In this document: positions 1-64,000 of the stretch, in pieces
Position numbering within the stretch: position 1 is the stretch's first letter
Layout: the number at the start of each line of letters is the position of its first letter
Assembly: GCF_032116555.1 (NCBI RefSeq)
Contig: NZ_CP134949.1
Span: 496,001 to 560,000 of the forward strand
Direction of reading: 5' to 3'
DNA: 64,000 nt
Origin: Halobaculum sp. XH14
Lineage (GTDB): Archaea; Halobacteriota; Halobacteria; Halobacteriales; Haloferacaceae
Position numbers and translations under genes: made by a program
The notes under the pieces: generated by a model
The model's input: the letters and a program-made list of their open reading frames with translations, nothing else
What the model was told of the DNA's origin: nothing
Database searches by the model: none

Positions 1-116
1 GTCGGCTCCCGCTCCGGGATCGGGACGTAGACGAACGAGCCGTCGGGGAACACCGGGCCGCGGCTCCCGGGCAGGTTCGTGTTCGCGGCGACGTTGATGG
101 CGACGGCTCGTGGCAC
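1..116 (-). CDS. Conserved hypothetical protein, N-terminal fragment
   Basis: The reverse strand reads into the window edge from a GTG start at 116. The visible 38 residues begin M-P-R-A-V-A-I-N-V-A-A-N-T-N-L-P-G and continue with a Pro/Gly-rich stretch ending near I-P-E-R-E-P. This N-terminus is familiar from conserved haloarchaeal proteins that I associate, without certainty, with the nucleotide-modification-associated (Nmad3-like) family. The downstream end lies outside the window, so function cannot be judged. The start is 17 bases from the 3' end of the acyltransferase gene on the same strand. Confidence 0.55.
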   Translation of the reverse strand, partial: MPRAVAINVAANTNLPGSRGPVFPDGSFVYVPIPEREP

Positions 117-133
117 GACTGCGCTTCCCCCGG

Positions 134-1057
134 TCAGTCGTCGGTTTCGGGGGCCTCGACGTCCGGCGGCGTGAGGTCGCGGTCGAACTCGTCGAAGACG
201 TCGAGGTCCTCGGGGAGGTCCGAGTCGATCCGGCGCTCGGCGGCGTTGTTCTCCAGTTTGTCGGCGATCGGGTCCGCGACCGACTCCCAGCCGGGTTTCA
301 CCTTCACGCTCCGGGCCGGGCTGCCGACGGCGACGTGGTGGGCCGGCACGTCGCCCTGCACGACCGACTTCGCGCCGACGACGCTGTTCGCGCCGACCTT
401 CACCCCCGCGCGGATCATCGAGTCGTACGTGATCCGGGCGTTGTCACCGATGATCGTGTGGAAGTTCTCGATGGCCGTCTGGTCGACGATGTCGTGGTCG
501 TGGCTGAACACGTGGGCGTGATCGGAGATGGAGACCTTCTCGCCGATGGTCAGCCTGCCGCGGTCGTCCAGGTGAACGTCGTCGTGGATCACGGTGTTGT
601 CGCCGATCTCGATGTTGTGGCCGTAGGTGAACGTGATCCCCTTGAACAGCCTGAGGTTCTCGCCGGCCTCGGCGAACAGGTGACCCGCGAGCATCTCGCG
701 GAATCGGAGCGCGAACTCGATGTTGTCGGCCATCGGCGTCGCGTCGAACTGCCGCCAGAGCCACTGGAGGTGTTTCGAGCGCTCGAACGTCTCCTCGTCC
801 TTCTCGGCGTAGTACTCCGATTCCAGGGTCGCGTTGCACGGGTCATACCCCTGCAGGCGGACCCGTTCGGCGGGCGTCACGTCGCCGCCGGCCTGCCACG
901 CCTCGTAGGCGTCACGGTCCCCGAACAGGTCCACGAGGGTGTCGCGGACGACCTCGCAGGTCTCCTCGTCGCCGGAGAGCCGTTCGTCCACCTGCTCGAT
1001 GAAGGCCCGGAGTCCCTCCTCCGCCTCCGCCGGGAGCGAGACGTGACGCTTGGTCAT
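134..1057 (-). CDS. Left-handed beta-helix (hexapeptide) acyltransferase
   Basis: A 307-residue protein related to maltose/galactoside O-acetyltransferases. Residues about 1-130 are helical and acidic. Residues about 138-246 carry the hexapeptide repeats of a left-handed beta-helix, with the pattern I-E-I-G-D-N-T-V-I-H-D-D, then I-G-E-K-V, I-G-D-N-A, and G-A-N-S-V-V-G-A-K-S-V-V near the end, followed by V-G-S-P-A-R, the usual exit motif of the family. Such enzymes transfer acetyl or another acyl group from acyl-CoA to a sugar or other small acceptor; the acceptor cannot be read from sequence. ATG at 1057 is preferred over an upstream TTG because the family-like sequence begins there and the upstream region looks like a promoter. 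Confidence 0.85.
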   Translation of the reverse strand: MTKRHVSLPAEAEEGLRAFIEQVDERLSGDEETCEVVRDTLVDLFGDRDAYEAWQAGGDVTPAERVRLQGYDPCNATLESEYYAEKDEETFERSKHLQWLWRQFDATPMADNIEFALRFREMLAGHLFAEAGENLRLFKGITFTYGHNIEIGDNTVIHDDVHLDDRGRLTIGEKVSISDHAHVFSHDHDIVDQTAIENFHTIIGDNARITYDSMIRAGVKVGANSVVGAKSVVQGDVPAHHVAVGSPARSVKVKPGWESVADPIADKLENNAAERRIDSDLPEDLDVFDEFDRDLTPPDVEAPETDD

Positions 1058-1207
1058 GTCCCGGACTTGGCAGTCGGGAGCCAAAGGGGTTCGGATGTGC
1101 GTGCCGGTCGCCGGAGCGCCATCGGGCGGTACGGCGGTCCGCTCGGTTCGTGCGGTCGGGCGAGTTCGCCGTCCTCGTCGGCGACGACGCCTGCCCGTGC
1201 CGGGCCC

Positions 1208-1387
1208 TCAGCCGTGATCGTTCGCGGTGACGACGGCCAGATAGGCGAGCATCGACCCGACGGCGACCGCCGCGAGGAGGCCGACGGCCCCCTCGGTGGA
1301 GAGGACCTCGAACAGCAGGACGCCGAGGATTCCCGCGAGGAGCGCGACGATGACGTTCAGCCGGGCGGCGAGCGCGTCGGAGGGCAT
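1208..1387 (-). CDS. Small membrane protein, two predicted TM segments
   Basis: A 59-residue protein starting M-P-S-D-A-L-A-A-R-L. It is almost entirely hydrophobic, with helices at about residues 8-26 and 32-54 separated by a short acidic turn. It ends in V-T-A-N-D-H-G. Small two-TM proteins of this kind are common in haloarchaea and have no known function. Upstream the sequence is non-coding and merges into the composite repeat that begins near 1471, so the short ATG at 1387 is favoured over longer readings through the repeat. Confidence 0.65.
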   Translation of the reverse strand: MPSDALAARLNVIVALLAGILGVLLFEVLSTEGAVGLLAAVAVGSMLAYLAVVTANDHG

Positions 1388-1470
1388 ACCCTCGACCCTC
1401 GCCCCCACCGACTTTCCTCTTTTCACTGATGACGGCTGACGTGGTTGGGATTTCGGATCGGGATTCCGGA

Positions 1471-1820
1471 GGCGGTCGGCGCGCGTGACGGCGAGCCCCG
1501 AAGTGGGCGAGCAGACGCGCGCGAGGGACGAGCACCGCAGGCGAACGAGCGAAGCGAGTGAGACGAGGAGCGCAGGAGGCTGGGGAGGGTGAGGCGCGGG
1601 GCGGTCGCGGTGGGTGGGACTGAAAGGGGCCGGCTGGGTACGCGAACCCCGGACCCGGTGAGGCGAGCAAAGCGAGGCGAACCTCGGAAGTCGCAGCCGA
1701 CGAACGTCGCGAGGAGGACCGTCTTCCGTAGCAAGCACCGCAGGCGAGCGTAGCGAGCCGAGGAGCACAGCGCGGTCCGCGGGAGCGTAGCCAGCCGGGG
1801 GCTTTCGAGGCGGTCGTCAC
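1471..1820 (-). repeat. Composite intergenic repeat, copy A (full, with hairpin)
   Basis: This fills most of the gap between the small membrane protein and the aldo/keto reductase. Read on the minus strand it has, in order: GAAAGCCCCCGG (module 1), a long hairpin, CCCCTTTCAGTCCCACC (module 3), a CTCACCCTCCCCAGCCTCCTG block running into GGTGCTCGTCCCTCGCGCGC (module 4), and GTCACGCGCGCC at the end. The hairpin arms are 1630-1643 and 1785-1798, complementary at 13 of 14 positions. Related copies occur at eight other places in the window. Open frames through this region are by-products of GC richness. Confidence 0.85.
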
Positions 1821-1980
1821 TATCCACCGGCCCACGCCGGACGTGACACATCAGGAGCCGAGAACGGCGAGGGATTCCGTGTCCACTGCCACGATATCCC
1901 TTCGACCTGCGTTCGACCCACACAGTTGCCCACGTTCGAGGACCGGTCCGGCTAAGTCCCCGGATGCCCCACACCCGCGC

Positions 1981-3048
1981 ATGCACTACCGCGAACTGGG
2001 CGACTCCGGCGTCGAGGTGAGCGAGGTCGCCTTCGGCGCGTGGGTCGTGGGGACCGACTGGTGGGGCGACCGGAGCGACGCGGACGCCGTCGAGATGGTC
2101 GAGTACGCGCTGGAGAACGACGTCACGTTCTTCGACACCGGCGACGTGTACGGCCACGGCCGCTCGGAGGAACTCGTCGGCGAGGCGCTCTCGGAGCACC
2201 GCGACGAGGTCACGGTCGGCACGAAGGTCGGCTACGACTTCTACGACAACCCGCAGGCGGGCCACGGCGAACTCCCGAAGGAGCTGACCCCCGAGTACGT
2301 CCGTGAGGCCGTCGAGAACTCGCTCGACCGGCTCGACATGGAGTACGTCGACGTGCTGTTCCTCCACAACGCGAACGTCGACGAGGTGACCGACGAGCTG
2401 CTGGAGACGCTGTACGACCTCCGCGGGGAGGGGGTCGTCGACGCGCTCGGCTGGGCGCTCGGCCCCTCAATCGGCTGGCTGGCCGAGGGCGACCGCGCCG
2501 CGGAACTAGACTTCGACGCGATCCAGACCGTCTACAACCTGTTCGAGCAGACGCCCGGCAACCACTTCGTCGAGAGCATCCGCGAGGAGAACGCCGACAC
2601 GAGCATCGTCGCCCGCGTCCCGCACTCCTCGGGCCTGCTGAACGAGCAGGTCACGCCCGACACCGAACTCGGCGAGGGCGACCACCGCGCCTACCGACCC
2701 GACGACTGGTTCGAGACCGGCTGGGAGAAGCTGGATGAGATTAGGTTCCTCGAACGCGACGGCGCGCGGACGATGAGCCAGGCGGCCATCCAGTGGCTGC
2801 TCGCCCACGACGAGGTCGCCGCGGTGACGCCGACGTTCCGCTCCCGGGAGGACATCGACGAGTGGGCCGCCGCCTCCGAGACGCCCCCGCTCTCCGAGGA
2901 GGAGTTCGAACGCGTCGCCGACCTGTCCGCCCGGAACTTCGGCATCGACCGGAGCGACGGCATGGACGCCGAGGAGTTCCGCACCTCCGTCGGCGGCGAG
3001 GACCTCCGGGACGCGGGCGTCATCCCCGCGAACTCCGCCGAGAACTGA
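1981..3048 (+). CDS. Aldo/keto reductase
   Basis: A 355-residue NADPH-dependent oxidoreductase of the AKR (TIM-barrel) superfamily. The catalytic tetrad is visible: Asp52 and Tyr57 in F-D-T-G-D-V-Y-G, Lys82 in G-T-K-V-G, and His129 in L-F-L-H-N-A-N. The C-terminal region S-Q-A-A-I-Q-W-L-L-A-H-D fits the cofactor-binding side of the family. The substrate is unknown. ATG at 1981 is chosen because the protein begins with the typical M-H-Y-R-E-L-G-D-S-G and a weak TATA-like CTAAGT lies about 28 bases upstream. Its stop overlaps the start of the next small gene by one base, so the two are probably cotranscribed. Confidence 0.92.
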   Translation: MHYRELGDSGVEVSEVAFGAWVVGTDWWGDRSDADAVEMVEYALENDVTFFDTGDVYGHGRSEELVGEALSEHRDEVTVGTKVGYDFYDNPQAGHGELPKELTPEYVREAVENSLDRLDMEYVDVLFLHNANVDEVTDELLETLYDLRGEGVVDALGWALGPSIGWLAEGDRAAELDFDAIQTVYNLFEQTPGNHFVESIREENADTSIVARVPHSSGLLNEQVTPDTELGEGDHRAYRPDDWFETGWEKLDEIRFLERDGARTMSQAAIQWLLAHDEVAAVTPTFRSREDIDEWAAASETPPLSEEEFERVADLSARNFGIDRSDGMDAEEFRTSVGGEDLRDAGVIPANSAEN

Positions 3049-3257
3049 TGGGAGGCGGCGCGCGACCGTCGGGGCGCGCCCCCGGACGGCGGGGAAGCCG
3101 CGGGCGAATCGCGGCGGCGACGCTCGTCGTACACGCGGGACTCGCAGCCGCCGTCGCGCTGGACGCGCGTGGAACCGATCGTGACGCCGGCCGCTGGGGG
3201 CTGGTGACGCTCGCGACCGGAGTCTTCGGCGCCCTCGCGTACGTTCTCACGCGCTGA
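3048..3257 (+). CDS. Small hypothetical membrane protein
   Basis: A 69-residue protein whose ATG overlaps the stop of the aldo/keto reductase (TGATG). The first 22 residues are very Arg/Gly-rich, followed by two hydrophobic stretches (about 25-41 and 49-68) that look like TM helices, ending V-L-T-R. I recognise no family. The overlap and the two clean hydrophobic segments support a real, translationally coupled gene, but it is short and unsupported by homology that I can name. Confidence 0.5.
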   Translation: MGGGARPSGRAPGRRGSRGRIAAATLVVHAGLAAAVALDARGTDRDAGRWGLVTLATGVFGALAYVLTR

Positions 3258-3290
3258 CCGCGATTCTCTCCCCGTATCGGCTCCCCGGGG

Positions 3291-4862
3291 TCACTCCGCG
3301 TTCGTCCTGACCTCGAAGCGGGCCCCGCCCCCGTCGCTCTCGACGAGCGCCACGTCCCAGCCGTGGGCGTGTGCGATCTCCCGGACGATCGACAGCCCGA
3401 AGCCCGTCCCGTCCTCCGCGGTGGTGAAGCCGCGCTCGAACACCTCCTCGCGGTCCCCCGGCGGGATTCCCACCCCGTCGTCGGCGACGAAGAACCCCTC
3501 GGCTGCCGGGAGGGTATCGACCGTGACGGCGACGTCCTCGCCGGCGTGCTCGGTCGCGTTCCGGAACAGGTTCTCGAACAGCTCCCGAAGCCGTGAGGGG
3601 TCGGCGCTCACGCTCCCGAGTTCCGGGCTCACCGAGAGGTCGCCGCCGGGGACGGTCCCCCACACCTCTCGGGCGAGGGGCGCGAGCGCGACCGGCTCGA
3701 TATCGCCGAGGTCCCGGCCGGTCCGCGCCAGCGAGAGCAGGTCCTCGATGAGCGCCTCCATCCTGCCGTGTGCCTCCGCGATGCGGGCGTGGTGCTCGCT
3801 GTCCCCCTCGTCGGCCGCGAGTTCGAGCCGGCCCTGTGCGACGTTGAGCGGGTTCCGGAGGTCGTGGCTCACGACCGAGGCGAACTCCTCCAGCCGGTCG
3901 TTCTGTCGGGCCAGTTCCCGCTCGCGGTGGCGGAGCATCACCTCCCGCTCGGCCCGGTCGAGCGCCGCCTCGACGTTGTCGGCGAACACCCGTGCGAGAC
4001 CCAGATCCGACTCATCGAAGGCGTTCGTCTCGTCGGAGCCGGCCATGAACACGCCGTGCTCGCCGAGCGGGAGGACGACCTCGCTCCGGACCTTCGTGTC
4101 GGGGTTCTGGACGCGCTCGGATTCGCGCACGTCGCCGTGGAGGACGGCTTCGCCGGACTCGAACGCCTCCCAGCCCACGCTGCCGTCCTCCAGATCGGGG
4201 ATGTCGCCGAACATCGCTCTCGCCTCCTCGGTGACGCTCACCGGGACGAGCCGGGTCCCGTCCGAGGAGAGCAGGTGGATCGAGTTGACGCGGAGCCCGA
4301 GGATCTCGTGGGCCGCGTTCGTCGCGGAGGCGGCGACTGCGGCGGTGTCCCGGGCGGTCATCAGCTCTCGGGCCGCCTTGTGGAGCCGGTCGAGGCGGCG
4401 TTCGCGGTCGAGCCGGTCGAGCGCGACCCCCATGTTCTCGGCGAGCAGGTGGACGAGTTCGACGTTCGTCTCGTCTGCGTCCCGCTGGTCGGCCGCGCCC
4501 GCGACGAGGACGCCGTGGGAGCCGATGGGGACCACGACCCCGGCCTCGATCACCGAATCGCGGACCCGGTCGAACGTGACCGGCTCGCTCCCCTCGAAGA
4601 CGGACCAGACCGCGTCGCCACGCCGGTACACGGGGACCTCGTCGTAGCGCTCGCGGATCGCCTCGCTCGTCGCGATCGGTTCGAGGTGCCCGCTCGATTC
4701 GAGGAGGTAGACGCCGACGAACGGGAGCCCGAGGATGTCCTCGGCCGTCTCGACGGCCACGGCACAGAGCGACTCGCGGTCGGCGGCCGTCAGCAGATCC
4801 CGCGTCGCCGCGTAGAGCGCCCGCACGCGCTCGGTTCCCCCCTGGGGGTCGCGGGGATTCAT
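3291..4862 (-). CDS. GAF-domain sensor histidine kinase
   Basis: A 523-residue cytoplasmic two-component kinase without TM segments. Two GAF-like sensor domains occupy about residues 10-150 and 160-305; the second begins after a short coiled linker. The phospho-acceptor His333 is in the H-box (V-V-S-H-D-L-R-N-P-L). The ATPase domain has an N-box near 427-436 (L-F-E-N-L-F-R-N-A-T-E-H), a G1 box near 460 (A-D-D-G-V-G-I) and a G2 box near 486 (G-T-G-F-G-L). No receiver domain is fused and no response-regulator gene is adjacent, so its partner is elsewhere. The ligands of the GAF domains are unknown. Start is ATG at 4862. Confidence 0.93.
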   Translation of the reverse strand: MNPRDPQGGTERVRALYAATRDLLTAADRESLCAVAVETAEDILGLPFVGVYLLESSGHLEPIATSEAIRERYDEVPVYRRGDAVWSVFEGSEPVTFDRVRDSVIEAGVVVPIGSHGVLVAGAADQRDADETNVELVHLLAENMGVALDRLDRERRLDRLHKAARELMTARDTAAVAASATNAAHEILGLRVNSIHLLSSDGTRLVPVSVTEEARAMFGDIPDLEDGSVGWEAFESGEAVLHGDVRESERVQNPDTKVRSEVVLPLGEHGVFMAGSDETNAFDESDLGLARVFADNVEAALDRAEREVMLRHRERELARQNDRLEEFASVVSHDLRNPLNVAQGRLELAADEGDSEHHARIAEAHGRMEALIEDLLSLARTGRDLGDIEPVALAPLAREVWGTVPGGDLSVSPELGSVSADPSRLRELFENLFRNATEHAGEDVAVTVDTLPAAEGFFVADDGVGIPPGDREEVFERGFTTAEDGTGFGLSIVREIAHAHGWDVALVESDGGGARFEVRTNAE

Positions 4863-4981
4863 TACTGCTGGGGTATCGGAGGGGTCCTGATAAATCCCGC
4901 ACCTTCCGTGCGAGTGGTTCCCGAACGCGCGTGGATCGCCCGAACACGCGTGGGTCGCCCGGACGCTCGTGAACCCGCCGG

Positions 4982-6586
4982 TCAGGCCAGGAACACGTGC
5001 CGCGGCCGGTCGGCCAGGACGTCCCGGCCCCACGAGACGGTGTCCCGGAACGCGTCCGAGCGGAAGAACGCCATCGCGTCCTCCTTCGAGGCCCACTGGC
5101 TGGCGATGAACATGTCGTTCTCGTCCTCGCGGTTCACCATCAGGTCCGTCTCGTGGTGGCCCTCCATGTCGGCGAGCAGGTCGCCGACCGTCCCGAACTT
5201 CCCGACGAAGTCGTCGGTGTGTTCGGGCTTGACGGTGTAGAACATCCCCATGGTGCCGAACCCGGACTCCTCGCCGGCGCGCGCGACGATGCCGGGGAGC
5301 TCCGAGAGGAAGCCCGCCGCCGTCTCGGCCGCGCTGGCCGTCTCCCAGATGGAGACCACCGCCTCGCGGTCGGTCTCGGTGCCCGAGTAGACGGCCGTCT
5401 TCACGTGGGTGCCGTAGTGGTCGAAGTTGCCGCGCAGCCCCTCGACCTCCTCGAACAGTTCGTCCGGGTCGGCCTCGGAGTAGAGCACGGTGGCGAACAC
5501 GTCCTCGCCGTGGGGTTTGCCGGCGTAGATGTCGAGGTCCCCCAGTTCGGCGCGGATCGACGCCTCGTCGTCCGCCTCCGCCCCGTCGCCGTCGCGCTCG
5601 TCGCTCTCGCCGCCGTCGCGTCCGTGGTGGCCGCCCTCCGCGTGCGGATGGTCGCCGTCGCCGCTGTGGCCGTCGCCGTGAGGGTGGTCCCCGTGCGCGG
5701 ACTGGCCGTGCGGGCGGCCGCTGGTGGCACCTGCCTCGCCGGCAGCGTGCGGGTGGCCGCCGTGGTGCCCCTCGCCGTGCGGGCCCCCGGACTCGCCGTG
5801 GTCGCTCGTCGGCACCGGGTCGCCGGCGAGGTACGCGCCGAGATCGCTCGGCGGGAACCGGCGACCGACGTAGAACTGCCCGAACTCGCCGTAGCGCGAG
5901 GACGCCTCGTCGAAGCGCATCTCGTAGACGATGTCCTTGATGTCGGTCGGGTCCGACGCGAACAGGGTGACGCCCCACTCGTGGTCGTCGAACCCCACGG
6001 AGGAGGCGATGACCTGCTTGATCTTCCCGGCGTACTCCCGGCCCACGTCGCCGTGGCCCGACATCAACTCGGCGCGCTCGTCGAAGCTCAGGTCGTACCA
6101 GTTGTCCCGTTCGCCCCGGCGCTTGCTCATCGGGTAGAAGGAGACGTACTCGCCCTGGGGGATGTCCGGCTTCAGTTTCCCCTCGATGTAGCGGCGGAGC
6201 CCCTCGTCGATCTCGTCCTCGTCGCCCTCGAAGTAGTCGTCCGAGACGTATCCGGACACCTCGGTGACGGAGACGTAGGAGGTCGGCTGGCTCGTGAACG
6301 ACGCGAGCGCGGTGGATTCGAACCGGCGTTCGGCCGTCGAGAGCGCGTCCATCGTCGGCCGGAAGTGGACGACGAGCAGGTCGGCCTTGTGCCCGAGGAC
6401 GGAGAACACCGCCGAGGCACCTTCCTCGGCGTCGGCGACGTCCTCGTGGCGCTGCAGGTAGTCGGTCCCCTCGGCGATCGCCTGTCGACGGTCGCGCTCG
6501 GGGGCGTCACGCCAGCCGTCCCAGTCCACCTGCCGGAAGTCGTGGAGCACGTACCACCCTTCGTCGGTCCGCGGGGCTTCGGTCAT
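4982..6586 (-). CDS. pitA: PitA: chlorite-dismutase/HemQ-like domain fused to monooxygenase domains
   Basis: A 534-residue fusion. Residues about 5-245 form a chlorite-dismutase/coproheme-decarboxylase-like domain, with Y-P-M-S-K-R-R and N-W-Y (the region that holds the reactive Tyr in HemQ) and the conserved M-R-F-D-E-A-S-S-R-Y-G-E-F-G block. Residues about 262-345 are a His/Gly/Asp-rich linker. Two ferredoxin-like antibiotic-biosynthesis-monooxygenase modules follow (about 350-440 and 445-530). This arrangement matches PitA of Haloferax volcanii, a heme-related protein noted for binding metal-affinity resin through its His-rich linker. Coproheme or heme handling is the likely role; monooxygenase activity is inferred only from fold. 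Confidence 0.9.
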   Translation of the reverse strand: MTEAPRTDEGWYVLHDFRQVDWDGWRDAPERDRRQAIAEGTDYLQRHEDVADAEEGASAVFSVLGHKADLLVVHFRPTMDALSTAERRFESTALASFTSQPTSYVSVTEVSGYVSDDYFEGDEDEIDEGLRRYIEGKLKPDIPQGEYVSFYPMSKRRGERDNWYDLSFDERAELMSGHGDVGREYAGKIKQVIASSVGFDDHEWGVTLFASDPTDIKDIVYEMRFDEASSRYGEFGQFYVGRRFPPSDLGAYLAGDPVPTSDHGESGGPHGEGHHGGHPHAAGEAGATSGRPHGQSAHGDHPHGDGHSGDGDHPHAEGGHHGRDGGESDERDGDGAEADDEASIRAELGDLDIYAGKPHGEDVFATVLYSEADPDELFEEVEGLRGNFDHYGTHVKTAVYSGTETDREAVVSIWETASAAETAAGFLSELPGIVARAGEESGFGTMGMFYTVKPEHTDDFVGKFGTVGDLLADMEGHHETDLMVNREDENDMFIASQWASKEDAMAFFRSDAFRDTVSWGRDVLADRPRHVFLA

Positions 6587-6699
6587 GCTCGGGGGTTGGC
6601 ACGCGGGGGGTTTGCCTGTTTTCCTTCGATTCTTTTGGAAAGTGCGGTGTCGGCTGGGGATGACTCGGGTGGTGTTTCGGGTCTCAGGGGTTCGCTGGT

Positions 6700-6932
6700 G
6701 ATGACCGCGAAAGCCCCCGCGGCTCTCGGCTCCCGGGCCTCGCTGCGGTCCTCAGTCGCTCGCTCCGCTCGCGCCCGCCGCGGTGCTCGTCCATCAGATG
6801 CGGTCGGCGCGTGCCGGCGGGCCTCCGTGCCCGCCGGGTGCGCGCGAGGGGTGAGCATCGCAGCGAGCTTGCGAGCGAGAAGCGCAACGGCTGGGGAGGG
6901 CGAGGCCGTAATCACCGCCAGCAGTAGTGATC
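6700..6932 (+). repeat. Composite intergenic repeat, copy B (partial)
   Basis: The gap between pitA and the LURP-one-like gene holds a partial repeat. It begins with GACCGCGAAAGCCCCCGCGG (module 1), continues through a Ser/Arg-coding-like GC-rich stretch, and ends with a module-4 block in the opposite orientation (CGCGCGAGGGGTGAGCATCG, then GGCTGGGGAGGGCGAGG). It closes with TCACCGCCAGCAGTAGTGAT, a terminal module also seen in copies C and F. Module 3 (the GGGACTGAAAGGGGC stretch) is absent. No coding is seen in 6587-7006. Confidence 0.75.
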
Positions 6933-7006
6933 CAGTTGTTCGTCCAGTAGACTAGCGACGCACTCGCCTTCGAACCACCGCGATTCCGCTACCCGTTCAA
7001 ATCGGA

Positions 7007-7543
7007 CTAGTTCTCCTCGATGGCGTCGATCACCACCGCAGCGATGACCACCAGCCGCGGATCGATATCGCCCGACACCGACACCGTGTAGCGGTCCCGG
7101 AACGAGAACGCGCCCTCGATCCGCCCGACCTCGCTCCCGTCATCGGCCTCCACGACGTAGGCGAACGGCAGCAGCGTCGTCACCATCCGGCGGACGAACG
7201 CGCGCAGCCAGTTGTCCTCCTTCACCGTCGCCACGACGTCGCCGTCGGGACCGAGCAACTGGTACTCGTGTTTCAGCAGCGACTTCAGGCTCCGCTTGAC
7301 CGACCCGACGCGCTCGCCCGTCCGCGAGTCCTCGATGTCGTAGGCGGCCGACGTGTCGAGCACGCTGTCAGCTTTCACTCGGAACAGTTCCTCGCCGCCG
7401 TCGGCGTCGGTAAAGCGGAAGTCCTCCTTCAGCTTCAGCTTCTTCTGCTTGGACGCGAGGATCTCCCGACCCTCCTCGGAGACGACGTACGCGTTGCCGA
7501 TGGCGATCTTCTGCTGGATCTCGTAGCGGGAACCGTCGAACAT
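7007..7543 (-). CDS. LURP-one-related (scramblase-like) family protein
   Basis: A 178-residue protein beginning M-F-D-G-S-R-Y-E-I-Q-Q-K. It has the repeating beta-strand pattern of the LURP-one/phospholipid-scramblase-like fold, with the typical Y-E-I-Q-Q-K, A-Y-V-V-S-E-E-G, R-T-G-E-R-V-G-S-V and Y-T-V-S-V pieces, and ends in a short hydrophobic strand or helix (L-V-V-I-A-A-V-V-I-D-A). The biochemical role of archaeal members is unknown. ATG at 7543 is preferred over an upstream start because the conserved sequence begins there. It is divergent from the site-2 protease gene, 151 bases apart. Confidence 0.85.
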   Translation of the reverse strand: MFDGSRYEIQQKIAIGNAYVVSEEGREILASKQKKLKLKEDFRFTDADGGEELFRVKADSVLDTSAAYDIEDSRTGERVGSVKRSLKSLLKHEYQLLGPDGDVVATVKEDNWLRAFVRRMVTTLLPFAYVVEADDGSEVGRIEGAFSFRDRYTVSVSGDIDPRLVVIAAVVIDAIEEN

Positions 7544-7694
7544 GGCCGATGATGCCGCCCCCGCCGGCATGAACGTTCGGAGTTCGACCCGCGGCGCGGC
7601 CCACAGTTGCCGGGTCTGGTCCGACGCCGGATCCGGGTCGGACTGTGACGGCGTACCCGAATGCCTTTGCCCGAGCGGGGATTCCTCCCCGGTA

Positions 7695-9482
7695 ATGAAC
7701 ACGCTCCTGTGGGTCCTCGCGGGCGTGATCGCTTACACCGCGGTCCTCACGGCCCTCAAGTCCCGGGGCTACCTCCCCGACTCCGTGCGGGTGCAGGGCC
7801 CGCTCACGACGATACACACCGGCCGCGGCCGGGCGTTCCTGAACTGGCTCGCGTCCGCGAAACGGTTCTGGCGCGCCTGGAGCAACGTCGGCGTCGGCGT
7901 CGCGCTGGTCGTGATGTTCGGGATGTTCTACCTGCTCGTCCAGTCGGCGGTGCTGACGTTCCAGAACCCGGTCTCCACGCAGGCGAACGAGCCCCAGAAC
8001 TTCCTCGTCATCCCCGGGGTCAACGACTTCCTGCCGCTCGCGGTCGCCCCCGAGATCGTGCTCGGCCTGCTCATCGCGCTGGTGGTCCACGAGGGCGGCC
8101 ACGGCCTGCTCTGTCGCGTCGAGGACATCGACATCGAGTCGATGGGCGTCGTCCTGCTCGCGTTCATCCCCGTCGGCGCGTTCGTCGAACCCGACGAGGA
8201 GAGCCAGCGCGAGGCGGATCGCGGCGCCCGCTCGCGGATGTTCGCCGCCGGCGTCACCAACAACTTCGTCGTCACGATTCTCGCGCTCGTGCTGCTGTTC
8301 GGGCCGGTGGTCGGGGCCATCTCGGCCGCCCCGGGCGTCGCGGTCGGCGGCGCGTATCAGGGCGCGCCAGCGGCGACGGCCGGCATCGAGGGCGGCGACC
8401 GCGTCACCGCGGTCGGCGGGACGCCCGTCTCGAACGAGTCTGATCTCCGGGCCGCGCTCGCGGCCGCGCCGAACCAGTCGGTCCAGGTCGAGGTGAACGG
8501 CGAGGAGACGGTGCGGGTCGACCGGCGCGTCGTCGTCGTCGGGGCGACCGACGGGAACCCGGCCAACTTCTCGATCGGCCCCGACGAGCCGCCGGTGAAC
8601 GTCACGGCCGTCAACGGCACGGCGGTCGACACGTACGGCGAGTTCCGCGAGGTGGCGGCCGAACACGAGTACGCGCGCCTCTCGACGAGCGCCGGCGAGC
8701 GGACGATCCCGCTCGGCATCTACGTCTCCACGGTCGCCGCTGACGGGCCGATCGACAACGCGACCGGGCTGAACGGCTCGTTCGTCGTCACCGAGGTGGC
8801 CGGCGAGCGGGTCGTCGACCTCGCCGCCCTCGACGGGGCGCTCGCGGGCCACGAGCCCGGCGACACGGTGACGATGCGGGCGTACGTCGACGGCTCGTTC
8901 GAGGAACACGAGATCACCCTCGCCGGCACCGCAGCCGACCCCAGGATCGGCGTGTACGCGCCGGCGGGCGTCTCCGGGCTCGTCGTCGACGACTTCGGCG
9001 TCCGGTCGTACCCGGCCGACTCGTACCTCTCGCTGCTCGGCGGCGGCCAGGGCGAGGCACCGCCCGGACTGGGCGGGCTCGCGGACTCGTTCCTCGGGCT
9101 GGCGTACCTAATGCTCGTGCTGCCGCTCGCGGGGGCCATCGGCTACCTCCCGTACAACTTCGCCGGCTTCTACGGCGTGTTCACCAACTTCTACCAGGTG
9201 AGCGGCCCGCTGGCGACGTTCGGCGAGACGCCGGTGTTCCTCGCCGCGAACGTGCTGTTCTGGACGGCCTGGATCAACGTTCAGCTGGGCATCTTCAACT
9301 GCATACCGGGCTACCCGCTCGACGGCGGGCGCATCCTCCGGATGGTCGCGGAGGGGATCGTCTCGCGGCTCCCCGTCTCGGACCGCCCGCGGCTGGTCAG
9401 CACGCTCACCACGTCGGTCGGGCTGACGATGCTCGCGGCGCTGCTGGTCATCGTGTTCGGGCCGCAGTTCATCGCGGGGTAA
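7695..9482 (+). CDS. Site-2 protease (M50) with PDZ domains
   Basis: A 595-residue intramembrane zinc metalloprotease. The zinc motif H-E-G-G-H is at 132-136 inside a TM helix, and the third ligand motif Y-P-L-D-G-G-R is near the C-terminal TM bundle. Between them are two PDZ-like modules (about 225-285 and 350-425), the first with G-A-P-A-A-T-A-G-I-E-G-G-D-R-V. A TM helix near residue 5-20 and another near 65-92 precede the catalytic helix. Members cut TM anchors of regulatory or secreted proteins; the substrate here is unknown. ATG at 7695 gives a normal hydrophobic N-terminus. Confidence 0.92.
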   Translation: MNTLLWVLAGVIAYTAVLTALKSRGYLPDSVRVQGPLTTIHTGRGRAFLNWLASAKRFWRAWSNVGVGVALVVMFGMFYLLVQSAVLTFQNPVSTQANEPQNFLVIPGVNDFLPLAVAPEIVLGLLIALVVHEGGHGLLCRVEDIDIESMGVVLLAFIPVGAFVEPDEESQREADRGARSRMFAAGVTNNFVVTILALVLLFGPVVGAISAAPGVAVGGAYQGAPAATAGIEGGDRVTAVGGTPVSNESDLRAALAAAPNQSVQVEVNGEETVRVDRRVVVVGATDGNPANFSIGPDEPPVNVTAVNGTAVDTYGEFREVAAEHEYARLSTSAGERTIPLGIYVSTVAADGPIDNATGLNGSFVVTEVAGERVVDLAALDGALAGHEPGDTVTMRAYVDGSFEEHEITLAGTAADPRIGVYAPAGVSGLVVDDFGVRSYPADSYLSLLGGGQGEAPPGLGGLADSFLGLAYLMLVLPLAGAIGYLPYNFAGFYGVFTNFYQVSGPLATFGETPVFLAANVLFWTAWINVQLGIFNCIPGYPLDGGRILRMVAEGIVSRLPVSDRPRLVSTLTTSVGLTMLAALLVIVFGPQFIAG

Positions 9483-9521
9483 ACGGTCGGAGAATCCCGG
9501 GAGGGTAGCGGTTCGTCGGTT

Positions 9522-10121
9522 TCAGTCGTCGCTGGCCCGTCCTTCGGCTTCCACGTTGTCGTCGTCGTCCTCCCCGCCATCTTCGTCCGCCTCGTTCCGT
9601 TCGGATGCGGGGGAGCCGCCGTGTGTCCCGTAGAACTCCGCGGGCGTGTCGGGGATGCGCTCGAACTCGCCGAAGTCGCGCTCGTGGTGTCTGACCATCT
9701 GCTCGACGATCCAGGCGGAGAAGGTGTCGTCGAAGCACCACTCGTCGGCGGGGGCGTCGGTCTCGAAGCGCTCGTCGGTGGCGAACGCGACGTAGACGTG
9801 ATAGAAGCCGAGGATGACGTCCGCGAAGTCGCGGGCTTTCCCGCCCGTCTCGGCGCGCTTCTCGGCGAGGTGCTCGTGGCCGGCGTCGGTCAGTTCGAAG
9901 TACTTCCGGTCGGGTTCGTCCTCGCGCTCGATGCGTTCCGCCCACCCCTCGTCCTCGAACTTGTAGAGGATGGGGTAGACCGAGCCGTAGGAGGGCTCCC
10001 AGTGCCCGCCGCTGATCTCCGTGATCTCCTTCAGTATCTCGTACCCGTACCGCGGTTTCTCCTCCAGCAGTTCGAGCACGAGATACGAGATGAGGCCACG
10101 CGGCGGGCCGCTCTTCCGCAT
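9522..10121 (-). CDS. PadR-family transcriptional regulator
   Basis: A 199-residue DNA-binding protein. The N-terminal 85 residues are the PadR winged helix, with L-V-L-E-L-L-E-E-K-P-R-Y-G-Y-E-I and the family-typical S-Y-G-S-V-Y-P-I-L-Y-K-F-E-D-E-G-W. A helical C-terminal region (about 90-165) should form the dimer, and the tail is acidic. PadR proteins are ligand-responsive repressors. The nearest divergent target would be the thermosome gene 484 bases away, but a composite repeat lies between them, so autoregulation is as likely. Confidence 0.9.
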   Translation of the reverse strand: MRKSGPPRGLISYLVLELLEEKPRYGYEILKEITEISGGHWEPSYGSVYPILYKFEDEGWAERIEREDEPDRKYFELTDAGHEHLAEKRAETGGKARDFADVILGFYHVYVAFATDERFETDAPADEWCFDDTFSAWIVEQMVRHHERDFGEFERIPDTPAEFYGTHGGSPASERNEADEDGGEDDDDNVEAEGRASDD

Positions 10122-10270
10122 TGCCCGTGAGTTCCCGAGTTCGGAGGGTAAGGGTTTCGGTCCCTACAACGCCGTTTACTGGCCGGTCAGTTCGTCGGGT
10201 GGGATCTCGGTCGGTTCGTGGTTCGGGCAGCGTCCCGGTCCGTGGCTCGGACGGGAGGGCCGACGAATGG

Positions 10271-10451
10271 ACCACTGCTGCTGGCGGTGAGTACGGGCCA
10301 CAGCCTCCCGTCCCTCGGAGCGAACGTTTCGGAACTCGCTCTCGCTCCGCTCACGTGAACAGCCGCTTGCGGCCCTCGCGGGGCTCGCGAGCTCGCTGTA
10401 CATCTCACCTCTCGCGCGCGAGCCCCGCGAGGGGCGAGCGTCACGCGCGCC
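10271..10451 (+). repeat. Composite intergenic repeat, copy C (partial)
   Basis: This lies between padR and the thermosome gene. It starts with ACCACTGCTGCTGGCGGTGA, a terminal module also found in copies B and F, continues through CCACAGCCTCCCGTCCCTCGG, and ends with CTCGCGCGCGAGCCCCGCGA and GCGTCACGCGCGCC, the terminal module shared with copies A and H. Modules 1 and 3 are missing, so this is an internally deleted relative. The remaining 10452-10572 segment is AT-richer and belongs to the thermosome promoter region. Confidence 0.7.
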
Positions 10452-10572
10452 ACCGCGCCGGAAACGGCTCATCGGACCCGTTCGGACCGATATATAAATA
10501 CTCGCGTGTTATTCGGTGCCATACGTCGGAATCGTGGTGTGTGAGTGGGGTTGTCAGCCCCAGGCCGATGCT

Positions 10573-10580
10573 TTTATATA
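10573..10580 (+). promoter_or_regulatory. TATA box of the thermosome gene
   Basis: TTTATATA lies about 26-33 bases before the ATG at 10606, so the transcript should begin within a few bases of the start codon (leaderless or nearly so). It is one of the strongest TATA matches in the window, consistent with an abundant, heat-inducible chaperonin message. Confidence 0.85.
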
Positions 10581-10605
10581 GAACTGAGAACAATCAACGC
10601 TCGTC

Positions 10606-12291
<1,686 letters not shown>

Positions 12292-12455
12292 GCGCGGCTC
12301 AGGCCAACACCCATCCACCCGCGGCCGACCCTCGCACCGCTTCCCGAACACGTTCCGACTTCCTTCGCGCGCACCGTTCACCTCCCCGGAGCGCCGCCGC
12401 TCGCGGTGCTCCTGTCGGCGGGCCGACGTAATCGCGTGCCCGAACGCCCGCCGGC

Positions 12456-12908
12456 TCAGGCGACCGAGTCGGCGTGCGTCTCGATGTTCGTCCAGACCGC
12501 CCGCATGCGCTCGCCGGTCAACTCGATGAGCGCCTCGACCTCGGCGTCACAGTCCCCGGGCGCACAGCCCAGGTCCCGAATCGCCTTGGTGGCCGAGAAG
12601 TGGTGGACGTGGACCAGGTCGTCGTCGGCCCGCTCGTAGACGACGGTCGTACAGGGTAGCATGCCGCCGAGCGACGGGTCGATGGCGAGCGCGTCGCGGG
12701 CGATCTCCGGGTGACAGACGACGAGCAGCGCCGTGCGCTCGACGTCCTCGCCGAGCATGCCGGCGATCATCTCGTCGAGTCGGGTCACTTTCACCGTCTC
12801 GAAGTCCGCGAGCTCGTGTTCCAGCTGGACGAACGGGACGACGTCCTCGAACGGGGCCTCCAGCGTGAGGTGCATCGCCTCCTCGGCAGTGGGGGACCGC
12901 TGGCTCAT
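12456..12908 (-). CDS. DUF302 family protein
   Basis: A 150-residue protein with the DUF302 core: L-T-L-E-A-P-F-E-D-V near the N-terminus, a central I-A-R-D-A-L-A-I-D-P-S-L-G-G-M-L-P-C-T-T-V-V-Y-E, and V-H-V-H-H-F-S-A-T-K-A-I. The family is soluble and of unknown function; the conserved Cys and His residues suggest ligand or metal binding but this is unproven. ATG at 12908 was chosen; another ATG 27 bases upstream would add nine residues. It is convergent with the thermosome gene, 164 bases apart. Confidence 0.85.
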   Translation of the reverse strand: MSQRSPTAEEAMHLTLEAPFEDVVPFVQLEHELADFETVKVTRLDEMIAGMLGEDVERTALLVVCHPEIARDALAIDPSLGGMLPCTTVVYERADDDLVHVHHFSATKAIRDLGCAPGDCDAEVEALIELTGERMRAVWTNIETHADSVA

Positions 12909-13080
12909 ACGTTCGGCTGTGAGCGGTGGTCGCATAAGCGTGTTCCCCCGTCCGATTCGCGGGACGCGTGGTGCCGCCGTCCGTCTGATTTCGCCGTCCG
13001 TGCCGCCCCGCCATGGACGACTCAGCGGCGTTCGTTCCCGCGCCAGACCGCCCCGCCGCCGACGTCGGCGAGCGGGCGTC

Positions 13081-14778
13081 TCACCGATCCCGGTCGCCGT
13101 CCGGCGGGTCCGCCCGCGGCAGGTCGATGGCGATGACGCTCCCGTCCCCACCGTCGGTGTCCACCGAGAGCTCGCCGTCCGACGCCTCGACGACCCACTG
13201 GACGAGCCACAGCCCCAGCCCGCTGCCGTGTTCCAGGGACGTCTCCCGCTCGCGCTCGATCACGGCGACCTCGGCGGCCGGGATGCCCGGGCCGTCGTCG
13301 GCGACGGTGATCCGAACCGTCTCCGCGCGCGGCTCGACGGTCAGCCGGACCGACGCGTCGGCCGCGGGGTTGTGCGTGATCGCGTTCTCCCCGACGCTCT
13401 CTACCGCCACCGAGAGCTGGTCGTACCCGACGGCGGTCGCCCACGCGGCGTCCGGCGCGTCGACGTGAACCGACGCCTCAGGGTGGGTTTCCCCGAGGCT
13501 GTCCGCCGTCTCCCTCACGATCGCCGCGACGTTCACGACCTCGTCCCCGGTCCGCTCGGAGCCGATGGTCCGCTGGACGTGGCGGGCCTTCTCGCTGATC
13601 TGGAGGATGCGGTCGGCGGCCCTGTCGATCGTCTCGACGTGTTCGCGCCGGTCGCCGTCGAGTTCGCCAAGCAGTAGCTCGCTGTGGCCGGCCACGACCG
13701 TGAGTTCGTTGCGGATGTTGTGCCGGAGCACCCGGTTCACGACCGAGAGCCGCTGTTCGTGATCCCGGAGGATCTGGAGCGTGGTGACGTCACGCAACAG
13801 GACGAGGCGGCCCACCAGCTCGTCCCGGAAGTCCGTGAGCGGCGTCTCGGACACCTCGTAGGTCGTCGACCGGCCGTCGCCATCGAGGGACACGACGTCG
13901 CGGTCGATGTCGTCGGACCGGCCGATCACGGTGTCGGCGACTGGTCGCCCCTCGACGTCCTCGCCGAGCGCGCGCCGGGCCGCCGGGTTGGCGTCGACGA
14001 TCCGGTCGGCGGCGTCGAGGACGAGGATGCCGTCGGTCATGTCCTCGATGAGCGTCTCGCGGGCGACCGGCGAGAGCCCGAGCATCCGGAAGCGGAACAG
14101 CGCGAGCGCGAAGCAGACGCCCGAAACCGCGAACGCGAACGGCGTCAGGTCGAGGTTCGTGATGGGGTTCAGCCCCGGGACGACGTGAAACAGGGTGTTC
14201 ACCCCGATGGCCACGGTCGCGCCCAGGAGGATGAGGACGCTCTGCCGGCGGTACAGCCGGCTCGCGCGGACGATCACGCCGACGAACAGGGCGGTCCCGA
14301 CGAGAAACAGGAGGTACGAGTAGGCGACGTTCGCCCAGTAGGCGGGCCCGAAGACGAGTTCCGGCGTCGTGATCGGCCCGGTCGCGTCCAGCGACGCGCT
14401 CTGCCAGATGAGCCCGTGGGATCCGTTCGTCCACACCAGCAGCAGGACGACCGCCGGTTCGACGGCCAGCAGGCCGACGCGCCGCCGGGTGAGCCACTCC
14501 TCGTAGCCGGCGTACTCGACGGCCAGCAGCAGCCAGGCGGTCGGGGCGACCACCGAGCCGATCCACGCCACGCGGTCCCAGAACAGCATCGGTTCGAGCG
14601 CCGTGTAGCCCAGTTCGATCCCGTAGCCGAACGACCAGACCGAGAGGCCCATCAGGAAGACGGCGAAGGGGACGGCGGCGCGGTTCTCGCGTCGTCGCCA
14701 GGCGTACACGGCGAGCGCCAGCGTGACGACCCCGGCCGCGAACGTCGGCAGGAGGTACGGGGAGAACCGCCAGGCCAT
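13081..14778 (-). CDS. Sensor histidine kinase with 7TM N-terminus and PAS domain
   Basis: A 565-residue membrane sensor. Residues 1-230 form seven hydrophobic helices of the histidine-kinase N-terminal 7TM type. A PAS domain spans about 240-330. The H-box L-R-H-N-I-R-N-E-L places the phospho-acceptor at His353, a form typical of haloarchaeal kinases. The ATPase domain shows the N-box near E-N-A-I-T-H-N, the G1 box D-D-G-P-G-I-P and the G2 box G-S-G-L-G-L-W-L-V. No receiver or response regulator is nearby. On the minus strand a TATA-like CATTTATGC lies about 30 bases before the start, giving a leaderless or short-leader message. Confidence 0.93.
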   Translation of the reverse strand: MAWRFSPYLLPTFAAGVVTLALAVYAWRRRENRAAVPFAVFLMGLSVWSFGYGIELGYTALEPMLFWDRVAWIGSVVAPTAWLLLAVEYAGYEEWLTRRRVGLLAVEPAVVLLLVWTNGSHGLIWQSASLDATGPITTPELVFGPAYWANVAYSYLLFLVGTALFVGVIVRASRLYRRQSVLILLGATVAIGVNTLFHVVPGLNPITNLDLTPFAFAVSGVCFALALFRFRMLGLSPVARETLIEDMTDGILVLDAADRIVDANPAARRALGEDVEGRPVADTVIGRSDDIDRDVVSLDGDGRSTTYEVSETPLTDFRDELVGRLVLLRDVTTLQILRDHEQRLSVVNRVLRHNIRNELTVVAGHSELLLGELDGDRREHVETIDRAADRILQISEKARHVQRTIGSERTGDEVVNVAAIVRETADSLGETHPEASVHVDAPDAAWATAVGYDQLSVAVESVGENAITHNPAADASVRLTVEPRAETVRITVADDGPGIPAAEVAVIERERETSLEHGSGLGLWLVQWVVEASDGELSVDTDGGDGSVIAIDLPRADPPDGDRDR

Positions 14779-15172
14779 TTTCGAGTATGGGCCCGTGTGG
14801 CGGCATAAATGTGTGTCTCAGTTTGCGCGTCGTTGATACTCGGGCGGTCACCGATGGGGGTTTCTGTGGTGTGGTAAACTTGCCCCGGTCTCGGTGCCGT
14901 TGGATACACCGGATGCGTTCCCGTCCGTCGGGAGTGGCGGCGACCCGGTTTGGCTTGAGGGATGGCGCGAGGGACCAAGGTGGCGGTTAGATCGGGGCGG
15001 ATTGACCTTGCGATTCTATGCACGATTCGGCGGGGCGCTGCTCGTCGAGATACATGGATCGCGTTCGGCGTATCATCCGTGCATGTTCCCGACGTTCCGA
15101 CCTCTGAACCCCCATTCGCGGGGTTCCTCGGCGGCCGAACGCTTATGCGGCCCCGACGACTCGTTTTCGAAC
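14779..15172 (+). other. Gene-free stretch before hicBA
   Basis: This 394-base region between the 7TM kinase start and hicB is visibly less GC-rich than its neighbours. It contains the minus-strand promoter of the kinase near 14805-14812 and the plus-strand promoter of hicBA near 15142. A frame open from 14894 runs into hicB, but its sequence looks non-coding, so I do not extend hicB upstream. I see no RNA gene or repeat here. Confidence 0.5.
15142..15147 (+). promoter_or_regulatory. TATA-like element of hicBA
   Basis: CTTATG in a GAACGCTTATGCGG context lies about 28 bases before the hicB ATG, predicting a leaderless transcript. Confidence 0.55.
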
Positions 15173-15436
15173 ATGGCGAGCGCGACGCGCAACGGAGATG
15201 ACCCGGACGGTGGTGTCGAGTTCATCCGAGAGGACGACGGGAGTATCACCGCGCGGGACCTCGAAACCGGCCTCGCACGCGGCGGCGACTCGCGGGCCGA
15301 GGCGCTCGCACAGTTGGCCGAAATCCTCGCACTCGAAGCGGGCGAGGGCGAACCAGTGACTGACGACGATATCCGGGAGATGGGGTTCGACCCGGACGCT
15401 GGCGACGACGAGGAACTGCCCGAGTTCATGCGGTAG
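15173..15436 (+). CDS. hicB: HicB-like antitoxin
   Basis: An 87-residue acidic protein. The N-terminal half carries the degenerate RNase-H-like HicB fold, with V-E-F-I-R-E-D-D-G-S-I-T-A-R-D-L-E-T-G-L-A-R-G-G-D-S-R-A-E-A-L-A-Q-L. The C-terminal half is a short acidic tail rather than a DNA-binding domain. HicB proteins bind and neutralise HicA. The hicA start codon follows the hicB stop with no gap, so the two are translated together, antitoxin first, the reverse of the classic hicAB order. ATG at 15173 fits the upstream TATA. Confidence 0.8.
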   Translation: MASATRNGDDPDGGVEFIREDDGSITARDLETGLARGGDSRAEALAQLAEILALEAGEGEPVTDDDIREMGFDPDAGDDEELPEFMR

Positions 15437-15655
15437 ATGGTCAGGTACACCTTTTCCGGTCGGGAAATCATCTCCGTCCTCCGAAGCTTCGGCTACGTGC
15501 CGAAATCGCGGCGTGGGAGTCACGTTCGCCTTCGGTACGAGAACCCGGACACGGGTGAGATTCGCAACGTCGACGTCCCGATGCACGACGAGATAAAAAT
15601 CGGGACGCTCCGGTCCATCGCAGACCAGTGTGGAGCCGACGACTTCGAGGTCTAG
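15437..15655 (+). CDS. hicA: HicA-like mRNA interferase toxin
   Basis: A 72-residue basic protein of the HicA/YcfA double-stranded-RNA-binding-like fold. The features seen are S-G-R-E-I-I-S-V-L-R-S-F-G-Y, the R-R-G-S-H-V-R-L-R-Y segment holding the catalytic His, and V-P-M-H-D-E-I-K-I-G-T-L-R-S-I-A near the C-terminus. HicA toxins cleave mRNA in the cytoplasm and stop translation. The gene begins immediately after the hicB stop. Length is usual for the family and no key residue seems lost, so the pair is probably intact. Confidence 0.85.
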   Translation: MVRYTFSGREIISVLRSFGYVPKSRRGSHVRLRYENPDTGEIRNVDVPMHDEIKIGTLRSIADQCGADDFEV

Positions 15656-15876
15656 TGTCGGTGGATCGACGAACACGCGTAGGGTTCTCGGTGGAGTTAA
15701 TCGCGGGAGAACGGCGGACAGCTCGGCGACAGCTCCATCCCGTGCAGTTCGAATTGGGACCACGTTTGGCACCGGAACCGGGCAGACTGCGAGGAACTTG
15801 ACCCACGCCGAGACGGTCACTCCCTTCGGTCGCGCTGCGACTCGTCTCCTTCGAATCCCTCTCGCAATCACGATTC

Positions 15877-15919
15877 GCCGGACTCGGCTCCTCGCTCCGC
15901 TCGTCGCGGTGAGTCCGGC
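15877..15919. terminator. Inverted repeat after hicA
   Basis: Perfect nine-base arms, GCCGGACTC at 15877-15885 and GAGTCCGGC at 15911-15919, enclose a 25-base GC-rich loop. It lies between hicA and the 3' end of the tRNA gene and could fold in either transcript. It may act as a terminator or be a fragment of the dispersed repeat family, whose hairpins use similar sequence. The rest of 15656-15928 shows no credible gene. Confidence 0.4.
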
Positions 15920-15928
15920 AGAACTAGC

Positions 15929-16000
15929 GGGCGGCGAGGGATTCGAACCCCCGACCTTTTGGTTCGGAACCAAACGTTCTATCCACTGAACTAGCCGCCC
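15929..16000 (-). tRNA. tRNA-Arg (anticodon CCG)
   Basis: A complete 72-base cloverleaf on the minus strand. The acceptor stem is GGGCGGC paired with GCCGCCC, the D arm starts GTTCAGTGG, the anticodon stem is TTTGG/CCAAA around the loop TTCCGAA (anticodon CCG), and the T arm is GGGGG-TTCGAAT-CCCTC. It reads the arginine codon CGG. The 3' CCA is not encoded, which is usual in archaea. The gene lies between the MATE exporter stop (same strand, upstream) and hicA (opposite strand). A TATA-like element lies about 25-33 bases upstream. Confidence 0.97.
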
Positions 16001-16024
16001 TCACCGTCGACTTTCACACCTCGG

Positions 16025-16033
16025 AGGTTAAGG
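16025..16033 (-). promoter_or_regulatory. TATA-like element of tRNA-Arg
   Basis: On the minus strand CCTTAACCT lies about 25-33 bases before the first base of the tRNA, the expected distance for an archaeal promoter. It sits just downstream of the MATE gene stop. Confidence 0.55.
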
Positions 16034-16048
16034 CTTCGGAAAGCCGCG

Positions 16049-17641
16049 CTACCCACCCGCGGCCGTCTCCCGGCCCTCGATGACCGTCTCCTTCCACGTG
16101 CCACGGGTGAACCACGCCGCCGCGGCGACCGCGCCGATGATCTGCCCGGCGGCCATGCCGATCCAGATGCCCTGCTCGGCGAAGCCGAACTGGAACGAGA
16201 GCAGGTAGACGATCGGCACCCGGCCGAGCCAGAGCGCGACCAGCGAGAACGCCAGCGCCGTCTTCGTGTTCCCGGCGCCGCGGTAGGCGCCGAGGACGAC
16301 CTGGAGCACGCCGATGAACGCGAACTCGACCGCTCGGACGCGGATGTAGTCCGCGCCGTAGCCGATGGTCGCCGCCGCGGCGTCGGTGCCGGTGGCGATG
16401 AACACGCCGACGACGGGTTCGGCGAACAGGTACGCGACGATCGCCACGACGACCATCACCGCCGTCCCGACCTTCGCCGCGAGCCAGACCGCCCGCTCGG
16501 CGCGCCCCGGCTTCTCGGCTCCGAGGTTCTGCCCGACGATGGTGTTCGTCGCGCGACCCAGCCCCAGCGCCGGGAGGAACACCAGCGAGACGAGCCGGTT
16601 GCCCAGCCCGTAGGCCGCCACAACCTCCGGCGCGAACGTCGCGACCATCGCGGTCAGCGCGATCTGTCCCAGCGCGGCCGCCGACTGCTCCAGCGCGGAG
16701 GGGACGCCGATGGAGACGATCTTCCGGATGAACTCGAGCCGCGGCCGGAAGTCCGCCAGCGAGACGGTCGGCCCGGCGTCGGTGCCGAGCAGCACGTAGA
16801 GGCCGACGACCGTGGCGAGCCCGCGGGAGACGACCGTCGCCAGGGCGGCACCCTGCACGCCCGCGCCGGTGTAGTTCGTCGCCGCCAGGAGGCTCGCCTC
16901 CAGCCCGCGGACCCCCAGCATCCCGAACAGCGGGTTCGACTCGAAGCCGAAGATGAGGAACGGGTCGAGCGCGACGTTGACCGCGACCGAGAACGCCATC
17001 ACCAGCATCGGGGCGCGGGTGTTGCCGTAGCCGCGCATCAGCGAGGAGAAGACGAAGAAGCCGAACAGGAACGGCATCCCGAGGAAGAACACCTCCATGT
17101 AGCCGCTGGCGGCGGGGATGACCTGGGTCGCCGTGGCCTCGTTGGCCGGGAGCAGCCCCAGCAGTTCGTCGGCGAGCAGGTACCCGAGAACGCCGACCAC
17201 GACGGCGATGGCCCCGATGAACGAGAGCGTCTGGCCCGCGACCGTCCCGGCCGTCCCCCGGTAGTCGCCCTCGACGGGCGGGGCGTCCAGGTCGGAGTCG
17301 GCCGACGGGTCACCCTCGTCGGCAGCCTCCGCGTCCTCGACGGTCGCCGGGTCCGATTCGTCGCCGTCGGACCGCGAGCTCGCGCCGGTGTACTGGGCGA
17401 CCAGCGTCGCGCCGGCGACGTTGAACCCGCCGCCGACGCTGATGAACAGGAAGATGAGCGGGAACGCGAGGCTCAACGCGGCGACGGCGTCGGTGGAGTA
17501 GCGCCCCAGCCAGAGCGTGTCGGCGAGGTTGTACGCGACCTGGAGGAGCTGCGTGACGACGATGGGCCACGCGAGCGCGAACATCGGGCGTGCGAGGGTC
17601 CCCTCGGTCAGGGACCCGCTTCCGGGGAGTCGACTCGACAC
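16049..17641 (-). CDS. MATE-family multidrug/metabolite exporter
   Basis: A 530-residue cation-coupled transporter with twelve TM helices. The N-terminal helix pair has P-M-F-A-L-A-W-P-I-V-V-T-Q-L-L and Y-N-L-A-D-T-L-W-L-G-R-Y, typical of MATE proteins, and the second half repeats the fold with V-P-S-A-L-E-Q-S and G-A-Y-R-G-A-G-N-T. An acidic insertion of about 40 residues (about 87-126, rich in Asp, Glu and Ser) sits between helices 2 and 3; it is probably a surface loop adapted to high salt. The start is GTG at 17641. Substrate is unknown. Confidence 0.93.
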   Translation of the reverse strand: MSSRLPGSGSLTEGTLARPMFALAWPIVVTQLLQVAYNLADTLWLGRYSTDAVAALSLAFPLIFLFISVGGGFNVAGATLVAQYTGASSRSDGDESDPATVEDAEAADEGDPSADSDLDAPPVEGDYRGTAGTVAGQTLSFIGAIAVVVGVLGYLLADELLGLLPANEATATQVIPAASGYMEVFFLGMPFLFGFFVFSSLMRGYGNTRAPMLVMAFSVAVNVALDPFLIFGFESNPLFGMLGVRGLEASLLAATNYTGAGVQGAALATVVSRGLATVVGLYVLLGTDAGPTVSLADFRPRLEFIRKIVSIGVPSALEQSAAALGQIALTAMVATFAPEVVAAYGLGNRLVSLVFLPALGLGRATNTIVGQNLGAEKPGRAERAVWLAAKVGTAVMVVVAIVAYLFAEPVVGVFIATGTDAAAATIGYGADYIRVRAVEFAFIGVLQVVLGAYRGAGNTKTALAFSLVALWLGRVPIVYLLSFQFGFAEQGIWIGMAAGQIIGAVAAAAWFTRGTWKETVIEGRETAAGG

Positions 17642-17762
17642 TTTCGGTTCGTAGTATCCGCTCTCGGCGGGGGGTGTTGAACGATTCGGAACGGTTCCTG
17701 GATGGACCGTTCACCGATTTCGCCGCAGGGATCGGCTCGGTAAGCGCGACTGCTACCGTGGT

Positions 17763-18113
17763 GGCGATCGCGGAAGCCCCCGCGTTTCTCGGCTCGCGCG
17801 CCACGCGCTGGGCTCCTCGCGCTCGCTCCGCTCGCGCTGTGGTGCTTACGGTGTCGTGCTTCCCCGAGAAACGCGGCCCCTTCCATTTCCGCCCGTCGGT
17901 AATTCGGTCGAGCGACGCTCCGCTGGCTGACCGATGTGTGCCGTCGGTCGGTCAGCCGGCATCGGCGCGCGGCGGCCGCGCTCCGCGCGGCCGCTCGTGC
18001 GAGGCTCAAGCGAGCGCAGCGAGGGTGAGTTCCGAGGAGCGTGCTCCGAGGTAAAGACGAGGTCCCGACCGAAGGGAGGGGCATCGCCGGTTGGGGAGGG
18101 CGAGGCTGCGGTC
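17763..18113 (+). repeat. Composite intergenic repeat, copy D (diverged, with hairpin)
   Basis: This fills most of the 595-base gap between the MATE gene and the ferredoxin gene. It starts with GATCGCGGAAGCCCCCGCG (module 1). A perfect 13-base stem follows: CCGCGTTTCTCGG at 17780-17792 and CCGAGAAACGCGG at 17864-17876. The module-3 region is diverged (GGCCCCTTCCATTTCC). A GCGCGCGGCGGCCGC palindrome-like block lies near 17965, and module 4 is recognisable at the end as GGTTGGGGAGGGCGAGG. I see no gene in this gap. Confidence 0.75.
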
Positions 18114-18236
18114 GGGTAGGGCTTCGTGGATGGTCGCAGTCGCGACCCGGCTTCACTACCGATCTAGTCATCGCGGCTCGACCGCTACTGCGCGTTGTTG
18201 TGGACGAACACCGTCACTCGAAACTCTTCCTGAAAA

Positions 18237-18818
18237 TCAGGGCGCTTCGCCCGTCTCGATCGTGAAGTCCGCGCGCGGGTAGGCGACGCACGTCAGCGTG
18301 TAGCCGTCGTCGAGTTCGGTCTCGTCCAGCATCTGCTGGTTGTCGTGGACGACGTAGTCCTCGGCGTTGCCGCCGTCGGTGATCTGTCCGGCACAGGAGA
18401 CGCACTGGCCCTCCCGGCAGGCGTACGGGAGGTCCCAGCCCTCCTCCTCGCCCTGGTCGAGCACCGTCTCGTTGTTGGCGAGTTCGACCGTCGCACCCTC
18501 CTTGACGAACTCGACCTCGAAGTACTCCACCTCGTCCTCGGGGATGTCCGCCGGGCTGGACGACTCCTCGGCGGCCTCGTCGCCCTCCTCCAGTTCGCCC
18601 TCCTCGCCGGCCGGCACCGCGCCGGCGACGCCGCCGCCGCCGATGGCCCGATTTCCGGGCTCGGGGAAGTCCGTCTCCGGGACGGTGGAGGCGCGCTGCT
18701 CGAGCACCTCCTCGGAGATGTCCGCGGTCGGCTCCCAACCCGTCCCGCGGGCGAAGTGCAGGGCGACGAAGACTAGGACGAGGCCCGCGCCGAACCCGAT
18801 TGCAACGGGGTCAACCAT
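18237..18818 (-). CDS. Membrane-anchored 2Fe-2S plant-type ferredoxin
   Basis: A 193-residue electron carrier. Residues 4-21 form one N-terminal TM helix, followed by a disordered acidic spacer to about residue 95 and a plant-type ferredoxin domain to the end. The cluster ligands are Cys134, Cys139, Cys142 and Cys177 (C-R-E-G-Q-C-V-S-C, then L-T-C-V-A-Y). The anchor and long spacer should let it reach partners at the membrane. The orientation of the domain is not certain. No reductase gene is adjacent. Confidence 0.93.
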   Translation of the reverse strand: MVDPVAIGFGAGLVLVFVALHFARGTGWEPTADISEEVLEQRASTVPETDFPEPGNRAIGGGGVAGAVPAGEEGELEEGDEAAEESSSPADIPEDEVEYFEVEFVKEGATVELANNETVLDQGEEEGWDLPYACREGQCVSCAGQITDGGNAEDYVVHDNQQMLDETELDDGYTLTCVAYPRADFTIETGEAP

Positions 18819-18890
18819 GGGCGCTGGTTGGGAGTGGGGGGTAACAAGGATTGTGATTGTCCACCGGTCGGGACGGCGGGACGGCTCGGA

Positions 18891-19475
18891 CTACGTCGCG
18901 GCCCCGGACCCGTTCGCCCAGACCTGCCGGGGCTCGCCGTCGCCCGGGCGGAACCGACTGCACCCCGTTTCGAGCGGGCTGGTAACGCTCCCGGAACAGC
19001 CGGCGTACTCGCCGTTCTCCAGCCAGAGAACCCGCGTCCCGTGCGCGTCCGGCACCAGCCCCTCCGGGCTTCCACCACCGGGGGTGATCGTGACCCGGTA
19101 CAGCACGCCGGTCTCGCAGGTCGCGTTCGCCGGCCCCTCGTGGTGGGAGTCGACGCGGACGCGGAACGTGCTGAGGTCCGCGCCCGGCGGCGACGTTCGC
19201 ACGACGCGGGCCGAGAGGTTCGCGTCGACGCTCCCGGTTCGGACGAACGCGGTCTTCGTGTAGTTGCCCGCGTCGTAGGCGCTCCCTGCGCGAGTCGCCA
19301 CCTGCTCGGCACAGCCGGCTTCGAGGCGGTCGAACGACGTGACGCGCATCTCCGACGGGCCGGTGTGATCGGAAAAGCCCGGCAGGGCGTTCACCGACGG
19401 GCCGAGGAGGAGACCGATCGCGAGTCCGGCGAGGGCGGCGACGGCGACCCGTCGCCACGACGGGCTGGGGACCAT
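18891..19475 (-). CDS. Hypothetical exported or membrane-anchored protein
   Basis: A 194-residue protein starting M-V-P-S-P-S-W-R-R. One hydrophobic segment at about 11-28 follows two Arg residues and acts as signal or anchor. The remainder is a beta-rich domain with N-Y-T, N-L-S and N-G-S sites that could be N-glycosylated, and four Cys residues (C-A-E, C-E-T, C-S-G, C-S-R) that could form disulfides outside the cell. I do not recognise the family. It lies head-to-tail with gndA and the ferredoxin gene on the same strand. Confidence 0.65.
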   Translation of the reverse strand: MVPSPSWRRVAVAALAGLAIGLLLGPSVNALPGFSDHTGPSEMRVTSFDRLEAGCAEQVATRAGSAYDAGNYTKTAFVRTGSVDANLSARVVRTSPPGADLSTFRVRVDSHHEGPANATCETGVLYRVTITPGGGSPEGLVPDAHGTRVLWLENGEYAGCSGSVTSPLETGCSRFRPGDGEPRQVWANGSGAAT

Positions 19476-19591
19476 GTCGACCCGTTCCGCCGCCCGCCGG
19501 AAAGTCGTGGTGTTCCGCTCGTCCCGGGTGCGCGTGGGCGGCTCCGCGTCGCGCCGGAACGCGAAACCGGGACGCTCCGCGGTGTCGAGGA

Positions 19592-20506
19592 CTACTCGCC
19601 GTCGCGCCGCGGCACCTCGTGCCGACCGAAGCCGTACCGGAGCCGGTTCGACAGCCGTCGCGAGAACCGGCCGTCGTCGGCCCGCGACCCGAACCGTTCG
19701 GAGAGCGCCTGGTAGATGAGCGGCAGCGGCACCTCCTGTTCGAGCGCCTCCTGCACCGTCCAGGTCCCGGTGGAGCCGCCCTCCACGCGGTCGGCCACGT
19801 CGCCGAGGTCGCTCCCCTCCTCGCGGAACGCCTCCTCGCAGAGCTCGAGCAGCCACGATCGGATGACCGCGCCGTTGTTCCACGTCCGCGCGACCGCCTC
19901 GAGGTCGAGGTCGTACCGGCCCTCGTGGAGCAGTTCGAACCCCTCGCCGTAGGCTGCCATCAGCGCGTACTCGACGCCGTTGTGGACCATCTTCACGTAG
20001 TGGCCCGCCCCCGACCCGCCCATCCGGTCGTGACCTGCCGGGCCGGTGGCGACGGCGTCGAACACCGGCGCCAGTTCATCGTAGGCCCACTCGGGGCCGC
20101 CGACCATCAGCGAGAACCCCGCCTCGGCGCTCGCCGGGCCGCCGGAGGTGCCACAGTCGAGGTACGCGGCGTCGGTCGACTCCGCCCGGCGCGTCGAGTC
20201 CCGGAAGTGGGAGTTGCCGCCGTCGACGACGACGTCCGCCGCGTCGAGATGCGGGTCGAGTTCATCGAGGGTCGCGTCCACCGCGTCGCCCGCGGGGACC
20301 ATGAGCCAGATTCGCTTCCCGTCCCCGCCAGTGGCGAGCCGCTCCGCGAGGTCCGCGACCGAGTCGGCGGGGGTCGCGCCCGCCTCCGCCGCCGCGGCGG
20401 TCGCCTCCGCGTCGAGGTCGAACGCGACCACGTCGTGGCCGGCCGCGAGGCTCCGGTCCACCACGATCCGCCCCATCCGTCCGAGGCCGATGACGCCCAG
20501 TTCCAT
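19592..20506 (-). CDS. gndA: 6-phosphogluconate dehydrogenase (decarboxylating), NAD-type
   Basis: A 304-residue enzyme that oxidises and decarboxylates 6-phosphogluconate to ribulose 5-phosphate. The Rossmann motif G-V-I-G-L-G-R-M-G is at the N-terminus. The substrate motif G-G-N-S-H-F-R-D-S lies near 95, G-T-S-G-G near 118, and the catalytic Lys is in H-Y-V-K-M-V-H-N-G. The short length (about 300 residues) identifies the NAD-dependent subgroup used by haloarchaea in their oxidative pentose phosphate pathway. Confidence 0.94.
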   Translation of the reverse strand: MELGVIGLGRMGRIVVDRSLAAGHDVVAFDLDAEATAAAAEAGATPADSVADLAERLATGGDGKRIWLMVPAGDAVDATLDELDPHLDAADVVVDGGNSHFRDSTRRAESTDAAYLDCGTSGGPASAEAGFSLMVGGPEWAYDELAPVFDAVATGPAGHDRMGGSGAGHYVKMVHNGVEYALMAAYGEGFELLHEGRYDLDLEAVARTWNNGAVIRSWLLELCEEAFREEGSDLGDVADRVEGGSTGTWTVQEALEQEVPLPLIYQALSERFGSRADDGRFSRRLSNRLRYGFGRHEVPRRDGE

Positions 20507-20634
20507 ACGGTCGCGTCGGCCACGTGGGGGGTAGGCGTTGCGGTTCCCCCGGAGCCGGCCGTCGCGGTTCGGATCCGCCCCCGATTCGAGCGCGAACCGT
20601 CGGGGCTTTGGCCGCCGGAACCGCCAGTGACCGC

Positions 20635-21768
20635 ATGGACGAGCGAGTCAGGGAGCACGCGAAGGTACTGGTCGACTGGAGCGCACGCGTCGAGGCGGGC
20701 GACCGGGTCGTGGTGGACGTCGCGGAGGACGCCCACGACCTCGCGGTCGCCGTCGCTGAGAAGCTCGGCGAGCGCGGCGCGACGCTGTTGACCACCTACG
20801 GGAGCGACGAAGTGTCGCGGGCGTTCCTCCGGGCTCACGACGGCGAGTTCGCCGAGAACGACCCGAAGCTGGCGATGCTCGAGGCCGCCGACGTCTACCT
20901 CCGCCTCGGCGGCGGGCGCAACACGACCGCGACCGCCGACGTCCCGACCGAACGCCGCCGCGCCGCGAAGCAGGCGAACAAGCGCGTCCGCGAAGCCCGG
21001 ATGGACACCGACTGGGTGAGCACGGTCCACCCGACGCGCTCGCTCGCCCAGGGGGCCGGCATGGCCTACGAGGAGTACCAGCAGTTCGTCTACGACGCCG
21101 TCCTGCGCGACTGGGAGTCGCTCGCAGACGAGATGGCGAAGGTGAAGGACGTGCTCGATGAGGGGAGCGAGGTCCGCATCGAGACGGATCGAACGGACCG
21201 AGACGGCGGCCGGGGACCGTCTCGGCGCACCGACCTGACCATGAGCATCGAGAACCGGACGGCCGTCAACTCGGCCACGTCTGTCGCGTACGACTCGCAC
21301 AACCTCCCCTCGGGCGAGGTGTTCACGGCCCCCTATGCGACCGAGGGCGAGGTGTTCTTCGACGTGCCGATGACCATCGACGCGACCCGCGTGGAGGACG
21401 TGTGGCTGGCGTTCGAGGGCGGCGAGGTCGTCGACTTCGACGCCGAACGGGGCGAGGAGGCCATCGCGGGCGTGCTCGACACCGACGAGGGTGCCCGCCG
21501 GCTGGGGGAACTCGGCATCGGGATGAACCGCGGCATCGACCGCTTCACCGACTCCATCCTGTTCGACGAGAAGATGGGCGACACGATTCATCTGGCCGTT
21601 GGTCGGGCCTACGACTCCTGCCTGCCGGAGGGCGAGTCGGGCAACGACTCGGCGGTCCACGTCGACATGATCACCGACGTGAGCGAGGACTCGCGGTTGC
21701 TGGTGGATGGCGAGGTCGTCCAGCGAGACGGGACGTTCCGCTGGGAGGACGGCTTTTCTTCCGCGTAA
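20635..21768 (+). CDS. M29 family aminopeptidase (AmpS-like)
   Basis: A 377-residue metallo-aminopeptidase of the thermophilic M29 family. The conserved C-terminal blocks that bind two metals are visible: S-G-E-V-F-T-A-P-Y-A-T-E-G, L-G-I-G-M-N-R-G-I, E-K-M-G-D-T-I-H-L-A-V-G and D-S-A-V-H-V-D-M-I. It removes N-terminal residues from peptides in the cytoplasm. ATG at 20635 begins the family-typical M-D-E-R-V-R-E-H-A-K-V-L-V. A short Asp/Arg-rich insert (R-T-D-R-D-G-G-R-G) near 190 is unusual but lies between conserved blocks. Confidence 0.93.
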   Translation: MDERVREHAKVLVDWSARVEAGDRVVVDVAEDAHDLAVAVAEKLGERGATLLTTYGSDEVSRAFLRAHDGEFAENDPKLAMLEAADVYLRLGGGRNTTATADVPTERRRAAKQANKRVREARMDTDWVSTVHPTRSLAQGAGMAYEEYQQFVYDAVLRDWESLADEMAKVKDVLDEGSEVRIETDRTDRDGGRGPSRRTDLTMSIENRTAVNSATSVAYDSHNLPSGEVFTAPYATEGEVFFDVPMTIDATRVEDVWLAFEGGEVVDFDAERGEEAIAGVLDTDEGARRLGELGIGMNRGIDRFTDSILFDEKMGDTIHLAVGRAYDSCLPEGESGNDSAVHVDMITDVSEDSRLLVDGEVVQRDGTFRWEDGFSSA

Positions 21769-21978
21769 TCGGGGTTCTGATCGGTTTCTGGTCGGTTCCT
21801 CGTGCGGCCGAGTTCGGGTTCGGGGTCCCGGTCGTGACCTCGGTCCCTCTCCTCGCACTCGGCTTCTCCGGGTTCCCGTCGCCGTGGCGTCGTTCCCGAC
21901 GGCCCTCCCCCCGCTCGATCGGCCGTGCGGTCGAAGCAAGGACATCGCTCCTACCGCGGCGGGTACCCGGAGTCACGC

Positions 21979-22683
21979 TCAGTCCTCGGTGAGCAGGTCG
22001 CTCGCGTCAAGCCGAACCGGCTCCTCGTCCCCGAGGAAGGCGGATTCGAGCGCGTCGCGCACGGCGTCGGGGTCCGCGGGGCCGGCGGCGGCGGCGACCG
22101 AGCCGACCGATCGGGGGTCGAAGGGGACGGCCAAGGCGTCGTACACCGGGGCCAGGACGTCGCGGAGTTCGTCGCGCCCGGCGACGGTGACACAGCCCGA
22201 GACCAGCGCCGCGTCCTGCCGGACCCGCTGTGCGATGCCGGCGATCTTGCCGCCGTCTGCGACCCGGACCGAGTGGTCGCCGGGGCAGTAGGAGTCGCGC
22301 GGCTCGCCGGGTTCCGCGTCGGCGCCGATTCCACGGAGGGCGTCGACGATGGTTTCGACCGCCGCGTCGTAGCGCTCGTCCATCCCCCGGCGCATGTCGG
22401 CGAGCGGGACGGCGTGGGCGAACGCGAGCGTCGAGTCGGCGTACGCGACCGCCCGGCCGCCGACCGAGCGCTCGGTCGGGGGAAACCCCCTGTCCTCGGC
22501 CGCTCGCCTCGCCTCGTCGTACCCCTCGGCGCGGGCGTCGCGGCGGCCGAACGCGACCTGTCGGCCGGGCGTCCAGACCCGGAGCGCCGGCTCCCCGGAG
22601 TCGGCCGTCCCGGCGAGCATGGCGGCCGTCGCGGCCCGGTCGCGCTCCCGCGTCGGGAGGGGTCCACGGTACACCCGAATCAC
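21979..22683 (-). CDS. Lipoate--protein ligase family protein
   Basis: A 234-residue member of the LplA/BPL catalytic fold. The features seen are T-P-G-R-Q-V-A-F-G-R-R-D near 37-48, R-S-V-G-G-R-A-V-A-Y near 72 (the equivalent of the R-R-x-x-G-G-G-A-V signature), C-P-G-D-H-S-V and K-I-A-G-I-A-Q-R-V-R, where the Lys is the usual acyl-adenylate contact. It lacks the C-terminal accessory domain of bacterial LplA. Likely role: attaching lipoate, or another acyl group, to a carrier protein. The start is GTG at 22683. Confidence 0.85.
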   Translation of the reverse strand: MIRVYRGPLPTRERDRAATAAMLAGTADSGEPALRVWTPGRQVAFGRRDARAEGYDEARRAAEDRGFPPTERSVGGRAVAYADSTLAFAHAVPLADMRRGMDERYDAAVETIVDALRGIGADAEPGEPRDSYCPGDHSVRVADGGKIAGIAQRVRQDAALVSGCVTVAGRDELRDVLAPVYDALAVPFDPRSVGSVAAAAGPADPDAVRDALESAFLGDEEPVRLDASDLLTED

Positions 22684-22735
22684 GCCCGCCGGTCGGAGTC
22701 GCGTCGCCTAAGCGCTTCCGCCACGGAGACGGGGT

Positions 22736-23674
22736 ATGGACGAGACCGGGGGGACGGAGCCGGTTCCGCTTCCGGCCCACTTGATCGAGCGCTACCCCCG
22801 CTTTTCGCTGTACAACTCGCCGTACCCGGCCCACGACCACGGGCACGCGATCGACCTCTACCCCGACGATGATGCGGGCCGTTCGGGCGTCTCGCCCGTC
22901 GCCGGCGAGGTCCTCGACGTCAGGACGGTCGGCTGTCCGGACCGCCCGTACGCGGTCGACACCGACCACCTGATCGTCGTCGACGCCGGCGAGCACCTGG
23001 CGCGGATCCTCCACGTCGACCCCGCGGTCGAACCCGGAGACTCCGTCGCCGTCGGCGACTCGCTCGGGGAGATGGTTCGCTCGGGCTTCTTCGGCCGCTG
23101 GGTCGACAACCACGTCCACCTGGAGTTCCGCGGGCACGACAGGAACCCGTACCGGGCGTCCGGGTCGCTCCCGCTGGACGTCGACGTGCCGGTCGCAGCG
23201 CTCGACTGGGACGGGACCGGAACCGTCGTCGAAACCGGCGACAGCTACGCGCTGCTGGACGCGCCCGGCGGCCGGGTGGACGGCTACGCCGCCGTCGGTT
23301 CGGACGCGGGAGTCCCGCTGGACGGCGGACTGGCCCACTACGGCGCCGGCGGACGGTTCGGGCCGGCGCCGGGGTCGTCACAGTTGGCGGCGATGTCGTC
23401 ACCGTCGGCGTCGGCGGGAGCCACGGACGCCACGGTGGTCGAACTGCTCGGCGAACCGGTCGGCATCGTGGACGGGCGGGACGTCGCGTGGGGCGACGTG
23501 ACGGTGCTGGCGAACGGCGACCCCATCACGGGGCTGTCGCTGTTCGCCTCCCGGGACGACGGGTTCGGCGTCAAACTCGTGACGCGGCCGGGGGCGGGCG
23601 ACCCGCAGTTCGGGGTGGGCGAGGACGTCCGCGTCTCGACGGTGTCGACCGACGAGCCGGTTCGGCTGGATTGA
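22736..23674 (+). CDS. M23/LytM-like fold protein, haloarchaeal hypothetical
   Basis: A 312-residue protein. Residues about 25-130 resemble a LytM/M23 beta-barrel: H-G-H-A-I-D-L near 35, [23 protein letters not shown] and the H-V-H-L-E-F-R block near 123. The H-x-H and H-x-x-D motifs are kept, so zinc binding is plausible. No signal peptide is visible, which is odd for a wall hydrolase in an organism without peptidoglycan, so the role is unclear. The C-terminal half is beta-rich with no recognised domain. It is divergent from the lipoate-ligase gene. Confidence 0.7.
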
Positions 23675-23766
23675 GCCGCGACGGGCAGCGTGGCGGACTC
23701 TCCCGGAGTACCCCGCGGACCTCGCTTTCGACGCTCTTTTCTCTAACCGACGAGTTCGTTCCCGTA

Positions 23767-24378
23767 ATGGCTGAATTCAAGGTCGTCGTGGGCGACTCCG
23801 CCGGCGACACGCAGCAGTTCGACGTGGACGGACAGGACGCGAACCGGTTCCTCGGGCTCGACATCGGCGACGAGGTCGACGCCGGCGTCGTCGACGCCGA
23901 GGGGATGACGCTCGAACTGACCGGCGGCTCGGACACGGCCGGGCGGCCGATGCGCGAGGACGTGCCCGGCGCGAACCTGAAGGAGCTCCTCCTGGAGGGC
24001 GGCGTCGGCTACGAGCCGTCCCGCGACGGCGAGCGCAAGCGCGTCACCGTCCGCGGCCGCGAGGTCTCCGAGGAGACGGTCCAGATCAACGCCCGGCTCG
24101 TCGACGGTACGTTCGAGGGCGGCGCGGAGGAGGCCGAGGCGGAGACGGAAGACGCCGGGGCGGTCGAGGCGGACGAGGAAGCCGAGGCGGACGAAGCGGA
24201 AGCCGAGGAGGCCGAAGCGGAAGCCGAGGAGACCGACGAGGAAGCGACCGAGGACGCCGAGTCCGGGGAGGAGACGGCCGAGACGGAGGAGGCGGACGAG
24301 TCGGATGCCGACGTCGAAGACGACGACGAAGCGGAGGCGGCCGACGACGAGGACGGCGGCGAGGACGACGAGGAGTAG
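23767..24378 (+). CDS. rps6e: Ribosomal protein S6e
   Basis: A 203-residue small-subunit ribosomal protein. Residues 1-115 are the S6e core, with [29 protein letters not shown] and [12 protein letters not shown]. Residues 116-203 form a tail almost entirely of Glu, Asp and Ala, longer than I expect for an archaeal S6e. The DUF7112 gene follows after 15 bases and may be cotranscribed. The start is ATG at 23767. Confidence 0.94.
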
Positions 24379-24393
24379 CTCCCTTCCCGCTCC

Positions 24394-24828
24394 ATGTCCG
24401 ACAGCATCGCCAGCGACGCGGACGCGGTTACCACCTATCGGGCCCACCTCACGCGCTCGGGCGGAACCCGGCTTCCCTGCCTCCGGGTCCCCGAGGACGC
24501 CGCGGTCGAGGCCGGGGACGAGATCCGACTCGTCATCGACGGCGAGTCCTGCCACGCCCGGGTCGAGAGCGACGCCCGGGGTCGGCTGCTTCGGGGCGCG
24601 TACGACAACCGGCGGCTGGCCCGGAACCCCGGCGAGGGCGAGAACCGCCTCGTCGAGTGGTGTCGCGAGCACGGCCGCGAGGCCGACGACGCGGTCGACG
24701 TCGACGAGGTGGATCCCGGCTACCTGTACGGCGTACGGGTGCCCGGCGAGCGCACCGTCTACGAGATGACCGGTCGGCCGGACGAGGGGCTGCGGGACAT
24801 CGCCGATTCGCTGCTCGGGGACGAGTAG
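24394..24828 (+). CDS. DUF7112 family protein
   Basis: A 144-residue acidic soluble protein specific to haloarchaea. It has a beta-rich N-terminal half (T-Y-R-A-H-L-T-R-S-G-G-T-R-L-P-C-L-R-V-P) and a helical end (G-L-R-D-I-A-D-S-L-L-G). The family has no known function. The N-terminal part looks like a small regulator-type barrel with I-R-L-V-I-D-G-E-S, but that is inference. It follows rps6e closely on the same strand. Confidence 0.75.
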   Translation: MSDSIASDADAVTTYRAHLTRSGGTRLPCLRVPEDAAVEAGDEIRLVIDGESCHARVESDARGRLLRGAYDNRRLARNPGEGENRLVEWCREHGREADDAVDVDEVDPGYLYGVRVPGERTVYEMTGRPDEGLRDIADSLLGDE

Positions 24829-24963
24829 CACGGCGACGCCGCTCGGTCGAGCGCCGCGAGGTCCGGCGGCCGTACCGGGACACCGCCCGAAACGGCCCGA
24901 TGATGGGGTTCGAACACGACGAAGAGGGCAACACCTTTCACGAATTCCGCCACAGTACCCGCC

Positions 24964-25410
24964 ATGAGCCTGACCGTCGAACGCGTCCTGGCCCCGGTGG
25001 ACGGGAGCGACGAGTCCCTGGAGGCCGTCGAGTACGCCGTCGCGGTCGCCGAGCGCTACGACGCAGCGGTCCACGCGGTGTACGTGCTCGGCGAGGAGGT
25101 CGTCCGGGCCATCGAGACCGACGCGATCGACGAGGCCGAGGTCGCCGAGGACACCGAGGTGTTCACCGAGAGCGTCGAGCTGGTGGCCCGGGACCACGGC
25201 GTCCCCGTCTCGAGCTCCATCGCCTACGGCTTCTCGACGAACCGGAAGTCGCGCCACCCGGGCAGCGTCATCCTCGACACCGCCGAGGAGATCTCCGCGG
25301 ACTTCCTCGTCATCCCGCGCGAACCGCTCACGGGCGAACCGGGCGAGGTGCTGGAGAAGGCCGCCGAGTACGTGCTGTTGTACGCGAGCCAGCCGGTGCT
25401 GTCGGTCTGA
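24964..25410 (+). CDS. Universal stress protein (UspA fold)
   Basis: A 148-residue Usp-domain protein with V-L-A-P-V-D-G-S-D-E-S at the N-terminus and a C-terminal strand V-L-L-Y-A-S-Q-P-V-L-S-V. The G-x2-G-x9-G nucleotide motif of ATP-binding members is not clear; the corresponding region reads P-R-E-P-L-T-G-E-P-G-E-V, so it is likely a non-ATP-binding member. Cytoplasmic; physiological role unknown. Confidence 0.88.
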   Translation: MSLTVERVLAPVDGSDESLEAVEYAVAVAERYDAAVHAVYVLGEEVVRAIETDAIDEAEVAEDTEVFTESVELVARDHGVPVSSSIAYGFSTNRKSRHPGSVILDTAEEISADFLVIPREPLTGEPGEVLEKAAEYVLLYASQPVLSV

Positions 25411-25455
25411 GCCGCTGTCATCCCCCGATTCGTCGGTGGTCGCCGAATCGACCGA

Positions 25456-25560
25456 TCACTCGTCGTTCCCGGTCCAGGAGAGCACGTGAGAGAACAGCCC
25501 GGCTCCCTTCCCGGAGCGCTGTCCCTTCGAGAGCGCTTCATCGCGTTCGTCGTCTCTCAT
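25456..25560 (-). CDS. Putative 34-residue micro-protein
   Basis: An ATG at 25560 opens a 34-residue frame starting M-R-D-D-E-R-D-E-A-L-S-K-G-Q and ending in W-T-G-N-D-E. The composition is plausible for a haloarchaeal protein (acidic ends, a short amphipathic centre with L-F-S-H-V-L-S-W). A TATA-like GATTTTTAAC lies about 26-35 bases upstream, the right distance for a leaderless message. It overlaps, in another frame, the tail of the interrupted upstream membrane protein. No family is recognised. Confidence 0.5.
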   Translation of the reverse strand: MRDDERDEALSKGQRSGKGAGLFSHVLSWTGNDE

Positions 25561-25693
25561 CACGTCCCGACGTAGGTCGGTCTCGGTTAAAAATCACGGC
25601 GAGTGCGGTCGACAGGAGTCCGAGAACGAGGAACGCCTGACACGCCGAGAGGAGACGGCTGTTCCGCTCGGTCACCGAGTGGTTCTCCTCGAT
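25538..25693 (-). pseudogene. 3' part of the membrane protein gene, stranded behind an in-frame TAG
   Basis: After the TAG at 25694-25696 the same frame continues for 51 residues, to a TGA at 25538-25540. The stranded part reads I-E-E-N-H-S-V-T-E-R-N-S-R-L-L-S-A-C-Q, then a hydrophobic helix (A-F-L-V-L-G-L-L-S-T-A-L-A-V-I-F), and ends Arg-rich. It looks like a third TM segment of the upstream protein. A single TGG-to-TAG change would explain it. The first half may still be translated as a shortened protein. Confidence 0.6.
25586..25595 (-). promoter_or_regulatory. TATA-like element before the 34-residue ORF
   Basis: On the minus strand GATTTTTAAC is one of the few AT-rich runs near here. It lies inside the stranded coding segment and 26-35 bases before the ATG at 25560. 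Confidence 0.45.
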
Positions 25694-26074
25694 CTAGAAC
25701 CCCGTCGTGTGGAGGTGGTCCTCGTTCCACGGCCGACCGTGGAAACCGTTCCGAATCAGCTGTTCGACGTAGGTACCCGTCGGCCCGAGAACGAGGTCCC
25801 GTGACTCCGAGTACGTGATGAGGCCGGCGACGATGGAGACGAACAGCGCCCCGCCACCGACGACGAGCAGTTCCCGGTGGAACAGCGACCCGTCGCTGAC
25901 GTTCCACGCGGTCAGAACGGCCCCGACGAGGAGCGCGGTCAGGCGGACGGTCCGCATCGCCTTCTCGTCGATGTCCGAGACGATCCGTCGCTGGGAGTTG
26001 AGCACCTCACGGACCTCCCGATACGTTACCGCCTCCCGACGTTCCGGCCACGCGAGCTCCGGGTCGTCCGACAT
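25694..26074 (-). CDS. Hypothetical two-TM protein, probably truncated by a nonsense codon
   Basis: A 126-residue protein as written. The N-terminus is acidic and helical (R-E-V-R-E-V-L-N-S-Q-R-R-I-V-S-D-I-D-E-K-A), followed by TM helices at about 42-62 and 70-88 and then a soluble segment ending H-L-H-T-T-G-F. It stops at a TAG, and the frame beyond encodes a further hydrophobic helix. Haloarchaeal relatives that I remember have a third hydrophobic helix in this region, so I think the natural protein is about 178 residues. Function unknown. Confidence 0.65.
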   Translation of the reverse strand: MSDDPELAWPERREAVTYREVREVLNSQRRIVSDIDEKAMRTVRLTALLVGAVLTAWNVSDGSLFHRELLVVGGGALFVSIVAGLITYSESRDLVLGPTGTYVEQLIRNGFHGRPWNEDHLHTTGF

Positions 26075-26170
26075 GGGGGGAGTGGTCCCGTCTCCCCCGA
26101 TAGAGGTTACCGCCCTCGACGTGGCGTTCCAGTGGGCTGGAAAACGGCTTCTCCAGGCTGTCTCTCGCCG

Positions 26171-26734
26171 CTATCCGTCCCCACGGGGAGTTCCCAACCA
26201 CGCCGTCATCTCCAGTTCGAACGACTCGGCGTCGCTCGTCTCGAAGCCGACCTTCTCGTACAGCGAGACGGCCGGACGGTTCCAGCGCTCGACGGTGAGC
26301 CACACCCGCTCGACGCCGTTTTCGGCGCCGTGGCCGAGCAGCCCCTCGATGAGTCTGGTGCCGATGCCCGCGCCCTGATACGCCTGGAGGACGAAGATCG
26401 CCAGTTCGTACACTTCGTCGTCGTCAGGGACGAGCGTGGCGTGGCCGGCCGCCCGGTCGCCGTCCCAGGCGATGACGTTGAACCCGCCGCCGCCGAGGAT
26501 GCTGTCGAGCCAGTCGCGGATCGCCGACTCCCGGCTCGGCGGGATGCCCTGCGCGCGGTCGGCCGGGTCGAACGCGTCGTACATCTCGACGAGCGCCGCG
26601 AGTTCCTCCTCGCTGCGGTCGGCGTCGGCGTGGAACGGCCGGACCTCGATCTCGCGCCCCTCGCCGTCCGAGAACGAGAACGGCGGTTCGGCGAACGGGC
26701 CCGCCGGCTCGTCGGGGTAGGTTCGGTCGCTCAT
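26171..26734 (-). CDS. GNAT-family N-acetyltransferase
   Basis: A 187-residue acetyltransferase. The acetyl-CoA-binding motif is visible as A-I-F-V-L-Q-A-Y-Q-G-A-G-I-G-T-R-L-I near 118-135 and the C-terminal part has V-E-R-W-N-R-P-A-V-S-L-Y-E-K-V-G-F. The substrate (amine or small molecule) is unknown. Its ATG overlaps the stop of the upstream Usp gene by four bases (ATGA), so the pair forms an operon. Confidence 0.88.
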   Translation of the reverse strand: MSDRTYPDEPAGPFAEPPFSFSDGEGREIEVRPFHADADRSEEELAALVEMYDAFDPADRAQGIPPSRESAIRDWLDSILGGGGFNVIAWDGDRAAGHATLVPDDDEVYELAIFVLQAYQGAGIGTRLIEGLLGHGAENGVERVWLTVERWNRPAVSLYEKVGFETSDAESFELEMTAWLGTPRGDG

Positions 26735-27099
26735 CGGACGAGGGTCACCGAAACGTGGGAGTTCAGGAGCACGAACTGTGCGATCTGGCCGAGGTTGATC
26801 TTCCCCATCGGGCTGGTCTGTCCGCCGCCGAGCGCGATGTGGTCGAACCCCTCCGACTCGGCGATGTCCACCAGCCGGCTCCCCGCGTCGCCCTCGACGC
26901 GCCGCACCGTGGCGTCGAGGTCCGCATCGCCGAGGAGGTCCCGGACGCGCGATTCGACGTCCGCCAGCGAGGCGTCCGACTCGGGGTTCTCCACGACCGC
27001 CACGGTGAGGTCGTCGCCCGCCTCCCGCGTGCGCTCGACGGTCCGTTCGAGCGCCGTGAGCGAGTCGCCGCTCCCGCCGATTCCGAGGAGCACCTTCAT
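26731..27099 (-). CDS. Universal stress protein (UspA fold)
   Basis: A 122-residue Usp-domain protein starting M-K-V-L-L-G-I-G-G-S. Near the C-terminus L-G-G-G-Q-T-S-P-M-G-K-I-N-L-G fits the G-x2-G-x9-G nucleotide-binding loop better than in the other Usp protein of the window. It is the first gene of an operon with the GNAT acetyltransferase. The ATG at 27099 is preferred over a further upstream start because it gives the usual N-terminal strand. Confidence 0.85.
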   Translation of the reverse strand: MKVLLGIGGSGDSLTALERTVERTREAGDDLTVAVVENPESDASLADVESRVRDLLGDADLDATVRRVEGDAGSRLVDIAESEGFDHIALGGGQTSPMGKINLGQIAQFVLLNSHVSVTLVR

Positions 27100-27257
27100 G
27101 GCCGAGGGGTCGGAAGCGCCGGCCAAAAGCGTGCCGCCACGGTCGACGGCGAGCGGATGCCGGGACGGGCGATCCGAGGGTTTGGGCCACCGTTCCTGTC
27201 GGCCGGGCGTCAGACGCGCGGGAACGGGTTTTTACCAGCGGGCCGGATAGGGCCGGT

Positions 27258-28133
27258 ATGGCCGATAACGCCGGGCAGGGGCGGGGACGACCGCCCGAAG
27301 GGGAGGGTGACGGGGTCGAGGGCGACCGTGCCGGGGACGCCGACGGCCGGGACGCGTCCGGGACCGAGCGCAGGGAGGACGTGGCTGGCGAGGAGACGGC
27401 CGCCGGGGATGAGGCCGTCGGCGAGGGGACCGCCGGTGCCGACGGCGCGGGGGCGACCGAGGACGAGGCCGTTCCGGGAGACGAGCCGATTTCCGGGGAC
27501 GAGGTGGCTCCGGGCGACGAACCAGCGCCCGGCGAGGACCCGGCCGCCGGCGACGACGCTGCCAGGGAGTCGCCGCCGGGGTCGGTGCCGGGGCCGGACG
27601 TCGACGCCGACGTGCCCGCGGACGTGCGGAAGTACGACCGCTTCCAGAAGATGGAGCGGGCCGAGTACGACCGCGTCAACGAGTTCCTGCGGGACCGCAC
27701 CTACGTCACGGCCCGCGAGTGGGCCATCGCGCGCCTCTGTGCGGACTTCCGGACGGAGACGGGCGTCGAGATGACGAAGATCGGCGAGAACCTCCCGCGG
27801 CTGGTGCCGTTCATGACCGACACGTACACCCCGCAGGCGGTGAACCAGGCGCGGGCATCCTTCGAGGAGAAGGTGAACAAGGCCGGCGCGACGTTCCTCT
27901 ACGGGGCGATGTGCGGCTTCTTCACCGCCGAACAGCTCGACGACATGATGTACGAGGTGACGGAAGTCGCCAAGTTCCTGCTGGAGGTCGAGGGCGTCGA
28001 CCTCGCCGTCGAGGACGAACTGGAGGCCGAGGACCGCATCTCGACGGTGATGCGGGAGGTGCGGCAGGCGAGCGCGGAGGTGCGCGGCGAGGAGGTCAAG
28101 TGTCCCGAGTGCGGGCACGTTCACGAGTCCTGA
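27258..28133 (+). CDS. DUF5806 family protein
   Basis: A 291-residue haloarchaeal protein. Residues 1-120 are disordered and built of Gly, Asp, Glu, Ala and Pro with quasi-repeats of the type P-G-D-E. Residues about 122-275 are the conserved core, starting V-R-K-Y-D-R-F-Q-K-M and including R-T-Y-V-T-A-R-E-W-A-I-A-R-L-C-A-D-F. It ends in C-P-E-C-G-H-V-H, a half zinc-ribbon. Function unknown. A T-rich GGGTTTTTACC about 20-30 bases before ATG 27258 is the probable TATA region. Confidence 0.85.
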   Translation: MADNAGQGRGRPPEGEGDGVEGDRAGDADGRDASGTERREDVAGEETAAGDEAVGEGTAGADGAGATEDEAVPGDEPISGDEVAPGDEPAPGEDPAAGDDAARESPPGSVPGPDVDADVPADVRKYDRFQKMERAEYDRVNEFLRDRTYVTAREWAIARLCADFRTETGVEMTKIGENLPRLVPFMTDTYTPQAVNQARASFEEKVNKAGATFLYGAMCGFFTAEQLDDMMYEVTEVAKFLLEVEGVDLAVEDELEAEDRISTVMREVRQASAEVRGEEVKCPECGHVHES

Positions 28134-28203
28134 ACTGCTTTCCTGGCGACTGAACGGGGCTATTTTCCGCGGGATCCGAGTGTGCTGCTCGACGTGCGCC
28201 TGC

Positions 28204-28281
28204 GATGACCGCCTCGAAAGCCCCCGCGGCGCTCGACTCCCCCGCACCACGCGGTTGGTCGAGCAGATGCGGTCGGTGCGG
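28204..28281 (+). repeat. Composite intergenic repeat, copy E (short fragment)
   Basis: Only module 1 and its flank remain: GATGACCGCCTCGAAAGCCC, then CCGCGGCGCTCGACTCC, and GAGCAGATGCGGTCGGTGCGG, which also occurs in copy B. It lies between DUF5806 and rimI. Confidence 0.65.
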
Positions 28282-28395
28282 GCCGTTCACGCGAGCGAAC
28301 CGAACGCGACGAGCGTCCGACTCCACGCCGAACGCCGACCCAAACCGACCGGAACGGCCGCTGTTCTTATCCCTCGCTCCGCCGTACACGGACCA

Positions 28396-28956
28396 ATGAC
28401 GACGTCGCGCCGCGCGTTGCCCGACGACGCCGACGGAGCGGCGAGCGGGGCGGCCGCGGACGTCGAGATCAGGCCGGCGACGCGGGCCGACCTGCTCGAC
28501 GTGTTCCGCATCGAGAAGGCCGTCTTCGACCAGCCATGGCCGTTCGCCGCGTTCGAGAAGGCGCTGAACGCGCCGGCGTTCCTCGTCGCCGACGGGCGCG
28601 ACGCGGCGGTGTCGGTCGGCGCCGACGGCGTCGCCGCGGGCGACACGCTCGGCTACGTCATCGGCGACGTGACGCCGAACCACGGGCGCGACATCGGCCA
28701 CGTCAAGGACATCGCCGTGCGCCCCGACGCGCAGGAGCTCGGGCTCGGCCGGCGGCTGCTGCGCGAGTCGCTGCGGGAACTGACGGCGGCCGGCGCGGCG
28801 GTGGTGAAACTGGAGGTGCGCGAGTCGAACCATCGCGCCCAGCAACTGTACGCCGACGAGGGGTTCGAGCCGGCCAGGCGGATCCCGCGCTACTACGCCG
28901 ACGGCGAACCGGCGTTCGTGATGGCGCTCGACCTGGAGGGGTGGGCCCGCCGGTGA
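28396..28956 (+). CDS. rimI: Ribosomal-protein-alanine N-acetyltransferase (RimI/ArdI-type GNAT)
   Basis: A 186-residue GNAT enzyme. After a 22-residue Ala/Asp-rich N-terminus it has I-R-P-A-T-R-A-D-L-L-D-V-F-R-I-E, the central V-K-D-I-A-V-R-P-D-A-Q-E-L-G-L-G-R-R-L-L (acetyl-CoA loop) and L-E-V-R-E-S-N-H-R-A-Q-Q-L-Y, the pattern of RimI and archaeal Ard1/NatA enzymes that acetylate protein N-termini. A TATA-like TTCTTATC lies about 25-30 bases before ATG 28396. Confidence 0.88.
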   Translation: MTTSRRALPDDADGAASGAAADVEIRPATRADLLDVFRIEKAVFDQPWPFAAFEKALNAPAFLVADGRDAAVSVGADGVAAGDTLGYVIGDVTPNHGRDIGHVKDIAVRPDAQELGLGRRLLRESLRELTAAGAAVVKLEVRESNHRAQQLYADEGFEPARRIPRYYADGEPAFVMALDLEGWARR

Positions 28957-29048
28957 GTCGCGCGACCGGTCGCGTCCGCTCGGCCCGACCCCCGTTCGAC
29001 GCGTGCAAGACGATGCAAAACACTTAGCCGTCTCGACCAGAATCCCCC

Positions 29049-29135
29049 GTGAGTAACCCGAACACGCGCCACGAAGCACGGGGGAACGGCCGGCAGGGCC
29101 GGGCGGGTGCGAGCACGGGAGCCTCACCGACATGA
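29049..29135 (+). other. Candidate leaderless upstream ORF before the sulfatase gene
   Basis: A GTG at 29049 opens a 28-residue frame (M-S-N-P-N-T-R-H-E-A-R, then Gly/Ala/Arg-rich) whose TGA overlaps the sulfatase ATG (ATGA). A TATA-like ACTTAG at 29022-29027 would place the transcript start near 29049. It may be a coupled leader peptide, or chance in a short leader. Confidence 0.35.
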
Positions 29136-30619
29136 CCGACACAACACCCGAGGTGGAGAACGTCCTCCTCGTCACGGTCGATTCGCTGCGAGCCGACGCG
29201 CTGGGCGGCGACCGCACGCCGGTCATCGACGACATCGCCGCCGACGGGACGACGTTCGAGAACGCCTTCGCGACGGGCAACTGGACCCCCTTTTCGTTCC
29301 CGGGCATCCTCGCCTCGCGGCCGGTGTTCGCCGAGGGGGCCGACATCGGCGTCCCGTCGACCCCGACGCTGGCGGAGGCGCTCTCGGAGGCCGGCGTCCA
29401 CACCGGCGGTTTCAACGCCGCCAACGGCTTCCTCACCGAGCACTGGGGGTACGACCGCGGCTTCGACGCGTTCGACTCGTTCGTCGGCGACGCCTCCAGC
29501 CGGTACAGCCGGTATCTCGCCGCCCACCCGACCGTGCAGGGCTGGCTCCAGTTGCTCCGTTCGCCGTTCCGCCGCGCCGCCGCGAAGCTCAACCGTTCGG
29601 ACGACGGCCGCCCCTTCGCGGACACCTCGCGCATGCTCGACGTCGAGCGGAACGCCATCTCGTTCATCGAGGAGACCGAGGGGCCGTTCTTCCTCTGGGT
29701 CCACTACATGGACCCGCACACGCCGTACGTCCCCGCGCCGCGCTACCTCCGGGCCGTCTCCTCGGACCGGGTCGGCACCGGCCGGATGCTCCGGGCACAC
29801 GTCCGAACGGGGCTCGGTCGCGCCGTCGGCCCGCGGACGCTCGCGGACCTCCACACGCTGTATCACGGCGGCGTGCGGCAGGTCGACGACAGCGTCGGCA
29901 GACTGCGGGACGCGCTCGCCGGGGCCGGACGGGCCGACGACACGGCCATCGTCTTCGCGGGCGACCACGGCGAGGAGTTCCAGGAGCATGGCCACCTGGC
30001 CCACTACCCGAAGCTGTACGACGAGCTGATCAACGTCCCGCTGGTCGTCGACGTGCCCGGCGCCGAGGGGCGGAGCCTCGAGCGCGCGGTCGGCCTCGAC
30101 GCGATTCCGCCGACCGTCGCGTCGCTACTGGGCACCGACGCCCCCGACGCCTGGGAGGGCGAGGACCTGACGGGCGCCGTTCGGGACGGCGAGTCGACCC
30201 GGCCGGCCGGTGAGTCCGAGCCGGTCGTCTCGGTCGCCGTCCGCGGCGAGGAGGTGACCCAGCAGCCCATCCCGCGCTCGCTGGTCGAGGGCGACCTGCT
30301 CGTCTCGGCCAGGACCGCCGAGTGGGCGTACATCGAGAACACCGAGACCGGCGTCGCGGAGCTGTACGACCGCCGGAACGACCCCGACCAGGAGTGGGAC
30401 CTGCTCGCCGAACCCGACGCGAACCGGCCCGCCGTCCTGACGACACTCCGGGAGACGGTCCGGGAGCACGCCGAGCGCATCGGCGGCGAGGGCTCCGAGG
30501 CCGCTCCGGATCGCGGCGACCACGGCCGCGAGGGCGACCGGACCGCGCCCGACGAGGAGGGCGAGGAGGGGATGGACTCGGCGATCGCCGACCGCCTGGA
30601 CGCGCTCGGCTACCGCTGA
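29132..30619 (+). CDS. Sulfatase-like phosphohydrolase (alkaline-phosphatase superfamily)
   Basis: A 495-residue hydrolase of the arylsulfatase/phosphodiesterase fold. The metal-binding start V-T-V-D-S-L-R-A-D is at about 14-22, and A-G-D-H-G-E-E-F-Q-E-H-G-H near 275-287 is the second metal site. The classical C/S-x-P-x-R formylglycine motif is not seen; the region reads N-W-T-P-F-S-F-P-G-I-L-A-S-R, so Thr or Ser may be the nucleophile. In haloarchaea such genes lie in glycan loci. No signal peptide is obvious. The GtrA gene follows after four bases. Confidence 0.88.
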   Translation: MTDTTPEVENVLLVTVDSLRADALGGDRTPVIDDIAADGTTFENAFATGNWTPFSFPGILASRPVFAEGADIGVPSTPTLAEALSEAGVHTGGFNAANGFLTEHWGYDRGFDAFDSFVGDASSRYSRYLAAHPTVQGWLQLLRSPFRRAAAKLNRSDDGRPFADTSRMLDVERNAISFIEETEGPFFLWVHYMDPHTPYVPAPRYLRAVSSDRVGTGRMLRAHVRTGLGRAVGPRTLADLHTLYHGGVRQVDDSVGRLRDALAGAGRADDTAIVFAGDHGEEFQEHGHLAHYPKLYDELINVPLVVDVPGAEGRSLERAVGLDAIPPTVASLLGTDAPDAWEGEDLTGAVRDGESTRPAGESEPVVSVAVRGEEVTQQPIPRSLVEGDLLVSARTAEWAYIENTETGVAELYDRRNDPDQEWDLLAEPDANRPAVLTTLRETVREHAERIGGEGSEAAPDRGDHGREGDRTAPDEEGEEGMDSAIADRLDALGYR

Positions 30620-30623
30620 CCAC

Positions 30624-31043
30624 ATGGCGACACCCACAACGAGCACCGTCGACGGTGCCACGGTCGGCCGGATCGCCCGGTTCGCCACCGTGGGGGCCAG
30701 CGCGGCCGGCGTCCAGACCGGGCTGCTCTGGGCGTTCGTGGAGCACGGCGGCGTGAACTACCTCGTCGGCGCGGCGTTCGCCATCGAGATCACCATCCTG
30801 CTCCAGTACGTGCTCAACAACGCCTGGACGTTCAGCGCCTCCCGGCACACCGGCCGGGGCGAGTACCTCCGGGGGCTGCTCAGGACGAACCTGGTTCGCG
30901 GCTCCGCCATCCCGATCCAGCTCGGGCTGCTGGCGGCGTTCGTGAGCTGGGCCGGGGCCGGCTACATCGCGGCGAACCTCGGCGCGATCCTCATCAGCGG
31001 GACGTACCGCTACCTGCTCGACGCCAGGTGGACGTGGAAGTAG
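30624..31043 (+). CDS. GtrA-family polyprenyl-sugar membrane protein
   Basis: A 139-residue protein with four TM helices, at about 18-36, 45-62, 88-105 and 110-125. The family motif N-N-A-W-T-F lies near residue 65 and the C-terminus is R-Y-L-L-D-A-R-W-T-W-K. GtrA-like proteins assist movement of polyprenyl-phosphate-linked sugars across the membrane. The four-base gap to the sulfatase-like gene suggests one operon for surface glycan modification. Confidence 0.9.
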   Translation: MATPTTSTVDGATVGRIARFATVGASAAGVQTGLLWAFVEHGGVNYLVGAAFAIEITILLQYVLNNAWTFSASRHTGRGEYLRGLLRTNLVRGSAIPIQLGLLAAFVSWAGAGYIAANLGAILISGTYRYLLDARWTWK

Positions 31044-31165
31044 GCTGGGGGCATTTCGGTCCGTGGTTGTCAATTTCGGGGTTGGTTCGTTCACCGACTC
31101 CGGTTTTCTCCGTTTAGACGGTTACTACCTGGTTCGATCTCTCAGGCCGGTTGGTCGGTGAGGTA

Positions 31166-31543
31166 GACCACTACTGTTGGCGGTGATTGTAGCCACGGCC
31201 TCCCCAGCCGATTGCGATGCTCGCTCGCAGGCTCGCTGCGCTTCTCATCCCTCGCGCGCATCCGGCGCGGACGGAGCCGCGCCGGCACGCGCCGACCGCG
31301 GCCAACTCGACCAGGCCACGTGGTGCGCGGCGGCCGCCCCTCGTGGGCGACCGCTCGTGCGAGGGACGAGCACCGCAGGCCGAAGCTCTCGTGAGCGACG
31401 CAGGAGCGAACGAGAGCACGCGGGTCGAGCGAAGCGAGTCCCGCGAAGGCCGAGAAGCGCAGGAGGCTGGCGAGAGTGAGGTGCGGTGCCGTGCGGTGGG
31501 TGGGACTGAAAGGGGCCGCGGGGGCTTTCGAGGCGGTCACCAC
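31166..31543 (+). repeat. Composite intergenic repeat, copy F (hairpin-less, two module-4 blocks)
   Basis: Fills the 606-base gap after gtrA. It starts with ACCACTACTGTTGGCGGTGA, then CCTCCCCAGCC and a forward module-4 block. A GTGCGCGGCGGCCGCCCC section follows, then a reversed module-4 block with GCGAGGGACGAGCACCGCAGG and AGCGCAGGAGGCTGG. It ends with GGTGGGTGGGACTGAAAGGG (module 3, 31494-31518) joined directly to GCGGGGGCTTTCGAGGCGG (module 1, 31518-31536). The long hairpin of copies A, D and H is absent. Confidence 0.8.
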
Positions 31544-31649
31544 GAGAGGGAAACCAACGAACGAGTCCACAGATGAGGGAACTCGCCGAACACGACGAGC
31601 CAGAATCGAGACAAGAGGGGTTTTCCCGCCCCGCCCCACACGACCGAGC

Positions 31650-32183
31650 ATGGGATACGCCTGCCCCGTCTGTGAGGTCCCCCAGCGGGACGGGGAACAC
31701 CTCGCCAACCACCTCGCGTTCACCGCGATGCTCCGGGAGGACGACCACGAGGCCTGGCTCGACGAGCACGTCCCCGGCTGGGGCGAGGAGACGCCGGGCG
31801 AACTCGCCGAGCGCGTGACCGACCACGCCGAGGAAGCCGAGTTCGACGAGGTGTTCGAGGACACGACCGAGGGGGCGGGCTCACACGACCACCCGCACGG
31901 ACACGACGGGGAGCACGATGGCGGGAGCCGCCCCGACGCGATGAACGGCCGGGAGGCTGGCGGGTTCGAGGGGATGGCCGAGGCAGTCACGGATGAGGCC
32001 GTCGAGTCGGTCATCCAGGACGCACAGGAACTGACCGAGGAGATGTACGGCTTCGACGAGGAGGAGTCCGAGGAAGCCGAGGAGGCGGGCGACAGCGGTG
32101 CCGATACCGGAGACGCCGGGGAAAACGGGCGCGATACCGGGAACGCTGACGAGGACGACGACCCCGAAGGGAACGACTCTTGA
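31650..32183 (+). CDS. DUF5810 family protein
   Basis: A 177-residue protein. The N-terminus C-P-V-C-x(n)-H-L-A-N-H-L is a C2H2-type zinc site within the first 23 residues. The middle is a His/Asp/Gly-rich stretch near 75-95 (H-D-H-P-H-G-H-D) and the tail is acidic and disordered. DUF5810 is a haloarchaeal family of unknown function and is followed by DUF5809 here. The ATG at 31650 is chosen over an upstream frame that runs through the composite repeat. Confidence 0.82.
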   Translation: MGYACPVCEVPQRDGEHLANHLAFTAMLREDDHEAWLDEHVPGWGEETPGELAERVTDHAEEAEFDEVFEDTTEGAGSHDHPHGHDGEHDGGSRPDAMNGREAGGFEGMAEAVTDEAVESVIQDAQELTEEMYGFDEEESEEAEEAGDSGADTGDAGENGRDTGNADEDDDPEGNDS

Positions 32184-32206
32184 TTCGCCCGGCCGCCTAG
32201 CCTGAC

Positions 32207-32695
32207 ATGGACACCGAGGGGACGCTGGCACCGGCGACGCCGGCCGAGGCGCGCGCGGAGTACGGATCGCTCGTGCCGGCCGCGAAGGTCGCCGTCCGCG
32301 AGGCGGCCAGGGCGATGGACTTCGACCGCGAGGAGTACCGCGACCGCGTCACCGGCGAGGTGATCGAGACCGTCCGGGACGCGCTGTTCGCGTCGCTGCT
32401 CCGGGTCCACGTCGGGACGGACGAGGAGTTCGACGAGTGGCTCGACGCGAACCCGGGGTACGGGTCGGACGTCGCCGGGAGCGAGAACGTCGAGCGCGTC
32501 GCCTGGCACCCGGTCCCGTTCGCGGGCGAGGGCGGCGTCGCCGTCGCCGCGACGTTTCAGGACGAGCGGGAGGCCGCGCTGGGGACGCTCCGCCGTCGAG
32601 CGTTCGGGGTGGTCTATCGGGAGCACGTCGCCGATTCAGACGACCACGACGACGCCGGCGTCGGCGACGACGAGGTCGACGACCCCGAGGCGTAA
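32207..32695 (+). CDS. DUF5809 family protein
   Basis: A 162-residue acidic protein, 23 bases after DUF5810 on the same strand. It has a helical centre (A-A-K-V-A-V-R-E-A-A-R-A-M-D-F-D-R-E-E-Y) and W-H-P-V-P-F-A-G-E-G-G-V-A-V-A-A-T-F near 100-117. Function unknown. The repeated pairing of DUF5810 and DUF5809 suggests a shared role, which I infer rather than know. Confidence 0.8.
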   Translation: MDTEGTLAPATPAEARAEYGSLVPAAKVAVREAARAMDFDREEYRDRVTGEVIETVRDALFASLLRVHVGTDEEFDEWLDANPGYGSDVAGSENVERVAWHPVPFAGEGGVAVAATFQDEREAALGTLRRRAFGVVYREHVADSDDHDDAGVGDDEVDDPEA

Positions 32696-32726
32696 TCGGT
32701 TTGCTGGGGGCCTCCCAAGCCGGGGT

Positions 32727-33110
32727 ATGCGACCCATCGCGCGGAACGGACTCCTCCTCCTGGTCGGCGTCGTCCTGGCGCTGCTGGCGCTCGGGGCGCT
32801 CCCGCAGTTTCTCGCCGCGGGCGACCCGTACTACCTGACCGTCGAGGGGGCCGAGGACGGCCCGACGCTCGAGGTGGACAACTTCTCGGCCCGGCAGTAC
32901 CCGTACCTGTTCGAGGCGCTTTCGAGCGACGACGGCCGGTCGTCGGCGTACCGGCGCGGACCGTGGGGCCTGAAGGAGCCGTTTACCAACTCGCCGTTCG
33001 ACGAGTTGCAGTCGCTCCTGGAGTTCGCGCCCGAGGGCGCGGCGACGGCCGAGGCCGCGTTCGTCGAGTACGAGGGGACCAGATACCGCGTGGCGGTGGT
33101 GCAGCCATGA
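32727..33110 (+). CDS. Hypothetical membrane-anchored protein (DUF7979-like)
   Basis: A 127-residue protein with one N-terminal TM helix (about 9-28) and a soluble domain outside or inside the cell. The domain has Y-Y-L-T-V-E, N-F-S-A-R-Q-Y-P-Y-L-F-E-A-L and V-E-Y-E-G-T-R-Y-R-V-A-V-V near the end, a pattern I associate with the haloarchaeal DUF7979 group. Its stop overlaps the NUDIX start (ATGA). Confidence 0.72.
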   Translation: MRPIARNGLLLLVGVVLALLALGALPQFLAAGDPYYLTVEGAEDGPTLEVDNFSARQYPYLFEALSSDDGRSSAYRRGPWGLKEPFTNSPFDELQSLLEFAPEGAATAEAAFVEYEGTRYRVAVVQP

Positions 33111-33709
33111 CCGACGGAACGGAGGAGGGTGCGGACGACGCGCCGGCGTTCGACGACGGTCGGCGACACGACTGGCCCGGCGAGCCCGAGTGGCCGGTCG
33201 TGGAGAGCGCGGTCGAGTACGAGACCGGCTGGGTGACCGCGGGCTACGATCTGGTCGAACAGCCGGACGGCACCCGGAAGCGCTACTACTGGGCGGAACT
33301 CCCGAGCGCGGTCGTGGTCGTCGCGCGGGCGGATGACCGGCTCCTGTTCGTCGAGCAGTACCGGCCGACGATCAGGCGGACGCAGCTCGAACTCCCGGCC
33401 GGCATCATCGAGGCGGGCGAGTCCGACACCGCCGCGGCCGAGCGCGAACTCCGGGAGGAGACGGGTTTCGCGGCGGGGAGTACGTCGCTGCTCCAGGAGG
33501 TCTGGTGCTGTACGGGGCTGTTGCGCCACCGCCGTGCGTTCGTGTTCGCCGAGGACCTGACGCCCGCCGAGCAGTCGCTCGACGAGAACGAGTTCCTGAC
33601 GCCCCGGTCGGTGCCGGTCGAGGAGGCGATCGACCTGGTTCGTGGCGGCTCGACGAACGACGCGACCGTCGAGGGGCTGTTGCTCGCCGAGGTCGAGGGC
33701 CTGCTCTGA
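33107..33709 (+). CDS. NUDIX hydrolase (ADP-ribose pyrophosphatase type)
   Basis: A 200-residue hydrolase of nucleoside diphosphates linked to another group. The Nudix box G-x5-E-x7-R-E-x-x-E-E-x-G is complete near 106-128 (G-I-I-E-A-G-E, then R-E-L-R-E-E-T-G-F). V-E-Q-Y-R-P and E-L-P-A-G upstream of it are typical of ADP-ribose pyrophosphatases. It is translationally coupled to the preceding membrane-protein gene. Confidence 0.9.
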   Translation: MTDGTEEGADDAPAFDDGRRHDWPGEPEWPVVESAVEYETGWVTAGYDLVEQPDGTRKRYYWAELPSAVVVVARADDRLLFVEQYRPTIRRTQLELPAGIIEAGESDTAAAERELREETGFAAGSTSLLQEVWCCTGLLRHRRAFVFAEDLTPAEQSLDENEFLTPRSVPVEEAIDLVRGGSTNDATVEGLLLAEVEGLL

Positions 33710-33782
33710 ACGGTGCTGGTTCGCCGTCGGCGCCCTCGTCGTCGGGCACGGTACGTCCCTCTATCGGCTGATCGGTGACGCG

Positions 33783-33934
33783 GATCGCTGCTTCCGGCGG
33801 TGATCGGGCCACAGTGTCGTTTCGCTCGGAGCACCCTCCTCGGAACTCACCCTCGCCACGCTCGCGTGAGCAGCCTCCTGTGCTCCTCGCGGGCGTCGAC
33901 TCAACCCCATCAGGAGGGACGGGTCACGCGCGCA
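33783..33934 (+). repeat. Composite intergenic repeat, copy I (partial)
   Basis: A shortened relative between the NUDIX and lysS genes. It has GCTTCCGGCGGTGATCGGGC (terminal-module variant), GGAACTCACCCTCGCC, CAGCCTCCTGTGCTCCTCGC and the end GGGTCACGCGCGC. Module 1 and module 3 are missing. Confidence 0.6.
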
Positions 33935-34002
33935 AAACGCCAAACAGCGCCGACCGCAGGAAATGCCCCGCGTGACCCGACCGTTCGGTCAACGCGAGAA
34001 CC

Positions 34003-35718
34003 CTATTCCTCGCGCCGAAGCCGCCGGACGACGAACTCCCGCTCCAGTTCGCCGAGGAACTCCCCGAGCCGCGGCCCCTGCGTCTCGTCGAAGAACAGCC
34101 GGTAGCCCGCCGCGAAGAAGTCCGACACCTCCACGTCGTGCCGGCGGGCGGTCTCGTGGATTTCGCCCTGGATCGCCTCGCCGTCGTGGCCCGCCGCGAC
34201 GAACTCCGCCAGGTCGTCCAGGGCCGCCTCGACGTCGGCGTCGAACTCGTGGTCGGGGAGGTCCGTCTGGAGTCGGTAGGCGTACTCGTTGTCGTTGCGC
34301 TCGGCCCAGCGACGGGCGCGCTCGACCCGTTCGAGCGCGTCGTCGATGGCCCACTCCGGGGTCTCGTCGGTGAAGTGTCCCTCGTCGCGTGCCAGTTTGA
34401 TCCTGAACTCGCGGTCCTCGACCATCCCGAGCACCGCCGCGAACGTGTACGGGAGGCGGACGCGTTCGGGGCGGACCTCGTCCACGACGAACGGGTACGC
34501 GCGCTCGGCGAGCGCCGTCAGGTCCTCGTCGGCGTCCGCCTCGCCGAAGGAGACGCGCTCGAACCGGTCGAACTCGTCGACGAGCAGGTCCAGCCGTTCG
34601 AGGTTCAGGTCCTTCGCCTTCTTCGGATTCCGGGCGAAGAAGTAGCGGAGCACCTCCGGCTCCACGAGGTCCAGCACCTCGCTCACGGTGACGACGTGGC
34701 CCTCCGAGGATGAGAGCGACTCCCCGTCGAGCGTGAACCATTCGTACACCATCGGCACCGGCGGTTCGTTCCCGAGCACGTTCCGGGCGACGTCGACCCC
34801 CGAGGGCCAGGAGCCCTCGGCGTGGTCCTTCCCGAACGGCTCGAAGTCGACGCCGAGCACCTGCCACTGGGCGGGCCACTCGAAGCGCCAGGGAAGCTTC
34901 CCGTCCCGGAACGACGCGGTCCCCTCGTGCCCGCAGCCCTCGATGTGTCGGCCGCCGGCCTCGATGCCCGAACAGCGGTAGTCGACGGTCCGCGCGTCGA
35001 GGTCGAACCCGAGGATGTCCTGGGTCAGCGTCCCGCACTCCCCACACTGGGCCATGAACGGCACGTAGTCCGCGTCGACCCCGTCCTGGTACTTCGCCAG
35101 CGTCTCGCGCGCCAGGTCGACGTTCCGGAGGACGTGCTCGAGGACGTCGTCGAACGCCCCCTCCTCGTACAGCTCGGTGTTGGAGACCATCTCCACTGGA
35201 ATCCCCAGCGCCTCGGCGTCGGCCGACAGCAGCGCCGCGAAGTGGGCGGCGTACGACTCGTGGCCGTCCTCGAACGGGTCCGGGATGTCGGTGTAGGGTT
35301 TCCCGAGGTTCTGCCCGAGCGCGCCGGCGTTCACGTCGCCGAGTTCGACGACGTTCCCGTCGGTGTCGGCGAGTTTCCGGGGGAGCTTCCGGAGCGCGTC
35401 CCGGTCGTCGCTGGTGAACACCTGCCGGACCTCGTGGCCCCGCTCGCGGAGCACTGCGGCGACGAAGTAGCCGCGGATGATCTCGTTGAAGTTCCCGATG
35501 TGGGCGATGCCGGACGGGGAGACGCCGCCCTTGATGACGATCGGTTCGTCGGGGTCACGGGCCTCGATCTCGTCTGCGACCTCGTCGGCCCAGAACGCCC
35601 GGTACTCGTCGTCACGCCCCTCACGGTCGCCGCCGCCGACCGCGTGCGGGTCGATGGACCCGTCCACGTCGCCGGCTTCCTCGCCTCCGGGCCCGCCGCC
35701 GTCCGCGTCGGCGCTCAT
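34003..35718 (-). CDS. lysS: Lysyl-tRNA synthetase, class I
   Basis: A 571-residue class I LysRS, the archaeal type, which charges tRNA-Lys. The HIGH-like motif is S-G-I-A-H-I-G-N-F near 70-78; the KMSKS-like site reads S-L-S-S-S-E-G, so the usual first Lys of the signature appears replaced. Two Cys pairs near 220-255 (C-G-E-C, then C-S-x(n)-G-C-G-H) form zinc sites. The first 35 residues are an acidic Gly-rich extension. The ATG at 35718 overlaps the pyrH stop by four bases, so pyrH and lysS are cotranscribed. Confidence 0.95.
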   Translation of the reverse strand: MSADADGGGPGGEEAGDVDGSIDPHAVGGGDREGRDDEYRAFWADEVADEIEARDPDEPIVIKGGVSPSGIAHIGNFNEIIRGYFVAAVLRERGHEVRQVFTSDDRDALRKLPRKLADTDGNVVELGDVNAGALGQNLGKPYTDIPDPFEDGHESYAAHFAALLSADAEALGIPVEMVSNTELYEEGAFDDVLEHVLRNVDLARETLAKYQDGVDADYVPFMAQCGECGTLTQDILGFDLDARTVDYRCSGIEAGGRHIEGCGHEGTASFRDGKLPWRFEWPAQWQVLGVDFEPFGKDHAEGSWPSGVDVARNVLGNEPPVPMVYEWFTLDGESLSSSEGHVVTVSEVLDLVEPEVLRYFFARNPKKAKDLNLERLDLLVDEFDRFERVSFGEADADEDLTALAERAYPFVVDEVRPERVRLPYTFAAVLGMVEDREFRIKLARDEGHFTDETPEWAIDDALERVERARRWAERNDNEYAYRLQTDLPDHEFDADVEAALDDLAEFVAAGHDGEAIQGEIHETARRHDVEVSDFFAAGYRLFFDETQGPRLGEFLGELEREFVVRRLRREE

Positions 35719-36431
35719 CGCTGCGCCCAGTACGTCGGCTCCTCGCCGCCCGTCGGGACGATGTCGGTGCCGGTGTGCTCGCCGCGGAGCACCGCGTCCT
35801 CGACGGCCGCGGGGTCGTGTCCGTCGAGCACGACCGTCCGCATGCCGGAGCGTTCGATGAGTTTCGCCGCGAGCAGGTCGACCGGCGCGGACGCGCCGGC
35901 GTCGCGGCTCATCGGCGCGATGATGTCGACCAGTTCCGCCGGGGTGAGTTCGCCGTACTGCTCGGCGTCGTCGACCTCGTTCGGGTCGGCGTCGTAGATG
36001 CCGTCCGCCCCGGTGGCGTACACGAGCAGGTCGGCGTCGACGTACTCCGCGAGCGCGGCGGCGACGGCGTCGGTCGTCTGGCCGGGCATGACCCCGCCCA
36101 TGACCGAGATGTCGCCGCGGCGGATGGCGTCGCCGGCCTCGTCGTAGTTGTGGGCCGGGGTCGGGTCGACCATCTGGCCCAGTGCGGCGATGAGCAGGCG
36201 GGCGTTGATGCGGGTGACGTCGATGCCGAACTGGTCGAGCTGGACCTCGTTGGCGCCGAGCTCGCGGGCGGCACCGATGTAGTCCCGGGCGGTCCCGCCG
36301 CCGCCGACGACCGTGCCGAGCTCGCAGCCCTCGTCCGCGAGGCGTTCGATGGCGGCGGCGTGGCCCGACACCCGCTCCGGGTCGAGTTCGGGCGCGAGCA
36401 CGCTCCCGCCCAGCGAAATGACGACTCTCAT
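35715..36431 (-). CDS. pyrH: UMP kinase
   Basis: A 238-residue amino-acid-kinase-fold enzyme that phosphorylates UMP to UDP. It begins M-R-V-V-I-S-L-G-G-S-V-L, with G-G-G-G-T-A-R-D-Y near 43, G-G-V-M-P-G-Q-T-T-D near 115 and Y-A-T-G-A-D-G-I-Y-D-A-D-P near 138. The short archaeal form is normal. It is the first gene of the pyrH-lysS operon. Confidence 0.95.
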   Translation of the reverse strand: MRVVISLGGSVLAPELDPERVSGHAAAIERLADEGCELGTVVGGGGTARDYIGAARELGANEVQLDQFGIDVTRINARLLIAALGQMVDPTPAHNYDEAGDAIRRGDISVMGGVMPGQTTDAVAAALAEYVDADLLVYATGADGIYDADPNEVDDAEQYGELTPAELVDIIAPMSRDAGASAPVDLLAAKLIERSGMRTVVLDGHDPAAVEDAVLRGEHTGTDIVPTGGEEPTYWAQR

Positions 36432-36537
36432 TGCAACGGCGTTGCCGCGATTCGCTCTTAAGGCTCCCGGACTGGTCGTTCCGCGGGTCGCGCTGGCGGG
36501 GACGTCCTTCCCGGTTTCGAACGACCAAACGACCGGA

Positions 36538-36768
36538 TGGCGCGCGGCGGCCGCCCCTCGTGGGCGGCCGACTCGCGCGAGGGATAGAGTGAGGGGAGCG
36601 ACCGAAGGGAGCGCCGAGCGAATCGGCTGGGGAGGCGTGTGGCCGTGCCGTGCGGAGCGGGTGCGGTGGGTGGGACTGAAAGGGGCCGCGGGGGCTTTCG
36701 ATGGGCCGAAGCGACGACCGAACCAACGCTCGAACCGAGAGCAGCCGGGGCTTTCGAGGCAGACACCA
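36538..36768 (+). repeat. Composite intergenic repeat, copy G (hairpin-less)
   Basis: Between pyrH and moaE. It starts with GCGCGCGGCGGCCGCCCCTC, passes CGGCTGGGGAGGC and reaches GGTGGGTGGGACTGAAAGGG at 36666-36685, which joins directly to GCGGGGGCTTTCGATGGG (module 1). A second module-1 half follows at 36743-36766 (GCCGGGGCTTTCGAGGCAG). The 25-base module-3 segment is identical to those of copies A and F. Confidence 0.78.
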
Positions 36769-36863
36769 TACTCTCAGTCGATCACACGATCGCCCCGACT
36801 CAACGAACACGAACCACCGAGACTGGCCGAAGGTCTAAGCCGCTCGCACGCCCCCACTCTCCC

Positions 36864-37643
36864 ATGCAGGCACTGAGCATCGTCGGCCCGGACGCCCACG
36901 CCGTGCTCGACTCGCTCGCGGCCCGCCTCGACGGCCGCGTGGCGACGGTCCGGCGGGCCTACGTCGAGGCGGAACTCGGCCCAGAGGACGCCGATTTCCG
37001 GGTCGACGAGGACGGGTCGTGGCGCGGGACCGGCCGGGGGGAGTCCGTCGACGCCGTCCTCGACCGGCTCGCGCCGGAGTTCGACTACGCGCTCGTGGCC
37101 GGCTACTCGCGGCTGCGGCTCCCGACGGTCGTCATCGGCGAGGAGTCCGTCCCCGGTGACGTCGTGGCGCGCCACGGGGACGTGGGCGACCTCGATCTCG
37201 ACGCGCTGGCGACCCGGATCGACGACGTCCAGCCACACGTCACCCTGGAGACGCTCGTTCGGGCGGTCAACGCCCACGAGGACGCCGAGCGCTCGGGGGC
37301 CGTCGCCACCTTCACCGGGCGCGTCCGCGCGAAGGACTCGCCCGACGACGACCGGACGACGCACCTCGCGTTCGAGAAGTACGACGGCGTCGCCGAGGAA
37401 CGGCTCGAACGGATCGAACGGGAACTCGAAGCGCGCGATGGCGTGTTCGCGGTTCGAACCCACCATCGCGTCGGCGTCGTCGAGGACGGCGAGGACATCG
37501 TCTTCGTCGTCGTGCTGGCCGGCCACCGGGCCGAGGCGTTCCGGACCGTCGAGGACGGCATCGACCGCCTCAAGGACGAGGTTCCCATCTTCAAGAAGGA
37601 GACGACCACCGACGAGGAGTTCTGGGTCCACGACCGCGCGTGA
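36864..37643 (+). CDS. moaE: Molybdopterin synthase large subunit (MoaE) with MobB-like N-terminus
   Basis: A 259-residue protein. Residues about 130-255 are MoaE, with S-G-A-V-A-T-F-T-G-R-V-R near 142, H-L-A-F-E-K-Y near 165, H-R-V-G-V-V near 195 and the C-terminal V-P-I-F-K-K-E-T, holding the catalytic Lys residues. Molybdopterin synthase adds sulfur to precursor Z in molybdenum-cofactor synthesis. Residues 1-105 start M-Q-A-L-S-I-V-G like MobB, but the GxxGxGKTT P-loop is missing, so GTP binding is doubtful. ATG at 36864. Confidence 0.9.
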   Translation: MQALSIVGPDAHAVLDSLAARLDGRVATVRRAYVEAELGPEDADFRVDEDGSWRGTGRGESVDAVLDRLAPEFDYALVAGYSRLRLPTVVIGEESVPGDVVARHGDVGDLDLDALATRIDDVQPHVTLETLVRAVNAHEDAERSGAVATFTGRVRAKDSPDDDRTTHLAFEKYDGVAEERLERIERELEARDGVFAVRTHHRVGVVEDGEDIVFVVVLAGHRAEAFRTVEDGIDRLKDEVPIFKKETTTDEEFWVHDRA

Positions 37644-37741
37644 GTCACGTTCGGTCCCCGCGACGGCCGGATATGGGCCAATATTGCCTGATTACGCGCC
37701 CGTCAGCCCGGCGTCAGACGGCGGCTCTTCAGGAGAAAACG

Positions 37742-37799
37742 AACGGTTCTAACACGGCTATAAAACATCTAACCGTCTCCTGAACCGTCGTGAACGGTT
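37742..37799. promoter_or_regulatory. Cluster of AACCGT/ACGGTT half-sites
   Basis: The region holds AACGGTT at 37742-37748, TAACCGT at 37770-37776, and a perfect inverted repeat AACCGT-CGTGA-ACGGTT at 37783-37799. It lies 111 or more bases before the DUF7123 start, upstream of its TATA (CTTATA at 37865-37870). The arrangement resembles an operator, but the cognate regulator is unknown. The whole 37644-37909 gap is AT-richer than average and holds no gene. Confidence 0.45.
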
Positions 37800-37909
37800 T
37801 CGTTTCCCCCGTTTCACGCGGCGCCTGACATGAACGGAGTCGAATTACCGGTAACGGACGCGCCCTTATACCATCCCCTGGGCAGTAGGCAGGAACGAGG
37901 TGACACAGG

Positions 37910-38167
37910 ATGAGCGCAACTGCAAACCCCTCCACCGAACCTGACGTCGATAGCCCCTCCAAGGAAGAGCGCCTCAAGGGCTTCCTGCTCTCGAAGGCCC
38001 AGGATGGCGAGCTCTACTTCAAGAGCAAGTTCATCGCCGAGGAAGTCGGGCTCTCCCCGAAGGAGATCGGCGCACTCATGGTGAAACTCAAGGACTCCGC
38101 CTCGGAGCTCACCATCGAGAAGTGGTCGTACACGAGCGCGACCACGTGGCGCATCGAACCGGCATAA
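37910..38167 (+). CDS. DUF7123 family small winged-helix-like protein
   Basis: An 85-residue protein. After an acidic 15-residue start it has K-E-E-R-L-K-G-F-L-L-S-K-A-Q-D-G-E-L-Y-F-K-S, then E-V-G-L-S-P-K-E-I-G-A-L-M-V-K-L and W-S-Y-T-S-A-T-T-W-R-I, a compact helix-turn-helix pattern. Such small proteins are likely DNA-binding, but the DUF7123 role is not known. A TATA (CTTATA) lies about 40-45 bases before the ATG and a GAGGTGA Shine-Dalgarno-like run at 37897-37903 precedes it by seven bases, so this message probably has a short leader. Confidence 0.82.
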   Translation: MSATANPSTEPDVDSPSKEERLKGFLLSKAQDGELYFKSKFIAEEVGLSPKEIGALMVKLKDSASELTIEKWSYTSATTWRIEPA

Positions 38168-38345
38168 CGAACCGACCCGACGACCGATCGACCGGCGGAT
38201 CGAATCGGCGCACAGTTCGCTCACGCGTGGTCCCCGCACGCGTCGAACGACCGGCCCCTCGCGGCCTCGTCCCCCGCTTTCCTCCGGTTCCCATCGTCGA
38301 TAGCGCCGGGGAGGACTTATCCATCCGTGGACCGAACGCTCGCCA

Positions 38346-39482
38346 ATGAGCGAAGCGGTCCCGGGGGACGTCCCCCGGCCCCCGGAACTGAACGCCGTCT
38401 TCCACCTCTCCGAGGTGCGGACCGACGGCGAGCGCGTCCTCTACTACGGCGTCAGCGACGTGGGCGAGGACGCGCTCGTCGAACGGATCTGGCCGGCGTT
38501 CCGCGAGCGAGGGTACGAGGTCCAGGTCGTCCAGACGGACCGCGGACTCGACGTCGTCGTCGCCCGGCCCTACTCGACCGGCGTCGACGGGGTCCCGTGG
38601 ACCAACGTCGTCCTGTTCTGTGCGACCCTGCTCTCGACCCTGCTCGTGGGCGCGACCGCGTGGTACTACATCCCCTTCTCGGCGATCCGCGAGAACCCGC
38701 TCGTCGCGCTCCAGGCGTGGCCGTTCACCGCGGCGGTGCTCGGGGTGCTGTTGACCCACGAACTCGGCCACTACGTCATGGGCCGGTACCACGACGTGGA
38801 CGTGTCGCTCCCGTACGTCATCCCCTTCATCCTCCCGTTCGGGACGATGGGCGCGATCATCCGGATGCGCGGGCAGATGCCCGACCGGAAGGCGCTGTTC
38901 GACATCGGCGTCGCGGGGCCGCTCGCGGGGCTCGGGGCGACGGTCGTCGTCACGGTCGTCGGCCTCCTGCTCGGCCCGTTCCAGGTCCCGGCTGAAATCG
39001 TCCAGCAGGGCGGGCGCGTCATCGTGTTCAACAACCCGCCGTTGCTCGATCTCATCGCGGGCGCGATCGGCCAGCCGACCGGCTACGCCGACCCGAGCCG
39101 GACGGCCCACCCGGTGATCATGGGCGCCTGGGTCGGGATGTTCTTCACCGTGTTGAACCTCCTCCCGGTCGGTCAGCTCGACGGCGGACACGTCGTCCGC
39201 GCGATGGTGGGCGAGCGCCAGGAGACGGTCGCCTCGCTCGTCCCCCTCGCCCTGTTCGGCGTCTCGGCGTACCTCTACTACGTCCGCGACCTCGGGCTCA
39301 ACGAGTCGGTCGGCCTCTGGGCGTTCTGGGGGCTCTTCTCCGCGTTCATCGCCTACCGCGGCCCGGCGAACCCCATCGACGACTCGTCGCTCGACGGGAA
39401 ACGGATGGCCGTCGGCGTGGTGACGTTCGCGCTCGGCCTGCTGTGTTTCATGCTGGTTCCGATCCGCGTCGTGACGCTGTGA
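38346..39482 (+). CDS. Site-2 protease (M50), no PDZ
   Basis: A 378-residue intramembrane metalloprotease with about seven TM helices. The zinc motif H-E-L-G-H is at 138-142, and the third ligand is in N-L-L-P-V-G-Q-L-D-G-G-H near 276-287. The N-terminal 80 residues form a small soluble domain with V-R-T-D-G-E-R-V-L-Y-Y-G that may act as a regulatory module. There is no PDZ domain, unlike the other M50 protein of the window. Confidence 0.92.
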   Translation: MSEAVPGDVPRPPELNAVFHLSEVRTDGERVLYYGVSDVGEDALVERIWPAFRERGYEVQVVQTDRGLDVVVARPYSTGVDGVPWTNVVLFCATLLSTLLVGATAWYYIPFSAIRENPLVALQAWPFTAAVLGVLLTHELGHYVMGRYHDVDVSLPYVIPFILPFGTMGAIIRMRGQMPDRKALFDIGVAGPLAGLGATVVVTVVGLLLGPFQVPAEIVQQGGRVIVFNNPPLLDLIAGAIGQPTGYADPSRTAHPVIMGAWVGMFFTVLNLLPVGQLDGGHVVRAMVGERQETVASLVPLALFGVSAYLYYVRDLGLNESVGLWAFWGLFSAFIAYRGPANPIDDSSLDGKRMAVGVVTFALGLLCFMLVPIRVVTL

Positions 39483-39514
39483 TCGGGCCGCCAGCCGCCC
39501 CGGCCGACCTCCGT

Positions 39515-39639
39515 ACTGATCCATTCCGGACCTGACTCGTCCCGGACTGATCCATTCCGGACCTGACTCGTCCCGGACTGATCCATTCCGGACCTGACTC
39601 GTCCCGGACTGATCCGTCCCGGACCCGACCCGTCCCGAC
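39515..39639 (+). repeat. 31-bp tandem repeat, about four copies
   Basis: Copies begin at 39515, 39546, 39577 and 39608, each 31 bases apart. The first three are identical (ACTGATCCATTCCGGACCTG, then ACTCGTCCCGG); the fourth is diverged and truncated by the thiL stop. Each unit contains TCCGG and CCGGA arms, so it can form short hairpins. It lies between the convergent site-2 protease and thiL genes, where transcripts from both strands meet, and could serve in termination. Confidence 0.9.
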
Positions 39640-40509
39640 TCAGTGACTGTATCCGCGGTCCGGCAGCGGCTCACCGTCCATCTCGACGCCCGACCCGGTC
39701 ACGGTCCCGATGCGCGTGAGCGCCGTCGGCGACGCCGCGCGCGCCGCCTCGACGTCGCGCTCGGGAACCGTGCAGACGAGTTCGAAGTCCTCGCCGAAGA
39801 ACAGCGCCAGTTCGCGCTCGTCGGCGTCGTCACCGGCGACCTCCGTCACGGCCGGGTGAATCGGAACGGCGGCGTCCTCGACAGCGAAGCCGCAGTCGCT
39901 CGCGGCCGAGAGCTGGTGTAACGAGCGCGCGAGTCCGTCGCTCGAATCCATCATCGCGGTCGCGTATCGCCCGACCGCGCCCCCGGCGGCGACGCGGGGG
40001 GTGAACCGGAACAGCTCGTTTCCGCGGTCGACGTCGCCCCGGTCGAACCGCCGGACGGCGGCCGCGGTCCGGCCGAACGACCCGGTGACACAGACGGCCT
40101 CGCCGGGGTTGGCCCCCGAGCGCGGAACCGGGTCGTCGGTGACGCCGACGGCGGTCGTGGCCACGGTGAACTCGTCGGTCCTGTCGAGGTCGCCCCCGAC
40201 GTACTCGCCGCCGACCGCCTCGCAGACGTCGCGCGCGCCGCGGACGTACGCGAGCAGTTCCTCGTCGTCGAGCGTCGGCGCGGCGTAGGCCGCGACGGCA
40301 GCCTCGGCGCTCGCGCCCATCGCCGCCACGTCCGAGAGCGAGGCCCCGACCGAGCGCCACCCGGCGGTGTAGCGGGTGACGCCGGGCGGGAAGTCCGTCG
40401 TCTCGTGGAGCATGTCCGTCGTGAGCACGCGGTCGCCCACGACGGCACAGTCGTCGCCGACGCCGGGGAGTTCCCCGGCGAGCAGCGAGAGCGCCTCGCG
40501 TTCGTCCAT
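39640..40509 (-). CDS. thiL: Thiamine-monophosphate kinase
   Basis: A 289-residue ATP-dependent kinase that makes thiamine pyrophosphate. The AIR-synthase-like fold shows G-D-D-C-A-V-V near 18, L-T-T-D-M-L-H-E-T-T-D-F near 29-40, G-G-D-L-D-R-T near 105, V-T-G-S-F-G-R near 140 and M-D-S-S-D-G-L-A-R near 187. The 3' end abuts the 31-bp tandem repeat. The N-terminus is shorter than in bacterial ThiL but ATG at 40509 is the first likely start. Confidence 0.93.
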   Translation of the reverse strand: MDEREALSLLAGELPGVGDDCAVVGDRVLTTDMLHETTDFPPGVTRYTAGWRSVGASLSDVAAMGASAEAAVAAYAAPTLDDEELLAYVRGARDVCEAVGGEYVGGDLDRTDEFTVATTAVGVTDDPVPRSGANPGEAVCVTGSFGRTAAAVRRFDRGDVDRGNELFRFTPRVAAGGAVGRYATAMMDSSDGLARSLHQLSAASDCGFAVEDAAVPIHPAVTEVAGDDADERELALFFGEDFELVCTVPERDVEAARAASPTALTRIGTVTGSGVEMDGEPLPDRGYSH

Positions 40510-40643
40510 CGACGGAGTGTCGGTGTGGCCGGCCCGAAACGCTTTCGACGTGGGCCGGTCTGACCGCCCCGGATCGGGCCGCCACCGCCCCGCCGCCCGA
40601 ATCTTTCGACGGCTTGATACCGCGCCCCGCCGGACTCGGGGGC

Positions 40644-41672
40644 ATGGATCGGGACCAGCTTCGGGCCACCGTCCTCGGGTTCGGCGGCGCGATCGCCGTC
40701 CTGTCCGTGTTGCTCTACTTCGTCGGCGTCGACGAACTGGTGGCCGAACTGTCCCGCGCCGACAGCTCGACGGTGCTGCTCGTCGTCGGCGTGACGCTCG
40801 CCTGGCTGCTGGCCTGGGCGATCGCGCTCAAGACCGTCCTCGGGGTCCTCGGCGTCTCAGTCTCGCTTCCCCGGTCGTTTCTGGTGTTCAACGGGGCGAT
40901 GTTCTCGAACAACGTCACGCCGTTCGGGCAGGCGGGCGGCGAGCCGGTCGCGGCGCTGCTCATCTCGAAGATGGCCGACACCGAGTACGAGAAGGGGCTC
41001 GCCGCCATCGCCAGCGTCGACACGCTGAACTTCGTCCCGTCGGTCTCGCTGGCGCTGATCGGGGCGGCCTACTTCGCCACCGAGACGACGTTCGGCACGC
41101 GATTACAGCTCGCCACCGGCGCGGTCGTCCTCCTCGCGGTCGCCGTCCCCGGCGCGGTGTACGTCGGGTGGAAGTACCGCTACAGCCTGGAGAACCGGGT
41201 CGTCTCCGGGCTCACGCCGCTCATCCGGTGGATCACCGACCGGATCCCGGGCGTCCCGGTCCCGACCCCGGCGTCGCTCGAGTCCCGGATCGGCCACTTC
41301 TTCGGCGCGATCGAGCGCGTCGCGACCGACAGGCGGGCCATCGCGGTCTCGCTGGCCGCCTCGACGCTCGGCTGGGGGTTACAGATGTCCGGGCTCTGGC
41401 TCGCGTTCGTGGCCATCGGCGAGTCCATCCCGTTCTCGGCGGTGCTGTTCGTGGTGCCGATGGGCGCGATGGCCGGAATCACGCCCCTCCCGGGCGGGAC
41501 GGGCGGCATCGAGGCGGTGCTCGTGGCCGTGCTCGCGGCGCTTCCGGGGGTCACCATCGGCGTGGAGACCGCGCTCGCGGCCGTGGTCATCTACCGCGGC
41601 GCGGTGTACTGGGTGCCCGTGCTCGTCGGCGGGACGGTCGTGAGCGTCGTCGGCGCGGACAGCTTCGGCTGA
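40644..41672 (+). CDS. UPF0104/lysylphosphatidylglycerol-synthase-TM-like membrane protein
   Basis: A 342-residue integral membrane protein with about eight TM helices. Family signatures are F-S-N-N-V-T-P-F-G-Q-A-G-G-E-P near 93-107 and I-T-P-L-P-G-G-T-G-G-I-E near 282-293. Proteins of this group include glycosyltransferase-associated flippases and the TM part of lysyl-PG synthase; which activity applies is unknown. ATG at 40644 is preferred over an upstream TTG. Confidence 0.88.
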   Translation: MDRDQLRATVLGFGGAIAVLSVLLYFVGVDELVAELSRADSSTVLLVVGVTLAWLLAWAIALKTVLGVLGVSVSLPRSFLVFNGAMFSNNVTPFGQAGGEPVAALLISKMADTEYEKGLAAIASVDTLNFVPSVSLALIGAAYFATETTFGTRLQLATGAVVLLAVAVPGAVYVGWKYRYSLENRVVSGLTPLIRWITDRIPGVPVPTPASLESRIGHFFGAIERVATDRRAIAVSLAASTLGWGLQMSGLWLAFVAIGESIPFSAVLFVVPMGAMAGITPLPGGTGGIEAVLVAVLAALPGVTIGVETALAAVVIYRGAVYWVPVLVGGTVVSVVGADSFG

Positions 41673-41761
41673 GCAGTACCGATGGAACCGCCGGACGACG
41701 GTCGTTGCTGGCCGGCCGGTACGGGCCGTGTGGCCGACCACGAGCGGCGGAGATACGACGA

Positions 41762-41769
41762 GTTTAAAC
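41762..41769 (+). promoter_or_regulatory. TATA box of rps19e
   Basis: GTTTAAAC in a GAGTTTAAACGG context lies about 26-31 bases before the ATG at 41793, giving a leaderless message. This supports the short start of S19e over an upstream in-frame start. Confidence 0.75.
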
Positions 41770-41792
41770 GGCGGGACACTGAATTCGGCCGT

Positions 41793-42248
41793 ATGGTCAC
41801 TCTCTACGACGTCCCGGCGGCGGACCTCATCGAGGAGGTCGCCGACCGGCTCGAGGAACGCATCGAGGAGCCGGAGTGGGCCGGCTTCACGAAGACGGGT
41901 CCGAACCGCGAATTGCCGCCCCAGCAGGACGACTTCTGGTTCGTCCGCACGGCCTCGCTGCTCCGCAAGGTCGCGGACAACGGCCCCATCGGCGTCGAGC
42001 GCCTGGCGACCGAGTACGGCGGCTCGAAGGCCGGTACGAACCGCTACCGCGTCTCCCCGTCCGAGCACTCGGCCGGCTCGAAGAAGATCATCCGGGTGGC
42101 GCTCCAGCAGCTCGAGGAGGAGGGGTTCGTCGAGACCGCGAAGGGCGAAGGGCGACGGATCACCGACGACGGGACGGCGTTCCTCGACGAGGCCGCCGGC
42201 GACGTGCTCGAGGAGCTCGATCGGCCGGAACTGGAACGCTACGCGTAA
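41793..42248 (+). CDS. rps19e: Ribosomal protein S19e
   Basis: A 151-residue small-subunit protein. It begins M-V-T-L-Y-D-V-P-A-A-D-L-I, with W-A-G-F-T-K-T-G-P-N-R-E, W-F-V-R-T-A-S-L-L-R-K-V, G-P-I-G-V-E-R-L and S-A-G-S-K-K-I-I-R-V-A-L-Q-Q-L as expected for the winged-helix S19e fold. A frame open further upstream is rejected because the TATA box falls inside it. Confidence 0.95.
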   Translation: MVTLYDVPAADLIEEVADRLEERIEEPEWAGFTKTGPNRELPPQQDDFWFVRTASLLRKVADNGPIGVERLATEYGGSKAGTNRYRVSPSEHSAGSKKIIRVALQQLEEEGFVETAKGEGRRITDDGTAFLDEAAGDVLEELDRPELERYA

Positions 42249-42385
42249 CGTTTCCCCTGTTGTGGCGTGTGGTTTTCGAACGTGATCGGTGAGCGACCGG
42301 TATCGTTTCCAGTTGCTAGCGGGGTCGGTGGCCGTGTGTCCGGCTGGGGCAGCAATCGTCGGGGAGTCTCCTGATCGGTGACCTC

Positions 42386-42444
42386 GAGCGCCGCGGGGGC
42401 GCTCCGGAACTGCGTCAGACCGACCGACTCGACGACCGAGTCGG
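42386..42444. terminator. Two tandem hairpins between rps19e and nat
   Basis: Hairpin 1 is GAGCGCC-GCGGG-GGCGCTC at 42386-42404; hairpin 2 is CCGACTCG-ACGAC-CGAGTCGG at 42424-42444. Both stems are perfect with five-base loops. They lie in the 263-base gap between convergent genes and can fold in both transcripts, so they are good candidates for bidirectional termination or mRNA 3'-end protection. The rest of the gap shows no gene. Confidence 0.55.
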
Positions 42445-42511
42445 CCACCGCCGTTCCCCACTCCGTCGGTTACGTACCGACCTCGGGGACGGATCCGGCC
42501 GAATCGATCAC

Positions 42512-43330
42512 TCAGGAGGACTCGTACCGGAGGCCAAACTCGCGTTCCAGCGCCTCGAACCACTCGTCCTCCGTAACCGACTCCCCGGTTTCCTCCCCGT
42601 CCACGTTCCACGTCACCGAGTCCACGCGCAACTTCACGTGTCCCCCGGGTGTCGCAACCGAGACCACGGGGTCGCCCGTGAACGTCGACTCGGGCGCGCT
42701 CTGGAGGTAGTCACACGTCGCCTCGAAGTACGACAGCGAACGCGGCTCGTCGCTGAACAGGTACCGATCGGTCCACTCGTCACTCCCGGGCTCCCGGTAC
42801 TGGGTCAGGTACGTCTCGTCGGGGCGGTCGCTCTCGACGACGCGCCAGGCGTAGCCCGCCGCATCGACCACCACCGCGCCGTCGAGCGGCGTCGGGCGGC
42901 GCATCGTCGGCACGCCCATCCCCACGTCCACCAGATACCGACGGCCGTCCGGTTCGACGACGTTCGCGTGGTGGTTCGCGGGCGGGCGACCGGTCCCGTC
43001 GTCGCCGACGACCCTGGCGGCGACCCGGTCGACGTCGACGCCGAGGTCGGCGAGCAGCGCGTGGGCCAGGCCGTTGAGTTCGAAACAGAACCCGCCGCGC
43101 TCGCGCTCGACGATCTTCTCGTACAGGTGCGGCAGGTCGAGAACCACGCCCGCGCCGTCGTCGGATCCGTCGAACGGGTGACCGGTGACGGCGAGCGTCT
43201 CGAACGGCACCGAGCGGACGTGTGCCGTCTGGAGGCGCTCGATCGCGTCCAGGTCGGGCCCGCCCGGGGCGTGCCACGCCGGAGCGTCGGGGTCCAGCCC
43301 GATTCGAGTCAGGTAGCGGTCCGAATCCAT
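42512..43330 (-). CDS. Arylamine N-acetyltransferase
   Basis: A 272-residue enzyme that transfers acetyl from acetyl-CoA to arylamines or hydrazines. The catalytic triad is visible: Cys82 in R-G-G-F-C-F-E-L-N, His121 in N-H-H-A-N-V-V, and Asp135 in L-V-D-V-G-M-G. The N-terminus V-R-S-V-P-F-E-T-L is also typical. Length matches the family. ATG at 43330 gives the usual N-terminal helix; an upstream start 36 bases away is possible. Confidence 0.93.
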   Translation of the reverse strand: MDSDRYLTRIGLDPDAPAWHAPGGPDLDAIERLQTAHVRSVPFETLAVTGHPFDGSDDGAGVVLDLPHLYEKIVERERGGFCFELNGLAHALLADLGVDVDRVAARVVGDDGTGRPPANHHANVVEPDGRRYLVDVGMGVPTMRRPTPLDGAVVVDAAGYAWRVVESDRPDETYLTQYREPGSDEWTDRYLFSDEPRSLSYFEATCDYLQSAPESTFTGDPVVSVATPGGHVKLRVDSVTWNVDGEETGESVTEDEWFEALEREFGLRYESS

Positions 43331-43444
43331 GGTCGTCCCGGCCGGACCTACCGGGCCGACGGTCAAAAGCGGTCCCTGAACCTCGTTCCTGTAACGGGGC
43401 TGATCCGTCCGCGGAATCGGCGGACGTGACTCACTCCAGCGTGC

Positions 43445-44038
43445 TCACTCCAGGGTGCCGCGGACGTACGTCTGCTCGTGAGCCGGGAACACCTCGGCGA
43501 CGGCGTCGTCGCCGCCGTCCGCCCGGAGGAGTTCGCGGAGTTCGCCCTCGTAGTCCGACTTGGGGATCTCCTCGCTCGGGCCCGATTCGACCTCGAGCGT
43601 CTCCCCGACCAGCCGGTCGACCGCGTTGCGGCCGAACCCGGAGAGCGGGGCGATGTAGTCGACGCCGTGTCGGTCCTCCAGCGACTGGGCGAACGCCCGC
43701 GAGACGGAGGGGACGCGGTCGTCACGCCGTGTGCCGTCGGCGACGGCGTCGACGTCGAGCGCGGCGACCTCCTCCATGGCGTGCTCGTGGACCTGCTGGA
43801 TGCCGTTTCGGGGGTAGCCGTCCTCGCGCATCGTCTCGACTGCCTCCGCGGCGACCTCGGGGTCGAGTTCGTGCGTCTCGAACGGGAAGCCGAGCGCCGC
43901 GGCCGCCTGGCGCGCGTGCTCGTGGTCGTCGGTGACGTCGAAGTGGGCCGTGACGAGCCGGACGTCGTAGAAGCCGTCGAGGACGAGCGCCGCGAGCGAG
44001 GAGTCCTTCCCGCCGCTGTAGAGGAGCGCGAGTTCCAT
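43445..44038 (-). CDS. PP-loop (alpha-hydrolase) ATPase, DUF7411-like
   Basis: A 197-residue ATP-binding protein of the adenine-nucleotide-alpha-hydrolase fold. The PP-loop S-G-G-K-D-S-S is at 9-15, and D-G-T-R-R-D-D-R-V-P-S near 101-111 and P-L-S-G-F-G-R near 131 are conserved. Such enzymes adenylate a substrate, often in tRNA or cofactor modification; the substrate here is unknown. Its ATG directly follows the PDCD5 stop, so the two are one operon. Confidence 0.82.
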   Translation of the reverse strand: MELALLYSGGKDSSLAALVLDGFYDVRLVTAHFDVTDDHEHARQAAAALGFPFETHELDPEVAAEAVETMREDGYPRNGIQQVHEHAMEEVAALDVDAVADGTRRDDRVPSVSRAFAQSLEDRHGVDYIAPLSGFGRNAVDRLVGETLEVESGPSEEIPKSDYEGELRELLRADGGDDAVAEVFPAHEQTYVRGTLE

Positions 44039-44389
44039 TCAGCGGCGGCGGATGTCGAAGCTCTTCTGCTCGGGCTGGAGTTCGCGCAGCAGCGACTTCA
44101 TCTGCTCCTCGTCGATGCGGTCCTGGATGCGCCCGCTCTTGGCCAGCGCCGTGACCTGCTGTTTCACCTGCTTGGCGAAGTCGGGCTTGCTCATCTCGAC
44201 GGCGTTGAGCCGCTGGCGCGCGCCGTCGGTGAGGTACTGTTTGAGCAGCGCGTCCTGCTGTTGCTGGGCGCGCTCCTGGGCGGCCTGCTGGGCCTCCTGG
44301 TCGCCTTCGCCGCCGGCCTGTTCCTGAAGCTCCTGCATCTTCTGCTCCCGGAGCTCCTCCAGTCGCTCGTCGTCGGGGGTTTCGCTCAT
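44039..44389 (-). CDS. PDCD5-family DNA-binding protein
   Basis: A 116-residue protein of the archaeal/eukaryotic PDCD5 family. It has a coiled-coil N-terminus rich in Glu and Gln (about 5-48), the three-helix core with [11 protein letters not shown] and the end [16 protein letters not shown]. It is the first gene of a pair with the PP-loop ATPase. On the minus strand a T-rich CGTTTTGGCC about 26-35 bases before the ATG fits a leaderless promoter. Confidence 0.93.
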
Positions 44390-44739
44390 GCTGGGTGTGC
44401 GTTACTGTGGCGCGGCCAAAACGATTGCGGGTGAGGCGTGGATGGTGTGGGGAGAGTTGGTACGCGGGCGGTCACCGTCGCTTCTGCTCCGTCGGCTCAT
44501 TCTCCTCGATGCAGTTCCGGAAACTCCCGGCCACTCTTGGCTCCCGGTGTGCGGTCTTCGGTCCTGGCTTGGTCGTCGTGGCGGTCGAAACGACGACCAA
44601 ACAACCGCAGAAGCCGACAGCCACGGGAGTCCGCGAGGCGACTCACGTCGTAACATCGCGACCGACCGAACCCACCGACTCCGAAGGAAGAAACGGAAGA
44701 ACCACGACCTTAAACCACGTCACGCGAATACTCCGACCC
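44390..44739 (+). other. Gene-free promoter region between PDCD5 and hisS
   Basis: This divergent gap holds the minus-strand PDCD5 promoter near 44415-44424 and the hisS promoter near 44709. Its middle has GC-rich stretches faintly like the composite repeat (CTCTTGGCTCCCGGTG near 44535) but none of the conserved modules is complete, so I do not call a copy. No gene is seen. Confidence 0.45.
44709..44716 (+). promoter_or_regulatory. TATA box of hisS
   Basis: CTTAAACC lies 24-31 bases before the hisS ATG at 44740, as expected for a leaderless transcript. Confidence 0.65.
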
Positions 44740-46056
44740 ATGCCCACCTACGAGCGCCTGAAGGGGTTCCGCGACTTCTACGCCCCCGAGATGGCCGCGC
44801 GCCGCGAGGTCATCGACACGATCGAGGACGTCGCGCGGCGCTACGGCTTCCGGGAGATCGACACGCCGCGGCTCGAACGCGCCGAGATGTGGACCGACAA
44901 GAGCGGCGACGACATCGTCGACGAACTGTACGCGTTCGAGGACCACGGCGGCCGCCACGTCACGCTCGCCCCGGAACTGACGCCGACCGTCGCGCGGATG
45001 TACGCCGCGAAGGCCCAGGAGCTGTCCAAGCCCGTCAAGTGGGTATCGACCCGGCCGTTCTGGCGCTACGAGCAGGTCCAGCAGGGCCGCTTCCGCGAGT
45101 TCCACCAGACGAACGTCGACGTCTTCGGCTCCGCGGAACCCGAGGCCGACGCCGAGGTGCTCGCCGTCGCGGCCGACGCGCTCACCGGCCTCGGCCTGAC
45201 GCCCGAGGACTTCGAGTTCCGCGTCTCCCACCGCGACATCCTCGGGAGCCTCCTGCGCTCGTTCGACGCCCAGGTCGACGTGACCGCCGCCATCCGCGCG
45301 GTGGACAAGTCCGAGAAGGTCGACGAGGACGAGTATCTCGGCCTGCTGTACGACGCCGGCCTGTCGTACGACCAGGCGCGCGAGTTCGACTCGCTGCTCG
45401 ACGTCCGCGACCCGGCGACCCTCGACGAACTCACCGAGTTCGCGCCCGACGCCGAGGGGCTCGCGGACGCGGTCGAGAACCTCCGTGCGGTGCTCGCTGC
45501 CGCCGAGGACTTCGGCGTCGGCGAGCACTGCGACCTCTCGCTCCGGACCGCGCGGGGGCTGGACTACTACACCGGCGCCGTCTTCGAGTGCTTCGACTCG
45601 ACGGGCGAGGTGTCCCGCTCGGTGTTCGGCGGCGGGCGCTACGACGACCTCATCGAGGAGTTCGGCGGCCAGCCCACCCCCGCGGTCGGCGTCGCGCCGG
45701 GCCACGCCCCGCTCGCCCTGCTGCTCGAACGCGCCGGCGTCCTCCCCGACGCGGAGCTCTCGACCGACTACTACGTGCTCGGGGTCGGGGACACCCGCGA
45801 CGTGGCGGCGCGGGTCGCACGGGACCTCCGCGCGGGCGGCAACGTCGTCGAGTCGGACGTCGCCGGTCGGAGCTTCGGCGCGCAGATGGGCTACGCGGAC
45901 TCGGTGAACGCCGAGACGGTCGTCATCGTCGGCGAGCAGGACCTGGCAGACGGGAACGTGACGGTCAAGGACATGGGGTCGGGCGAGCAGACGACCGCGC
46001 CGGTCGAGGAGTTCCCCGGCGGACTGGAGCGGCCGACGTACGACGACTTCGCGTGA
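44740..46056 (+). CDS. hisS: Histidyl-tRNA synthetase
   Basis: A 438-residue class II synthetase that charges tRNA-His. It has L-K-G-F-R-D-F-Y near residue 6, motif 2 R-P-F-W-R-Y-E-Q-V-Q-Q-G-R-F-R-E-F, the His-specific G-L-D-Y-Y-T-G-A-V-F-E near 270 and motif 3 A-V-G-V-A-P-G-H-A near 322. The anticodon-binding domain covers the last 95 residues. The ATG at 44740 fits the upstream TATA; longer frames are non-coding. Confidence 0.95.
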   Translation: MPTYERLKGFRDFYAPEMAARREVIDTIEDVARRYGFREIDTPRLERAEMWTDKSGDDIVDELYAFEDHGGRHVTLAPELTPTVARMYAAKAQELSKPVKWVSTRPFWRYEQVQQGRFREFHQTNVDVFGSAEPEADAEVLAVAADALTGLGLTPEDFEFRVSHRDILGSLLRSFDAQVDVTAAIRAVDKSEKVDEDEYLGLLYDAGLSYDQAREFDSLLDVRDPATLDELTEFAPDAEGLADAVENLRAVLAAAEDFGVGEHCDLSLRTARGLDYYTGAVFECFDSTGEVSRSVFGGGRYDDLIEEFGGQPTPAVGVAPGHAPLALLLERAGVLPDAELSTDYYVLGVGDTRDVAARVARDLRAGGNVVESDVAGRSFGAQMGYADSVNAETVVIVGEQDLADGNVTVKDMGSGEQTTAPVEEFPGGLERPTYDDFA

Positions 46057-46159
46057 TTAGTCAGGTTTGGGGGGCTATGGGTTGTTGCAGCCTTCGTTGA
46101 GTCGTTCTCGAACGGCCCCAAGGCGCTTGGCTTCGGTGCAGGTCCGGTAGTCGTGGCGC

Positions 46160-46430
46160 ACCCCTCGAAAGGCCCCCGCGGCGCTCGGCTCCCACGAACC
46201 GCGCTGCGCTCCTCGTCACTCGCGTTGCTCGCTCCTGTGGTGCTTGCGGGTTCGGGGTTCGCCGAGAGCCGCGGCCCCTTTCAGTCCCACCCTCCGCACG
46301 GCACCGCACCTCACCCTCCCCAGCCTCCTGTGCTCCTCGGTTCACTCGCTTCGCTCGTTCACCTGCGGTGCTCGTCCCTCGCGCGCGTCGCCTCGCCCCT
46401 TGGGGGCTCGCCGTCACGCGCGCCGTCCGG
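46160..46430 (+). repeat. Composite intergenic repeat, copy H (full, with hairpin)
   Basis: The best full copy in forward orientation, between hisS and truA. Order: CTCGAAAGGCCCCCGCGG (module 1), hairpin with arms 46176-46189 and 46262-46275 (13 of 14 paired), CGGCCCCTTTCAGTCCCACC (module 3, 46273-46292), CTCACCCTCCCCAGCCTCCT, GGTGCTCGTCCCTCGCGCGC (module 4) and GTCACGCGCGCCGTCCGG at the end. Similar in order to the reverse complement of copy A. Confidence 0.85.
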
Positions 46431-46479
46431 CTGGTTCCCATCCACGTCGCCTAAGTCGGACGCCCGCCTGCCACGAATC

Positions 46480-47301
46480 GTGCGCGCGTTCCGAGTCGCC
46501 TACGACGGCCGGCCGTTCTACGGCTTCCAGCGCCAGCCGGACGTCCCGACCGTCGAGGGCGCGCTGTTCGACGCGCTCCGCGCGCTCGACGTACTGGAGG
46601 ACGACGATCGGAAGCCGCCCGGCTACGCCGCCGCCGGCCGCACCGACGCGGGCGTCTCCGCGGTCGCCCAGACGGTCGCGTTCGAACCCCCCGGCTGGCT
46701 GACGCCCCGCGCGTTCAACGCCGAACTCCCGGGCCGGATTCGCGTGTGGGCCAGCGCCGACGCCCCCGCCCAGTTCCACGCCACCCACGACGCGGCCGGG
46801 CGCGTCTACCGGTACCACCTCCACGCGCCCGCCGACGGGCCGGCCGGGTCGGACGCGCCGCTCGACCGGGCGCGCGACGCTGCCTCGCGGCTCTCGGGCG
46901 AACGCGACTTCCACAACCTGACGCCGGACGACGACGGGACGGTCCGGGAGCTCGACTGCTCGGTCGCCCGGGACGGGGAATTTCTGGTGGTTCGGGCCGC
47001 GGCTGGCGGGTTCCCGCGCCACTTCGTCCGAAAACTCGTCGGCGTCGTCCACGGCGCGGCGACGGGCCGGACCGGACCCGAGCGCGTCGACGCGGTGCTC
47101 GGCCCGGAGCCGCTGGCCGACGAGGCCGGCGTCCCGATGGCGTCGGCCGAACCGCTCGTGCTCGTCGGGGTCGACTACCCGGACCTCGACTTCGACCGTG
47201 ATTCGCAGGCAGCCGGGACGGTGGCGGACGTCTTCGGGGCTGCACGGACGGACGGGCTCGTTCGCGCGCGCATCGCGGACGAGGTTCTCGACGGCGTGTA
47301 A
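46480..47301 (+). CDS. truA: tRNA pseudouridine synthase A
   Basis: A 273-residue enzyme that converts uridines 38-40 of tRNA anticodon stems to pseudouridine. The N-terminus V-A-Y-D-G-R-P-F-Y-G-F-Q-R-Q-P is typical and the catalytic Asp56 is in A-G-R-T-D-A-G-V-S-A. Y-R-Y-H-L and R-H-F-V-R-K-L-V-G are also conserved. Translation most likely begins at GTG 46480, because upstream sequence is the composite repeat and a CTAAGT element lies about 25 bases before it. Confidence 0.93.
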   Translation: MRAFRVAYDGRPFYGFQRQPDVPTVEGALFDALRALDVLEDDDRKPPGYAAAGRTDAGVSAVAQTVAFEPPGWLTPRAFNAELPGRIRVWASADAPAQFHATHDAAGRVYRYHLHAPADGPAGSDAPLDRARDAASRLSGERDFHNLTPDDDGTVRELDCSVARDGEFLVVRAAAGGFPRHFVRKLVGVVHGAATGRTGPERVDAVLGPEPLADEAGVPMASAEPLVLVGVDYPDLDFDRDSQAAGTVADVFGAARTDGLVRARIADEVLDGV

Positions 47302-47334
47302 GCCTGAACTGCCGGGTCGCCCGGCCGCCCGACT

Positions 47335-48663
47335 CTACTCCCAGCTCTCGGGCCAGAGCCCGGCGGCCTTCATCCCGGGCTCGAACGCCGCCTCCCTGAA
47401 CGCCGCCTCCAGGTCGTACTCGTCGAGCGCCGGCACCTCGACGGGCTCGCGGGCGAGTTCCCGCACCAGCAGCGCGGCGAGGATCCCGTGCTCGCGGACG
47501 TTCCGGTCGTCCACCTTGTCCCGCGTGTCCGCGTGTGTGTGCCCCCAGCCGCGACCGCGCTCGCCGCTGTCCGAGTGGAGCTGCAGCGCGGGAACACCCC
47601 CGCGGACGAACGGCCACTGGTCCGAGAACGGGTGCGGCTCCTCGCGCACCTCGATCGGCTGGCGGGTCCGTTCCTCGATCCGTCGGGCGACGTCGGCGGT
47701 CGCCTCGGAGGTGTGGCTCATCGCGACGAGGTCGCGGAACCGCCCCGCGCCGTCGACGTTGACGACTGCCTTCACCGAGTCGAAGTCGGTCTCGGCGGCG
47801 AGGTGTTCCGAGCCGAGCAGCCCCGTCTCCTCGCAGCCGACCGCGCCGAACCGGACGCCGACGTCGAGGTCGATCGCGGCCAGGACGCGGGCGGCGACCA
47901 GCAGCGTGGCGATCCCGCAGCCGTTGTCGAGCGCGCCCTCCGCGATGTCGTGTGCGTCGTAGTGGGCGAGCAGCAGCACCGACTCGTCCGTGTCCGGGCC
48001 GACCCGGCCCAGGACGTTTCGGCTCTCGCCCGGCACGGTCTCCGCCTCGACGCTCAGTTCCACCTCGCCGTCCGCGTCGGCGTACTCCGTGAGCCACGCG
48101 CCCGTCTCCTTGCTCACGCCGACCGCCGGGATCGACGCCTCCTCGCCGAACGTCAGCGACCCCGTCGGCGGAAGCTGACCGGGCACGTGGTTGACGAAGA
48201 CGAACGCCACCGCGCCGGCGTCGGCCGCGTAGCCGTACTTCTCCATCCGGTGGACGAATCGGCCGCCCGAGGGCGTCGTCGTGCTCGCGACCGCGACCTT
48301 GCCCTCGACGTCGACCTCGTCGATCTCGGCGGGCGTGCCGTAGCCGACGTCGACCAGTTCGCCCGAAACTTCCCCGGCGGGACTGTACGGCAGCGCGATC
48401 GCCTCGAACTCGCGGCCGTCGGGCGAGACGAGGTGCAGGTCCGTCGTGCCGCGTCGCCACTCGTTGACGGCGAAGGGCCGTTCGCGCACCCGATCCAGGC
48501 CGGCGTCCTCGAAGGCCTCCGCGACGAGCGCGGCCGCGCGAGCCTCCCCCTCGCTGCCGCCCATCCGGTTCCCGATGGCGGTGAGGTCGGTGAGGAACGC
48601 CCAGGGTCGATCGTCGAGCCACGCGCGTCCCACGGCGTCGGCGGTGTCGTCCTCGAGTTCCAT
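47335..48663 (-). CDS. M28-family zinc aminopeptidase with PA domain
   Basis: A 442-residue co-catalytic zinc peptidase. The first metal ligands are in L-L-A-H-Y-D-A-H-D, then L-D-N-G, C-E-E-T-G-L-L-G-S (catalytic Glu), N-V-D-G-A-G and a final His in G-W-G-H-T-H-A-D-T. A PA-type insert (about 100-190) precedes the catalytic part. No signal peptide is seen, so it is probably cytoplasmic. ATG at 48663 starts M-E-L-E-D-D. Confidence 0.9.
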   Translation of the reverse strand: MELEDDTADAVGRAWLDDRPWAFLTDLTAIGNRMGGSEGEARAAALVAEAFEDAGLDRVRERPFAVNEWRRGTTDLHLVSPDGREFEAIALPYSPAGEVSGELVDVGYGTPAEIDEVDVEGKVAVASTTTPSGGRFVHRMEKYGYAADAGAVAFVFVNHVPGQLPPTGSLTFGEEASIPAVGVSKETGAWLTEYADADGEVELSVEAETVPGESRNVLGRVGPDTDESVLLLAHYDAHDIAEGALDNGCGIATLLVAARVLAAIDLDVGVRFGAVGCEETGLLGSEHLAAETDFDSVKAVVNVDGAGRFRDLVAMSHTSEATADVARRIEERTRQPIEVREEPHPFSDQWPFVRGGVPALQLHSDSGERGRGWGHTHADTRDKVDDRNVREHGILAALLVRELAREPVEVPALDEYDLEAAFREAAFEPGMKAAGLWPESWE

Positions 48664-48747
48664 ATGTACGGGGTCCGTCACCGGCGCAAAAAGTCCGCGG
48701 GTGGCGGGGAACCGCGCCGCCGGCACGTCTCGCTCGCGTGACCGGTT

Positions 48748-49992
48748 TCAGAGCTCGCCGGCGATCGCGTCCGCGACGGCCTCGCGATCGAACAGCCGTT
48801 CGCCGGCCGGGATCTCCGGGTACGGCTCGCCGTCGACGTAGCCCGGCCACTCGCCGAACGCGTCGGGATAGAGCTGCTTTGCGGCCATCTCGGTCTGGAA
48901 CAGGTTGAGGATCGGGCCCTGCCGGCGCGCCCCCTGCGTGTAGACGCGCCCCTCCCGGACGGCCGTGATCTCCCGCGTGACCTCGTCGTCCTCGAGCCCG
49001 CTCCTGATCTCGGCGATGTCGTGGTACTCCGTCATCGGGCCGAGCACGAGGAGCACGTCCGGATCCGCCTCCAGCAGCAGTTCGTCGTTCAGCGTGATGT
49101 TCCGCCCGTCGTCGCCGTACCCGTCCCCGACGGCGTCGGCGAGCGCGTCGGTCGCGCCCAGCGGCCGGGTGTGTGCGGCGTAGTAGCCGGGGTAGTTCAG
49201 CTTGTACCCCCACATGCCGTCGTCGCTCGTCGAGAACAGCACCTGGGCCGCGCTCGGCCGCTCGTCCGCGGGCGGCAGGTTCGACTCGATCTCGCCCATC
49301 ATCGAGTCCCGGACGGCCGCGAGCGCCTCGTACCGCTCGGTCTCCCGGAACACCTCGGCGACCCTGCCGAAGATCTCCCAGAGGTCGTAGTACTCGTACT
49401 CCTCGCCCCACCCCGCCGGCGGGGACTGCCGGGTCCCGCTGAGCGTGTTGCCGAACCACGGCGCGACGTTGCGCTCGATCTCCGCGAGGTCGTCCTCGTC
49501 CCACCCGTCCGCGGTGGCGACCTTCGCCGGGTCGGCGAGGTGGACGTCGCTGTCGAGTTCGTACAGCTTCTCCTTGGTCGGCGGCCATGAGGAGTACAGC
49601 CCCTCCCAGTCGACCGAGACGCCGTCGAGTCGCTCCAGGAACTTGGTGTACAGCGACTGGGTGTACCCCGGCGCGTGCATCGCGTTGACCGCGTCGCCGC
49701 GGCCGAGCGCGAGCACCATGTCGGTGTGGTGGCTGAGGATCGTGAACACGTCCTCGGGGACCGACTCGAACTCGACCTCGCCGGCCGGCGCCATCGTGAC
49801 CGTGTACGACTCGTCCCCGGCCGCGGTCCCGGTGGCCGTCGCCGTGTCGGTGGCAGTGGCCGGCGAATCGGGCGTCGACCCCGCTCGGTCGCCGGTACAG
49901 CCCGCGAACAGTCCGCCGCCGATGACGGTGCCGCCGTACTTTACGCAGTCGCGCCGCGTCGGTGCGCCCTCGTCGTCCGCTTCGGATCCCAT
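48748..49992 (-). CDS. ABC transporter substrate-binding lipoprotein, iron/siderophore type (paralogue 1)
   Basis: A 414-residue Tat-exported lipoprotein. The signal T-R-R-D-C-V-K-Y-G-G is followed by a lipobox F-A-G-C (Cys32) and a Thr-rich spacer. The rest matches the periplasmic-binding fold for Fe(III)-siderophore or cobalamin, with D-V-F-T-I-L-S-H-H-T-D-M, W-F-G-N-T-L and N-L-F-Q-T-E-M-A-A-K-Q-L. It shares the same signal layout and C-terminal motifs with the gene at 52499. No permease or ATPase gene is nearby. Two iron-box-like sites flank its TATA (49996-50009 and 50033-50046). Confidence 0.88.
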   Translation of the reverse strand: MGSEADDEGAPTRRDCVKYGGTVIGGGLFAGCTGDRAGSTPDSPATATDTATATGTAAGDESYTVTMAPAGEVEFESVPEDVFTILSHHTDMVLALGRGDAVNAMHAPGYTQSLYTKFLERLDGVSVDWEGLYSSWPPTKEKLYELDSDVHLADPAKVATADGWDEDDLAEIERNVAPWFGNTLSGTRQSPPAGWGEEYEYYDLWEIFGRVAEVFRETERYEALAAVRDSMMGEIESNLPPADERPSAAQVLFSTSDDGMWGYKLNYPGYYAAHTRPLGATDALADAVGDGYGDDGRNITLNDELLLEADPDVLLVLGPMTEYHDIAEIRSGLEDDEVTREITAVREGRVYTQGARRQGPILNLFQTEMAAKQLYPDAFGEWPGYVDGEPYPEIPAGERLFDREAVADAIAGEL

Positions 49993-49995
49993 GGT

Positions 49996-50009
49996 TTAGG
50001 CTCACCAAA
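49996..50009 (-). promoter_or_regulatory. DtxR/Idr-like iron box A of SBP paralogue 1
   Basis: On the plus strand TTAGG-CTCA-CCAAA matches TTAGG-N4-CCTAA with one mismatch. It lies between the TATA (near 50012-50020) and the ATG at 49992, so a bound repressor would block initiation. Confidence 0.6.
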
Positions 50010-50011
50010 AC

Positions 50012-50020
50012 AGTTGAAAT
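50012..50020 (-). promoter_or_regulatory. TATA-like element of SBP paralogue 1
   Basis: On the minus strand TATTTCAAC lies 20-28 bases before the ATG at 49992, between the two iron boxes. Confidence 0.5.
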
Positions 50021-50032
50021 AGGTTCCGGATT

Positions 50033-50046
50033 TTAGGCGGTCCGAA
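50033..50046 (-). promoter_or_regulatory. DtxR/Idr-like iron box B of SBP paralogue 1
   Basis: On the plus strand TTAGG-CGGT-CCGAA matches the same pattern with one mismatch, 37 bases (centre to centre) from box A, just upstream of the TATA. Confidence 0.55.
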
Positions 50047-50072
50047 ATCCTTCGCCCGTTCCGACCGCCCGA

Positions 50073-51116
50073 TCAGCGCTCGGACCACCTCCGGGCGCTC
50101 CCGTCGGTCACGTTCTCGAAGTGGTACCTGACGCCGAGCGCGACGGGCGCGGCGATCAGGCCGGCGACGCCGACGCCCGCGCCGACGCCCCGCCAGGTCA
50201 GTTCCCCGACCGGCCCTTCACCCACGAGGACGACGCCGCGCATCCCGCGGTCGCCGTACGCCGAGCACTCGTACTTCGAGAGGCCGTCGCCCCCGAACTC
50301 CACCGCGAACACGCTCCCCTCGCCCCGGCCCTGCTCGCTGGCGTATCCGAGCGTCTCGTCGACGACGTCGTACGGACCCTCGGTGCCGACCCACTCCCAG
50401 CGCACGACCGTCCCGGGGTCGACGTGGACGGCGGCGGGTTCGAAGGCGAACTGGCCGCCGTTGCCCGACGCGCCGACCTCGACGGTCACCTCGTCCTCGC
50501 CGCGCCGGTCGGCGACCCCGCGGTAGTTGTCGGTGTCGTCGAGCCAGCCGTCGAACGAGCGCATCGGGCCCAGTTGCTCGGGTTCAGGCGTGCTCGTCGG
50601 GGTCCCCGCGGGGCTCCCCGTCGAACTGCCGGGGAGCGTGACCTCCACGTCGCCGACGACCAGCGCGCCGCGCATCCCCATCGCCCGGTGGGGGGCACAG
50701 GCGTACCGGACGACGCCGGCCGAGGCGGGCGTCCGGACGAACGTCTCGCCCGCCTCGCCGTGGTACTCCGACTCGAAGGACCCGTCGCTCGCGACGACGT
50801 TGTGGCTGCCGCCGTTCCCGGTCCACTCCCAGGTCACCTCGGTCCCCGGGTCGACCCGGAGTACGGGCGGGCCAAAGCCCAGCGCGCCGCCGTTCCCGTC
50901 CGCGCCGACGGCGACCGTCACGGCGTCCCGACCCCGCTCGTCGACGACCCGCGTCGCGTTGTCGGTCGAGGAGAGCCACTCCGTGAGGTCGACAGGTCCC
51001 TCCTGGGCCGCGCTCGCCCGGCGCGGCAGGAGTCCCGCCCCGAGGGCTGCTCCCGCCCCGACCAGTACCGTCCGTCTGGCGTAGCCGCGTCCCGTCCGTC
51101 CGGCGTGGTCCGACAT
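50073..51116 (-). CDS. Tandem halocyanin (blue copper) membrane-anchored protein
   Basis: A 347-residue exported electron carrier. A Tat-type signal with R-R-T-V-L-V (about 14-36) is followed by two halocyanin domains and a C-terminal TM helix (about 312-332). Domain 1 keeps the type-1 copper ligands His105, Cys140, His143 and Met148. Domain 2 keeps Cys284 and Met292 but has Tyr249 and Tyr287 where His is expected, so it probably cannot hold a normal blue copper. A Thr/Pro-rich linker joins the domains. The gene starts two bases after the multicopper oxidase stop, so they are cotranscribed. Confidence 0.92.
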   Translation of the reverse strand: MSDHAGRTGRGYARRTVLVGAGAALGAGLLPRRASAAQEGPVDLTEWLSSTDNATRVVDERGRDAVTVAVGADGNGGALGFGPPVLRVDPGTEVTWEWTGNGGSHNVVASDGSFESEYHGEAGETFVRTPASAGVVRYACAPHRAMGMRGALVVGDVEVTLPGSSTGSPAGTPTSTPEPEQLGPMRSFDGWLDDTDNYRGVADRRGEDEVTVEVGASGNGGQFAFEPAAVHVDPGTVVRWEWVGTEGPYDVVDETLGYASEQGRGEGSVFAVEFGGDGLSKYECSAYGDRGMRGVVLVGEGPVGELTWRGVGAGVGVAGLIAAPVALGVRYHFENVTDGSARRWSER

Positions 51117-51118
51117 GG

Positions 51119-52264
51119 TCACCCCTCGTAGCCGGCGTAGTCCATGATCTGTCCGAACAGTTCGGTGTCCATCGCCGGCGTGTACACCACCGCCGAGAGC
51201 ATCCCGCCCGGGTACGAGGAGCCGTTTCGGACGTGGTTCACCTTGTGGCAGTGGATGAGGTAGATGCCGGGGTCCGCGTTCGCCTCGAACTCGATGGTGT
51301 ACCGTTCGGCGGGCGCGACGTTCACGACGTCCTCGGTCAGTTGCATCGCCTCGGGGATGGGGCTCCCGTCCTTCTCCACGACCCTGAACCGGTGGTTGTG
51401 GAGGTGCATCGGGTGGCTGTGGAACCCGGCGTTGACCCAGTGGATCCGAACGGTGTCGCCGGGTTCGACGATGACCGGCGACCCCGTCTCGGGGTTGAAC
51501 GACGCGGGTGCGGACTTCCCGTTGATGGTGAACGTGTCCATCCGGCGGTCGGTGAGGTCGTAGCTGACGTCCTCGCCGCCGTACTGGCGGGAGAGCCTGC
51601 TGTCCCACTCCCTGATCGTCATGAAGTACTCCCGGTCGGCGCGCTCGTACCCCTCCGGTTCGACGCGCATCGTCCCGTACATCCCCATCTCCATGTGCAT
51701 CGGCGTCTGGTAGTGGCAGTGGTAGAGGTGGGTCCCGGGCGTGTTCGCGGTGAACTCGTAGGTGTGCGTCTCGCCGGGGCCGACGGTGATCCCCGTCGTC
51801 GTCGGGACGCCGTCGTTCTCCCACGTCTTCTGGATGCCGTGGACGTGGAACGTGTGGGGCATGTCCATCCCCGTGTTGTCCAGCGTGACGGTGAACTCCG
51901 CGCCCTCCTCGACCCGGAGGATCGGACCGGGAACCGAGGGCGTGCCGTCGTCGGCCTGCCAGGCCCAGACGACCGGGAGCGTGATGGGGCCGTTCATCGA
52001 CTCGCCGGGGTGGACGTGGTGGACCGCCTCGACCGTCTTCAGTGTCACCTCGTAGTCCCGTTCGGCCAGGTCGACGACCTCCGGGCGTCCAGTCGTCGGA
52101 AGGTCGCTCGTCGCCGCCCGCCGCCCGTCCGCAGCCACCTCCGAGACCGAGGGCCGTGACGTCGTCACACAGCCCGCGACCGCGGAGAGGCCCGCCGCGC
52201 CGGAGGCCGCGAGGAACCGTCGCCGTCCGATGCCGTCGCCGGGTGCGCCGATCTCGCTCGTCAT
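51119..52264 (-). CDS. Two-domain multicopper oxidase, Tat-exported lipoprotein
   Basis: A 381-residue enzyme. A Tat signal (G-R-R-R-F-L) leads to a lipobox A-V-A-G-C (Cys32). Domain 1 has H-T-F-H-V-H-G (His137-142) and H-L-Y-H-C-H (His182-Cys183-His184) with M-H-M-E-M-G-M near 189-195. Domain 2 has H-S-H-P-M-H-L-H-N-H (282-291) and H-C-H near 338-340 with a later His344. Both domains thus contain a His-Cys-His unit, so two type-1 copper sites are possible. The oxidation substrate (Fe, Cu, Mn or organic) is unknown. Confidence 0.9.
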   Translation of the reverse strand: MTSEIGAPGDGIGRRRFLAASGAAGLSAVAGCVTTSRPSVSEVAADGRRAATSDLPTTGRPEVVDLAERDYEVTLKTVEAVHHVHPGESMNGPITLPVVWAWQADDGTPSVPGPILRVEEGAEFTVTLDNTGMDMPHTFHVHGIQKTWENDGVPTTTGITVGPGETHTYEFTANTPGTHLYHCHYQTPMHMEMGMYGTMRVEPEGYERADREYFMTIREWDSRLSRQYGGEDVSYDLTDRRMDTFTINGKSAPASFNPETGSPVIVEPGDTVRIHWVNAGFHSHPMHLHNHRFRVVEKDGSPIPEAMQLTEDVVNVAPAERYTIEFEANADPGIYLIHCHKVNHVRNGSSYPGGMLSAVVYTPAMDTELFGQIMDYAGYEG

Positions 52265-52307
52265 ACATGTCGACGTGGGGCCGCGGACGCCAAATGAACA
52301 CCAGACG

Positions 52308-52319
52308 GTTCCCGGGAAC
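52308..52319. promoter_or_regulatory. Perfect 12-bp palindrome upstream of the multicopper oxidase gene
   Basis: GTTCCCGGGAAC lies 44-55 bases before the ATG at 52264, just upstream of where its TATA should be (near 52290). The position fits an activator or repressor site. It differs from the iron boxes nearby. Confidence 0.4.
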
Positions 52320-52445
52320 TGGGAAACGGCATTGAGAGGGAATCTACCTTGCGAAAATCGGCCTTTTCTCCGAATTGGTCCGAGTCCTCTGCCATGATGC
52401 CCCCGAGGACGGACACGTTCGGAACGGATGCGGCGGTCCGAATGA

Positions 52446-52459
52446 TTCGGCCGACCTAA
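52446..52459 (+). promoter_or_regulatory. DtxR/Idr-like iron box of SBP paralogue 2, distal
   Basis: TTCGG-CCGA-CCTAA matches TTAGG-N4-CCTAA with one mismatch; it lies just upstream of the TATA-like GTTAAC at 52469-52474. Confidence 0.55.
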
Positions 52460-52479
52460 ATCGGAGGCGTTAACAGTTA

Positions 52480-52493
52480 TTAGGTGGGCCTAA
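52480..52493 (+). promoter_or_regulatory. DtxR/Idr-like iron box of SBP paralogue 2, proximal
   Basis: TTAGG-TGGG-CCTAA is an exact match to the palindrome. It lies between the TATA-like element and the ATG at 52499, 34 bases (centre to centre) from the distal box. Occupation would block transcription start. Confidence 0.7.
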
Positions 52494-52498
52494 ATCAC

Positions 52499-53764
52499 AT
52501 GGCGAACGACGAAACTGAACACGGGGAACCGACGCGGCGCGACTGCGTGAAGTACGGCGGCGCGGTCGTGGGTGGCGGACTGCTCGCGGGCTGTTCGAGC
52601 CAGCCCGGGTCCGGTTCGACGCCGACCCGGACGGACGCAGCGGGCGCGTCGACCGCCACGGAAACGGACACGGAACCGGTCAGTTCGGAGGACGGGAGCT
52701 ACTCGGTGACGATGTCGCCGGTGGGCGAAGTCGAGTTCGACCAGGTTCCGACGAGTCTGCTGACGTACTATCCGATCTCGGCCGGGACCGCGGTCGCGCT
52801 CGGGCACGGCGATTCGATAACCGCCATCGGCTACGACAAGGAGCTGTTCGGAAACACCGTCGATTATTACTACGACAGTCTCGACGGCGTTGCCTTCCAA
52901 TGGGAGGACCTTGGTCGGGTCACACGAAGCGGCAGCCCCGGTTCGCTCGACAGGGAGCTGTTTTACGAACTGGACAGCGACGTGCACTTTCTCGATCCGG
53001 CGCTCCTCCGGAGTAGTTCGTTCGGCTGGAGTCAGCGGGAGGTCGAGTCGATCGCGTCGGACGTCGGCCCGTGGTTCGGGAACTACTACAGCCGAACGAA
53101 CGGCCAGCCGCCGGAGGCGTATCGCGAGCAGTACGAGTACTACTCCCTCTGGGAGTACATCGGCAACATCGCGGCAGTGCTCCGTGAGGAAGAGCGGTAT
53201 CGGGCGCTGAAGGGGCTCCGTGACAACGTGGTCGATCGGATTCGGGCGGACCTCCCGCCCGAATCCGAACGGCCGTCGCTCGCGGTCGTCGCGTACACCG
53301 GCGGGACGTTCTGGCCGTACGACTTCACGCAGGACGGCTACCTCTGGGAGCACGTCCGCCCGTTCGGCGTGAAGAACGCGCTCTCGGAAACTGCAGGTGG
53401 GCCCGGTGACGACGGGTCCTACGATTACGAGGGGCTGATCGAAGCCCAGCCGGACGTCGTCGTGCGCTACTGGGGGACGGCGCTGGGGGAGTCGTTCATC
53501 GAAAACAGATCGACGGTCCTGAACGACCCCCTCGCGGAGGAGGTGCCGGCGTTCCGGAACGGGCGCTACCACGCGTCAGGACACGGCATGCAGGGGCCGG
53601 TCATGAACCTCTTCCAGCTGGAGATGACCGCCAAGCAGCTGTTCCCCGAGCGGTTCGGCGAGTGGCCGGGGTTCGGTGCCGGGGAGTCCTATCCGGATAT
53701 CCCCGCCGAGGAACAGTTGTTCGACCGCGAGGCCGTCGCGGACATCATCACCGGCGACGGATAG
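52499..53764 (+). CDS. ABC transporter substrate-binding lipoprotein, iron/siderophore type (paralogue 2)
   Basis: A 421-residue Tat lipoprotein with T-R-R-D-C-V-K-Y-G-G, lipobox L-A-G-C (Cys32) and a Thr-rich spacer. The binding domain has E-Y-Y-S-L-W-E-Y-I-G, W-F-G-N-Y-Y and N-L-F-Q-L-E-M-T-A-K-Q-L-F. It resembles the gene at 48748 over its whole length, including the end L-F-D-R-E-A-V-A-D. A G-Y-D-K-E-L-F region takes the place of the H-A-P-G-Y region of the paralogue, so ligands may differ. The start is ATG at 52499 because the iron boxes and TATA sit just before it. Confidence 0.88.
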   Translation: MANDETEHGEPTRRDCVKYGGAVVGGGLLAGCSSQPGSGSTPTRTDAAGASTATETDTEPVSSEDGSYSVTMSPVGEVEFDQVPTSLLTYYPISAGTAVALGHGDSITAIGYDKELFGNTVDYYYDSLDGVAFQWEDLGRVTRSGSPGSLDRELFYELDSDVHFLDPALLRSSSFGWSQREVESIASDVGPWFGNYYSRTNGQPPEAYREQYEYYSLWEYIGNIAAVLREEERYRALKGLRDNVVDRIRADLPPESERPSLAVVAYTGGTFWPYDFTQDGYLWEHVRPFGVKNALSETAGGPGDDGSYDYEGLIEAQPDVVVRYWGTALGESFIENRSTVLNDPLAEEVPAFRNGRYHASGHGMQGPVMNLFQLEMTAKQLFPERFGEWPGFGAGESYPDIPAEEQLFDREAVADIITGDG

Positions 53765-53914
53765 CTGGACGGAACAGCGCTTGCGCGAGCGTTCCACGCT
53801 CTGCTCAGTTCACGAGTTCGGGGCCCGATTCGAATGGACGCCTCTGTACGCTCCGCCAACACTGTGGGCAGGAGTATCCGATTTCCTATTGCAGCATAGG
53901 ATTTACAGGTTGGA

Positions 53915-53920
53915 CTTATG
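53915..53920 (+). promoter_or_regulatory. TATA-like element of the methyltransferase gene
   Basis: CTTATG lies about 26 bases before an ATG at 53944 and 53-58 bases before the methyltransferase ATG, so transcription should begin near 53943 and leave a leader of about 30 bases. Confidence 0.5.
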
Positions 53921-53943
53921 CGTCGTCCGGTCGTATCCCTCGC

Positions 53944-53972
53944 ATGACCGAATCCGGCACGGAGGACCGCTA

Positions 53973-53973
<1 letters not shown>
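53944..53973 (+). other. Candidate leaderless 9-codon upstream ORF
   Basis: ATG at 53944 opens M-T-E-S-G-T-E-D-R, whose TAA overlaps the methyltransferase ATG by one base (TAATG). The predicted transcript start falls next to this ATG. A GGAGG run at 53961-53965 also gives a normal Shine-Dalgarno for the downstream gene, so translation of the small ORF is uncertain. Confidence 0.35.
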
Positions 53974-55091
<1,118 letters not shown>

Positions 55092-55159
55092 CCGGGAATC
55101 GGAACCCCCGTTCGGCCGGGTTTGACAAGACTTAGGGCCGAGGACGGGTAGCTTCGGCC

Positions 55160-56956
55160 ATGAGTTCGGTTCCCGAGCGGTCCGAAATCGACGAGGAGTA
55201 CACGTGGAGCATCGGCTCCATCTACGCCTCCGACGACGAGTGGGAGGCGGCCTACCAGGCGGCCGAGGAGTCGGTCGAGGACGTGGCGGCCTACGAGGGT
55301 CGGGCGACCGAGAGAGCGGCGACGCTCCGCGAACTGCTCGAGACGTACGAGTCCGTGATGCGCGAGGTGTCGAAGGTGGTCCAGTACGCGAACCTCCGGT
55401 CGAACGAGGACACGCGCGACCAGGAGTATCAGGCGATGGCCGCGAAGGCGTCCTCGCTCTCCTCCGAGGCGTCGAGCGCGGCCAGCTTCATCGAGCCGGA
55501 ACTGCAGGAGCTCTCCCGGGACGACATCGCCGAGTTCGTCGACGAGGAGCCGGCGCTCGCCGAGTACGAGCACTACTTCGACGACGTGTTGCGGACGAAG
55601 CCGCACACGCGCTCGGCCGAGGTCGAGGAGCTGCTTGCGGAGCTCTCGGAGGTCACAGACGCTCCGGGCGAGACGTACTCGATGCTCACGAACGCGGACA
55701 TGACGTTCCCGACCGTCGAAGGGCCCGACGGCGACGAGATCGAGATCTCGCAGGGCAACTTCACCACGCTCCTCCAGAAGCCCGACAGGGAGTTCCGCCA
55801 GCGCGTCCACGAGTCGTTCTTCGAGGAGTGGGCGACCGTGCGCAACGCCGTCGGCACGACGCTCTCGAAGTCGGTAAAGACGGACGTGAAGATGGCCGAG
55901 GCGCGCGACTACGAGACCGCCCGCGCGGCGGCGCTCGACGGCACGAACGTGCCGGTCGAGGTGTACGACACGCTCGTCGACACCGTCCGTGACAACCTCG
56001 ACTCGCTCCAGCGCCACGCCGACCTGAAGCGCCGCGCGCTCGACGTCGACGACCTGGAGATGTGGGACCTCTACATGTCCCTGACGGGCGACGAGGGGCC
56101 GGAAATCCCGTACGAGCGGGCGAAGGAACTCGTCGTCGAGGCGGTCGAACCGCTCGGCGAGCCGTACCAGGAGCGGATGGCCGAGGGGCTCGAGTCGCGC
56201 TGGGTCGACGTGTACGAGAATCGGGGGAAGCGCTCCGGGGCGTACTCGGCCGGAACCTACGACACCCAGCCGTACATTTTGATGAACTACCAGGACGACG
56301 TCTCCTCGATGTTCACGCTGGCCCACGAACTGGGTCACTCGATGCACTCGGAGCTCGCCAAGGAGGCCCAGCCGTGGCAGTACGCGAGCTACGAGATCTT
56401 CGTCGCGGAGGTCGCCTCCACCGTGAACGAGACGCTGCTCACGGAGCACCTGCTGGAGAACGCCGAGAGCGAGGAGCTGCGTGCCCACGCGCTCGACCAG
56501 TACCTCGAACGGTTCCGCTCGACGCTGTTCCGCCAGACGATGTTCGCGGCGTTCGAGCAGGCGATCCACGAGCACGCCGAGGCCGGGCAGCCGCTCACGC
56601 CCGACGTCCTCGACGAGCTGTACGGCGACCTGAAGGGCGAGTTCTACGCGAACGCGGTCGTCGACGAGCACATCCCCCGCGAGTGGATGCGCATCCCGCA
56701 CTTCTACTACAACTTCTACGTCTACCAGTACTCGACGGGCATCTCGGCGGCGGCGGCCATCGTCGACCGCATCCGCGAGGAGGGCGACCCGACGGCCGCC
56801 GAGTACCGCGCCGCGCTCGAAGCCGGCGGCGCCGAGTACCCCATCGACGTGCTCGAGATGGCGGGCATCGACATGACCTCGCCCGAGCCGGTCGAGTCGG
56901 CCATCGGCGTCTACGACGAGTTCCTCGGGCGGGCCGAGGAGCTGCTCGATCTGTAG
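55160..56956 (+). CDS. pepF: Oligoendopeptidase F (M3B)
   Basis: A 598-residue zinc peptidase that cuts oligopeptides in the cytoplasm. The zinc motif H-E-L-G-H is at 389-393, followed by the third-ligand region E-I-F-V-A-E-V-A-S-T-V-N-E-T. F-R-Q-T-M-F-A-A-F-E-Q and Y-Y-N-F-Y-V-Y-Q-Y near the end are also conserved. Full length for the family; ATG at 55160. Confidence 0.95.
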   Translation: MSSVPERSEIDEEYTWSIGSIYASDDEWEAAYQAAEESVEDVAAYEGRATERAATLRELLETYESVMREVSKVVQYANLRSNEDTRDQEYQAMAAKASSLSSEASSAASFIEPELQELSRDDIAEFVDEEPALAEYEHYFDDVLRTKPHTRSAEVEELLAELSEVTDAPGETYSMLTNADMTFPTVEGPDGDEIEISQGNFTTLLQKPDREFRQRVHESFFEEWATVRNAVGTTLSKSVKTDVKMAEARDYETARAAALDGTNVPVEVYDTLVDTVRDNLDSLQRHADLKRRALDVDDLEMWDLYMSLTGDEGPEIPYERAKELVVEAVEPLGEPYQERMAEGLESRWVDVYENRGKRSGAYSAGTYDTQPYILMNYQDDVSSMFTLAHELGHSMHSELAKEAQPWQYASYEIFVAEVASTVNETLLTEHLLENAESEELRAHALDQYLERFRSTLFRQTMFAAFEQAIHEHAEAGQPLTPDVLDELYGDLKGEFYANAVVDEHIPREWMRIPHFYYNFYVYQYSTGISAAAAIVDRIREEGDPTAAEYRAALEAGGAEYPIDVLEMAGIDMTSPEPVESAIGVYDEFLGRAEELLDL

Positions 56957-57080
56957 GAACCGGGACGGCGCGGCCCGGACTCGACCACCGTCAGGATTCG
57001 TTATCGGGCCGGATTCGACCACTGCCCGGGTTCGCCACCGGTGGGATTCGCCCCCCGCGACGGGGTCGACTCCGTGTGGT

Positions 57081-57095
57081 GTGTGAACGTCACAC
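57081..57095. promoter_or_regulatory. Palindrome upstream of sppA
   Basis: GTGTGA-ACG-TCACAC is a perfect inverted repeat, 62-76 bases before the sppA ATG. AT-rich ATATTATC and GAATTAAGG follow at about 57099 and 57122, of which the latter is the likelier TATA. The palindrome sits at a position typical of activator or repressor sites. Confidence 0.45.
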
Positions 57096-57156
57096 GAGAT
57101 ATTATCGCGCGTCTTCCGGGTGAATTAAGGGACGACTCCCTGACGATTCGGACGCA

Positions 57157-58020
57157 ATGTTCGACAACTCGGGCCCGTCGAGCAGGACCGCGATCCTGCT
57201 CGTCGTGGCCGCTGCCCTCCTCACGAGCGCCGCGCTCGCGCCGATGGCCTACGAGGCCAGCGGTGGGCCGGAGGGATCTGTCATGGTCGTCTCCATCGGC
57301 AGTTCCATCTCCGCCTCGTCGGTCGACGAGGCCGTCGCCCACCTGCGTGACGCGCGGACGAACGACTCGGTGGAGGCAGTCGTCCTGAAGGTGGACAGCC
57401 CGGGCGGGTCGGCCGCCCAGAGTGAACGACTGTACATGGCCGTCGAGCGCACGGCCGCACGAATGCCCGTCGTCTCCAGCGTCCAGGGGATGGCCGCTTC
57501 CGGCGGGTACTACGCCGTCGCGCCCACCGACCGCATCTACAGCCTCCCCGCCGCCGAGGTCGGCTCGGTCGGCGTGATCGCCACGGCCCCCGCCGACACC
57601 CCCTCGAGTTACATCAAGAGCGGTCCGGACAAGTCGGCCGGGCGTGCCGACCAGACCCGCCGCGAGGTCGAGGAGCTCCAGGCGGCGTTCGTCGGGAGCG
57701 TCATGAAGCACCGCGAACTGAATATGACGCGCACCGAACTCGAGCACGCGAAGACGTACATCGGGATGCGCGCCGTGGAGAACGGCCTCGTCGACGAGAT
57801 CGGCACGACCGCCGACGCCGTCGACTACGCCGCGAGCGAGGCCGGTCTCGACAGCTACGACGTCGTCCGCCGCGACGCGACCCCGAGCACGGGGCTCCTC
57901 TTGCTCCAGGAGAACGCCAACGGGACGGTCGTCCTCTCGGCCGACACCGACTCCCCGTACCGCTACTACATGACGGTCGGCGAACCCGCCGACGAGGTGG
58001 TGATCTACGATGCCAGCTAA
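57157..58020 (+). CDS. sppA: Signal peptide peptidase SppA (S49)
   Basis: A 287-residue membrane serine protease with an N-terminal TM anchor (about 12-30). The nucleophile Ser115 is in G-M-A-A-S-G-G-Y-Y, and the Lys of the dyad is probably Lys159 in S-G-P-D-K-S-A-G. V-D-S-P-G-G-S-A near 79-86 is the substrate strand. The protein digests signal peptides left in the membrane. It overlaps the DUF4350 gene by 11 bases. Confidence 0.9.
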   Translation: MFDNSGPSSRTAILLVVAAALLTSAALAPMAYEASGGPEGSVMVVSIGSSISASSVDEAVAHLRDARTNDSVEAVVLKVDSPGGSAAQSERLYMAVERTAARMPVVSSVQGMAASGGYYAVAPTDRIYSLPAAEVGSVGVIATAPADTPSSYIKSGPDKSAGRADQTRREVEELQAAFVGSVMKHRELNMTRTELEHAKTYIGMRAVENGLVDEIGTTADAVDYAASEAGLDSYDVVRRDATPSTGLLLLQENANGTVVLSADTDSPYRYYMTVGEPADEVVIYDAS

Positions 58021-58981
58021 CCCCGCACGACTCGTCGGGACGTTCCTGCTCGTCGTCGTCGTCGTCGTCGGCGGCGCGGCGGCCGTCCCGCTCGTGTCGA
58101 CCCAGCAGACCCCCGACCCGGCACAGCTCGACAACCCGCAGTTCCAGCCCGACGAGTCCCTGATCGAGGACGCGGCCGAGGAGGGAACCGTCGAGATGGA
58201 GTCTGACGCCGAGCCGAAGACGGTGCTCGTCGACGCGGGGCACGGAGCCGCACCGTCGGCATCCGAGCTCGATCCGCTCGCCTCGGCGCTCGTCGCCAAC
58301 GGCCACACGGTCGAGTTCTACGACCCGCAGGCCGAGCCGCGCGTCACGCTGAACGAGTCGCTGCGCGGCGCCGACGCGTTCCTCACCGTCGCGCCGTCGG
58401 CCCGCTACAGCGACGCCGAACTCGCCGGAATCGCGGCGTTCACCGACGCCGGCGGCCGGCTCGCGGTGCTGTCCGACCCCGCAGGCGGCTCCTCGGCCTC
58501 CAGCGTCCTGGGCGGGCTGCTCGGCGTCTCGGCCGGCGCGTCCGGCCCCGCGACCACGGGGCTCTCCTCGCAGTACGGCATGGAGTTCCAGTCCGGGTCA
58601 CTCTACGAGATGGACTCCGAGCGCAACTACGCGGCCGTCTCGGCCACCGGTGCCGACGGCTCGCTGGGCGCGGGCGTCGAGAACGCCGTCCTGCGCGACG
58701 CCGCGCCGGTCGTCACGAGCGACTCGGCCACGGTTGCGCTGACCAGTACCGAGGGAACCACCCGTTCGACCACGCGCCGCGAGGGCAGCTACGCCGTCGC
58801 GGCACAGCAGGGGAACGCCGTGATCATCGGCGACACGGACTTCATGACCCCCGACGACGCCTACCGCGGGGACAACGAGGTCCTGATCGGCAACCTCGCT
58901 GACTTCCTGGTTTCGGGCGAGAAGTCGCCCGAGGACGCACCGACGACGTCCTCGCCGGGCGGCCCCGCGGGCGGGGTCTGA
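58010..58981 (+). CDS. DUF4350-domain membrane protein
   Basis: A 323-residue protein whose ATG overlaps the end of sppA. An N-terminal TM helix (about 8-26, with a run of Val) is followed by a soluble domain with V-L-V-D-A-G-H-G, V-E-F-Y-D-P-Q, A-D-A-F-L-T-V-A-P, G-G-R-L-A-V-L-S-D-P and I-I-G-D-T-D-F-M-T, as in DUF4350 proteins. It ends in a Pro/Gly-rich tail. Function unknown; the coupling to sppA suggests a membrane-linked role. Confidence 0.85.
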   Translation: MPANPARLVGTFLLVVVVVVGGAAAVPLVSTQQTPDPAQLDNPQFQPDESLIEDAAEEGTVEMESDAEPKTVLVDAGHGAAPSASELDPLASALVANGHTVEFYDPQAEPRVTLNESLRGADAFLTVAPSARYSDAELAGIAAFTDAGGRLAVLSDPAGGSSASSVLGGLLGVSAGASGPATTGLSSQYGMEFQSGSLYEMDSERNYAAVSATGADGSLGAGVENAVLRDAAPVVTSDSATVALTSTEGTTRSTTRREGSYAVAAQQGNAVIIGDTDFMTPDDAYRGDNEVLIGNLADFLVSGEKSPEDAPTTSSPGGPAGGV

Positions 58982-59079
58982 GCCGGTCAACGCCCGATCC
59001 GTTCATTTTTCGACCGTCGAGTGCCGATCCCGTCGGTTCGCCAACCCGCCGAGGCGAACGCTCCCGCGACCCAAAGCCA

Positions 59080-59087
59080 CATTAATG
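59080..59087 (+). promoter_or_regulatory. TATA box of pan
   Basis: CATTAATG lies 25-32 bases before the ATG at 59112. It overlaps a possible earlier ATG at 59085, so the later start is favoured. Confidence 0.65.
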
Positions 59088-59111
59088 CCGCAGTCGAAAA
59101 CCCGGGCAAGA

Positions 59112-60344
59112 ATGTCTCGGAGCCCGTCCCTTCCAGACCGCCCTCGCCTCGATCTCGATCCGGACATGAGCGAGGCCGAACGGCTGGAGGCCCTGCGCCA
59201 GCACTTCGAGCGGCTCGTGCAGGTGAACGACGAACTGGACGACCGCCTCGAACGGGCGGAGTCCCGCGGCGGCGACCTCCAGGGCGAGGTCGACGAACTG
59301 AAGCGGCGAAACGAGGCGCTGAAGACGTCGTCGCTGTACGTCGCCACCGTCGAGGAGATCACCGACGACGGCGCGGTCATCAAGCAGCACGGCAACAACC
59401 AGGAGGTGCTGACCGAGGTGTCCTCGCGGCTGGCCGACGACCTGGAGGCCGGCGACCGTGTCGCGATCAACGACTCGTTCAGCGTCCAGACGGTGCTGGA
59501 CGACGAGACCGACGCGCGGGCCCAGGCGATGGAGGTCGACGCCTCGCCGGCGGTCGACTACGCCGACATCGGCGGCATCGACGACCAGGTGCGCGAGGTG
59601 CGCGAGGCCGTCGAGGCCCCGCTGGTGAACGCCGAACAGTTCGAGTCGGTCGGCGTCGAACCGCCGAGCGGCGTCCTGCTCCACGGGCCGCCAGGCACCG
59701 GGAAGACGATGCTGGCGAAGGCGGTCGCGAACGAGACGGACGCGACGTTCATCAAGATGGCCGGCTCCGAACTCGTCCGGAAGTTCATCGGCGAGGGCGC
59801 GCGGCTGGTCCGGGACCTGTTCGACCTGGCCTCGGAGCGCGAACCGGCGGTCATCTTCATCGACGAGATCGACGCCGTCGCCGCGAAGCGGACGGACTCG
59901 AAGACGTCGGGCGACGCGGAGGTCCAGCGGACGATGATGCAGTTGCTCTCGGAGATGGACGGCTTCGACGAGCGCGGCGAGATTCGCATCATCGCCGCCA
60001 CCAACCGCTTCGACATGCTGGACGAGGCGATCCTCCGGCCCGGCCGATTCGATCGGCTCATCGAGGTGCCAAAGCCCGAGATCGAGGGCCGTGAGCGCGT
60101 CCTCGACATCCACACCGACGACATGAGCGTCGCCGCCGACGTCGACTTCCACGGTCTCGCCGGCGATCTGGAGGGCTACTCCGGCGCGGACATCGCCGCG
60201 CTGTGCACCGAGGCGGGGATGTTCGCCATCCGCGACGACCGGACGACGGTGACCCACGGGGACTTCGAGTCCGCCCGCGAGAAGGTGGAGGCCGACGACG
60301 AGGGGGCGGTGACGAGCGACGGGTTCGGCGCGTACCAGTACTGA
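59112..60344 (+). CDS. pan: Proteasome-activating nucleotidase (AAA ATPase)
   Basis: A 410-residue unfoldase that feeds the 20S proteasome. Residues about 15-80 form the N-terminal coiled coil, followed by the OB domain and the AAA core. Walker A G-P-P-G-T-G-K-T is at 192-199, Walker B is V-I-F-I-D-E-I-D, and the sensor and arginine finger follow in R-P-G-R-F-D-R. The C-terminus Y-Q-Y is the HbYX motif that opens the 20S gate. Haloarchaea have two PAN genes; I cannot say which this is. Confidence 0.95.
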   Translation: MSRSPSLPDRPRLDLDPDMSEAERLEALRQHFERLVQVNDELDDRLERAESRGGDLQGEVDELKRRNEALKTSSLYVATVEEITDDGAVIKQHGNNQEVLTEVSSRLADDLEAGDRVAINDSFSVQTVLDDETDARAQAMEVDASPAVDYADIGGIDDQVREVREAVEAPLVNAEQFESVGVEPPSGVLLHGPPGTGKTMLAKAVANETDATFIKMAGSELVRKFIGEGARLVRDLFDLASEREPAVIFIDEIDAVAAKRTDSKTSGDAEVQRTMMQLLSEMDGFDERGEIRIIAATNRFDMLDEAILRPGRFDRLIEVPKPEIEGRERVLDIHTDDMSVAADVDFHGLAGDLEGYSGADIAALCTEAGMFAIRDDRTTVTHGDFESAREKVEADDEGAVTSDGFGAYQY

Positions 60345-60736
60345 ACGCAGGGTTGCGGCTCCCCACCGACGGGTCCCGTCGGTCGCGGGCGGCTTCCGCG
60401 GACCGGGACGCCGTCCGCGTTCGAACTCCATCCGCCGATCAGCCGCGTTCGAACTCCGTCCGGCGATGCTCGCTGCAGTTCCGGAAGCGGAACCCGTGCT
60501 TTTGCTCGGCGGCCCTTCGAACCGCATCTCGGCCGTCGTCCGCCGCGGTTCGAGCGCGACGGGTGGGTACATCCCCGAGAGCGGAACGAACGGCGGGTGT
60601 CATCGCCGTCGCAGCGACGACGTTCACGGCGCGCTCGATCAGGAACTCGTCGCTGACGGTGCGGGACGGGCGTGCAGCCGACCGGCGAGGGGGCCCGTTC
60701 GCCCACGAAACTTGATTAATGGGAAAGATTGCTTGG

Positions 60737-60758
60737 GGTGTAGCGAATAGTTCACACC
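60737..60758. promoter_or_regulatory. Inverted repeat upstream of the katG TATA
   Basis: GGTGT at 60737-60741 and ACACC at 60754-60758 enclose a 12-base spacer, ending about 12 bases before the TATA. Such a site could bind a redox-responsive regulator. Confidence 0.4.
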
Positions 60759-60765
60759 GGATTAG

Positions 60766-62940
<2,175 letters not shown>

Positions 62941-63066
62941 GCTGAGCCGAGGGCGGCGTGGTCGGCCGGGCGACCCGTTTTTCACCGACGAACGTCAGGC
63001 CGCTCGATCCCTTCGGCCGCTCGGTCGTGTCGACCGCTCGATCGCTCCTGTCCGTCCCCCGATTCC

Positions 63067-63384
63067 CTACGGTGCGCCGACGACGACCATCCGGCTCGGC
63101 TCCGCGAACTCGTAGTTCCGGGTGGCCGCGGGCGACACGCGGACCGCGTCCCCGACGTCGAGCGGGAGGGCCTCGCCGTCGACCGTGATGGTTCCCGAGC
63201 CCTCCAGCAGGAGGTACACCTCCTCCTGTCCGCCGTCCGCGTGGTCGTGTTCCATCCCGGTCCACTCGGAGTCGCCCTCGACGACCGTGATGCCGAGCGA
63301 GTCACAGTCCAGCGCGTCCCGGAGGAAGTGCATGCCGGGCGCTTTCGGTTCGACGTCGCCGTAGTTCTCCTTCGAGTATGCCAC
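63067..63384 (-). CDS. Cupin-domain protein
   Basis: A 105-residue single-domain cupin. The metal-binding motif is M-E-H-D-H-A-D-G-G-Q-E-E-V-Y near 44-57; the second motif is D-V-G-D-A-V-R-V-S-P near 76-85 but lacks a clear His. The substrate is unknown. The only sensible start is a GTG at 63384 (V-A-Y-S-K-E-N-Y-G); a T-rich GCTTTTGGCC about 28 bases upstream supports it. Confidence 0.8.
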   Translation of the reverse strand: MAYSKENYGDVEPKAPGMHFLRDALDCDSLGITVVEGDSEWTGMEHDHADGGQEEVYLLLEGSGTITVDGEALPLDVGDAVRVSPAATRNYEFAEPSRMVVVGAP

Positions 63385-63500
63385 GTCGGAGGGTGGGCGG
63401 AGCGGGCCAAAAGCGTTCGGCCGGGCCGCCGTCGGAACGAGTCCGCCGTCGGAGCGCCCGGCTTCGATACGCACTTCACCCGCCGCCCGCTGGTTCGGAT

Positions 63501-63983
63501 ATGGAGATCCACGTCGCCGGCGGCAGCGGGCGGGGCCCGACCGCCATGGCGGCTTACGACGCCGCGCTCGCGGACGCGAACCTCCACAACTACAACCTCG
63601 TGACGGTGTCCTCCGTCGTCCCCGCGGACGCCACGGTGCGGGCCGTCGAGGCGGTGCCGGACCTCGGCCCCGCGGGGAACCGCCTGACCGTCGTGCAGGC
63701 CCGCGCGGCCGCCACCCCGGCGGACGCACGCGAGACCGAGGAGGTCGTCGCCGGACTCGGCTGGGCGACCGGCCCCGGCCCGGGGCTGTTCTATGAGGCC
63801 GACGGCACGGATCCCGAGTCGGTCCGGACCACGGTCGAGGAGGGGCTTCGAGCGGGCGCGGCCCTCCGGGACTGGTCAATCGTGGACGAGCACACGCTGG
63901 TCGAGCGCGCCGACACCAGCGAGGACGCCTACACCTCCGCGGTCGTCCTCGCGGCCTACGGCGAGAGCGAGCCCATCGCGTGA
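63501..63983 (+). CDS. pdaD: Pyruvoyl-dependent arginine decarboxylase
   Basis: A 160-residue proenzyme that makes agmatine, needed in archaea for polyamines and for agmatidine in tRNA-Ile. The self-cleavage site is the Ser37-Ser38 bond in L-V-T-V-S-S-V-V-P; Ser38 becomes the pyruvoyl group. G-P-G-P-G-L-F-Y-E near 93-101 is also conserved. ATG at 63501 gives the family start M-E-I-H-V-A-G-G-S-G. Confidence 0.93.
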   Translation: MEIHVAGGSGRGPTAMAAYDAALADANLHNYNLVTVSSVVPADATVRAVEAVPDLGPAGNRLTVVQARAAATPADARETEEVVAGLGWATGPGPGLFYEADGTDPESVRTTVEEGLRAGAALRDWSIVDEHTLVERADTSEDAYTSAVVLAAYGESEPIA

Positions 63984-64000
63984 GGGGACTCCGCTTGCGG

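Follow-up and report, generated by a model that had tools for sequence, protein, structure and literature searches.

We describe a dispersed intergenic element of Halobacteria, REP/SMR-like in kind, in which the strand bearing GGGACTG probably folds as a rod-like recognition site for a class-wide protein (probability about 0.6). This reading draws on two-sided covariation of the stems, a constant spacing of 13–14 bp from the GGG/GGG to the GA/GA motif (both unpaired, purine, and conserved), mismatches that are asymmetric between strands, gain and loss among congeners, and constraint on the copies at two fixed Haloferax loci. What natural selection seems to maintain is the folding of one of the two strands. 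The putative protein, present across the class, would read both internal loops of the rod and the length of helix between them and would ignore the sequence of the stem, so that compensatory changes passing through G-U intermediates could alter the stems freely. In genera with few copies, Haloferax among them, a single copy may function as a fixed site for the host; in Halobaculum and in genomes of the Halorussus type, the element may have multiplied. A functional fold would imply that a factor recognizing structure instead of sequence is widespread among haloarchaea; to our knowledge, few structured elements combine a high copy number with conservation throughout an archaeal class.

Copies in the window and the host genome

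The window is a 64,000-nucleotide stretch (C1:496001-560000) of a 3.68-Mb archaeal genome with 70% GC. The small contig C3 of this genome includes a segment 75–89% identical to Halobaculum plasmids, which makes Halobaculum or a near relative the most likely host. The repeat family numbers ~80–95 copies in this Halobaculum-like host genome, where they are scattered between genes. We observed the anchor GGGACTGAAAGGGG 95 times at no more than one mismatch (49 forward, 46 reverse), and a reversed anchor used as a control had no occurrence in the same genome. With a covariance model (R1) trained on 32 copies, 81 genomic places were identified at E values up to 0.001. Genome-wide, the covariance search returned two complete copies in the window (D and H); when R1 was run on the window alone, it also returned copy A and two short forms. 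The element exists in two states: the "empty" form measures ~32 nt (GGGACTGAAAGGGGCCGCGGGGGCTTTCGAGG), and the occupied form, in most cases 103–140 nt long, has a variable hairpin between CCG and CGG. A full copy forms a rod of ~110–130 nt. The right-side unit GGGGGCTTTCGMGG occurred 89 times in the genome, sometimes in tandem at a spacing of 57 nt. Tandems of a right-side unit GGGGGCTTTCGAGG at exactly 57 nt were seen in the host genome (G000) at C1:443511/443568, 945982/946039, 1082408/1082465, and 1884571/1884628. A CRISPR array was considered and rejected, since the copies are dispersed on both strands and only the right-side unit forms short 57-nt tandems.

The complete copy D lies at 17769–17890 (−), identified by its R1 score (100.5 bits, E = 4.5e-17), its sequence, and its fold. 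It consists of a GGAAG/CTTCC foot, a GGG/GGG loop, a stem (P2) joining 17864–17876 with 17780–17792, inner helices, and a tip. The arms CCGCGTTTCTCGG (17780–17792) and CCGAGAAACGCGG (17864–17876) were present and paired at 13 of 13 positions; in element orientation (−), CCGCGTTTCTCGG is the 5′ arm at 17864–17876 and CCGAGAAACGCGG is the 3′ arm at 17780–17792. Copy H, also complete, occupies 46164–46288 (−) and scored 109.6 bits (E = 8.9e-19), with a fold z score of −3.58. Its left arm was found at 46176–46189, where the original prediction had placed it, whereas the right arm, GCCGAGAGCCGCGG, lies at 46261–46274 instead of 46262–46275; the two arms pair at 13 of 14 positions. Copy A, at 1616–1809 (+), is complete with an enlarged loop (R1 54.5 bits, supported by its fold), and its predicted P2 arms, 1630–1643 and 1785–1798, were likewise present and paired at 13 of 14 positions. 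The three stems had been described as sitting at the same place in the element, and we located them all directly inside GAAAGGGG ... GGGCTTTC.

Partial forms were also found. The R1 search detected "empty" forms without the variable hairpin at 31502–31533 (+; GGGACTGAAAGGGGCCGCGGGGGCTTTCGAGG) and 36672–36703 (+), and an extra right-side unit (CGGGGCTTTCGAGG) lies at 36746–36759 (+), 56 nt downstream of the latter, similar to the 57-nt spacing elsewhere in the genome. A truncated copy (copy B, 6705–6787, −) retains the right side and the 3′ arm and has lost the 5′ arm, and a degraded copy at 28212–28280 (−) consists only of the right side and 3′ arm (R1 18.3, E = 0.11). The inner module (GCACCGCAG - tip - GAGGAGCGCAG) stands alone upstream of copy A at 1532–1575 (+), and similar stand-alone modules occur at 46323–46374 (−) and 6845–6893 (+). 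These partial R1 matches scored 24.3, 23.5, and 16.4 bits, the last being weak (E = 0.25).

Anatomy and covariation of the rod

From the three stems it had been proposed that the structure of the element is kept and not its sequence, an idea to be judged on a larger alignment. This proposal held: covariation was present in 32 aligned copies, in 127 occupied copies, and across 13 genera. Among the 127 occupied copies, Watson-Crick pairing was 0.77–0.92 at stem positions 4–13, compared with 0.33–0.48 when right arms were shuffled among copies (z 10.6–14.8). In the alignment of 32 elements, changes on both sides were seen at 19 of the 28 predicted pairs, and 96.5% of cells were paired, as against 75.1% after shuffling and at most 49.7% after sliding; the covariation score was 0.499, versus 0.132 for shuffled and up to 0.10 for slid alignments. 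With one element per genus (13 genera), Watson-Crick pairing reached 95.3%, compared with 53.7 ± 5.3% in shuffles, the best of 5000 of which reached 74.6%, and the left arms of this set shared a mean identity of only 50%. Covariation thus exceeded the shuffle, slide, and one-per-genus controls, as expected for a single-strand element whose structure is conserved.

We read the anatomy of the rod on the GGGACTG strand across 229 distinct arm pairs, obtained with a search pattern that favors the GAAAG/GGAAG feet. The 5-bp foot (P1) was GAAAG/CTTTC in 217 of these pairs and GGAAG/CTTCC in 9. Next comes a 3 × 3 internal loop, GGG/GGG (220/229), followed by the variable P2, which was 13 or 14 bp long in 157 of 229, and directly inside P2 by a GA/GA step (116/229). 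A second helix, P3, is variable and covarying as well. The inner purine-rich loop is conserved, AAGCACCGCAG with GAGGAGCGCAG, and its CC/GG pair covaries to CT/AG. The tip is built of short helices capped by C-GNA-G triloops: GNA made up 170 of 241 triloops, against a composition expectation of ~7% and 14 of 149 on the complementary strand, while 4 of 60 tetraloops were GNRA and none was UNCG. Some genomes, G241, G260, and G328 among them, keep the outer part of the element and carry a different inner module.

The mismatches within P2 are not symmetric between strands. Over the 229 distinct arm pairs, G-T outnumbered A-C by 103 to 22 (p = 1e-13) and G-G outnumbered C-C by 66 to 7 (p = 4e-13), so that G-U is the most frequent departure from Watson-Crick pairing, and the GGGACTG strand also has purines at the conserved unpaired steps. 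This asymmetry argues that it is the GGGACTG strand that folds, and that it does so single-stranded. Because the element occurs in both genomic orientations (in the window, copy A on the plus strand and copies D and H on the minus strand), mutation linked to replication or transcription cannot easily yield such an asymmetry, whereas selection on a single-strand fold can. In 8 of 190 scored copies the interior was inverted relative to the conserved shell, and a strict function of one strand therefore cannot hold for every copy; examples are L068, G077:C1:627520, G045:C3:122807, and G191:C1:2350658. The inverted interiors are evidence of DNA-level recombination between the arms.

Genomic context, distribution, and two Haloferax loci

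By a codon-usage gene model, none of the 95 copies lay inside a gene. The 92 classified copies sat between tandem genes, with the element in the same direction as the genes (28) or in the opposite direction (23), and between divergent (29) or convergent (12) genes, and orientation relative to genes was near random in the window genome. No promoter-like AT rise was found within 250 nt upstream of the element, and no T-run downstream of it. This context, together with the lack of a promoter or T-run, argues against a simple cis-acting mRNA element and an independent RNA gene, not against occasional transcription. We accordingly rejected an independent sRNA gene on the two missing signals and a cis element of 5′ leaders on the near-random gene directions.

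Comparison with congeners revealed a labile element. Neither of the two congeners has it in the intergenic region that corresponds to the copy A site. Copy B, truncated in the window genome, is complete in congener G040 and absent in G016, and the hairpin of copy D is missing in G016, where the right-side GGGGGCTTCC unit remains. Some places with the right side only look as if the inner module upstream had recombined with the loop. Among the orthologous sites compared, none showed a precise insertion with a defined, clean empty site or a target duplication, as a MITE with terminal inverted repeats would leave; the "empty" forms can equally be explained as deletions between CCGCGG repeats.

An exact 17-mer of the element was found in 100 of 292 Halobacteria genomes (39 of 77 genera) and the full pattern in 52 of 292 (24 of 77 genera), including Halorussus, Halomarina, Halonotius, Haladaptatus, Haloferax, Natronococcus, and Halobacterium. 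None of 164 genomes from other classes of the phylum contained the full pattern. It was present on four haloarchaeal plasmids and matched no phage. Viral spread was rejected, as four viral-contig matches to the 17-mer lacked the element and were chance-like.

Haloferax carries two copies inherited at fixed loci, each lying downstream of a gene and in the same direction: one between an M20-peptidase gene and a gene that by eye resembles carboxypeptidase Taq, the other downstream of a gene that by eye resembles pgi (glucose-6-phosphate isomerase). At the M20 locus, the element was 97–100% identical across 14 records, some from the same species, compared with mostly 52–92% in the flanks between species. 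Its three substitutions are all C/T, and each retains a G-U pair on the GGGACTG strand. At the pgi locus, one lineage carries matching changes in the two arms of P2 and of P3. In Haloferax relatives without the M20-locus element, the site is occupied by unrelated sequence or by the right-side unit only (G049). The M20-locus element is separated from the next gene by a stretch containing a promoter-like TTTAATA; at the pgi locus, a T-run comes before the element. We rejected a link to pgi across genera as coincidence, since the element flanks pgi on the opposite side in the window's own genome and is ~720 bp distant in Halobacterium. Haloferax is genetically tractable, and its one or two copies at fixed loci make deletion and compensatory-mutation tests simple. 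Just upstream of the element at both loci (L102, L106, and relatives) are short tandem repeats of ~30 nt (GCGACGAC..C.GAACA..CCAC).

Related systems, alternative readings, and neighboring repeats

As a short dispersed palindromic element, the repeat is of a known kind; what is new is a covarying rod with two conserved internal loops. The papers searched, which excluded most subscription journals, did not describe it. Rfam detected only tRNA in the window at the gathering threshold, and only tRNA and chance-level matches at five element loci at E up to 1. Rfam's structured non-coding RNA families resemble the element in covarying helices and conserved internal loops, but the element has no family match, no promoter, and an orientation random to genes. 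Bacterial REP/REPIN sequences with RAYT are likewise intergenic palindromes of ~100 copies with variable sequence and a conserved foot; the element, by contrast, lacks a GTAG or CGTC tag, has the foot GGGACTGAAAGGGG / GGGGGCTTTCG, and forms a much longer, multi-helix rod. Integron attC sites also keep structure over sequence, with unpaired spacers at fixed positions and one strand that matters, yet the aligned ends of the element contain no RYYYAAC or GTTRRRY core boxes, there is no cassette array, and the outer sequence is strongly conserved. Mitochondrial double-hairpin and GC-cluster palindromes are mobile GC-rich hairpins with compensatory stems, unrelated to the element in sequence and host. 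The paper on intrastrand-triplex (PIT) elements that we compared includes no haloarchaeal case.

The nearest described relatives, compared by description only, are the SMRs and PATEs of Haloquadratum (PMC3119063). SMR-A of Haloquadratum walsbyi is ~110 bp long, palindrome-associated, and bounded by inverted repeats, with tens of copies per genome and no target duplication seen (PMC3119063); it shares with our element a haloarchaeal host, size, inverted repeats, and copy number. SMRs and PATEs were defined as sequence families inserted in IS605-type palindromes, and neither covarying stems nor conserved internal loops were reported for them (PMC3119063). A Y1 transposase acting in trans, as PATE/IS605 elements use, was absent from the window's own genome in a search for PF01797. 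TnpA_REP (PF01797) was absent from G000, G016, and G040, and Y1 transposase showed no association with copy number over 40 genomes. On both grounds we rejected a Y1/RAYT transposase as the mobilizer.

Two readings require no selection on the fold. Chance complementarity in 70% GC DNA is refuted: GC-rich arms do pair above average, and shuffled arms still match at 33–48% of positions, but z stood above 10 at stem positions 4–13 and the 13-genus set was separated from all shuffles. The stems might also be maintained neutrally, through template switching or arm-to-arm gene conversion, which is already disfavored and which we consider very improbable. Arms of 13–14 nt could template each other, and the inverted interiors are DNA-level events between arms. 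Such a process, however, should erase the mismatched GGG/GGG and GA/GA steps, yet both are conserved beside a changing stem, from which we infer that arm-to-arm correction alone is unlikely. Nor should it leave strand-asymmetric mismatches or a stem length that is constant across the class, and the Haloferax orthologues differ by single wobble-preserving substitutions, not by wholesale replacement. The mismatch asymmetry and the conserved internal loops together make the element a clean case in which to distinguish fold selection from neutral palindrome repair.

Where the fold is taken to be functional, the question is in which molecule it forms. The element might act in cis as a structured RNA in untranslated regions, for example as a 3′-UTR stability, processing, or termination element, a reading that we regard as possible but doubtful. 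With RNA parameters, the minimum-energy fold of one copy (L018) is the whole consensus rod, whereas DNA parameters give only the outer half and do not predict the inner helices. The prominence of G-U, the position of both fixed Haloferax copies downstream of a gene in its direction, and the hairpins found upstream of some termination sites in Hfx. volcanii (PMC7237163) are also consistent with RNA. Against this stand the near-random orientation, with 29 of 92 classified copies between divergent genes, the lack of a T-run after the element, and, in Haloferax, the promoter-like TTTAATA that follows the M20-locus element and the T-run before the pgi-locus element. A hairpin of folded single-stranded DNA, which a recombinase or transposase would use while DNA is replicated or transferred, in the manner of attC or REP hairpins, is in our view a candidate worth keeping in mind, though an unlikely one. 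The dominance of GNA triloops, a DNA-stable loop type known from mini-hairpins (PMC4686876), and the near absence of GNRA and UNCG point in this direction, as do the missing promoter and terminator, random orientation, inverted interiors, and congener lability. The inner helices left unpredicted by DNA parameters, the failure of Y1 transposase to track copy number, and the missing attC core boxes speak against it, and constraint at the fixed Haloferax loci is unlike a purely selfish site. Given a functional fold, RNA would be slightly ahead of single-stranded DNA as the folded strand. Returning to the rod as a recognition site for a class-wide protein, we tentatively propose, at a little short of even odds, a mobile single-strand-folded family spanning the class, read by the putative protein through two purine loops 13–14 bp apart and domesticated at the Haloferax loci; it would represent either a novel class of structured RNA or the first counterpart in archaea to folded single-stranded recombination sites.

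Other repeats lie near or within the element. Additional GC-rich repeat types of rod-like form (GCGCGCGTGAC...GAGGCTGGGGAGGG and related types) occur in the window at 1470–1600 (+), 46298–46432 (−), 6800–6932 (+), 31166–31299 (−), and 17964–18100 (+), in many cases immediately upstream of the element, and some carry the element's inner AGCACCGCAG/GAGGAGCGCAG module. A hairpin insert, GTTCACGGGCGCTTGCGCCCGTGAATTCGGGAGAGCGTGCTCTCCCGT, interrupts the left arm of P2 at about position 8 in L005, L014, L040, L065, L078, L205, and L413, making a repeat within a repeat. Another nested insert, TTCGAGAGAGCGGAGCTCTCTCGTCATCACGAAAATCTTCGATTTTCGAACGAC with its variants, has stems that are variable yet self-complementary (L012, L023, L024, L026, L056, L059, L065, and L404). 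At 39511–39637, a 31-bp unit, CCGGACTGATCCATTCCGGACCTGACTCGTC, unrelated to the element, is repeated in four tandem copies between genes.
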